Of a stretch of DNA of 23,657 bases, positions 1-23,657 are shown piece by piece (within the stretch, counting starts at the first letter, position 1; each line of letters begins with the position of its first letter). The translations under genes were made by a program, and so were the position numbers. Source of the DNA: a virus; IMG/VR virus record IMGVR_UViG_3300030101_002635, positions 1 to 23,657 of that record. One strand, given 5' to 3'. The notes beneath the pieces are model-generated. The model did not search any database and was not told where the DNA came from. It saw only the letters and a list, made by a program, of their open reading frames with translations.

Positions 1-176
1 TGGTTTTTAAGCTGATTTACCTCATCTTCGATCTCATCAACCTGTTCAGAAAGTTCACTGATGTCCTCTGCGTTTTCTTGAGACTGTGCTTCAAGCGTAG
101 TGTAGCTTGCGATCAAACCAGCCCCGACTAGCAAAGCTGGAGCGAGGTTCATCAGACTAGATAACTTGATTTCCAT
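1..176 (-). CDS. small membrane-anchored coiled-coil protein, partial (runs off left edge)
   Basis: An ATG at 176 opens a frame that is still open at base 1, so the C-terminus is missing. The 58 visible residues begin with a short polar stretch, then a hydrophobic segment (about residues 9-25, rich in A, L, V and G) that could be a signal anchor. A strongly acidic, Glu/Gln-rich stretch with heptad-like spacing follows, which suggests a coiled coil. Position after the tail genes and this topology fit a lysis-associated protein (inner spanin-like or holin accessory) or a tail-associated membrane protein. No specific family is recognised. It lies 4 bases after the preceding minus-strand gene and is probably co-transcribed with it. 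Confidence 0.6.
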   Translation of the reverse strand, partial: MEIKLSSLMNLAPALLVGAGLIASYTTLEAQSQENAEDISELSEQVDEIEDEVNQLKN

Positions 177-180
177 GTCT

Positions 181-468
181 CTATCCTAACGTAGGTCTAG
201 TGTCGGGAAAATCAGAAGTGCTGGGCCAGTCTCTTAGTGCCTTACGATACGTTATATAAGCTGCGTGTTGAGGATGATCTGAAGTAGGAACAATCCAATC
301 AGATTCTCTAAGTTCAGAATCTCGCCAAGACCTAGCTAAATTTTCTGCATCTGTTTTTATTTCAGCATCAGTAAGTGGAGTCCGTTTATCTTTATCTTCA
401 CAAATAATAACAGCCCCATTTGGCAAAGTTTTTGTAATTAAAATACTTTCATTGTCTGTGTTAGACAT
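181..468 (-). CDS. tail assembly chaperone-like protein (Phage_tail_APC type)
   Basis: This 95-residue protein has an ATG at 468 preceded by AAGGAG at good spacing. The C-terminal half has the pattern R-D-x-x-L-x-x-S-D-W-I (from about residue 47), then a D-H-P, then Y-R-x-A-L-R-D-W-P near residue 73. That arrangement is typical of the small phage tail assembly chaperone family (Pfam Phage_tail_APC), which is usually encoded beside tail-fibre genes. Here it directly follows the fibre-like and structural genes on the same strand, which fits. A role in fibre folding or attachment is inferred from family and position; the match was made by eye. Confidence 0.65.
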   Translation of the reverse strand: MSNTDNESILITKTLPNGAVIICEDKDKRTPLTDAEIKTDAENLARSWRDSELRESDWIVPTSDHPQHAAYITYRKALRDWPSTSDFPDTRPTLG

Positions 469-479
469 GTTTTTCTCCT

Positions 480-1136
480 TTAAAGCAGTTTATATACTAC
501 ACCTGAGTACATATCGTAAGTACTACCAGTTGACGGGGCAAGATCTGGTGTACAGCTCACGACAAGACTATTTGCAAAAAATACTTTTTGATCGTCATCA
601 CCAACCATGTCTGGCAAACCCACATAACTATAATTAGAACTGCTGCCATAGTTTAAATTGATACTTCCATGAGCATCGTCCCAAGCAGGATCATTATCTG
701 CAAGATTTAACCCACCCGGCATCCCTCGCGAAAAAGATGTGGCTGAAGATTTAAAATTATTAAACATAGAACCTAAAGTAAATCTAGCATCTTCATCATC
801 TTTTGTTCCTTGTCCTTGTACAATAGTGCTTGTAACTCCATCAACAACAATAGTCCAAGTAACAAATCCAGCTACATTATATTGTTGAGGAGAAATTGCT
901 CCATAAAAAAACCCAGATGATCCACTAATACTTACAATTTGTTTTATTGTTTGTGCGGAATAAGTACTAGTGGTTAAACCATCATGAAAAAGAGCATTAG
1001 CTCCCCAGAATGTAGCACTATTTGAATTAACATCAGTTCCGTCAACATAGTAAAGAATAGATGTCTTTCTATGACTTGTTCTTAACAAAGTTCTTGGATC
1101 TTTGTTATATTGTTTACCACCTAGTATAACAGCCAT
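480..1136 (-). CDS. hypothetical virion/tail-associated protein (218 aa)
   Basis: The ATG at 1136 has a strong AAAGGAG upstream. The 218-residue product is rich in Ser, Thr, Gly, Asn and aromatic residues, has few charged residues, and alternates in a way that suggests beta structure. It has no visible signal peptide, membrane segment or catalytic motif. Sitting between the fibre-like gene and the tail chaperone-like gene in a co-directional cluster, it is probably a distal tail or fibre-tip structural component, perhaps receptor-facing. The family is not recognised; the role is inferred from context and composition. Confidence 0.6.
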   Translation of the reverse strand: MAVILGGKQYNKDPRTLLRTSHRKTSILYYVDGTDVNSNSATFWGANALFHDGLTTSTYSAQTIKQIVSISGSSGFFYGAISPQQYNVAGFVTWTIVVDGVTSTIVQGQGTKDDEDARFTLGSMFNNFKSSATSFSRGMPGGLNLADNDPAWDDAHGSINLNYGSSSNYSYVGLPDMVGDDDQKVFFANSLVVSCTPDLAPSTGSTYDMYSGVVYKLL

Positions 1137-1149
1137 TATTTAATCTCCT

Positions 1150-2571
1150 TTAAAGACTAACGAAACCTATAGTCGAATCAACAAAAACAAGTTGCACGGC
1201 ATTACCTTTTGGTAAACTACCATCTGCTGCCACCGAATCAATGTTTTGCGAATTACGACCGACAGTAACTAACCCATTTCCAACATTTTTGAGGGTTACA
1301 GTATTTCCTGCGCTAGCACTAGCGGGTAAAGTAATTGTAACGGCACTAGAACTATTTACAATTATCTGATCTCCTGCTAAAGCTGTATACGCACTTGTTT
1401 TTACCAGCCATGAATTATAAGCTCCCCCAACAGTCGCAAAAGATAACACGCCATTCCCATCCGTCGTTAACACCTGACCGTCATCACCATCAGAGCTAGG
1501 CAAGGTTAGTGTTATATCTGAGGTGCTTGCTGGACCAATTAATGTAACTTTGTTTGTACCATTATCACTGTCTTCGAAGAACTCAATAAATCCTGCACTT
1601 GTCGCACCATTTTTTAACTGCAACCCTGCATTTGCGATAGGAGTTGTTAGAGTTGGTGTCGTGAGAGTTTTATTGGTTAGGGTGTCGGTCGTTGTCTTGC
1701 CAACCAAGGTATCTGTAGTGGCTGGCAGTGTAAGCGTGATGTTGCCGCTAAATGCGCTATGTGCAGGGGCTAATATTCTTGCATAGTGAGCGTTTGAGCT
1801 TTCGCAATAAAAGTCAATGTAAGACTGCGCTCCACCATTTTTTATTTTAATTGCACCCTGACTAATGGCTACTCCATTTGTTGAGCCACCCGCCACATCA
1901 AGCGTTCCAACGATAGCGACATTTGTCGTTCCGGTAGGAATCTCAAGAACATCAGCATCTGCATCGTTCTTGATGGTGACATCGTTTGTTGAGCCTTGAC
2001 CCGTCAGTATCAAACCTTCAGCGGCAGTGTAGCCCATTGCCGCATTGTCGCCAGCCGCAGTGTCGCCTGTGGCTTCAACGGTTGAGCCTGTGATTACGCC
2101 AGATGCTGTCAATGCCGCCGCCGTTGTGGTGCCTGTCAAATCAAGATCAACCAGTGCATCAGCAACTGCGGCACCCGATCCAGCGCCATCGAGATATACT
2201 GCCTTGACTGCGCCATTGGCAATATTGACAGTCGCGCCAGAGCCTTGTTTGATCGTTATAATCTGCGAACCAGTTGTAGCGTTCTCAATAAACATCAGTC
2301 GGCTAACCGTATTCGGTGCAATCGTCAGTTCTCTAGTTGCGTCAAGCGTAGCAGAGCTTGTCACTTTGAAATATATTGCTCTTGCAGGATCAGCCGCACC
2401 ATCAGCAACCGTGGTTGTTGCGTTAGCATTTGAGCTAAAGCAATCTTGTGTGCCAAACCCAAGCGCCTCCCCGATCAACTCCAAATTCGTGTTGGTCGTG
2501 GTTCCCCACGTTCCTGAACCTTCGCCAGTGGCAAGTTCTGTGAGCCGTAAATCATTTACATAAGTAGCCAT
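1150..2571 (-). CDS. tail fibre-like protein (473 aa)
   Basis: The ATG at 2571 follows GAGAGGAT. The N-terminal 40 residues (a TYVNDLRLTELATGE-type start, then a G-T-W-G-x-x-T-N-T-N-L segment) match a fibre N-terminus common in marine phages. The body is Ala/Thr/Gly/Val-rich with many short beta-type repeats, including two LTLP segments (one ending LTLPATTDTL and one ending LTLPSSDG) and a run of T-L-T-N-K-T-L-T-T-P-T. The C-terminal part (about 385-473) resembles a compact beta domain. It probably forms trimeric fibres for host recognition. It is the largest structural gene seen here and lies upstream of the chaperone-like gene. Confidence 0.75.
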   Translation of the reverse strand: MATYVNDLRLTELATGEGSGTWGTTTNTNLELIGEALGFGTQDCFSSNANATTTVADGAADPARAIYFKVTSSATLDATRELTIAPNTVSRLMFIENATTGSQIITIKQGSGATVNIANGAVKAVYLDGAGSGAAVADALVDLDLTGTTTAAALTASGVITGSTVEATGDTAAGDNAAMGYTAAEGLILTGQGSTNDVTIKNDADADVLEIPTGTTNVAIVGTLDVAGGSTNGVAISQGAIKIKNGGAQSYIDFYCESSNAHYARILAPAHSAFSGNITLTLPATTDTLVGKTTTDTLTNKTLTTPTLTTPIANAGLQLKNGATSAGFIEFFEDSDNGTNKVTLIGPASTSDITLTLPSSDGDDGQVLTTDGNGVLSFATVGGAYNSWLVKTSAYTALAGDQIIVNSSSAVTITLPASASAGNTVTLKNVGNGLVTVGRNSQNIDSVAADGSLPKGNAVQLVFVDSTIGFVSL

Positions 2572-2582
2572 TTGTCATCCTC

Positions 2583-2888
2583 TCAAGAGGTAAGAATATC
2601 AGTATAATTCGGTGTTTGTGAAGTATCAATCTGTTCGTACACATTACAAAAACCCACGCCAGAGGTTATCGCAACCCCAGTAGGCGTGACGTTCAATGCA
2701 CTGTTGAATGTAGTAGAGCCGATGCCAAAGGTTGCACCGACTCCAGTAATATTAAAAAAATTAGCTGTCACAAGGCTTGGTGTGCCAAGGGCAGAGGTCA
2801 TTGCCAGCCCTGAGACAGACACACCTTCCGCGCCACCCCAAGGGCCAGAACCCCAAGTTCCCCGACTCCACCCTGTAACTGAAGACAT
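2583..2888 (-). CDS. small Gly/Trp-rich virion-associated protein
   Basis: The ATG at 2888 follows AAAGGA. The 101-residue product begins with a Trp/Gly-rich segment (GWSRGTWGSGPWGG) and continues with imperfect short repeats of the type T-S-A-L-G/T-P-T-G-V, ending in a Q-T-P-N-Y segment. Similar short repeats occur in fibre-associated proteins of marine phages, often in longer versions, so this may be a short member of that group. It sits between the recombinase and the fibre gene on the same strand. A structural role is inferred; no Pfam family is claimed. Confidence 0.6.
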   Translation of the reverse strand: MSSVTGWSRGTWGSGPWGGAEGVSVSGLAMTSALGTPSLVTANFFNITGVGATFGIGSTTFNSALNVTPTGVAITSGVGFCNVYEQIDTSQTPNYTDILTS

Positions 2889-2897
2889 AATTATCCT

Positions 2898-3686
2898 TTA
2901 AGCGGCTTCTGGTATACCCTGAAACTTTCTGTTCAGAATTCTTCGCACCTTAGAATAATTGATATTTGCATCGTTGTGAAGTGAATTAACCTGATTTGCA
3001 ATCTTTCGTGGACCTAGACCACGATCAGCTAATCGATGTATTGTTTTTAGAATTTTCTGCTCTTCCTCAATCGGCTCAAGCCTGACACGCTTTTTATTGC
3101 CGTGCCACTCTGTTACGCCACGAAATCCGTAGGGTGGCTTGCCACCAATAAAATAACCACGCTCTGCCCAATCAACCTTGCCATCGCCAAATCGGTCTTT
3201 TATAGTAGCGTGTTCGATCTCAGAAACTGCTGACAAAACCATCAACATAATCTGGTTTGCCATCTCATTCATATCGAACTTGCTTCGCAAACCTTTCTTC
3301 TTTTCAGCTTTCGGGTAGACAATCGGCATCTCACCAAACTGCTCAGAGAAATAGAGCGATATACCAATGTCCTGCAAAGTCGGAATCATTGACAGCAGAT
3401 CCGCACTTGAACGCGACAGTCGATCCAGCTTGGTCGCAACAACCACATCGAATCGATCAATAACGTCAGTAAGATCCTTACTGGCAGGACGCTCAAGAAT
3501 TGGGCGCGTGCCGCTTACGCCATCGTCAATAAAGAACTGGTCAACTGGGCGATTGTACTTTTGCTGCACAAAGGCGCTGATCTGGCGTTGTTGCACTTCG
3601 ACAGAAACGCCAGAGCGAACCTGTTCTCGCGTGCTGACACGCACATAACCATAGATGTTATTGACTTGCTTGATCGGTGTAATCAC
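2898..3686 (-). CDS. serine recombinase (resolvase/invertase family, 262 aa)
   Basis: The N-terminal catalytic domain shows YGYVRVSTREQ with nucleophile Ser18 and Arg16, then ATKLDRLSRS (about 84-92), the usual arginine-bearing segment of resolvases. A short Recombinase-type region (GGKPPYGFRG, about 175-185) and a C-terminal helix-turn-helix-like segment (GLGPRKIANQVNSL) follow. At 262 residues it is longer than Gin/Hin-type invertases (about 180-190) and much shorter than large serine integrases. The start is GTG at 3686, preceded by GGGGAGG and overlapping the upstream stop by four bases (GTGA). It could be the phage integrase, a fibre-module invertase or an acquired resolvase; no flanking crossover sites were recognised. 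Confidence 0.9.
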   Translation of the reverse strand: MITPIKQVNNIYGYVRVSTREQVRSGVSVEVQQRQISAFVQQKYNRPVDQFFIDDGVSGTRPILERPASKDLTDVIDRFDVVVATKLDRLSRSSADLLSMIPTLQDIGISLYFSEQFGEMPIVYPKAEKKKGLRSKFDMNEMANQIMLMVLSAVSEIEHATIKDRFGDGKVDWAERGYFIGGKPPYGFRGVTEWHGNKKRVRLEPIEEEQKILKTIHRLADRGLGPRKIANQVNSLHNDANINYSKVRRILNRKFQGIPEAA

Positions 3687-3919
3687 GAATGACCTCCCCT
3701 GATACCCTGCTGTTCAATCTCTTCATAGATACGCTTCCAGTTGATATTCAGTGGAAAGTAATCTGATGCCCAATCATCTGCCAATACCTTGCCATCTTTG
3801 ATTAGCTCCACCCCCACATAGTTTTTAGGCACCCCATCATAAACAATGTCAACGCCATGCTTCGCGCACGCTCTCCGCACGCGATTGTAAAACACTTTCT
3901 TTTCCTGCGCTTTTGTCAT
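3683..3919 (-). CDS. hypothetical protein (78 aa)
   Basis: The ATG at 3919 overlaps the upstream stop by one base (TGATG). A GTG at 3922 is an alternative start. The Shine-Dalgarno GGAGG lies inside the last codons of the upstream gene. The product is basic at the N-terminus (a Lys/Arg-rich helix, residues 1-20) and has a mid-region with a VGVELIKDGKVLADDW pattern. A four-base GTGA overlap with the recombinase gene downstream suggests translational coupling of the two. No family is recognised. Confidence 0.65.
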   Translation of the reverse strand: MTKAQEKKVFYNRVRRACAKHGVDIVYDGVPKNYVGVELIKDGKVLADDWASDYFPLNINWKRIYEEIEQQGIRGGHS

Positions 3920-4587
3920 CACGCCACCTCCTTCGCTGTCACCCCTTCAAGATTACCAGCCAAAACATTTTCATAAAGCATACTTGCGTTAAAGACGTTG
4001 TGACTGCCCAGACTGATCACTTCTTTTGTTTTGGCGTTGACAAACTCATACGCAGCCTTGCCGTTGACTTCTCCTTCCGCTCGTCTGATTTGCACACCCG
4101 ATTGCCGTGCTAAAAGTCGAGCATCTTGCAGCATTTGATTGTACGTAAACTTGGGAAGTGATGCCGCTGTATCAATGTAGTCTTCAATAGGTTCGATCTC
4201 GACAGCAACGCCGTCCTCAAAACGAGTCACTGAGAGATCAAACACGCCGTCCGCATAAAGTTCTACCGCTTGTCGTATGGCCTCATCAAAATCGGGATCG
4301 AACCAGATTTCTGGCTCATGATCTTGTCGAGAAACGCGATCCTCTGCGGCTTTACGGTAGAACGCGATTTGCCATGCCTCTTCATACCAGCTTACGATGA
4401 TTGGATTGCTGGTCATTGAATCGTGAGAACTGATCTCAATATATCGTTCACCACAATCACTCGCTGGCTGACCTTCAGCCTCAAGATACCCTTCGACACT
4501 GCCATATCCAATTGACAAGTGATCAACGTCTAGCGTGTCAGGCTTGTGTGCCTCAACAAACTGTTTCGCCGCTTCTTTAATGTTCAT
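3919..4587 (-). CDS. hypothetical protein (222 aa)
   Basis: The ATG at 4587 overlaps the upstream stop (TGATG), with GAGGAGG just before it inside the upstream coding sequence. GTG at 4590 is possible. The protein is acidic, with several Trp/Tyr-containing segments and an isolated hydrophilic middle (EIWFDPDFDEAIRQAVELYADG). It has no membrane segment, zinc ligands or nucleotide-binding motif. It may have two domains, a globular N-terminal part (1-140) and a C-terminal part (145-222). It sits in a tightly coupled run with the zinc-finger gene upstream and the 78-residue gene downstream. Function unknown. Confidence 0.65.
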   Translation of the reverse strand: MNIKEAAKQFVEAHKPDTLDVDHLSIGYGSVEGYLEAEGQPASDCGERYIEISSHDSMTSNPIIVSWYEEAWQIAFYRKAAEDRVSRQDHEPEIWFDPDFDEAIRQAVELYADGVFDLSVTRFEDGVAVEIEPIEDYIDTAASLPKFTYNQMLQDARLLARQSGVQIRRAEGEVNGKAAYEFVNAKTKEVISLGSHNVFNASMLYENVLAGNLEGVTAKEVA

Positions 4588-5138
4588 CACGCCACCTCCT
4601 CTAAGTTTTCAATAAAAACTGCCTTGCTAGGACGCTTGAAAAAACCAAACTTGTCATCATCCTTGCTAGGCTCCACTGTCGCGGTGAAGCTAACCATGTC
4701 ACCACGCTCCACTTCGTAAATCGAGCTAGGCACTGTTCCCCAGAGCTTGAAGCCACGCTCATCTTTCACAAGCATCTTGAGCGTTGAGCCGTACATAGAC
4801 TCTTGATACTTGTAAGAAAGAACCTTTCCAGACACATCGATGCGTCCAGTTGGCACTGGCTCTGCGGCTTCAAGCTCTGCCGCCCACTTTGCCTCCAACT
4901 CAGCTTTGCGCTCTGCCTCCTTTGCAGCCTCCTCCGCACGCTTCGCTTCCTCTGCGATGCGCTTGGCTTCAGCTTTCTTAGCGTAACGCTCCCTAGCCTT
5001 GGCGCGTGCCTCTGGAGAAGTCTTGAAAGACTTCGTGCCGCTGCCTCTACACCCGAAACAAACACCGTTGTACCAATGACCGTAATGCGAAAGATGTCCA
5101 CTGCCACCGCACTTACCGCATTTTTCAACATAGTCCAT
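4587..5138 (-). CDS. DnaJ-type zinc-finger / coiled-coil / OB-like protein (183 aa)
   Basis: Residues 7-14 and 27-34 are two CxxCxGxG motifs (CGKCGGSG and CFGCRGSG), the repeat of DnaJ cysteine-rich zinc fingers, but only two copies are present and there is no J domain. Residues 45-92 are an Ala/Glu/Lys/Arg-rich heptad-like helix, probably a coiled coil. The rest (about 95-183) has a small beta-rich pattern with SYKYQESMYGSTLKMLV and a FGFFKRP motif, which I read as an OB-like fold. I chose the ATG at 5138 because GGAGG precedes it and a promoter-like element lies just upstream; the frame stays open to 5465 but overlaps another gene there. RNA or nucleic-acid binding is an inference. Confidence 0.75.
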   Translation of the reverse strand: MDYVEKCGKCGGSGHLSHYGHWYNGVCFGCRGSGTKSFKTSPEARAKARERYAKKAEAKRIAEEAKRAEEAAKEAERKAELEAKWAAELEAAEPVPTGRIDVSGKVLSYKYQESMYGSTLKMLVKDERGFKLWGTVPSSIYEVERGDMVSFTATVEPSKDDDKFGFFKRPSKAVFIENLEEVA

Positions 5139-5166
5139 CACGATACCTCCATCAATTAACAACAGG

Positions 5167-5207
5167 ATTATAATGCCACAATGGGTGTCGAATTGCAAAC
5201 TTTTACA
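5167..5207 (-). promoter_or_regulatory. promoter-like element of the shared 25-base family
   Basis: Bases 5183-5207 on the minus strand read TGTAAA at the left and TTCGACACCC at the right, with TTGCAA (-35-like) inside. TATAAT lies at 5167-5172 (CATTAT at 5170-5175 would give a 17-base spacer from TTGCAA). It is upstream of the zinc-finger gene at 5138. Six other places in the window carry the same gapless 25-base pattern. Confidence 0.6.
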
Positions 5208-5235
5208 TAGAATAAAAAGGAATAAGCAGGGGTTT

Positions 5236-5427
5236 TTAATGCATGGTTTCGGAGAAAGGCATCTCTGACCAATCGCGCAGGATGTTGAGAGTGGTGCTTG
5301 TGTGAGATCGATCAAAGACACAATCCATTGCATCTTCGATTGAATTGCAAATCGTTTCGGGATCTTCAGTCGTAACAGCAACCACGCGAATCCAAGCGAT
5401 GACCTTATTTTCTTTTTCTTCCGCCAT
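5236..5427 (-). CDS. hypothetical small acidic protein (63 aa)
   Basis: The ATG at 5427 is preceded by AAGGAG at correct spacing, which makes it a better start than the longer open frame. The product has a VIAWIRVVAVTTEDPETICNS-like core with beta then helix character, followed by a short polar C-terminus. It overlaps the end of the upstream 59-residue gene by 23 bases in another frame. Nothing in it identifies a family. It is the last gene of the leftward chain starting at 7224. Confidence 0.6.
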   Translation of the reverse strand: MAEEKENKVIAWIRVVAVTTEDPETICNSIEDAMDCVFDRSHTSTTLNILRDWSEMPFSETMH

Positions 5428-5584
5428 AGCCGTTCTCCTTGAAAATCGCTTGGCATACTTCGCACTTGCCCTCCAACAACCTTTCATCGTGAGCATCGCA
5501 AAAATCAGGATCTGAAATGCTTGGGGGTGGCAACGCATCGAAGTCAATCGTTTCGATTGTAACCTTCTGCGGATGAAACTTCAC
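5405..5584 (-). CDS. small Cys/His protein, possible zinc finger (59 aa)
   Basis: The GTG at 5584 overlaps the upstream stop (GTGA) and has GGTGAG about nine bases before it. The 59 residues have a C-x2-H (Cys29, His32) followed by C-x2-C (Cys41, Cys44), spaced like a one-zinc finger, and a basic Gly-rich tail (GYGGRKRK). The upstream and downstream overlaps support it as a real coding gene even though it is tiny. The metal-binding role is inferred from the ligand pattern. Confidence 0.55.
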   Translation of the reverse strand: MKFHPQKVTIETIDFDALPPPSISDPDFCDAHDERLLEGKCEVCQAIFKENGYGGRKRK

Positions 5585-5688
5585 AGTTTATTTCTCACCG
5601 CATGACGCGCTTTCTGCTTGGCTTCGATGTCAGAATAACCAGCGTTTTTGAAGTATTTGAACCACCACTGGAATGTAAATTGTTTCAT
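5581..5688 (-). CDS. very small basic/aromatic protein (35 aa)
   Basis: The ATG at 5688 overlaps the stop of the upstream gene (ATGA), and its own stop overlaps the next start (GTGA). It is rich in Lys, Phe and Trp at the N-terminus (MKQFTFQWWFKYFK) and ends in a charged helix with Ala-Arg-Lys residues. Four-base overlaps at both ends are the main reason to call it. Function unknown. Confidence 0.55.
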   Translation of the reverse strand: MKQFTFQWWFKYFKNAGYSDIEAKQKARHAVRNKL

Positions 5689-6236
5689 ACACTTGACTCC
5701 ATTGTTTGATAACCTCTGAATTCCTGTCCAGTTGTGCCTTCGCCACCAATTTTATTTTCAACATCCACCATTCTGTTTATCCAACCAAAGGGTAAATAAT
5801 AGTCCTCTGGAAAACAAATCAAATGATATTGATTAGCAAGATTCACCATCCTCGATTCGCGTGGATAAATTTGAATCGCATCCCATTCAATGCCGACTAG
5901 CGCATTTTTGATTGTTTGCATATCCTGCCAATTGTTCATCGGTCTTTTGTCTTTCCTCTTCATGGAAATCCAAGCGCATCTGCCTTTGAGTTCTGGAACA
6001 TGAATCATGCAATCTGCGGCGCTTCCGCGATAAACGTAAGCCACATAAATGTTGTTGAAAAATGTCTCGATGTTGTCATCTTGCATCATCAGACTCTTCA
6101 AATACTCTCGCGTGACATTTGGCATCAACTTGCGTACTTCAATGAGCCTTCGATCAATGCTCGACTCCAAAACTCGCGTGCGCTCTCCTTGTTGTAACTT
6201 ACCGCCCTTTGGTCTGTGATTTTCAAGATCAATCAT
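5685..6236 (-). CDS. DUF7694-like protein (183 aa)
   Basis: The C-terminal half has CAWISMKRKDKRPMNNWQDM, then a helix, then a D-A-I-Q-I-Y-P-R-E-S-R-M-V segment and an N-Q-Y-H-L-I motif before PFGW. This ordered set is what I recall of the DUF7694 family of phage proteins (W-I-S-x-K-R, N-x-W-x-D-M, Y-P-x-E-S-R, Y-H-L). The N-terminal part (1-70) is less conserved and basic. The ATG at 6236 follows GAGGTGG; upstream in-frame ATG at 6266 overlaps another gene and lacks a good site. Its function is unknown, and this family is often found among phage accessory genes. Confidence 0.6.
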   Translation of the reverse strand: MIDLENHRPKGGKLQQGERTRVLESSIDRRLIEVRKLMPNVTREYLKSLMMQDDNIETFFNNIYVAYVYRGSAADCMIHVPELKGRCAWISMKRKDKRPMNNWQDMQTIKNALVGIEWDAIQIYPRESRMVNLANQYHLICFPEDYYLPFGWINRMVDVENKIGGEGTTGQEFRGYQTMESSV

Positions 6237-6246
6237 GCTCCACCTC

Positions 6247-6360
6247 TCACGCGCAAGCCATAACAAGAATCATCAGCATCACAAAAGTTGGCACGGCGAA
6301 CAGGAAGAGGACGGCATCAGCCGCCCTCTCTGCCATGCGCTCAAGATCATCTTGCTTCAT
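6247..6360 (-). CDS. single-span small membrane protein (37 aa)
   Basis: The ATG at 6360 overlaps the upstream stop (ATGA). The first 15 residues are charged (MKQDDLERMAERAAD) and the rest is one hydrophobic stretch (about 16-37, VLFLFAVPTFVMLMILVMACA), so a short N-in membrane protein is likely. It is the second mini-gene upstream of the DUF7694-like gene. There is no sign of holin family identity. The coupled overlap supports coding status. Confidence 0.55.
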   Translation of the reverse strand: MKQDDLERMAERAADAVLFLFAVPTFVMLMILVMACA

Positions 6361-6608
6361 GCCGCCACCTTCCACTTGCGCTTTTCGTAAACCAGTGGCT
6401 GAGCATTTCGATACTCCTGCATCGTGACCTTCGCAGGCTTGTAGATCGAACTGCTCTTGTTGGCAAACTGCTTGAAGGTATAAGCCTTCACGTTCTTGCG
6501 GCCCACTTTGGTGATGAGCGCAGGGCGCAAGCCATCAGCATAAATCAGGCGCAACTCATAGCCTTTGCCATCAAGCCAGCTTGGAGTAATGCGAGTCGGA
6601 ACTTTCAT
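6357..6608 (-). CDS. hypothetical basic protein (83 aa)
   Basis: The ATG at 6608 overlaps the upstream stop (ATGA); GGAGG lies in the final codons of the upstream gene. The product is strongly basic (Lys/Arg-rich, predicted pI high) with a RLIYADGLRPALITKVGRKN centre and a C-terminal VYEKRKWKV. This could be a nucleic-acid-binding protein, but no known fold was recognised. Confidence 0.6.
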   Translation of the reverse strand: MKVPTRITPSWLDGKGYELRLIYADGLRPALITKVGRKNVKAYTFKQFANKSSSIYKPAKVTMQEYRNAQPLVYEKRKWKVAA

Positions 6609-6775
6609 GTAACCTCCACATACTTTTTCCTCAACAATTTACACGCCGCTTTGAGGCGCAACTCTTCTTCCGCCGTGTTGAGCCATCGGCACATCGAAAG
6701 TGCTTTGTGCATATTTCGCAAAAACACTCCGTGGCAACTTCGCCCAACAATCTTTCGTGCTTCTTCTTTTGTCAT
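6605..6775 (-). CDS. hypothetical basic Cys-containing protein (56 aa)
   Basis: The ATG at 6775 overlaps the upstream stop (ATGA), and its own stop overlaps the next start (ATGA). The protein is short and basic, with three cysteines (Cys14, Cys29, Cys45) and a helical C-terminal half rich in Leu, Lys and Arg. The two four-base overlaps are the main evidence for coding. No family assigned. Confidence 0.55.
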   Translation of the reverse strand: MTKEEARKIVGRSCHGVFLRNMHKALSMCRWLNTAEEELRLKAACKLLRKKYVEVT

Positions 6776-7224
6776 GCTGCCTCCTCCTCTTCTTCCATGT
6801 CCCTTATTGCTTCCAAGAGCAAATTATTTTTGATGCTCTGCAATACCCAATAGATATCTGTCTTTACCCAATCGGAAACCTCACACGCCTGATACTCGTA
6901 CCTTTTAATCAGATCGACCATCTTCAAAGGCTTTTTATAAGAGCGAAAGAGGGTCTTTGCTTGAACAACAACTTCTTTAATAAAAGATTCAACCTCATTT
7001 TCATCGTTCAAGAAGCCACCAGCAACGCCATAATTAGGGTATCGAGCCTCACAACTTGCGATGTTTGCAAGCGCCAGACTTTTGGCAAGATCGGCAACGC
7101 TATCGAAAGTCACCTCTTTTTTCGTCACCAAGTTATAATAGCTAAGACCACTACCGTAACGAGCGCGTGTTACTTGCTTTGCAATCGTGGCAATATCTCC
7201 AACATTCATCAAATAACAACTCAT
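6772..7224 (-). CDS. hypothetical protein (150 aa), first gene of a leftward unit
   Basis: The ATG at 7224 has a strong AAAGGAGAGAG upstream and one of the shared promoter-like elements 35-70 bases further upstream. The product has an N-terminal beta/alpha segment with a S-Y-Y-N-L-V-T pattern, a middle helical region, and an acidic Glu run (EEEEE) at the C-terminus. It leads a chain of genes coupled by ATGA/GTGA overlaps down to 5236. Family not recognised. An early-expressed role is inferred from the promoter only. Confidence 0.65.
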   Translation of the reverse strand: MSCYLMNVGDIATIAKQVTRARYGSGLSYYNLVTKKEVTFDSVADLAKSLALANIASCEARYPNYGVAGGFLNDENEVESFIKEVVVQAKTLFRSYKKPLKMVDLIKRYEYQACEVSDWVKTDIYWVLQSIKNNLLLEAIRDMEEEEEAA

Positions 7225-7257
7225 TTTCTCTCTCCTTTCTCAATCAATTACATGGTT

Positions 7258-7295
7258 ATCTTAGCACGCAGGGTGTCGTATTGCAACACTTTGCA
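7258..7295 (-). promoter_or_regulatory. promoter-like element of the shared 25-base family
   Basis: Minus-strand bases 7271-7295 carry TGCAAA on the left and TACGACACCC on the right, with TTGCAA (7281-7286) as -35. TAAGAT at 7258-7263 is the -10, 17 bases from the -35. It drives the gene starting at 7224. This is the cleanest -35/17/-10 arrangement among the minus-strand sites. Confidence 0.65.
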
Positions 7296-7305
7296 CAAAA
7301 GAACA

Positions 7306-7770
7306 TTAAAAAACATTCACTAATCTGCTTCGCAAGATGCGATATAGGTCTTGAAAGCATTCGCCATGCGGTTTTCGATACTTGCTTTTGTACATCCGCG
7401 TGTTTGGGCAGTAGGCGTACTGAACGTGGTGTGACATTTCGTGAGCCACCAAACCAAACAAGGCTTGCTCTGGATTTCCGAAATTGCATTCTCCGATGAC
7501 AGGATCTTTTCGGTAGCTGGCGTACTCCCAGCAGAAACCTTCACCCCTCTCAAAGTGATAGACGTTTATCCAGATGCCCTTCTGACCGCCTCGCCCATAA
7601 TTTCCAAAAGGCGAACTGCTGGCACTCAAATTCATCACCGCCTTGGCATAAGGAATATTCAACTCATGCTCCTTCTTGGAAAGCTCACGCAAGCACTTCT
7701 TCGCAAACTTCTTGATCAAGTTGAACGATCCTGCCTTGACAGTAGATGGACGTTTCCCAGTGATCTTCAT
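7306..7770 (-). CDS. SprT-like zinc metallopeptidase domain protein (154 aa)
   Basis: Residues 110-114 are H-E-M-S-H (an HExxH zinc-protease motif) in the context LVAHEMSHHVQ, and His135 in a KPHGECFQDL segment is positioned as the third ligand. This is the SprT/Spartan-type arrangement, in which the protease domain acts on DNA-bound proteins. The protein ends soon after (154 aa), with no separate zinc-ribbon, so it is a minimal domain. The ATG at 7770 overlaps the upstream stop (ATGA). A role in clearing DNA-bound host or phage proteins is an inference. Confidence 0.7.
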   Translation of the reverse strand: MKITGKRPSTVKAGSFNLIKKFAKKCLRELSKKEHELNIPYAKAVMNLSASSSPFGNYGRGGQKGIWINVYHFERGEGFCWEYASYRKDPVIGECNFGNPEQALFGLVAHEMSHHVQYAYCPNTRMYKSKYRKPHGECFQDLYRILRSRLVNVF

Positions 7771-7970
7771 GTCAACCCCAATTCTTCCAGCAGAGCATCA
7801 TCCTCTGCCGTAAAACTATTTTTGATCTCAACTTTGTCTGCTTCACAGAGAAAATTCTCATTGAGATTTGCCAAGTACCAATCTTTGGTAGTCAGCATCT
7901 TTGATCGCAACAACATCTGATCTCGCGTGCCACTGCCTTTGATCTTGCCTTTAACTATCAGTATGTACAT
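7767..7970 (-). CDS. hypothetical protein (67 aa)
   Basis: The ATG at 7970 follows CAAGGAGAG, itself directly preceded by a strong hairpin (7984-7999). The product starts with a beta strand (MYILIVKGKIKG) and has a charged helix at the C-terminus. It overlaps the metallopeptidase start by four bases (ATGA). Function unknown; the association with the metallopeptidase is by co-translation only. Confidence 0.6.
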   Translation of the reverse strand: MYILIVKGKIKGSGTRDQMLLRSKMLTTKDWYLANLNENFLCEADKVEIKNSFTAEDDALLEELGLT

Positions 7971-7983
7971 CCTGACTCTCCTT

Positions 7984-7999
7984 GCCCCCCGAAGGGGGC
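7984..7999 (-). promoter_or_regulatory. GC hairpin with UUCG tetraloop beside the RBS of the 67-aa gene
   Basis: In the minus-strand transcript the stem GCCCCC pairs with GGGGGC around a UUCG loop, and CAAGGAG follows at once as the Shine-Dalgarno. It is a very stable stem for its length. It could protect the mRNA end, act as a partial terminator or attenuate translation. No poly-U run follows on the minus strand. Confidence 0.6.
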
Positions 8000-8013
8000 G
8001 GTAGAATTCTTTA

Positions 8014-8598
8014 CTAAAAATTGTAATCGTAGAAAGCGTATGGCCTAGTCTCCAAAGCGAATCTCTTGCCGTTGTAAGTCCAAGCCTCTGGATTATTTTT
8101 CTTGCGCCTAATCCTAATCACTGGTGACATTGGATTACTTTCGTAAGTCACTTTTTGATTACGCTGATTGACAACGTGACCGCAAAATCCTCCAGCTATC
8201 TGTTCCAAGTGACTTATGTCGTGTTCAGTTGTCATCTTGCGAACCTCCAAAGTTTTGTCGCTGACAACTTTTACAATTTCGTATGCGTGAACATCAGTCC
8301 AACCGTACATGGAGGCGTGAGTGAAGTTCTTAACTACCTCTGTAATTCGGAACTTTACGTTAGCCAGAAGTTTGGCAACATGATCCTTCTCCTCCTCAGA
8401 ACCTGAATCCGTCACACGCTCACACTCTTCAGCTAGGTACTCTTCCCATGTCGATTTATCTTTAAGCATTTTGGCTTCAGCTTCAGCGCGATCCCTAATT
8501 CTGTCGTTGTGCGTGCTGCTAACCCAACCCCACACGCCTATACCTTCAAGGCTATTGGGAACCCACTGTTCAACATCGTAATAAGTAATCTTTATCAT
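8014..8598 (-). CDS. hypothetical protein (194 aa), conserved phage C-terminal motif
   Basis: The ATG at 8598 follows AAAGGAG, which is immediately downstream of a second GC hairpin. The N-terminal half is hydrophilic and helical with a charged central region. The C-terminal half has GGFCGHVVNQRNQ, then a VIRIRRKK stretch, and ends in A-F-Y-D-Y-N-F. I recall the GGF-x-G-H-x-x-N-Q and FYDYNF pairing from many phage hypotheticals, but know no function. It is the first gene after the long folded leader at 8613-8840. Confidence 0.65.
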   Translation of the reverse strand: MIKITYYDVEQWVPNSLEGIGVWGWVSSTHNDRIRDRAEAEAKMLKDKSTWEEYLAEECERVTDSGSEEEKDHVAKLLANVKFRITEVVKNFTHASMYGWTDVHAYEIVKVVSDKTLEVRKMTTEHDISHLEQIAGGFCGHVVNQRNQKVTYESNPMSPVIRIRRKKNNPEAWTYNGKRFALETRPYAFYDYNF

Positions 8599-8612
8599 CT
8601 TTCTTCTCCTTT

Positions 8613-8631
8613 GCCCCCCGAAAAGGGGGGC
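8613..8631 (-). promoter_or_regulatory. second GC hairpin directly upstream of an RBS
   Basis: On the minus strand, GCCCCCC pairs with GGGGGGC around UUUUC, and CAAAGGAG follows immediately. On the plus strand the same stem is followed by GATTTTTTT (8631-8640), which would also look like an intrinsic terminator for rightward or antisense transcription. It mirrors the 7984-7999 hairpin in stem and in the adjoining AAGGAG. Confidence 0.6.
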
Positions 8632-8640
8632 GATTTTTTT

Positions 8641-8840
8641 CCTTGTCTCTCCACCTTTTTAAGGAGGCCAGCCCCTCCTGTCATTGCCTTATCGGAGCGT
8701 GGGTCTACCACCTTTGCGATTTGGCACCTGTGTTCATCACCGACCCCATAGCACGCTTCTTTTTACCTCAACACAGGTGAGGCGGTGCGGTTTGTTGGGG
8801 TTTACCTTCGTCAAGTCATGTCTATCTCCTTTATCACTAC
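8641..8840 (-). ncRNA. candidate structured leader RNA (riboswitch-like)
   Basis: This 200-base gene-free stretch lies between a promoter-like element and the 194-aa gene. It contains a perfect 10-base inverted repeat (CACCTGTGTT at 8725-8734 with AACACAGGTG at 8770-8779), a second helix AGCGTGGGTC (8696-8705) complementary to GACCC at 8742-8746 plus ACGCT at 8753-8757, a crossing CACCG/CGGTG pair (8738-8742 with 8783-8787), and AGGAGG/CCTCCT (8662-8667 with 8674-8679). The crossing pairs allow a pseudoknot or two alternative folds. I recognise no known riboswitch class. Short open frames also exist here, so a coding leader is not excluded. Confidence 0.45.
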
Positions 8841-8846
8841 ATGGTC

Positions 8847-8885
8847 ATCATAGAGGTTTTGGATGTCGTTGTCTACAACTTTGCA
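8847..8885 (-). promoter_or_regulatory. promoter-like element of the shared 25-base family
   Basis: Minus-strand bases 8861-8885 carry TGCAAA on the left and ACGACATCC on the right, and TATGAT at 8847-8852 is the -10, 8 bases after the core. It would start transcription near 8840, into the folded leader. It is divergent from the plus-strand element at 8952-8990. Confidence 0.6.
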
Positions 8886-8951
8886 TAAAAAGACACAGAT
8901 TCTTTTATATCGTTTTGGAATATGCATATAACGTATTGGTATAACAGTGTG

Positions 8952-8990
8952 TGTAAAGAAGTGTACAACAACACCCATTGTGTGTATGAT
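8952..8990 (+). promoter_or_regulatory. promoter-like element of the shared 25-base family
   Basis: Bases 8952-8976 read TGTAAA on the left and ACAACACCC on the right (CGACACCC with one change, G to A). TATGAT at 8985-8990 is the -10. It is the least conserved of the seven copies. The plus-strand genes from 9026 follow, with AAGGAGAGAG as ribosome-binding site. Confidence 0.55.
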
Positions 8991-9025
8991 GAAACAGTAG
9001 GAAATCAATTGGACTAAGGAGAGAG

Positions 9026-9418
9026 ATGATGCTCGATACGAATTCTAAACCAAGAGTGAGGATTGCCGCTGGCTCATCAATGCTAAACGTAAGATCAGAA
9101 AAATCAACACAGTTTCAATCGACCTTTGAGTTGCCGCTGAATGAATTTGGAGATCCGACTGATCGAATTGTAAAGTTGCTGAATCTTGGCTTTAGCGAAG
9201 CAGAGGTGTTTGCAGACATCCATCACCACTGCAACAGCCAGATGACATCAACACGCGTCATGATGAATCTAGCGGATTTTATTGCTCAAATAAATCGCAT
9301 GAATGTTGACGCTCTAGGGCAAATACCACCTGAGTTTGTGAAACCACAAACCGCTTATAATGAGAGGCGCAAGCAGGAACATGAGCTTGGCATCAGAAAG
9401 AGGAAAGTAAAGCAATGA
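9026..9418 (+). CDS. hypothetical protein (130 aa)
   Basis: Two adjacent ATGs (9026 and 9029) follow AAGGAGAGAG; the second gives the more usual spacing. The product has a flexible Ser/Gln-rich N-terminus, then an acidic/hydrophobic helical centre with LNEFGDPTDRIVKLLNLGFS and an IHHHC segment. The C-terminus is basic (ERRKQEHELGIRKRKVKQ). It heads a rightward unit and overlaps the next start by four bases. No family is recognised. Confidence 0.65.
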   Translation: MMLDTNSKPRVRIAAGSSMLNVRSEKSTQFQSTFELPLNEFGDPTDRIVKLLNLGFSEAEVFADIHHHCNSQMTSTRVMMNLADFIAQINRMNVDALGQIPPEFVKPQTAYNERRKQEHELGIRKRKVKQ

Positions 9419-9681
9419 CTAACGTAACCGAAATGCCAACCGCTGTTATCACAGCAGAGTTGGAGGCTTTCAAAAGCAAGTACAAGGTGCCTCCAGATGT
9501 GGCGCTCACAATCTCCTCTGTGTTTTATAACACGGAGGAGGACACTGGAGTGCCAGCGCGAGTCTGGGTGACTGAAGCCATGAAAGATGAAGAACTGGCA
9601 AACTGCCTGATCGATGCGGCAAAGAAGGTTGCCAACAGCGAACACGTAAAACCAGTGATTGACAAACTATTGGGTAGATAA
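9415..9681 (+). CDS. hypothetical protein (88 aa)
   Basis: The ATG at 9415 overlaps the previous stop (ATGA). The protein is mostly helical and acidic with a beta-hairpin-like middle (VALTISSVFYNTEED) and a PARVWVTEAMKDEELAN segment. No catalytic motif or membrane segment is visible. Co-translation with the 130-aa protein is likely. Confidence 0.65.
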   Translation: MTNVTEMPTAVITAELEAFKSKYKVPPDVALTISSVFYNTEEDTGVPARVWVTEAMKDEELANCLIDAAKKVANSEHVKPVIDKLLGR

Positions 9682-9702
9682 CCCAAAATATAAAGGGTTT
9701 TT
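9670..9702 (+). other. alternative hairpins (attenuator-like) after the 88-aa gene
   Basis: TTGGGT (9670-9675) can pair with ACCCAA (9681-9686). Alternatively AACCC (9680-9684) can pair with GGGTT (9695-9699), followed by TTTC. The two folds share bases, so they exclude each other. The second is weak, so this may be only partial termination. Confidence 0.3.
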
Positions 9703-9732
9703 CAATGTCAAAAAAATGAAGGGGGAAGACTA

Positions 9733-9984
9733 ATGGCTTATCGGACTGATCTTGGCTCTATAAAATATTGGGAATATGTTGACGTAACTTTTCGGCTAGT
9801 GCATGGGTGCGGCTATATGCCAATTATCAAGTTGGAAGAACAACAAGTCTATCGCGGTGAATTTCATTCTTCGATAGAAGATGCAATGGACTTCATGCGA
9901 GACTATTTGATTCGTTTAGGCGTTTGTAATCCTACACTCAAGTCTTGGGAGACTGGCATACCTAGGGGGATGAACAATGATTGA
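9733..9984 (+). CDS. hypothetical protein (83 aa)
   Basis: The ATG at 9733 follows AAGGGGGAAG. The product has alternating beta and helical character (DVTFRLVHGCGYMPIIKLEE, then a helix SIEDAMDFMRDYLIRLGV). Nothing identifies a family. It is the last gene of the rightward unit, ending 8 bases before the bidirectional hairpin terminator. The small frame ATG-TCA-AAA-AAA-TGA just upstream is too short to count. Confidence 0.6.
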   Translation: MAYRTDLGSIKYWEYVDVTFRLVHGCGYMPIIKLEEQQVYRGEFHSSIEDAMDFMRDYLIRLGVCNPTLKSWETGIPRGMNND

Positions 9985-9992
9985 CAAAATAC

Positions 9993-10021
9993 TGGGTAGG
10001 GAGTTTACTTAAACTCACCCA
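9993..10021. terminator. bidirectional intrinsic terminator-like hairpin
   Basis: TGGGT (9993-9997) pairs with ACCCA (10017-10021) and GAGTTTA (10001-10007) with TAAACTC (10010-10016), with an AGG bulge and a CT loop. A T-rich run follows on the plus strand (TTACTTTTTC), and a T-containing run follows on the minus strand. It sits exactly between two converging gene ends. Confidence 0.7.
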
Positions 10022-10189
10022 TTACTTTTTCTTTGCTTTTGGCGACTTCTTAGTAGCTACAGGACGATTTTTATACCGTTGGCTTTGGTCTTTCTTGATT
10101 TTCTCTAACTTCTTAGCCTGTGCAGCATGTAACTTAGACGCTTTTTTTAGCCCCGCAATTACTTCAGTAAGGTCTTTCGTATAATGCAT
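10022..10189 (-). CDS. small Lys-rich basic protein (55 aa)
   Basis: The ATG at 10189 is preceded by AGAGGTAG. The product is helical and strongly basic, with a Lys/Ala/Leu-rich core (GLKKASKLHAAQAKKLEKIK) and a Lys-rich tail. It could bind nucleic acid or be a packaged virion peptide. It is shorter than the usual cutoff but has a good start site and a terminator right after its stop. Family unknown. Confidence 0.55.
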   Translation of the reverse strand: MHYTKDLTEVIAGLKKASKLHAAQAKKLEKIKKDQSQRYKNRPVATKKSPKAKKK

Positions 10190-10194
10190 AAAAA

Positions 10195-10370
10195 CTACCT
10201 CTTTTTCTTAAATGATTTAGCATAGTTTGGATCTTTGCAATACTTGGATGCCGCCATATTTGCATATGCAGAAGGCTATGTATCAAAGGTACGTTTCGCC
10301 AAGCCTTACCAGCCAAACAAATCTTACCGCCTTTTTTATAATACCGTCTAATCGCATCTAAGCTGGACGT
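10195..10370 (-). pseudogene. broken small conserved phage protein (two lesions)
   Basis: Read in two frames, the minus strand spells DAIRRYYKKGGKICLAGKAW (from about 10358) and then, one frame over, AKRTFDT-stop-PSAYANMAASKYCKDPNYAKS to the stop at 10195-10197. The pieces match the sort of small conserved marine-phage protein with a K-G-G-K-x-C ... AWAKRTF ... PSAYA-x-MAASKYCKDP motif. A one-base loss at about 10299-10301 and an in-frame TAG at 10276-10278 break it, and no ATG/GTG/TTG is visible at its 5' end. Family identity is from memory. Sequencing error could explain one lesion but less readily both. Confidence 0.55.
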
Positions 10371-10454
10371 ACACCGCGCTCCCTAGCTTGGATTCTTTTT
10401 AGCACTCGTTGAACCGCTTCTTGATCAAGCTGAGATTTTGCTTGCATCTCACCT

Positions 10455-13400
10455 TCATCTTCCGCCGACTCGTAGTCGAATCTCGGCGTTGGTGAAGATA
10501 TCGCCTGTGTCTTCATTGAGGGGTTTAGGGACATCAATCCCAACGGAGTTGTCGATTCTCGCATAAGCGTCTGCCTCTCCTCTTCGTCTTAATAAATTGT
10601 AAGTCTGCGATGGCAAATCACCGACTTCATCAATCAGGTAATCGGGAGGAATTAATTTATTGCTGCCAAGGAACCGCAACAACATTCTCCGCAACGCCTC
10701 ATCTGCTGGCACCGCAACATCCACAAGATTTACCTTGTAGCCAGCCTTCTTGTAATCAGCTATCTGCCTTGAAATTTTTTCAGGCTTGGCACCAACAGTC
10801 GGAACCACAATGTTATTTCGGTTGGCAATCATCAAGTCACGCAAATCTTGCGTAATTCTTTTCGACTCAACATGGGTGGCATTCGATCCGATACCCTCTG
10901 CAAACTCAGGCATGATCTTCTTGACTTCATCAGGATCTAAGATCGCAGCATCATACTTTCGCGCCAATGGGTTGGCGATCATGCTCTTGCCAGCTGCTGG
11001 CGGTCCCAGAATAATCGTTGCGACAGGATTCTTGTTACCACCCTTCACAGTGCCAGTGTACGGCACGCGGTCATCATCCCAGCCTAACCGCTTTAGTTTA
11101 TCATACATTTGCTCCAAAGCGTTATCTATTCCAACAACTTCCCTGCCGTCAATATTGAAACGCCGCGTGGCAAAGTATGTTTTGGTTCCATAACCTTTCG
11201 CCAACTTGGTCTCAGGTATCGCGTGCATCTGGGCGACCACTCTGGTAACCGCAGGATGCGATCTCACCGCTTGCCTGACTTCAGGATTTATCCGCGTGGA
11301 GCGCAACATCCGATCAAGATCAGATATCGCATCAGGATCAGGCATGTACTGCAACAACCGCGCTGCTCTTGGCGCTGTCAGCAAAGCACGTACACCACCG
11401 CCAAAAAGTGGAATTGCAGCAGCAGCATCGCCTGTGCCTGCTAACGCCTGAAGTGCAGCATCAAGATACTTACCACTTTCAATATTCTGAGCCAGTGAGG
11501 GCAAAGGCTCTCCGCCAAAAATGTCGGTGTCCTCTGCCGTTGGCATCGCAGGCAAGTTGCCTGAAATGTCGGCTATGCCAGAGCCGGGCACTGTCATTAC
11601 TGTCGCAAGATAAGCAGCTTGCTCTGGCGTGAGCAATTCCTCTCTCTCAAGAGTGGGATTGCGGATCATTTCAGAAACCGAGCCACCAAGGTTGTATTCA
11701 AAGATATCAATATCGTCCGTGTTCACTGCGCCACCTTGTGCATAGTCAGTACCAAGTTTTTCATTCATGTACCGAATCATGTTGTCTATCTTTTCATCAG
11801 TCATTGGCTCATACAAATGTTTTCTTTCCAAAGCTCCGATCTGCTCTCTGCGTGTAAAAGGCTGACCAGCTTTGTTAATTGATTCACTGAGCATTTTCAT
11901 CGTATCTGGAAACATGATTTCTGGAGGTATACTTTCTTGAAGACCGCCTATGTAAGTGCCGGGTATGCTCATGTTATAACTCTGGTGTAGTGGCTCTGAA
12001 AAAATATCAATGTCTGGTTGAGCGCTAAACATCGAATAACCAGAGGAACCTGATTCTATATTCGCTAAAGGTGGGCTGGTGGCTGTTTGCACAATATCAT
12101 CATAAATAGGAAATCCGAGATCCCTGAACTTGGCTTTTTTCATGTGTTGGACAACCGCCTTGCGAATCTCGCCTGCTCCCCTCCTTGGGAATCCACCCTC
12201 ACCCAAAAGCTGATTGAAAACATCAGGACTGGTGACTCCAACAAAATCTGGAATAGGATCGATGCTCGTACCAACGCCAGCGCGAACTGCATCATCAAAT
12301 TCTTTAATGGCTTTCTTTGACAAACCCAAGGCTGGTATCTGAGCCACCATTGCTGAAGCGATAGGGGCAGAAAAGTCAATTCCCTCCCTTGACATCGCTG
12401 AATAAACTCCAATTGGCTCCAAGCCAGTTCTTTCCGCAGCCTTGATCATATTATTTTGTTTTGACTGAGCGACTCCCTCCATCGATGCCCAGCCACGACC
12501 TTGAGCTTGATTTGCAATCGTGTAATCAGGTCCACCCTGTAACGGCACTGCCCTTGACAATGGAACACCTTTAACCTCTGAAATTGTCTCAACACCTCTT
12601 CCCTGCAAACTCACTGAACGATCACCAACAACGGGCACAAGCACCTTGTTGGATAGCGCTTCTGGGCTGACAATTACACGCGCTGACGGATCAAACTGGG
12701 CAATCTCACCCTCAAGTCGCAATTTTTCGCGGTTAAACACCGCAGGCTTTGTAAGGGTTTTTTTATAACGAGTCGTATTGCTTTTGGCAGTTTTTGGCGT
12801 AGCGCCCAAAGCTACTTGTTTTTCAAAAAAATCATCAAGCAAATCATTTTTGGTGATACTGCTTTTACTCGCCAGCTTCAATGTCTTGGCAGTTGCTTGT
12901 GGAACTTTCAAAGCTGTTCCAACCGCAGCGAATGGCGTTGCCTGCAAAACATCGCCAGCCACGCCTAATCCTTGCAGTGCCGCTGTCCCAAGATTTCCTT
13001 GACGAATATTTTCGGCTAAAGATAAATTCGGATCTGAAGAAAATATGTCAGTGATGTCTGCATCGCCTGTCGGCATACCAGCCATCTTACCTGACGCATC
13101 AATCGTTGCGGAGCCGGGCAGAAGCTGGGAACCAAAGTAGGCTAGCTGTGTGGAAGAGGGCAAATAATCAAAGATATCGACATCTTCAGAGGAAACTTCT
13201 CCACCCTCTGCCTTTAGGATGTCTGGAGATTCTATTTCATCTGGATCAAACTTGGCAAATGGAGAACGTAGGTCTTTTGGATCAAATACGGCAAAAGTTT
13301 CATAAGGAACATCTTGCGGTTTCTCAGCAATTTTCTTGGGATTTGTAACGGTGTCCTCTCTGAGAAACATTGAGTCATAACCTTTGCCTTTAAGAAAATC

Positions 13401-14369
13401 AACCATTTCTTTGTTTTCATACAAAATAAAATTACCGCTTTTCAAGGCATCTTTATAAGTCGGCATATTATCCGCTGGGCTGAAAGGCTCACTCATTTTT
13501 TCACTGCCAAAAAATTCTTCCAGAACATCTACATCTTTGTGCGGCACAAAAGGTTTTTTGGTTTTGGATACAAGGGGGTAAATTACTTTATCTGCATCAC
13601 GTATGTTTTGAGCAATTTCTTGAAATTTTTTATCGTATTCTTCATCGTAAAGTTTCAGAATTTCATCTTCCGAAAGTCCTTTAGCTTTTTCTTCAAATTC
13701 ATCGTCTAATTTTTTTTTCCTTTCTTTTTCTTTTTTAACTGATACACCATCTTGCCTTTCCCGAAACTTGCCTTTGCCAAGCCAGTTTTCAGCAAACTCT
13801 GGATCAGGCGTTGTGTATATCATTCCATCAGGATAAAAAGATTTTAATTCAGTTATATCTTGCTTGCTGGCATGGTAGAGCCTGCCTTCTGGTGCCATAT
13901 TGAAACCAAGTCTTGAAGCTCTTTGAATTCTTTCGCTTGGCTCTTGAAAATCATCACCAAACCTTGCTTTGTTTGCCTCTTTGCGTAGCTCTGCGATCTT
14001 TTCAGCTTTGCTTGCCGCCCTAGCTGCCCTCATCGGAGCAATTGCAGCCATCGCTGGTGGAAAGAGATCGCCAATTCCGCCAGCAACTTGCAACCCAGCG
14101 TCTAAAAGCTCACGATTGCGGATATTCTCCAATAATGATGGACCTCTGGGGCCAGCAGTCATCTCAGCAACGGTCATTTCGGGGTTAGTGGGGAAAGCTG
14201 GGTACTCACCAAAGATATCCGCTATGCCAGAACCAGTAGCAAAGCCACCAGTGAGGTTGGCGAGTTGCGCTGGAGAGATATTGATCGGATCAGCTTCAGG
14301 TTGAGGATCTCGCATCAGTGGAGCGACAGAGCCTCCAAGGTTGTATGCGAAAATGTCGATATCCTTCAC
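10455..14369 (-). CDS. three-module polyvalent protein with ADP-ribosyltransferase-like and zeta-toxin domains (1304 aa)
   Basis: Residues 3-102, about 396-476 and 886-984 are three copies of one module: DIDIF, a GG-x-V-type hinge (GGSV in copies 1 and 3), a PGSGIADI-like core, then LAENI and AALQ segments. After copy 1 (about 163-370), LYHAS with Y-T-T-P-D-P-E-F-A and later AVFDPKDLRSPFAKFDP match the ADP-ribosyltransferase-like domain of phage polyvalent proteins. After copy 2 an unrecognised region with VPLQGGPDY and GRGWASMEGV lies at about 540-870, with another DIDIF at 786-790. After copy 3, GPPAAGKS (1122-1129) is a zeta-toxin Walker A. The GTG at 14369 overlaps the nuclease stop (GTGA) and follows GAGGAAA. 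Injected multi-effector status is inference. Confidence 0.8.
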   Translation of the reverse strand: MKDIDIFAYNLGGSVAPLMRDPQPEADPINISPAQLANLTGGFATGSGIADIFGEYPAFPTNPEMTVAEMTAGPRGPSLLENIRNRELLDAGLQVAGGIGDLFPPAMAAIAPMRAARAASKAEKIAELRKEANKARFGDDFQEPSERIQRASRLGFNMAPEGRLYHASKQDITELKSFYPDGMIYTTPDPEFAENWLGKGKFRERQDGVSVKKEKERKKKLDDEFEEKAKGLSEDEILKLYDEEYDKKFQEIAQNIRDADKVIYPLVSKTKKPFVPHKDVDVLEEFFGSEKMSEPFSPADNMPTYKDALKSGNFILYENKEMVDFLKGKGYDSMFLREDTVTNPKKIAEKPQDVPYETFAVFDPKDLRSPFAKFDPDEIESPDILKAEGGEVSSEDVDIFDYLPSSTQLAYFGSQLLPGSATIDASGKMAGMPTGDADITDIFSSDPNLSLAENIRQGNLGTAALQGLGVAGDVLQATPFAAVGTALKVPQATAKTLKLASKSSITKNDLLDDFFEKQVALGATPKTAKSNTTRYKKTLTKPAVFNREKLRLEGEIAQFDPSARVIVSPEALSNKVLVPVVGDRSVSLQGRGVETISEVKGVPLSRAVPLQGGPDYTIANQAQGRGWASMEGVAQSKQNNMIKAAERTGLEPIGVYSAMSREGIDFSAPIASAMVAQIPALGLSKKAIKEFDDAVRAGVGTSIDPIPDFVGVTSPDVFNQLLGEGGFPRRGAGEIRKAVVQHMKKAKFRDLGFPIYDDIVQTATSPPLANIESGSSGYSMFSAQPDIDIFSEPLHQSYNMSIPGTYIGGLQESIPPEIMFPDTMKMLSESINKAGQPFTRREQIGALERKHLYEPMTDEKIDNMIRYMNEKLGTDYAQGGAVNTDDIDIFEYNLGGSVSEMIRNPTLEREELLTPEQAAYLATVMTVPGSGIADISGNLPAMPTAEDTDIFGGEPLPSLAQNIESGKYLDAALQALAGTGDAAAAIPLFGGGVRALLTAPRAARLLQYMPDPDAISDLDRMLRSTRINPEVRQAVRSHPAVTRVVAQMHAIPETKLAKGYGTKTYFATRRFNIDGREVVGIDNALEQMYDKLKRLGWDDDRVPYTGTVKGGNKNPVATIILGPPAAGKSMIANPLARKYDAAILDPDEVKKIMPEFAEGIGSNATHVESKRITQDLRDLMIANRNNIVVPTVGAKPEKISRQIADYKKAGYKVNLVDVAVPADEALRRMLLRFLGSNKLIPPDYLIDEVGDLPSQTYNLLRRRGEADAYARIDNSVGIDVPKPLNEDTGDIFTNAEIRLRVGGR
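11418..11714 (-). repeat. module copy 3 of the polyvalent protein
   Basis: This covers residues about 886-984, with DIDIFEYNLGGSV, PGSGIADI and PSLAQNIESG. It is more similar to copy 1 than to copy 2 and precedes the zeta-toxin domain. Confidence 0.65.
12942..13184 (-). repeat. module copy 2 of the polyvalent protein
   Basis: Residues about 396-476: DVDIFDY, then LPGSATIDASG, MPTGDADITDIF, LAENIRQGNL and AALQGLGVAGD. The GGSV segment is missing, and an AEGGEV linker comes before it. Confidence 0.6.
14064..14363 (-). repeat. module copy 1 of the polyvalent protein
   Basis: Residues 3-102: DIDIFAYNLGGSVAPLM, then GSGIADIFGEYPAFPT, SLLENI and LDAGLQVAGGIGD. It precedes the ADP-ribosyltransferase-like domain. 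Confidence 0.65.
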
Positions 14370-14788
14370 GCGATTTCCTCAAGCTGGGGAAAATAAAGCT
14401 CTTCATCGAGATCAAGACAATTAAACCACTCTTCAAGCGTCATCACAACTGTACGGTAGTTGTCTTTCTCAAGGCTGGGGTTCACGAAATACAATGGGAC
14501 CACAGCGCGGATGGGTTTGTTGTTAAATTTGAAGATCAAAACTGGCGTTTTGTCGCCGCAGGAGTCAACACATTGAATCCACCAAGCCTCCTGATACCAG
14601 CAGCCGTCCTTGTACGCTTTGCATTCAATGGAATAGTTGGGTAGATCGATATCACACTGGTTTGAAACCTGATATTGCTCAAGATTTCGCTTGACGCGAA
14701 CTGAAGAGCGGCGATCTTGCAGGAATTCGTTGATTCGCTTGCAGATTTGAAGCTCAAATTTTGCGCCTTTGTTCCGTGAATCAACCAT
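14366..14788 (-). CDS. PD-(D/E)XK nuclease, possibly Holliday junction resolvase-like (140 aa)
   Basis: The sequence has KGAKFE (Glu12), CDIDL (Asp46, Asp48) and IECKAY (Glu55, Lys57), the metal-binding signature of PD-(D/E)XK nucleases at typical spacing. The Q-Y-Q-V-S-N-Q-C-D-I stretch and later a conserved Trp-rich segment (YQEAWWIQC) resemble small phage resolvases, and a role in resolving branched DNA before packaging is plausible. The ATG at 14788 follows GAGGAG within the preceding gene end, and the stop overlaps the polyvalent start (GTGA). Confidence 0.75.
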   Translation of the reverse strand: MVDSRNKGAKFELQICKRINEFLQDRRSSVRVKRNLEQYQVSNQCDIDLPNYSIECKAYKDGCWYQEAWWIQCVDSCGDKTPVLIFKFNNKPIRAVVPLYFVNPSLEKDNYRTVVMTLEEWFNCLDLDEELYFPQLEEIA

Positions 14789-14790
14789 GC

Positions 14791-14943
14791 TTACTCCTCA
14801 TCATCGATTGGGAGGCAAACAAAGTGGTAAGCGCGGCAATTTGGGCAGGAAAAAAATCTGACCAAGAAGGTTCCTTCGCCTTCATCCTGAAAATCCGCAT
14901 TATCAACCCACTCGACCTCACTATTGCAGTGGTAACATCGCAT
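14791..14943 (-). CDS. small zinc-ribbon protein (50 aa)
   Basis: Residues 3-6 are C-Y-H-C and residues 33-36 are C-P-N-C, giving a CxxC...CxxC zinc ribbon. The rest is acidic, with EVEWVDNADFQDEG in the middle and a DDEE tail. The ATG at 14943 has only a weak, distant AAGG upstream. It lies 2 bases before the nuclease gene, so it is probably its operon partner. Function unknown. Confidence 0.6.
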   Translation of the reverse strand: MRCYHCNSEVEWVDNADFQDEGEGTFLVRFFSCPNCRAYHFVCLPIDDEE

Positions 14944-15035
14944 GGGCAGGAATCATACCTTTCTTGTTGAGTTTTTTACATGATTTTCTGAGCAAAACTC
15001 AGCTATAGCTATACAGTCGCCGCGCCTGCGCTCAC

Positions 15036-15058
15036 AGGGGGGTATGGGGCACCCCCCT
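15036..15058. repeat. perfect G-tract hairpin
   Basis: AGGGGGGT (15036-15043) pairs with ACCCCCCT (15051-15058) around a 7-base loop (ATGGGGC). No T-run follows on either strand. It may be an RNA- or DNA-level structure in the gap; function unknown. Confidence 0.6.
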
Positions 15059-15140
15059 AACCCCTTGTTTCTACTGGTTTTTTTGACCCCAAGGAGTCCC
15101 ATGTGACCCCTGTGGACACGCGCACGCAACACGCATCGGT

Positions 15141-15163
15141 AAAAAATCTTGCGTTTTACGCAA
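15141..15163 (-). terminator. intrinsic terminator-like hairpin after the small terminase
   Basis: On the minus strand TTGCGT pairs with ACGCAA (15149-15163) with a 3-base loop, followed by GATTTTTT. The stem is only half GC, so termination is probably partial. It lies about 130 bases after the terminase gene ends. Confidence 0.5.
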
Positions 15164-15294
15164 AAACCCTTTCTGAATCAATGACTTACGCAAATCGGGA
15201 GGATTTTCCCCAGATTTTGGGGGCGGCGGCAAAAGAAAAGCTCTTTTGCAAGTTCTTACACAATCCGACAAAAACCAGAAGAGCAAGGCAGATT

Positions 15295-15816
15295 TCAGTG
15301 ATCTTTGTCTTCCATTTCATCCTTTAAGCCAAGCAGTTCGCTCAGTCTGTTTGTGATGTCTTCCTTGCTCATTTTGTCGATGTTTGCGTTTATGTTTAGC
15401 GATTGACTGCGATGAATGTTCAGCCCTGCCAGTTGGTTCAGTTCCTTGATAGCTGACACACTGGCATTATATGCGCCTGCTTCAAATGCAGTCTCCGCAA
15501 TCTTCCATAACATCGTGCCAGTTTTCTGAGGCGTAATCGCATACTTCTCACGCAGTTCATCTTGGGCAATCCGTATCGCTCTCGTAACGTGCGGTTGATC
15601 TTTTCCATTCAACATCTTGGTTGCCGCTTGCGAAGGAAAGCTGAAGCCTGCTCTTCGCGCAGCTTCTGTCTGACCGCAAGCGCCCTCAGTGTAATGCCAA
15701 ACGAAAGCACTCTGCATTTCAGTCAAACCAAACTCTTCGTCTGCATTAAAATCTGGCACGTTCACCAGCTTCGTGTGCATCTTCTTCGGTCTACCAACTT
15801 TGTTCTTTTGCGCCAT
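15295..15816 (-). CDS. terminase small subunit (173 aa)
   Basis: The N-terminal third has a basic start, then LTEMQSAFVWHYTEG and a Q-T-E-A-A-R-R-A-G-F-S helix-turn-helix-like segment (about 50-60), with a following PSQAATKMLNGKD; this is the DNA-recognition pattern of Terminase_2-type small subunits. The centre has A-Y-N-A-S-V-S-A-I-K-E-L-N-Q-L-A-G-L, a common oligomerisation helix. The C-terminus is acidic (LLGLKDEMED). The ATG at 15816 has a weak ribosome-binding site. No large terminase follows in this window; the next genes on this strand are a zinc ribbon and a nuclease. Confidence 0.85.
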   Translation of the reverse strand: MAQKNKVGRPKKMHTKLVNVPDFNADEEFGLTEMQSAFVWHYTEGACGQTEAARRAGFSFPSQAATKMLNGKDQPHVTRAIRIAQDELREKYAITPQKTGTMLWKIAETAFEAGAYNASVSAIKELNQLAGLNIHRSQSLNINANIDKMSKEDITNRLSELLGLKDEMEDKDH

Positions 15817-15830
15817 ATAAAAACCAGCAG

Positions 15831-15946
15831 TGTGAGGTGTGTTAGGTGTGTATAGTGTTTGAAAACCCTATTTATACCTTATATAAACTATAAATACATC
15901 ATCTTATACTAATAATAAAACATACTTTAAAATAATATACTACTAC
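15831..15946. other. iteron-like repeats plus AT-rich tract (possible origin)
   Basis: Bases 15831-15862 contain two or three spaced copies of AGGTGTGT or AGTGT (about 10-base period), followed by about 80 bases that are mostly A and T (TTATATAAACTATAAATAC and similar). It lies between the small terminase and the primase-helicase. Replication start is an inference; a promoter is equally possible. The bases 15947-16113 that follow contain only an inverted repeat near 16004-16044 and a short minus-strand frame of about 32 codons ending near 15975 that I do not call. Confidence 0.35.
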
Positions 15947-16113
15947 CACCCACTGATCAACATTACCATATAGATCAATGGCTTACGTCAATATCGAAGG
16001 TGTGCATAGTGCGGCATTTATCAATACTGCACATTTGTGCAAGTTTGGGAGTCGTTTTATATGCCGCCAGCATATCAACACGCAGCCCACTTTTTCCCCA
16101 AATGCCACACTCT

Positions 16114-18297
16114 TTACCAGTTTCTCTCACTGAATTTATCCCCCACATTATCATCGTTTTCGATAGGCTTATAGTCGATATCGTAGATTTTTCTGCCACC
16201 AGTTCGCCGTGCTTCAACGCCATAATCAGCTAACGTGCGTGCCGCTTCTTTGAAGTCTGGCATCCGTGGATTAGCTATCCCAAGATCACGCAACAGCTTT
16301 GTCATTTGAACTGGCTCAGTGAGATTGCTGTCGAAGTTTACGTGTTCAAGGATAAGATCCTCCACGCTGCTTTGCGTCCTGTGCATTTCGTTGGCTTCGT
16401 TCAACAACGCCCTTTCTTCCGCATTGAGGAACCAGTTGCGCTCACCCTCGACATATAAAGTCTCTTTCACCTCTGCCCAGACTTGTTGCATATTGAGTTG
16501 ATGCTTATTATCGATTGCCTTCACAGGCACAACCCAGAACCGCCTGTTTCCACTTGTATCGACCAAGAACTCTCGCTGGTTGACGCTGGCAAAGAAACTG
16601 GTGCGCCGTTTGTACGTTGTAAAAGCTCTGTCGTATGGCAATCTGAGTTCATCACTTTTGCGCGTAATGAACGCCTTTAGTTGATCAATGTCGGCTTTCT
16701 TAAAAGTTGATTCCACTTCGCCAGCTTCAACGATCCAGTGGCTGACCGCTTGCTTCACGCTGTCTTTATCGGCTGGGTTGATCGTGGCACCTTCCAAAAG
16801 CCAATCTTCCTTCGCTGGGCATAGCTTTTTAAACCAAAGCGTCTTGCCCATGCCTTGCGGCCCTTGGAATATAAGTATGCCCTCCAGTGCTACACCGTCT
16901 GGTTCATAAGCTGCTGCAATCGATGAAAGCATCCACTTTTTCATTAGCATTTCTTTCAGATCAGAGTTATCGCTCTCAACCGTGTCGAGAAAAAGTGGCA
17001 GTCGCATCTTTCCATCCCACGGTCGGCTGTCAATCCATTCCTTCACAGGGTTGTATTCACTCGCTAAGAGTTTGAGGCAATCCCTGACCCGATTATGCGG
17101 CATACCCATCTCGATGCAGCGATCTTCGATTTCAATGAGTGCGCTTTCGTCTTGCATATCCTGAATGAAGTCGGAGTTTGGCACGGCGATCTCCATGCGC
17201 TTTTTGATGACGTTGTACCTGACATCAATCTGGTTTACCAACAGCACACCTCTGATGTTTTCTTTGGTGTTCATGTAACGACCGTTGGCGCTTTTCTGGA
17301 AATCGTAACTGGCTGGCACGTTGATGCTTTGCAGTGCTGGCAACACTTCGCCTTCTATCTCCTCGCTTACCAGCGTTTGCTTATGGTCATTGTAATCGCC
17401 TTTTGCCGTTGGCATCAGCACCTCTGCCTGAGAACCAGCGTCTTTGATGATCTGCGCTGCTTTAATTGCCTCTTTCTCCCCTGTCTGACTCTCGTCAAAG
17501 TCAGCGATGAAAACGTGCTTTGCCTGTGGAAAAAATTTGACAATGACCTCTGCAACAGGCGAGAGATTGAACGCATCAAATGCGACAATCACTGGCTGGT
17601 TAAGATCCTCAAAATAACTTGCGCCAGTTGCGTAGCCTTCTGCGTAGTTGATAATCTTTGTGTTTTGTTTAAGAACGTCCTTACCAATGATGAAGAAACT
17701 GCCTTTCTTTTTACTACCTGTAAGGAATTTCTTGCCGCCATCCTCATCAATGAACTGCAACCCAACCACTTGCAAGTCTTCATCTTGCATGGGAACCAAG
17801 AGTTGATTATTGTCTCCCACCTTGAGTCCGTGGTTTTCTACCCCCTTCTTTTTTAAGTAGGGATGAATTTGAATCTCTTCAGCTTTGCTCCAGATATTTT
17901 GGGCACGCTTTGCTGCTCGTGTGTGCTTCTCAGCTTTTTCGATTTCAGCCTGTTCTTTCAACTGCCTGATCTCTTCACGCTGCTCATCGGTAATCGTTCG
18001 GCTCCCTTTATTTTGCGGTTTCCAAACAGCCGTAGGCTTTTTATGATCGATTCTATAGTCGCCAGCTTGTCCAAAGGGCAGGCTTTGATCCAACCAGAGT
18101 TGATACCAGCCAACCAGTTTGCGCTTGCCATCTACATCCATGTAAGCCCTGCCGATGCTCCCATCAACTATCAGACCTTTGTTTGGATCGACCTCCATGC
18201 CGTTCTGAGCCAAGAAGCTCTGGAACTCCTCCCGATAGTTTCCTGAGAGCGGTGTGTCGAAGTTTTTGATGTTCGGTCTTTTTATTTTTAACGACAT
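16114..18297 (-). CDS. primase-helicase (Toprim plus VirE-like ATPase, 727 aa)
   Basis: Toprim-type residues are at Glu220 (NYAEGYATG), Asp266/Asp268 (FIADFDES) and Asp301 (GDYND). A P-loop helicase/VirE domain follows with Walker A GPQGMGKT (479-486), WIVEAGEVES (521-530) as Walker B, FFASVNQ (568-574) as sensor and TSGNRRFW (581-588) with probable arginine finger. A coiled-coil region (about 103-135) precedes the Toprim domain, and no CHC2-type zinc motif is present. Primer synthesis plus unwinding at the replication fork is expected. The ATG at 18297 follows AAAGGAA. It is divergently transcribed from the SSB-like gene. Confidence 0.85.
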   Translation of the reverse strand: MSLKIKRPNIKNFDTPLSGNYREEFQSFLAQNGMEVDPNKGLIVDGSIGRAYMDVDGKRKLVGWYQLWLDQSLPFGQAGDYRIDHKKPTAVWKPQNKGSRTITDEQREEIRQLKEQAEIEKAEKHTRAAKRAQNIWSKAEEIQIHPYLKKKGVENHGLKVGDNNQLLVPMQDEDLQVVGLQFIDEDGGKKFLTGSKKKGSFFIIGKDVLKQNTKIINYAEGYATGASYFEDLNQPVIVAFDAFNLSPVAEVIVKFFPQAKHVFIADFDESQTGEKEAIKAAQIIKDAGSQAEVLMPTAKGDYNDHKQTLVSEEIEGEVLPALQSINVPASYDFQKSANGRYMNTKENIRGVLLVNQIDVRYNVIKKRMEIAVPNSDFIQDMQDESALIEIEDRCIEMGMPHNRVRDCLKLLASEYNPVKEWIDSRPWDGKMRLPLFLDTVESDNSDLKEMLMKKWMLSSIAAAYEPDGVALEGILIFQGPQGMGKTLWFKKLCPAKEDWLLEGATINPADKDSVKQAVSHWIVEAGEVESTFKKADIDQLKAFITRKSDELRLPYDRAFTTYKRRTSFFASVNQREFLVDTSGNRRFWVVPVKAIDNKHQLNMQQVWAEVKETLYVEGERNWFLNAEERALLNEANEMHRTQSSVEDLILEHVNFDSNLTEPVQMTKLLRDLGIANPRMPDFKEAARTLADYGVEARRTGGRKIYDIDYKPIENDDNVGDKFSERNW

Positions 18298-18363
18298 CTT
18301 GAGTTCCTTTATGAGAATGTGTACACTACCACATAAATTTATACAACTTCAAGGAAAATATTT
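18298..18363. promoter_or_regulatory. divergent promoter region for primase and SSB units
   Basis: Only 66 bases separate two divergent starts. The GTGTACAC palindrome at 18319-18326 is a likely operator, and an AT-rich stretch (ATAAATTTATAC) lies next to it. The 25-base promoter family seen elsewhere is not clearly present here, so this unit may use a different signal. Both genes have good ribosome-binding sites. Confidence 0.5.
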
Positions 18364-19053
18364 ATGGCACTATTACTAAGTTCAAGCGGTGGCGGAGATC
18401 GAGAAGTCTTACCACCAGACAACTATAAGGCAATCTGTTACAAAATTGCTGATCTTGGAACCAGAGAAACGACTTTTGAAAACGATCCGCCAAGAAAACA
18501 GCGGAGGATATACATTTGGTGGGAGATAATGCACCCCAAAATGGAAGATGGTCGCCCTTTCTCTGTTGGCAAAGAATATACCATGTCTTTAAATGAGAAT
18601 TCCAACTTGCACAAAGACTTGAAGTCATGGCGAGGCCGCAGTTTCACTGAAGAAGAATTAGGCGGTTTCGACATCGCTAATATTCTGGGTGTGTCTTGCG
18701 ATCTTGAAATAATTCATACCAGTGGTGGCAACATGAAAGTCTTGTCAGTCTTCAAACCTGATGGCGGTGCAAAGAAAACCCCAACTCACAATGAGTGCGA
18801 ACTTTTTGAGCTTGAGGAATATGTCAAAGAGTGGAACGGCGAAAGCACAGCGAAGAGCAAAGAAATGTGCGATATTTTTGCTGACTTTCCAAACTTTCTT
18901 CAAGAAAAAATCAATGAATCGTTTGAGATGAAAGCAGTTGAACAATCTAGCAAAGTTAAAGATGGTTTGGCTGAAATGGCTAAGTTGACTGCTGCTCCAA
19001 AGCAAAAAGAGGCAGTTGAGGGGGACTTCATAGACGATGATATTCCTTTTTAG
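18364..19053 (+). CDS. SSB-like protein (229 aa)
   Basis: The N-terminal part (about 20-130) has an OB-like pattern (YKAICYKIADLGTRE, RIYIWWEI, SVGKEYTMSLN, then FDIANILGVSC). The C-terminus is acidic and ends DFIDDDIPF, the typical SSB tail that recruits other replication proteins. The first 15 residues are a flexible SSSGGGD-type start. The ATG at 18364 follows AAGGA. It opens the rightward replication unit, consistent with an ssDNA-binding function. The identity rests on fold and tail pattern, not on a recognised family name. Confidence 0.7.
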   Translation: MALLLSSSGGGDREVLPPDNYKAICYKIADLGTRETTFENDPPRKQRRIYIWWEIMHPKMEDGRPFSVGKEYTMSLNENSNLHKDLKSWRGRSFTEEELGGFDIANILGVSCDLEIIHTSGGNMKVLSVFKPDGGAKKTPTHNECELFELEEYVKEWNGESTAKSKEMCDIFADFPNFLQEKINESFEMKAVEQSSKVKDGLAEMAKLTAAPKQKEAVEGDFIDDDIPF

Positions 19054-19058
19054 ATTTT

Positions 19059-19250
19059 ATGCTCAAAATACACATTCATAAAGACGGCTATTTGGATGCC
19101 GACATTGAGAACGCATCTGCCTCTGATCTGGCGGATGCGCTTGAAATGCTGCATTACCTAGCGCGTGATTTGAAGCATCAGGATATGGGTTGGAAAATCC
19201 TTGATGTGGTTGATCAGATAAACGAGAGGATTCGCAATGAGCATCGATGA
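19059..19250 (+). CDS. hypothetical protein (63 aa)
   Basis: The ATG at 19059 lies 5 bases after the SSB stop and has no strong ribosome-binding site, so reinitiation from the upstream gene is likely. The protein begins with beta strands (MLKIHIHKDGYLDADI) and continues as an acidic helix. It overlaps the next start by 14 bases in another frame. Function unknown. Confidence 0.55.
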   Translation: MLKIHIHKDGYLDADIENASASDLADALEMLHYLARDLKHQDMGWKILDVVDQINERIRNEHR

Positions 19251-19482
19251 TGCAACACCTGAAGAATGGGACAAAGTAAATTCACCCAAGCATTACAACC
19301 AGCACGGTGGACCCGAAACCATTGAAAGCATTAAGGCTTCGCTGGGTCAAGCAAAATTTGTTGGCTATTTACACGGCAACATCATCAAATATGGATCTCG
19401 CTGGGATAAAAAGGGCCAGCCTGTGGAGGATTTACAAAAAATGATGTGGTACACGAAACGACTAATTGAGGAGTTGGAATAA
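19237..19482 (+). CDS. DUF3310-like protein (81 aa)
   Basis: The pattern N-S-P-K-H-Y-N (about 15-21), a Pro/Glu-containing ETIESI segment, then YLHGNIIKYGSRWDKKG, followed by a helix with MMWYTKRLIEE, is the DUF3310 arrangement found in many tailed phages. The ATG at 19237 has GAGAGGATTCGCA upstream. DUF3310 genes commonly sit in replication clusters, as here. Biochemical function is unsettled to my knowledge. Confidence 0.75.
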   Translation: MSIDDATPEEWDKVNSPKHYNQHGGPETIESIKASLGQAKFVGYLHGNIIKYGSRWDKKGQPVEDLQKMMWYTKRLIEELE

Positions 19483-19485
19483 GGC

Positions 19486-20532
19486 ATGGCGCAGATTGTT
19501 CTTAAATCAAATCCAATAGAAAAAGACGAAATTCTGGAGGAGCTTTCTCAAAACTTTGATTTTGAATTTTCTGGGGTTTCTGAAACGTGCGTGCCTACTT
19601 TGGAAGAGTTGCCGAAAGATTTTCAAATTGGTTTGATTGTTGGTCCATCTGGCAGTGGTAAATCCACCATGTTGAAACTATTTAACGAAGAAAAAACGCC
19701 AGTTTGGTCTGAGAGCAAAGCTATAGCATCTCACTTTGTTAACGCACAAGACGCTCAAGACAGGTTGAGCGGTGTTGGCCTCAACTCGGTCCCAGCGTGG
19801 TTTAGGCCGTATCACATACTTTCAACAGGTGAGCAATATAGAGCTAACCTCGCTAGAAAATTAAATAATGAAGCGGTTGTGGATGAATTTACCAGCGTTG
19901 TGGACAGATCAGTTGCCAAGTCGTGCTCTCGTGCCGTGTCAAGATACATTAAGAGTAACGACATTCATTCAATGGTTTTTGCGTCTTGTCATTACGACAT
20001 CATCGAGTGGCTGGAACCAGATTGGGTTTTTGACACTTTGACTCAAAAATACCTTTCAAGGGGGTCACTTTGGCGTGCCAAAATTGAATTGGAAGTTGTA
20101 CCATGTTCGGCGCTTGCGTGGTCAATCTTCAGCAAGCATCACTATTTGTCAGCAAACCTCAATAAAAGTGCAAAGCACTGGATGTGCAGTTGGGACGGAA
20201 CACCAGTTGCCTTTACCTCTGTGATTGCCATGCCAAGCGGCACGTTGAAAAACGCTTTCAGAGGTCACAGAACAGTTGTCTTTCCAGATTATCAAGGTCT
20301 TGGAATCGGGGTCAGATTGAGTGACGCAATCGGTCAAATTTATGTCAGCGAGGGTAAAAGATATTTTAGCAAAACGACTCACCCTCGCATGGGAGCTTAT
20401 CGGAACGCATCGAATAAATGGAAAGCTACTTCTAAAAATATGCGCGTCAGAGGCGATTTTGGAGGGAATAAAAACATCGAATGGGAACCACGTAAAGTGT
20501 TTAGCTACTCACACGAATTTATTGGAGGTTAG
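19486..20532 (+). CDS. ABC-type ATPase fused to GNAT (Mom-like) acyltransferase-fold domain (348 aa)
   Basis: Residues 53-61 are a Walker A (GPSGSGKST), 112-126 the signature-like LSTGEQYRANLARKL, 130-140 the Walker B (EAVVDEFTSVVD) and His169 (SCHYDI) the switch histidine. There is no membrane segment, so it is not a transporter. The C-terminal 205-348 is GNAT-like: HHYL at 218-221, then QGLGIGVR (about 270-277), the acyl-CoA loop, and KTTHPRMGAYRN. The HHYL pair resembles the His-Tyr pair I recall as important in phage Mu Mom, a GNAT-fold DNA-modification enzyme. ABC-GNAT fusions are annotated in many bacteria, but the role here is unknown. It sits between replication genes. Confidence 0.7.
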   Translation: MAQIVLKSNPIEKDEILEELSQNFDFEFSGVSETCVPTLEELPKDFQIGLIVGPSGSGKSTMLKLFNEEKTPVWSESKAIASHFVNAQDAQDRLSGVGLNSVPAWFRPYHILSTGEQYRANLARKLNNEAVVDEFTSVVDRSVAKSCSRAVSRYIKSNDIHSMVFASCHYDIIEWLEPDWVFDTLTQKYLSRGSLWRAKIELEVVPCSALAWSIFSKHHYLSANLNKSAKHWMCSWDGTPVAFTSVIAMPSGTLKNAFRGHRTVVFPDYQGLGIGVRLSDAIGQIYVSEGKRYFSKTTHPRMGAYRNASNKWKATSKNMRVRGDFGGNKNIEWEPRKVFSYSHEFIGG

Positions 20533-20533
20533 A

Positions 20534-21307
20534 TTGGAATTCAAAACAGGCATTTACGAAAACTTGGATTACGAAACTTACGATTCGATCCCTGCGTGGC
20601 GATCACATGATCTTACTTCGATTGCAAAGTGTCCATTCACTTGGAAGAATAAGCATCAGGTAACCACTTCACCAGCCTTGATCGAGGGCAGACTGCAACA
20701 CTCTGTCTTCCTTGAGCTTGACAAGTTTGATGAGGAGTATGTTATTGAGCCGCCCCTTGATCGAAGAACCAAGATTGGCAAAGCCGAATACGAGGATTTT
20801 CTGTCTGGTTTGAACGGCAGAACACCAGTTAAGCAAGATTTGTTTGATGTGTGCATGGAGCGCCGTGAAGCGATGGCTGAGTTCATTCCAGAGCCACACC
20901 ATCGATGTGAGTTGACGCTTTGTTGGGAGTGGCATGGTCATCCATGTAAGGGCAAACTTGACTGGCATACTGGCACAGACATATGGGATCTCAAGACTTG
21001 CCGTGATGCTTCGCCTCGCGGTTTTCGTTCAGCTATCAACAACTTCCTGTATTTCCAACAGGCCGCTTACTACCTCAACGGTTGCCGCTCCGTTGGTTTG
21101 CCAACCGAAAAGTTTTATTTTCTCGCAGTTGAGAAAGCGCATCCTTATCCTCACGCCGTTTACACGTTGAGCGATGAAGCCATCGTTTACGGCAATGCAA
21201 AGAATGAGCAAGCATTGTCCCTTGGTTTGAAGTGTCAGGAGAACAATGATTATCGCCCTTTCAACAATTCTGGCGTGGTAGAGTTTGGCGTTGATGAACT
21301 CTACTGA
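20534..21307 (+). CDS. RecB-like PD-(D/E)XK nuclease (257 aa)
   Basis: His56 (GRLQHSVFLEL), Glu127 (CELTL), Asp143 (KGKLDW), D-L-K at 152-154 (IWDLKT) and Gln176/Tyr180 (FQQAAYY) form the RecB/Cas4-like exonuclease signature; the DUF3799/PDDEXK_12 group is the likely family. I place the start at TTG 20534 because GGAGG ends five bases before it; the only other starts (GTG at 20321) would place the N-terminus deep inside the preceding gene. Phage exonucleases of this type process ends for recombination or replication. An iron-sulphur ligand set is not evident. Confidence 0.75.
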   Translation: MEFKTGIYENLDYETYDSIPAWRSHDLTSIAKCPFTWKNKHQVTTSPALIEGRLQHSVFLELDKFDEEYVIEPPLDRRTKIGKAEYEDFLSGLNGRTPVKQDLFDVCMERREAMAEFIPEPHHRCELTLCWEWHGHPCKGKLDWHTGTDIWDLKTCRDASPRGFRSAINNFLYFQQAAYYLNGCRSVGLPTEKFYFLAVEKAHPYPHAVYTLSDEAIVYGNAKNEQALSLGLKCQENNDYRPFNNSGVVEFGVDELY

Positions 21308-21488
21308 TGAACAGGAGGAGAAGTGGGCGGATGAGATAAAGTATTACGCCGCTCGATACATTTACTTCAAGCAAAATAAACCAGTTCCCTACCAGCGCAC
21401 AAACAAGACTTGGCGTGAGTGGTGGGAGGCAAAATACAAAACCTCGTATCTTGACTATATCGAGGAGATGGCGGCTAAGAAGCGTTGA
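21294..21488 (+). CDS. hypothetical small acidic/aromatic protein (64 aa)
   Basis: The ATG at 21294 overlaps the end of the nuclease gene by 14 bases; TTG at 21285 is another option. The product has many Trp, Tyr, Lys and Glu residues (KTWREWWEAKYKTSYLDYIEEM). It overlaps the end of an opposing gene by 14 bases (tail-to-tail at 21475-21488). No family recognised. Last gene of the rightward unit. Confidence 0.55.
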   Translation: MNSTDEQEEKWADEIKYYAARYIYFKQNKPVPYQRTNKTWREWWEAKYKTSYLDYIEEMAAKKR

Positions 21489-21723
21489 TCTCTCCCTCCT
21501 CCCTCAACTCTAGCATAATGTCCCATACTAGCTCCCTATCTACCGTGTCGCCGTCAAAAGGAACTTTTGTCCTTTCTGTCAAACCCAGCAACCTCAGAGT
21601 GGTGGCATTCACGATTTCATCTTTGGTTGCTCCCATATCATAAATGCCGCCCACTCCGTAGAAATCCCAACAATAGTCGTAGAACGATTCCATTTTCTTC
21701 ATTTCTTCAGTCATGCATTTCAT
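21475..21723 (-). CDS. hypothetical acidic protein (82 aa)
   Basis: The ATG at 21723 overlaps the upstream stop (TGATG), with a GTG at 21726 as alternative. GAGGAAGAG in the upstream gene end supplies the ribosome-binding site. The protein has a Met/Lys-rich start and a helical core (SFYDYCWDFYG), with DREL near the end. Its tail overlaps the rightward gene by 14 bases. Function unknown. Confidence 0.6.
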   Translation of the reverse strand: MKCMTEEMKKMESFYDYCWDFYGVGGIYDMGATKDEIVNATTLRLLGLTERTKVPFDGDTVDRELVWDIMLELREEGEINAS

Positions 21724-21959
21724 CACTCTTCCTCCTCGGCTACAGTGTCCATATCTTCTTTCAATTGTTTTGCAATTTTAGCTTTGGTGTTCCCCATAAC
21801 CGAACACGCAAACTCTATGTAAATGCTTGAGCAAGCGTTGTAATCAACCCAAGGATACTTAAGGTGAACCGTCAGTAGCTCTGAATCGATCCAGATTTCA
21901 TCGACTTTCGCCATCCTTTTTGCGCCCAAAGTCTTTTTCACCCACTCTTCACTAACCAT
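21723..21959 (-). CDS. hypothetical protein (78 aa)
   Basis: The ATG at 21959 overlaps the upstream stop (TGATG) with a strong AAGGAGG just before it. The product has a positive N-terminal helix, a beta-strand segment (IWIDSELLTVHLKYPWVDYN) and an acidic Glu tail (VAEEEE). Coupled with its neighbours. No family assigned. Confidence 0.6.
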   Translation of the reverse strand: MVSEEWVKKTLGAKRMAKVDEIWIDSELLTVHLKYPWVDYNACSSIYIEFACSVMGNTKAKIAKQLKEDMDTVAEEEE

Positions 21960-22186
21960 CACTTCACCTCCTTGACCACGTTGGTCATCATGTATTCAAA
22001 AGAATCAATATCTTCACCGCTTTCGCTGACCCCGATCACCCCAGTGTTGTAAAGGTAGACTTCCCAACCGTTTTTCAAATAAACGAGATAGTCGCCGTAC
22101 TCTCCTGATTCTCCAGAGTAATCAATCGCAGAAATGTACTTTGCATTCTTGCCTGCCGCCTCCCAGATGTCTGCTTCATCAATCAT
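21959..22186 (-). CDS. hypothetical acidic protein (75 aa)
   Basis: The ATG at 22186 follows AAAGGAGAAGGG; GTG at 22189 is less likely. The product is acidic with many Gly/Ser/Tyr (YSGESGEYGDYLVYLKNGWEVY), which could be a beta-hairpin fold. It starts 13 bases after the stop of a small membrane-protein gene. Function unknown. Confidence 0.6.
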   Translation of the reverse strand: MIDEADIWEAAGKNAKYISAIDYSGESGEYGDYLVYLKNGWEVYLYNTGVIGVSESGEDIDSFEYMMTNVVKEVK

Positions 22187-22198
22187 CACCCTTCTCCT

Positions 22199-22321
22199 TT
22201 AAATCAAAACCATCAAAGCGGTCATCAAGCCAACCGCAACCACTGTCCACACTATCCAATCTTCCGCACCAACTGGAGTTCCCAGCCCCCTTTCAACAAC
22301 TGTCTCAACCTTTGCAACCAT
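22199..22321 (-). CDS. single-span small membrane protein (40 aa)
   Basis: The ATG at 22321 has GGAGAGAGAGAAG upstream. The N-terminal 20 residues are acidic/basic (VAKVETVVERGLGTPVGAED) and residues 22-40 are a hydrophobic segment (WIVWTVVAVGLMTALMVLI). It is the first gene of the leftward unit at the right end, below one of the shared promoters. Role unknown; holin-like function is possible but not supported by anything else. Confidence 0.55.
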   Translation of the reverse strand: MVAKVETVVERGLGTPVGAEDWIVWTVVAVGLMTALMVLI

Positions 22322-22354
22322 CTTCTCTCTCTCCAATCAACTCCCTACATAGAT

Positions 22355-22393
22355 ATAATACTAAATTGGGGTGTCGTTGTATACATTTGTATA
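22355..22393 (-). promoter_or_regulatory. promoter-like element of the shared 25-base family
   Basis: Minus-strand 22369-22393 carries ACAAAT on the left and ACGACACCC on the right; TATTAT at 22355-22360 is the -10. A palindrome TATACA-TT-TGTATA (22380-22393) lies at the left end of the element and may be an added operator. Drives the small membrane gene at 22321. Confidence 0.6.
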
Positions 22394-22422
22394 AGAATAC
22401 TTTGGACTATAAATACCTCTTT

Positions 22423-22540
22423 AATAACTAATTGTTCTAATAAAAATGCAAATAAACTGTTTGCACACTTGCATACATCGACATCCTTTGATACTATGCA
22501 TATGTAAGAGATTGATTTGGAAAACAGAAGGAGAGAGAGG
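22423..22540 (+). repeat. 118-base imperfect direct repeat, copy A (promoter plus leader)
   Basis: It matches 23301-23418 without gaps at about 103 of 118 positions by hand count. It contains the AT-rich TAATAACTAATT start, the promoter element and the AGAAGGAGAGAGAGG ribosome-binding site, ending just before an ATG. Confidence 0.75.
22462..22497 (+). promoter_or_regulatory. promoter-like element of the shared 25-base family
   Basis: Bases 22462-22486 read TGCACA on the left and TCGACATCC on the right. TTGCAT is the -35, and TACTAT at 22492-22497 is the -10 at 17 bases. It precedes the gene at 22541 by 44 bases. Confidence 0.65.
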
Positions 22541-22828
22541 ATGCACAAACTAAATAAACTTCAAGCTGGTCATTACGAGTTCTGCGGTTTTGACGTTGAG
22601 AAAATCACCAATGAAAATGGCAAGGTTGTGTGGGATTTGTTTGAAACCTCTTATCCAGAGAAACACGAGTATTTCGCAACTTTGCGTGAAGCCAAAGAAC
22701 GTGCTGAACGGATCTATGATAATTGGTGGCAGTGTGATGGAAGCATGGTGGAGGCTGAAGAGTGGGAATATGAATATAGGTTGAAAAACGGCCTGCCAAC
22801 GGAGTATTGGGGATTTTTCAGTAGGTAA
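22541..22828 (+). CDS. hypothetical acidic protein (95 aa)
   Basis: The ATG at 22541 follows AGAAGGAGAGAGAGG. The product is Glu/Trp/Tyr-rich, with KVVWDLFETSYPEKHEYFAT, then a long helix (LREAKERAERIYDNWW) and an acidic EEWEYEYR segment. It is the first gene under the copy-A promoter. Family not recognised. Confidence 0.65.
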   Translation: MHKLNKLQAGHYEFCGFDVEKITNENGKVVWDLFETSYPEKHEYFATLREAKERAERIYDNWWQCDGSMVEAEEWEYEYRLKNGLPTEYWGFFSR

Positions 22829-22841
22829 GGAGAGAATTACG

Positions 22842-23093
22842 ATGCAGAGTAGCAAAAAAACAGCGGAAGCAAATTATGACACTACTGGAAAATGGATACT
22901 TGGCAAAGTATATAAATACAACTGGGGGTGCGAATACTTCGTTGAACATAATTGTGGGCGAAGTTGTATTAAAAAACAAGGTTCCTACTGGGTCGCTAGG
23001 GGAGAAGTAGAAGGAGAAATTCAATACAGCGGCAAGACAAGAAAAGACGTTGTTAATTGGCTAATCGTAACATACGGAATCTGGGAGTATTAA
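22842..23093 (+). CDS. hypothetical protein (83 aa)
   Basis: The ATG at 22842 follows AAGGAGAG. The product is mostly beta-like and aromatic (KWILGKVYKYNWGCEYFVEHNCGRSCIKK) with three cysteines that could form a zinc site or be structural. It ends in a Trp/Tyr-containing tail. Between two small genes of the right-end rightward unit. Function unknown. Confidence 0.6.
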   Translation: MQSSKKTAEANYDTTGKWILGKVYKYNWGCEYFVEHNCGRSCIKKQGSYWVARGEVEGEIQYSGKTRKDVVNWLIVTYGIWEY

Positions 23094-23094
23094 G

Positions 23095-23256
23095 ATGGAA
23101 AATGAATGGAATGTGAAGTTTCCCAACGTATCCTTCACTGACAAAGTTGCAGTTATCATTGATGGCGAAGCTCATGTTATCAAGCATCTCTACTTAGGTG
23201 ATGGAGAGCTTAACGACATTGATTGGGAAAAAGTCAGCGATTGTTTTGACGTTTGA
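23095..23256 (+). CDS. hypothetical small acidic protein (53 aa)
   Basis: The ATG at 23095 overlaps nothing but starts one base after the previous stop, so reinitiation is likely. The product is acidic, with beta strands (DKVAVIIDGEAHVIKHLYL) and a Cys near the C-terminus. No family recognised. Confidence 0.55.
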   Translation: MENEWNVKFPNVSFTDKVAVIIDGEAHVIKHLYLGDGELNDIDWEKVSDCFDV

Positions 23257-23300
23257 AAACTTTACAGTGCTAACGCGCTTTGCACTATGAATTGTTTTTT

Positions 23301-23418
23301 AATAACTAATTATTCTAATAAAAACGTAAACTAACTGTTTACATACTTGCATACAACGACACCCTTTGATATTATGCGTATGTAAGAGATTGATTTCAAA
23401 AACAGAAGGAGAGAGAAA
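23301..23418 (+). repeat. 118-base imperfect direct repeat, copy B (promoter plus leader)
   Basis: Copy of 22423-22540, same length, same order of promoter and ribosome-binding site, ending before the ATG at 23419. Differences are scattered substitutions, not indels. Confidence 0.75.
23340..23375 (+). promoter_or_regulatory. promoter-like element of the shared 25-base family
   Basis: Bases 23340-23364 read TACATA on the left and AACGACACCC on the right. TTGCAT is the -35 and TATTAT at 23370-23375 the -10, 17 bases apart. It is the cleanest plus-strand copy. Confidence 0.7.
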
Positions 23419-23657
23419 ATGGCTAAAACAATGTATGCGGATTATGAGTTTGGCGACAATCCTGTTGGCACTGCGATTAACTTCGATATTTCCAAGTATA
23501 AAACGCCGAAAGCGGCAGCAAAAAATCTTGCCAAGGCGTTGGAGGAACTGGCGGCAGAATACGGTTTGGGCAAACCCACACTGGAAGACACAACAGTTTC
23601 TTGGGAAAGCGGTGGATATGAGTGGGTCTACGCGACTGACTTCAAAGACTACAGCAC
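23419..23657 (+). CDS. hypothetical protein, partial (runs off right edge)
   Basis: The ATG at 23419 follows AGAAGGAGAGAGAAA. The 79 visible residues have a YADYEFGDNPVGTAINF start and then a Lys/Ala-rich helix (KAAAKNLAKALEELAAEYGLG) and a second region with Trp/Tyr. No stop before the edge, so its length is unknown. It is a second gene under the same promoter type as 22541. Family not recognised. Confidence 0.6.
   Translation, partial: MAKTMYADYEFGDNPVGTAINFDISKYKTPKAAAKNLAKALEELAAEYGLGKPTLEDTTVSWESGGYEWVYATDFKDYS

Follow-up and report, generated by a model that had tools for sequence, protein, structure and literature searches.

Why should a single phage protein carry the same module three times, each copy ahead of a different domain? 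The question is raised by an ORF in the 23,657-nucleotide stretch of viral DNA analysed here (the window), where the gene and its conserved neighbours are arranged as follows:

10455..14369, minus strand: effector ORF, 1304 aa, GTG start, three module-plus-effector cassettes in a single frame
14366..14788, minus strand: PDDEXK / RusA-like nuclease gene (PF24608, E 6e-9; phrog_244, E 1.8e-17), coupled to and upstream of the effector ORF
15295..15816, minus strand: terminase small subunit gene (phrog_51, E 6e-10), a conserved neighbour with the same gene order in related loci
16114..18297, minus strand: primase-helicase gene (Toprim plus VapE-like), a conserved neighbour

The GTG start of the effector ORF overlaps the stop of the nuclease gene (GCGTGA), with GAGGA just 5' of it. 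The position of the effector locus is fixed, with the terminase-small-subunit and nuclease genes on one side and tail genes on the other, and in contig G004 a module gene is followed closely, and on the same strand, by the genes for terminase large subunit, portal and capsid. Our reading is that uncultivated aquatic phages probably have here a polymorphic locus of effector cassettes, three of them fused in the window, with a header that would most likely send the effectors to the virion. The parts of the encoded protein, from its N-terminus, are:

13995..14369, minus strand: module copy 1 (residues 1-125), largely disordered with short helices in the prediction; the first ~110 residues have pLDDT 30-45
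14349..14363, minus strand: DIDIF tag 1 (residues 3-7), straight after the start codon
13221..13913, minus strand: ART-like domain (residues 153-383; YHASKQD ... DGMIYTTPDPEFA ... ETFAVFDP), from the family alignment
13194..13214, minus strand: GG linker 1, KAEGGEV (residues 386-392)
12873..13193, minus strand: module copy 2 (residues 393-499), a short form without YNLGGSV; pLDDT 33-78
13170..13184, minus strand: DVDIF tag 2 (residues 396-400), 4 residues past the GG linker
11742..12857, minus strand: middle domain (residues 505-876), alpha/beta, confidently folded with pLDDT mostly 89-98
11724..11744, minus strand: GG linker 2, YAQGGAV (residues 876-882)
11370..11723, minus strand: module copy 3 (residues 883-1000), from local alignment and profile
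11700..11714, minus strand: DIDIF tag 3 (residues 886-890), in module copy 3
10605..11033, minus strand: zeta-toxin kinase domain (residues 1113-1255), Pfam PF06414 E 1.9e-19, Walker A GPPAAGKS

The sequence-only reading had proposed three related modules in one protein, and local alignment confirms them: copies 1 and 3 score 185, copies 2 and 3 score 145 and copies 1 and 2 score 72, and none of 2000 shuffles per pair reached these scores (maxima 62, 65 and 67, respectively). The module profile recovers copies 1-3 at E 2e-45, 4e-39 and 8e-46, values that are partly by construction because the profile includes the same three copies. The motif types quoted in that reading (DIDIF, GSGIADI, LAENI and AALQ) are present with variants between copies: (P/T)GSGIADI in copies 1 and 3 and PGSATIDA in copy 2, LLENI, LAENI or LAQNI, and AGLQ or AALQ. 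The repeat itself is real, but its length is nearer 105-125 residues than the 80-100 first given. The linkers described before copies 2 and 3 are also there, as AEGGEV (residues 387-392) and AQGGAV (residues 877-882). The module alignment matches no known Pfam family, MuF included.

Each module precedes a different domain, as had been claimed: one ART-like, one confidently folded and unknown, and one zeta toxin. The predicted zeta toxin identity is clear, and the zeta/AAA families are the only Pfam matches in the protein. The ART-like assignment is weaker than this. The H-motif region aligns with ART-PolyVal-bearing relatives in profile-profile comparison (E 4e-4, probability 34%), and relatives L040, L045 and L048 do match ART-PolyVal (PF18760), whereas residues 131-395 of the window protein have no Pfam match to this family above the cut-off. 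In the family alignment of the H-Y-[D/E] signature, H is invariant, Y is replaced by F in most relatives and the third position is blurred. The model of this part is weak (mean pLDDT 68), and no PDB fold matches it at E<=0.001. In other phages the ART-like and the middle domain are both found with no module ahead of them, which makes the module a header that can be separated from either domain and is part of neither.

Is this arrangement peculiar to one protein? A module profile search of environmental phage contigs found 118 ORFs, 57 of them non-redundant, with 65 module copies. The copy is N-terminal in 45 cases; 19 of the 20 internal copies directly follow GGx[VIAL], versus 12.6% for random positions, and for the remaining one GGTV comes some 8 residues later. 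Nearly all copies (63/65) have at least 100 aa downstream, where the domains are unrelated: ART-PolyVal, Zeta, PBECR5 and a weak GNAT by Pfam, a RelA_SpoT domain at 25.5 bits (just below the cut-off of 27), and many domains without known function, for which the label 'effector' is therefore assumed. Scores are weak for the putative effector pieces that are best known, the ART-like and the RelA/SpoT domain. Cassettes are arranged singly, as tandem genes or as in-frame fusions. The proposal that the module heads different effectors in a polyvalent protein is thus supported and generalises to other phages; homologues in which the module does not precede effectors, the outcome that would count against it, were sought and not found. 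Among named phages, two module queries against 50,697 records gave no match, and the module profile found nothing in the part of each genome covered for the cultured phages with the closest terminases (HTVC023P, HTVC027P, DSL-LC04 and 023Pt_psg01).

Closely related contigs display exchange of the cassettes. L009 and L010 match at 99.4% identity over 6 kb that end midway through module 1; past this breakpoint they carry zeta or RelA/SpoT, and are then 96.6-99.5% identical again. As far as AALQGLG the L010 module follows L009 copy 1, continues for ~50 nt that match neither copy, and then follows copy 2. L010 shares its RelA/SpoT cassette with L028/L029 at 95% identity, against 77-90% for the non-cassette genes before the module copies. 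L020, L024 and L019 are ~97% identical except for inserts of 360-570 nt directly after the module. As in polymorphic toxins, the N-terminus is constant and the C-terminal effectors are exchanged. The gap from effector stop to shared flank is about 110 nt in L009, too small for an immunity gene, and about 240 nt in L010, where little space is left for one. Within one ORF, Ks differs among segments (0.82, 0.135, 0.047) at a Ka/Ks of ~0.1.

We propose that a cassette consists of a DIDIF tag, a header module, an exchangeable effector and a flexible [YF]A-x-GG-x-V tail, and that near-identical phages swap effectors through recombination within the header or immediately behind it. Tag and header would bring all effectors to one destination, the likeliest being the virion or part of it, and a packaged effector would enter the next host together with the DNA. 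Delivered effectors may then attack or re-programme host functions, through protein modification, a change in alarmone level, or kinases for wall precursors or nucleotides. The sequences show modules, tag, linker, effector range, cassette exchange, purifying selection and the fixed locus; from these we infer what each effector does biochemically, and likewise packaging and injection, which we regard as plausible. More tentatively, DIDIF plus header could be a plug-and-play cargo signal that loads any bearer into the particle, or onto a portal/core protein, with effectors swapped behind it and the middle domain as a new effector fold.

The proteins might instead be made and act in the infected cell, in superinfection exclusion, against rivals or as host take-over 'moron' genes, the header targeting a host structure rather than the virion. 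We consider this possible but rather unlikely: a serine recombinase and the hypervariable accessory-gene character of the region fit such a role, as does the fact that toxin-antitoxin and defence systems also contain zeta, ART and RelA/SpoT domains (PMC5512222), but the locus lies next to terminase and head genes that share its orientation, and in L009 and L010 the swapped effectors are accompanied by no evident cognate antitoxin or immunity gene.

Breakpoints in or beside a module that is predicted mostly disordered could also mean that the repeats are a recombination platform only, spread by tandem duplication and homologous exchange, and the module merely a linker. What makes this improbable is that the module, with a Ka/Ks of 0.11-0.12, is by this measure under purifying selection, that the header is kept where a single copy is present, and that tag amino acids are kept while codons vary. 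The acidic DIDIF tag occurs 34 times in 49 module ORFs against a shuffle mean of 0.38, at N-termini, after GG junctions or, in some, at C-termini. Because its codons vary freely and synonymously under constant amino acids, it is selected as protein; a DNA-level site is rejected on the same ground. Other ORFs of the effector locus also bear an N-terminal DIDIF, and over the long stretches examined in four contigs terminal DIDIF is confined to effector-locus ORFs, while tag and module are absent from predicted structural proteins. A tag on all virion proteins is not supported by this distribution. Two points weigh against our own reading: this absence, and the fact that a targeting tag may lead elsewhere than to the capsid. 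The reused signal that the sequence-only reading had offered as one explanation fits terminal DIDIF and a low-confidence header on unrelated effectors, together with the selection on the module.

Its other explanation, a polyprotein in which a phage protease cuts fused cassettes at GG and frees separate effectors, draws on the [YF]AxGGxV junction common to the C-termini of unrelated effectors and lying in flexible sequence (pLDDT 33-51, predicted disordered; the model displays flexible linkers only), on the same cassettes as separate genes in L064, L082 and L089, and on the self-processing peptidases reported in polyvalent proteins (Iyer 2017, PMC5512222). Single-cassette proteins nevertheless end in the same tail, where a cut would free a short peptide only, and a Pfam search found no peptidase or protease domain in the 1304-aa protein, so that we regard such processing, too, as unlikely. 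That the assembly joined separate genes, as repeats in a metagenomic contig can cause, is highly improbable given in-frame linkers, an identical effector ORF in a second contig (L002) and fusions of two cassettes in contigs of independent origin (L009, L017, L028, L029, L040 and L050).

In our view the effector-cassette locus varies on two known themes, polyvalent proteins and MuF-type phage polymorphic toxins. Polyvalent proteins, which phages and conjugative elements encode, combine several unrelated conflict domains per polypeptide, are encoded near packaging genes and have been proposed to be delivered with DNA (Iyer et al. 2017, PMC5512222). The window protein likewise holds at least two unrelated conflict or enzymatic domains in one polypeptide (ART-like, middle and zeta), as do its relatives (ART plus middle, GNAT plus zeta and others). 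The shared repertoire comprises ART, RelA/SpoT, zeta-like kinase and PBECR nuclease domains, and the phage genes lie near packaging genes (terminase small subunit and nuclease; in G004 terminase large subunit, portal and capsid). In contrast to polyvalent proteins, a common header with DIDIF precedes each effector and is repeated within one protein; a text search of PMC5512222 found no common header of this kind. MuF polymorphic toxins of temperate phages join a constant N-terminal phage domain to variable C-terminal toxins, also near packaging genes (Jamet et al. 2017, PMC5576092). The present proteins share this constant-plus-variable design, but their header lacks a MuF or other Pfam match, is repeated and is followed by GG linkers, and the gene comes after the terminase-small-subunit and nuclease genes rather than directly after the portal gene. 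Bacterial polymorphic toxin systems acquire diverse C-terminal toxins behind a constant N-terminus via recombination with cassettes (Zhang et al. 2012, PMC3482391). Effectors behind a constant header are exchanged here as well; unlike these systems, the cassettes are phage-encoded, have no evident immunity gene and are joined one after another within a protein. Alt of phage T4, an injected ADP-ribosyltransferase, may be a precedent for delivery of an ART out of the head; it follows a single-domain logic and has no repeated header, unlike the window protein. Alt belongs to a different ART clade (PMC5512222).

To our knowledge, how proteins that travel with phage DNA are selected is known for few phages only. 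Cargo choice could be tested directly on a short tag that is conserved at the protein level across many unrelated effectors and on natural swaps between 99%-identical phages, and the module family yields a list of candidate proteins for host takeover in phages without a cultured member.

The middle domain, found in 71 loci, is a new domain family. Its confident model and the lack of a PDB match (best E 0.64) make it a good structure target, and no relative was found in bacterial and archaeal genomes. Comparison with viral predicted structures gives 17 matches at E<=0.001, most of them to proteins of phages that are uncharacterised. One match, from Flavobacterium phage elemoC, for which a virion proteomics paper was not found in the literature, is annotated 'structural protein'. 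The domain also contains an extra DIDIF at residues 786-790, which is not a module copy.

The sequence-only reading had described a repeated module heading different domains; this was right, and broader than claimed, since IMG/VR module searches together with middle-domain and ART scans yielded 118 module ORFs, or 57 without near-duplicates, which bear 65 modules. Within these loci, sequence comparison shows a cassette grammar, a conserved DIDIF-type tag and the exchange of cassettes. In the window, three cassettes are fused in frame:

Window 10455-14369, minus strand: effector ORF, 1304 aa
Residues ~1-125 of the ORF: module copy 1, followed by an ART-like domain
Residues ~393-499: module copy 2
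Window 11742-12857, minus strand: middle domain, after copy 2
Residues ~883-1000: module copy 3, followed by a zeta-toxin kinase domain

The GTG start of the ORF overlaps the stop codon of a PDDEXK/RusA-like nuclease gene, and GAGGA lies just 5' of it, which makes the start credible and suggests that the ORF and the nuclease gene are coupled. This virus record, 23,657 bases long, may be a fragment, and a second IMG/VR contig, L002, has a letter-for-letter identical effector ORF.

Pairwise scores among the three copies (185, 145 and 72) were reached by 0 of 2000 shuffles, and a module profile recovers all three at E <= 4e-39, the copies themselves being seed sequences. The consensus reads D-I-D-I-F-x-Y ... 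Q-x-A-Y ... P-G-x-G-x-x-D-x-x-G-x-x-P-x-x-P ... S-L-x-E-N-I-x-x-G-x-x-x-x-A-x-L-Q-x-x-G-x-x-G-D-x-x-x-x-x-P. AlphaFold gives copy 2 a pLDDT of 33-78 and most of copy 1, whose alignment is shallow, one of about 30-45, versus 89-98 nearly throughout the middle domain of the same model; instead of folding compactly, the module thus probably forms a flexible header that contains short helices. The header is separable, because other phages carry ART-like and middle domains without it.

Most modules (45/65) begin at most 60 residues from the ORF N-terminus, and 19 of the remaining 20 directly follow GGx[VIAL], against 12.6% of random positions; in the twentieth, at locus L050, GGTV lies a few residues further on. 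At least 100 residues lie downstream in 63/65, and L039, one of the two exceptions, is truncated by the end of its contig. GGx[VIAL] also falls within the final 45 aa of 26/57 module ORFs versus 69/553 other long ORFs. Nothing specific favors reading the fused cassettes as a polyprotein processed at such linkers. The domains that follow the module vary among loci.

Named domains following the module (Pfam)
ART-PolyVal: L040, L045, L048; weaker in L017, L077
RelA_SpoT: L010, just under the cut-off
Zeta: L075, L087
PBECR5: L064
GNAT, weak: L045, L087

Another large set of followers, L016 among them, lacks a named domain. Many followers (L016, L065, L074, L078, L084 and others) share an ELQSD-type domain (FxxDELQSD ... 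RITPEM ... EEG) without a Pfam match, also found at the start of L008.

The tag, [DN][IVT][DN][IV]F, is matched 34 times across 49 module ORFs, against a shuffle mean of 0.38; 18 of the matches are N-terminal, 9 lie close to the C-terminus, 4 are internal and 3 fall elsewhere. Seven of the nine near-C-terminal tags come after GGx[VI], as do all four internal ones, directly. Its codons vary freely (GAT 16, GAC 15; ATA/ATC/ATT), so it is kept as amino acids. Module-less ORFs of the same locus also begin with it (23 matches, many of them near-duplicates, versus 1.2 in shuffles), and some bear a divergent header tied to the module by profiles; no tag was found at the ends of other ORFs in contigs examined over long stretches. 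This second header type (LAGFTPxGxAAD...) follows DIDIF in L078:8984-10696, ahead of a RelA/SpoT-like and ART-like region recognized by eye, and in L011:5196-7295, ahead of ART; its profile reaches the main module via intermediates such as L188.

Of the window's own effectors, the zeta-toxin kinase domain matches PF06414 (E 1.9e-19). The ART-like domain, a family of 30 loci, has no Pfam match; its YHxSxxDI region gives a profile-profile match to ART-PolyVal-matching relatives (E 4e-4, probability 34%). The middle domain, present in 71 viral loci, has no relative in Pfam, PHROG (sub-threshold only) or PDB. It is a separate protein in phages MW202879, C72C1 and CRP-902, and in MW202675 it is fused to an inorganic-pyrophosphatase domain. 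Residues D583, W627, S629, R736, H795 and Y798 are near-invariant. Its AlphaFold model is confident, yet without a PDB relative; among its BFVD matches, a protein of Flavobacterium phage elemoC bears the annotation 'structural protein'.

Sibling loci L009 and L010 are 99.4% identical across 6 kb, as far as the middle of module 1, beyond which L009 encodes middle domain, GG linker, module 2 and zeta, and L010 encodes RelA/SpoT; past the swapped part, identity is again 96.6-99.5%. The L010 module is itself mosaic, running from L009 copy 1 through AALQGLG, via about 50 nt of other origin, into L009 copy 2. The RelA/SpoT part of L010 is 95% identical to its L028/L029 counterpart, the region preceding the module copies just 77-90%. 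Likewise, L020, L024 and L019 share about 97% identity except for ~360- and ~570-nt inserts immediately after the module. In one alignment, Ks is 0.82 for module 1, 0.135 for the middle domain and 0.047 for module 2, with Ka/Ks about 0.1; these comparisons describe a mosaic on which purifying selection acts. In L009 the shared flank resumes only about 110 nt after the effector stop, leaving no room there for an immunity gene exchanged with the effector. In L018 and L020:12841-13474, a GWGRGTWG-type gene has internal repeats (multiple offset alignments between siblings), possibly reflecting tail repeat variation.

We class the window locus with polyvalent/polymorphic phage effectors; the header is the new part. 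By analogy with known families (PMC5512222, PMC5576092), the effectors would act after entry on host proteins, alarmone levels or precursors, and the header would carry them to the delivery site. The proposal that the header is a packaging signal can now be framed more precisely.

Genes follow one another in the order primase-helicase, terminase small subunit, nuclease, effector ORF(s), small genes, serine recombinase and tail-type genes. In the related contig G004, the genes for the terminase large subunit, portal and capsid come immediately downstream of the module gene and share its strand. The terminase large subunit of another related contig, G001, is 57-60% identical to those of pelagiphages HTVC023P and HTVC027P and lake phage DSL-LC04. 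The window phage has a GC content of 39-50%, which we take not to suggest a SAR11 host. The serine recombinase (PF00239, window 2898-3686) keeps its place in the conserved order and might invert or exchange something nearby. Neighboring ORFs in L050:8346-9141 share a repeated unit, DSLxxxGFLxxx, and are possibly a tandem repeat region rather than real genes. The ORF at window 19486-20532 combines an ABC-type ATPase motif (PF00005, E 2e-6) and a GNAT-like region (PF00583, E 3e-4) in one protein.

Follow-up and report, generated by a model that had tools for sequence, protein, structure and literature searches.

An ABC ATPase-GNAT fusion gene in a viral contig and its candidate role in modification of phage DNA bases

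Enzymes of the Mom family form carbamoylmethyl-adenine in DNA. TmcA, in which a RecD-like helicase-type ATPase is combined with a GNAT domain, acetylates a cytidine of tRNA. According to an annotation note in a sequence record, the com gene of Mu regulates the translation of mom. As cited in the jumbo-phage survey of Iyer et al. 2021 (PMC7824862), Iyer et al. 2013 predicted that an ABC ATPase-coupled GNAT acyl-modifies a DNA base, and the survey repeats this prediction and cites QAX98348.1. We examined a gene of this type in the window, i.e., the whole stretch of 23,657 nucleotides of viral DNA, for which an earlier note had suggested an ATP-dependent DNA-modification or anti-restriction system on the basis of a His-Tyr motif resembling that of Mu Mom. 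This DNA-modification idea is already published as a prediction for exactly the ABC-GNAT family; what we add is evidence that its members occupy the position otherwise taken by Mom or by a DNA methylase.

The fusion gene and its family

The open reading frame reported in the earlier note (19486-20532, plus strand) is real, and all of the motifs quoted from it (GPSGSGKST, LSTGEQ, DEFTSVVD, HHYL, and QGLGIG) are present. Its features, with the number of family members that keep the key residues, are as follows.

19486..20532, plus strand: ABC-GNAT fusion gene, ATG start, 348 aa, PHROG 11143 family
19486..20055, plus strand: N-terminal ABC ATPase domain, residues 1-190 (Pfam ABC_tran; fold match to ABC ATPases, Z ~13)
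19642..19665, plus strand: Walker A, GPSGSGKS, residues 53-60 (K59 in 106/106)
19819..19833, plus strand: ABC signature, LSTGE, residues 112-116 (S113 and G115 in 106/106)
19876..19908, plus strand: Walker B and D-loop, VVDEFTSVVDR, residues 131-141 (D133, E134, and R141 in 106/106)
19987..19998, plus strand: H-loop, CHYD, residues 168-171 (H169 and D171 in 106/106)
20059..20529, plus strand: C-terminal GNAT domain, residues 192-348 (Pfam Acetyltransf_1; also modelled separately with AF2)
20137..20148, plus strand: HHYL motif at the end of GNAT helix 1, residues 218-221 (H219 in 104/106, Y220 in 106/106)
20293..20310, plus strand: acyl-CoA pyrophosphate loop, QGLGIG, residues 270-275 (Q270 in 105/106, G271 in 106/106)

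The fusion described in the earlier note is borne out by both domains exceeding their Pfam cut-offs, ABC_tran with 28.9 bits (just over the cut-off of 25) and Acetyltransf_1 with 21.3 bits (just over 20.7), and by an AF2 model, built from a 52-sequence alignment, that contains two well-defined domains (pLDDT 86, pTM 0.76). In this model the ABC half matches MJ0796 (1l2t; Z 13.6, rmsd 3.5, 173 residues aligned) and the GNAT half matches 1y9k (Z 14.2, rmsd 3.3, 137 aligned) and RimI (5isv; Z 13.6, rmsd 3.0, 131 aligned). The GNAT domain modelled alone (pLDDT 85.6; Z 14.1 to both 1y9k and RimI) agrees with the full model. Transporter ABC ATPases have a Q-loop glutamine, in contrast to ABC-GNAT proteins, whose family alignment shows no glutamine that is invariant in the stretch from Walker A to the signature, and no transporter family appeared among the matches of the neighbour family scans. 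Assignment to a known defence system was rejected, the only PADLOC result being a match to mad3 confined to the Walker A region (2.4e-5, residues 50-65).

PHROG 11143, whose function is not annotated, matches the window protein over residues 8-347 (E=9.2e-108), and the best named match is QAX98348.1 from Aeromonas phage AsFcp_2, to which 99% of its length aligns with 48% identity. Thus, the full-length profile match, the ABC motifs together with QGxGxG and HHY, and homology to the published exemplar all place the protein in the ABC-GNAT family, which is a large, conserved phage and prophage family with at least 596 viral and at least 422 genome matches. Its members in cultured phages include those of Pseudomonas phage Komp_PAO1_1, Nonlabens phage P12024S, and the Gordonia phages Jace and Axumite. 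Among 106 diverged members, collapsed at 65% identity, K59, S113, G115, D133, E134, R141, H169, D171, Y220, R262, and G271 are kept in every one, and the GNAT residues H219 and Q270 are near-invariant (104 and 105 members, respectively), implying that both halves are strongly constrained and that the ABC and GNAT motifs are not due to chance. The family tree divides into two well-supported halves. The window protein falls in clade I (42 rows, support 97), whose genes are free-standing and have no ParB upstream, and thus outside clade II (63 rows, support 96), which is mostly ParB-coupled.

Several variants of the architecture were observed. A GNAT-only second copy lies directly 3' of the ABC-GNAT gene in loci L286, L290, and L291, and several Firmicutes phages, together with one viral contig, encode the ABC and GNAT parts as two genes side by side (L082, L086, L087, L092, and L075); at L082, L086, and L087 these split genes have ParB upstream and an ASCH-like gene downstream. 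Planctomycetota dominate the best genome matches (L133-L212), and most of these loci appear to be prophages because many have terminase and portal genes downstream.

Genomic context of the window gene and its relatives

Two genes adjoin the fusion gene as operon neighbours.

19237..19482, plus strand: DUF3310 gene directly upstream, probably not part of the enzyme (PF11753, E=9.9e-20)
20534..21307, plus strand: RecE/exonuclease VIII-like PDDEXK nuclease directly downstream (phrog_412 2.7e-56, PF12684)

The nuclease likely starts with TTG at 20534, just after a GGAGG sequence. Of the placement proposed earlier, between SSB-side genes and a nuclease, the nuclease is confirmed and the SSB label is not, the sole match of 18364-19053 being phrog_862, which has no annotated function. 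Elsewhere in the window, the minus strand encodes a protein of 1304 aa with a Zeta-toxin/AAA kinase domain at its C-terminus (10455-14369), probably a large multidomain phage protein, a Toprim and VapE-like primase-helicase (16114-18297), and a serine recombinase (Resolvase N-terminal domain; 2898-3686) that adjoins tail genes, likewise in the related contigs L217 and L219.

The 23.7-kb record of the window, which is probably a fragment, contains no ParB, Mom, or PanD gene. ParB is upstream in none of the 79 loci sampled from the window's clade, and the clade is also without Com and formyltransferase partners; whole records of clade I contain ParB in 1 of 27 and Mom in 4 of 27 (with a stop inside two of the four). 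Considering that clade I genes sit among varied replication genes and that the related phages L217 and L219 carry ABC-GNAT at another place in the genome, the neighbours in this clade say little. Since the ParB, Com, and formyltransferase partners are lacking, a DNA-modification role in the window phage would be assigned by homology to clade II and not by local context.

The place of known DNA-modification genes is occupied by relatives of the window gene and not by the window gene itself. In 10 Porphyromonas gingivalis phages the preceding tail genes are common to all, and the slot contains ABC-GNAT in five, Mom in four, and nothing in one (PP754930). DNA homology between Porphyromonas phages (81-91%) stops at L126:5540 and starts again at L126:7551. 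All four Mom genes were recognised by a separate Mom profile, and the one scanned with Pfam matched PF25680 at 2e-55. In L126, the one slot annotated in detail, a formyltransferase-like gene follows ABC-GNAT. Comparison of L126:5540-7551 with L125:5826-6708 gives a clean cassette swap at the right end of these Mu-like phages, with ABC-GNAT plus formyltransferase on one side and Mom on the other.

A second group of slots, in Mu-like phages, is linked by Com (PF10122), the zinc-ribbon translational activator of Mu mom. Com precedes ABC-GNAT in Komp_PAO1_1, L048, and L056, and a Com profile match was also found at the ABC-GNAT locus L064; among other Pseudomonas phages, Com precedes Mom in PAN70 and JD024, whereas in B3 the gene that it precedes is a D12 adenine methylase. 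A ParB-like gene lies upstream of ABC-GNAT in 66 of 79 viral loci and 69 of 80 genome loci (two samples), usually overlapping its start; according to the ORF calls, the overlap is most often 21 nt. This gene is homologous to the ParB portion of type II methylases (3.7e-38), and a ParB-methylase fusion is encoded near ABC-GNAT in L237. Some phages, such as Aeromonas AsFcp_2, carry both ABC-GNAT and Mom, and Mom is near ABC-GNAT in several loci; the two are therefore not simple substitutes there. In Microbacterium phage Antuna (L127:2469-3728), ParB, a Mom-like gene, and tRNA-Gly lie side by side, with ParB preceding Mom. Although Antuna has this tRNA gene, a tRNA as co-encoded acyl donor was rejected, no tRNA gene being found in the window or the 60 loci scanned.

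A PurN-like formyltransferase gene follows ABC-GNAT in 19 loci and is limited to one fully supported subclade of the ABC-GNAT tree. Thirteen of the 28 phage records with this formyltransferase also have ABC-GNAT (0.03 expected), and the count is 4 of 19 when the Gordonia phages are collapsed to one (0.02 expected). The protein has GYHPSLLP in place of the usual N-x-H motif, and because the catalytic Asn is missing its activity is uncertain. A PanD-like aspartate decarboxylase gene adjoins ABC-GNAT in Jace and a Gemmataceae isolate and lies farther off, at least 1 kb away, in L149 and L221. The genes directly 3' of ABC-GNAT are L088:6978-7403, L201:1508-1891, and L188:6220-6510, and the Gly-Ser self-cleavage motif of PanD is kept in L088 and L201. 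PanD was rejected as a fixed partner, strict adjacency being limited to these three loci, two of which (L188 and L201) belong to one isolate.

Proposed activity and alternative explanations

We consider it probable that ABC-GNAT is an ATP-dependent nucleic-acid acyltransferase that adds an acyl group to a base in the DNA of the phage that encodes it, with an exocyclic amine as the likeliest site. The enzyme would thus play the same biological part as Mu Mom, possibly for an anti-restriction purpose. Beyond the two domains themselves, we infer the following steps. The ABC domains would dimerise around ATP, and through ATP binding and hydrolysis the dimer may clamp or open DNA, or flip a base, and so present it; acyl-CoA would be bound at QGLGIG of the GNAT domain, which would transfer the acyl group from CoA to the exocyclic amine using the invariant His-Tyr pair. 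The ParB-like partner present in most relatives probably directs the enzyme to its target, and the formyltransferase-like enzyme of one subclade may elaborate the product. The Porphyromonas slot swap, Com and ParB upstream, the invariance of residues, the published prediction, and the co-carriage of Mom support the DNA-modification reading. On the other side, the window's clade is without the tell-tale partners, a shared slot can have causes other than common chemistry, the GNAT fold matches are ordinary N-acetyltransferases, many of which acetylate proteins or small molecules, and co-carriage also argues against simple substitution. A more specific version, in which ATP-driven acyl transfer by the family equips DNA bases with an amine-bearing (amino-acyl-like) group, is doubtful; partner enzymes would then elaborate the group, with the PurN-like formyltransferase N-formylating it in one subclade and the PanD-like decarboxylase supplying or trimming it in others. 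If true, this would amount to a branched pathway of DNA hypermodification that yields new bases, and the window phage would have its minimal, unelaborated form.

Whether the likeness to Mom reflects ancestry is a separate matter. The alignment with the Mom family suggested in the earlier note gave no PF25680 match to the window protein at E<=1 in Pfam; the ABC-GNAT profile did not recognise Mom proteins in the reciprocal search, and the GNAT and Mom profiles aligned with an hhalign probability of 1.2% (E=0.044). Membership in the Mom family was rejected on these profile results and on the loop at the GNAT motif A position: QGxGxG lies 49-63 residues after HHY in 104 ABC-GNATs, whereas none of 40 Mom proteins has it at a corresponding distance; a QGxGxG-like regular expression matches 28 of the 40, almost always 26 residues before the HY motif and outside the GNAT loop. 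The solved Mom structure, 8bv8, is not among the matches listed for the GNAT-only fold comparison. The HHY of the window protein pairs with the Mom KHY in a weak pairwise alignment (E=0.15), with the His-Tyr pairing shifted by one in the profile alignment, and HHY may occupy a place at the end of helix 1 comparable to that of KHY, which is suggestive and not proof. Thus, of the two parts of the earlier proposal, ATP-dependent DNA modification fits the published prediction and the mom swap, upstream com, and upstream ParB seen in relatives, and relatedness to Mom beyond the shared GNAT superfamily is not upheld. That ABC-GNAT is a true but distant Mom-family member that gained an ABC domain, an ancestry compatible with the DNA-modification reading, would account for a His-Tyr motif that may end helix 1 in both proteins and for the weak alignment there, but is very unlikely in view of the failed profile matches and of a canonical QGxGxG where Mom has none. 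ABC-GNAT probably does Mom's job though it is not of the Mom family.

The GNAT domain might instead acetylate a host or phage protein, such as a restriction enzyme or RNA polymerase, and use ATP to handle its substrate. Its best fold matches include protein N-acetyltransferases, e.g., RimI, and acetylation of RNA polymerase by a phage GNAT has a precedent (Rac, as cited in PMC7824862); however, GNAT fold matches do not tell substrates, and this explanation, which we regard as unlikely, leaves the exchange with mom, Com upstream, and the methylase-type ParB partner unexplained. An action on tRNA, as by TmcA/NAT10, which make N4-acetylcytidine, would share the logic of an ATPase coupled to a GNAT, and TmcA (2zpa) is among the Foldseek matches (E 8e-6), but the ATPase is of the ABC class and not a RecD-like helicase, the window and scanned loci have no tRNA gene, and the com, mom, and methylase context points to DNA, so such a substrate seems scarcely probable. 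The adjacent RecE-type exonuclease, in the same region as replication genes, could also point to a Rad50-like ABC accessory of recombination or repair with a regulatory GNAT. This is highly improbable considering that the neighbours of relatives vary (terminase and portal genes in many prophages, a tail-end slot in Mu-like phages, another position in L217 and L219), that the GNAT residues are as invariant as those of the ATPase, and that the ABC half has about 190 aa without a coiled coil.

Comparison with known systems

ABC-GNAT is a large family whose chemistry is so far predicted, and its occurrence in related phages in exactly the place of mom or a DNA methylase makes the tagging prediction directly testable, the exchange with mom in sister phages providing natural near-isogenic comparisons. 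Like Mu Mom (PF25680, 8bv8), ABC-GNAT belongs to the GNAT superfamily; its His-Tyr pair, close to where helix 1 ends, may correspond to that of Mom, and in phages related to that of the window the two share an interchangeable genomic slot and the Com and ParB partners; Mom differs in having neither an ABC ATPase nor the QGxGxG loop and in showing no sequence-family match to ABC-GNAT. TmcA/NAT10, in which an ATPase joined to a GNAT acylates a nucleobase amine with ATP, is the closest working analogue, although its ATPase is of the helicase type, its substrate is RNA, and the match is at the fold level only. If the proposed activity is true, base modification powered by an ABC motor would add a mechanism new for DNA, with a counterpart in that of TmcA on tRNA. 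The ParB-N6/N4 methylases (phrog_498; PADLOC MTase_II) resemble clade II in pairing a ParB-like module with a DNA-modifying enzyme, but they take methyl from SAM and have no GNAT, and the window itself is without ParB. The ABC-GNATs of Iyer et al. 2013/2021 (QAX98348.1) agree with the window protein in domain order, full-length homology, and predicted role. Nothing essential differs between them, and the window gene is a new member of this family in a clade without ParB.
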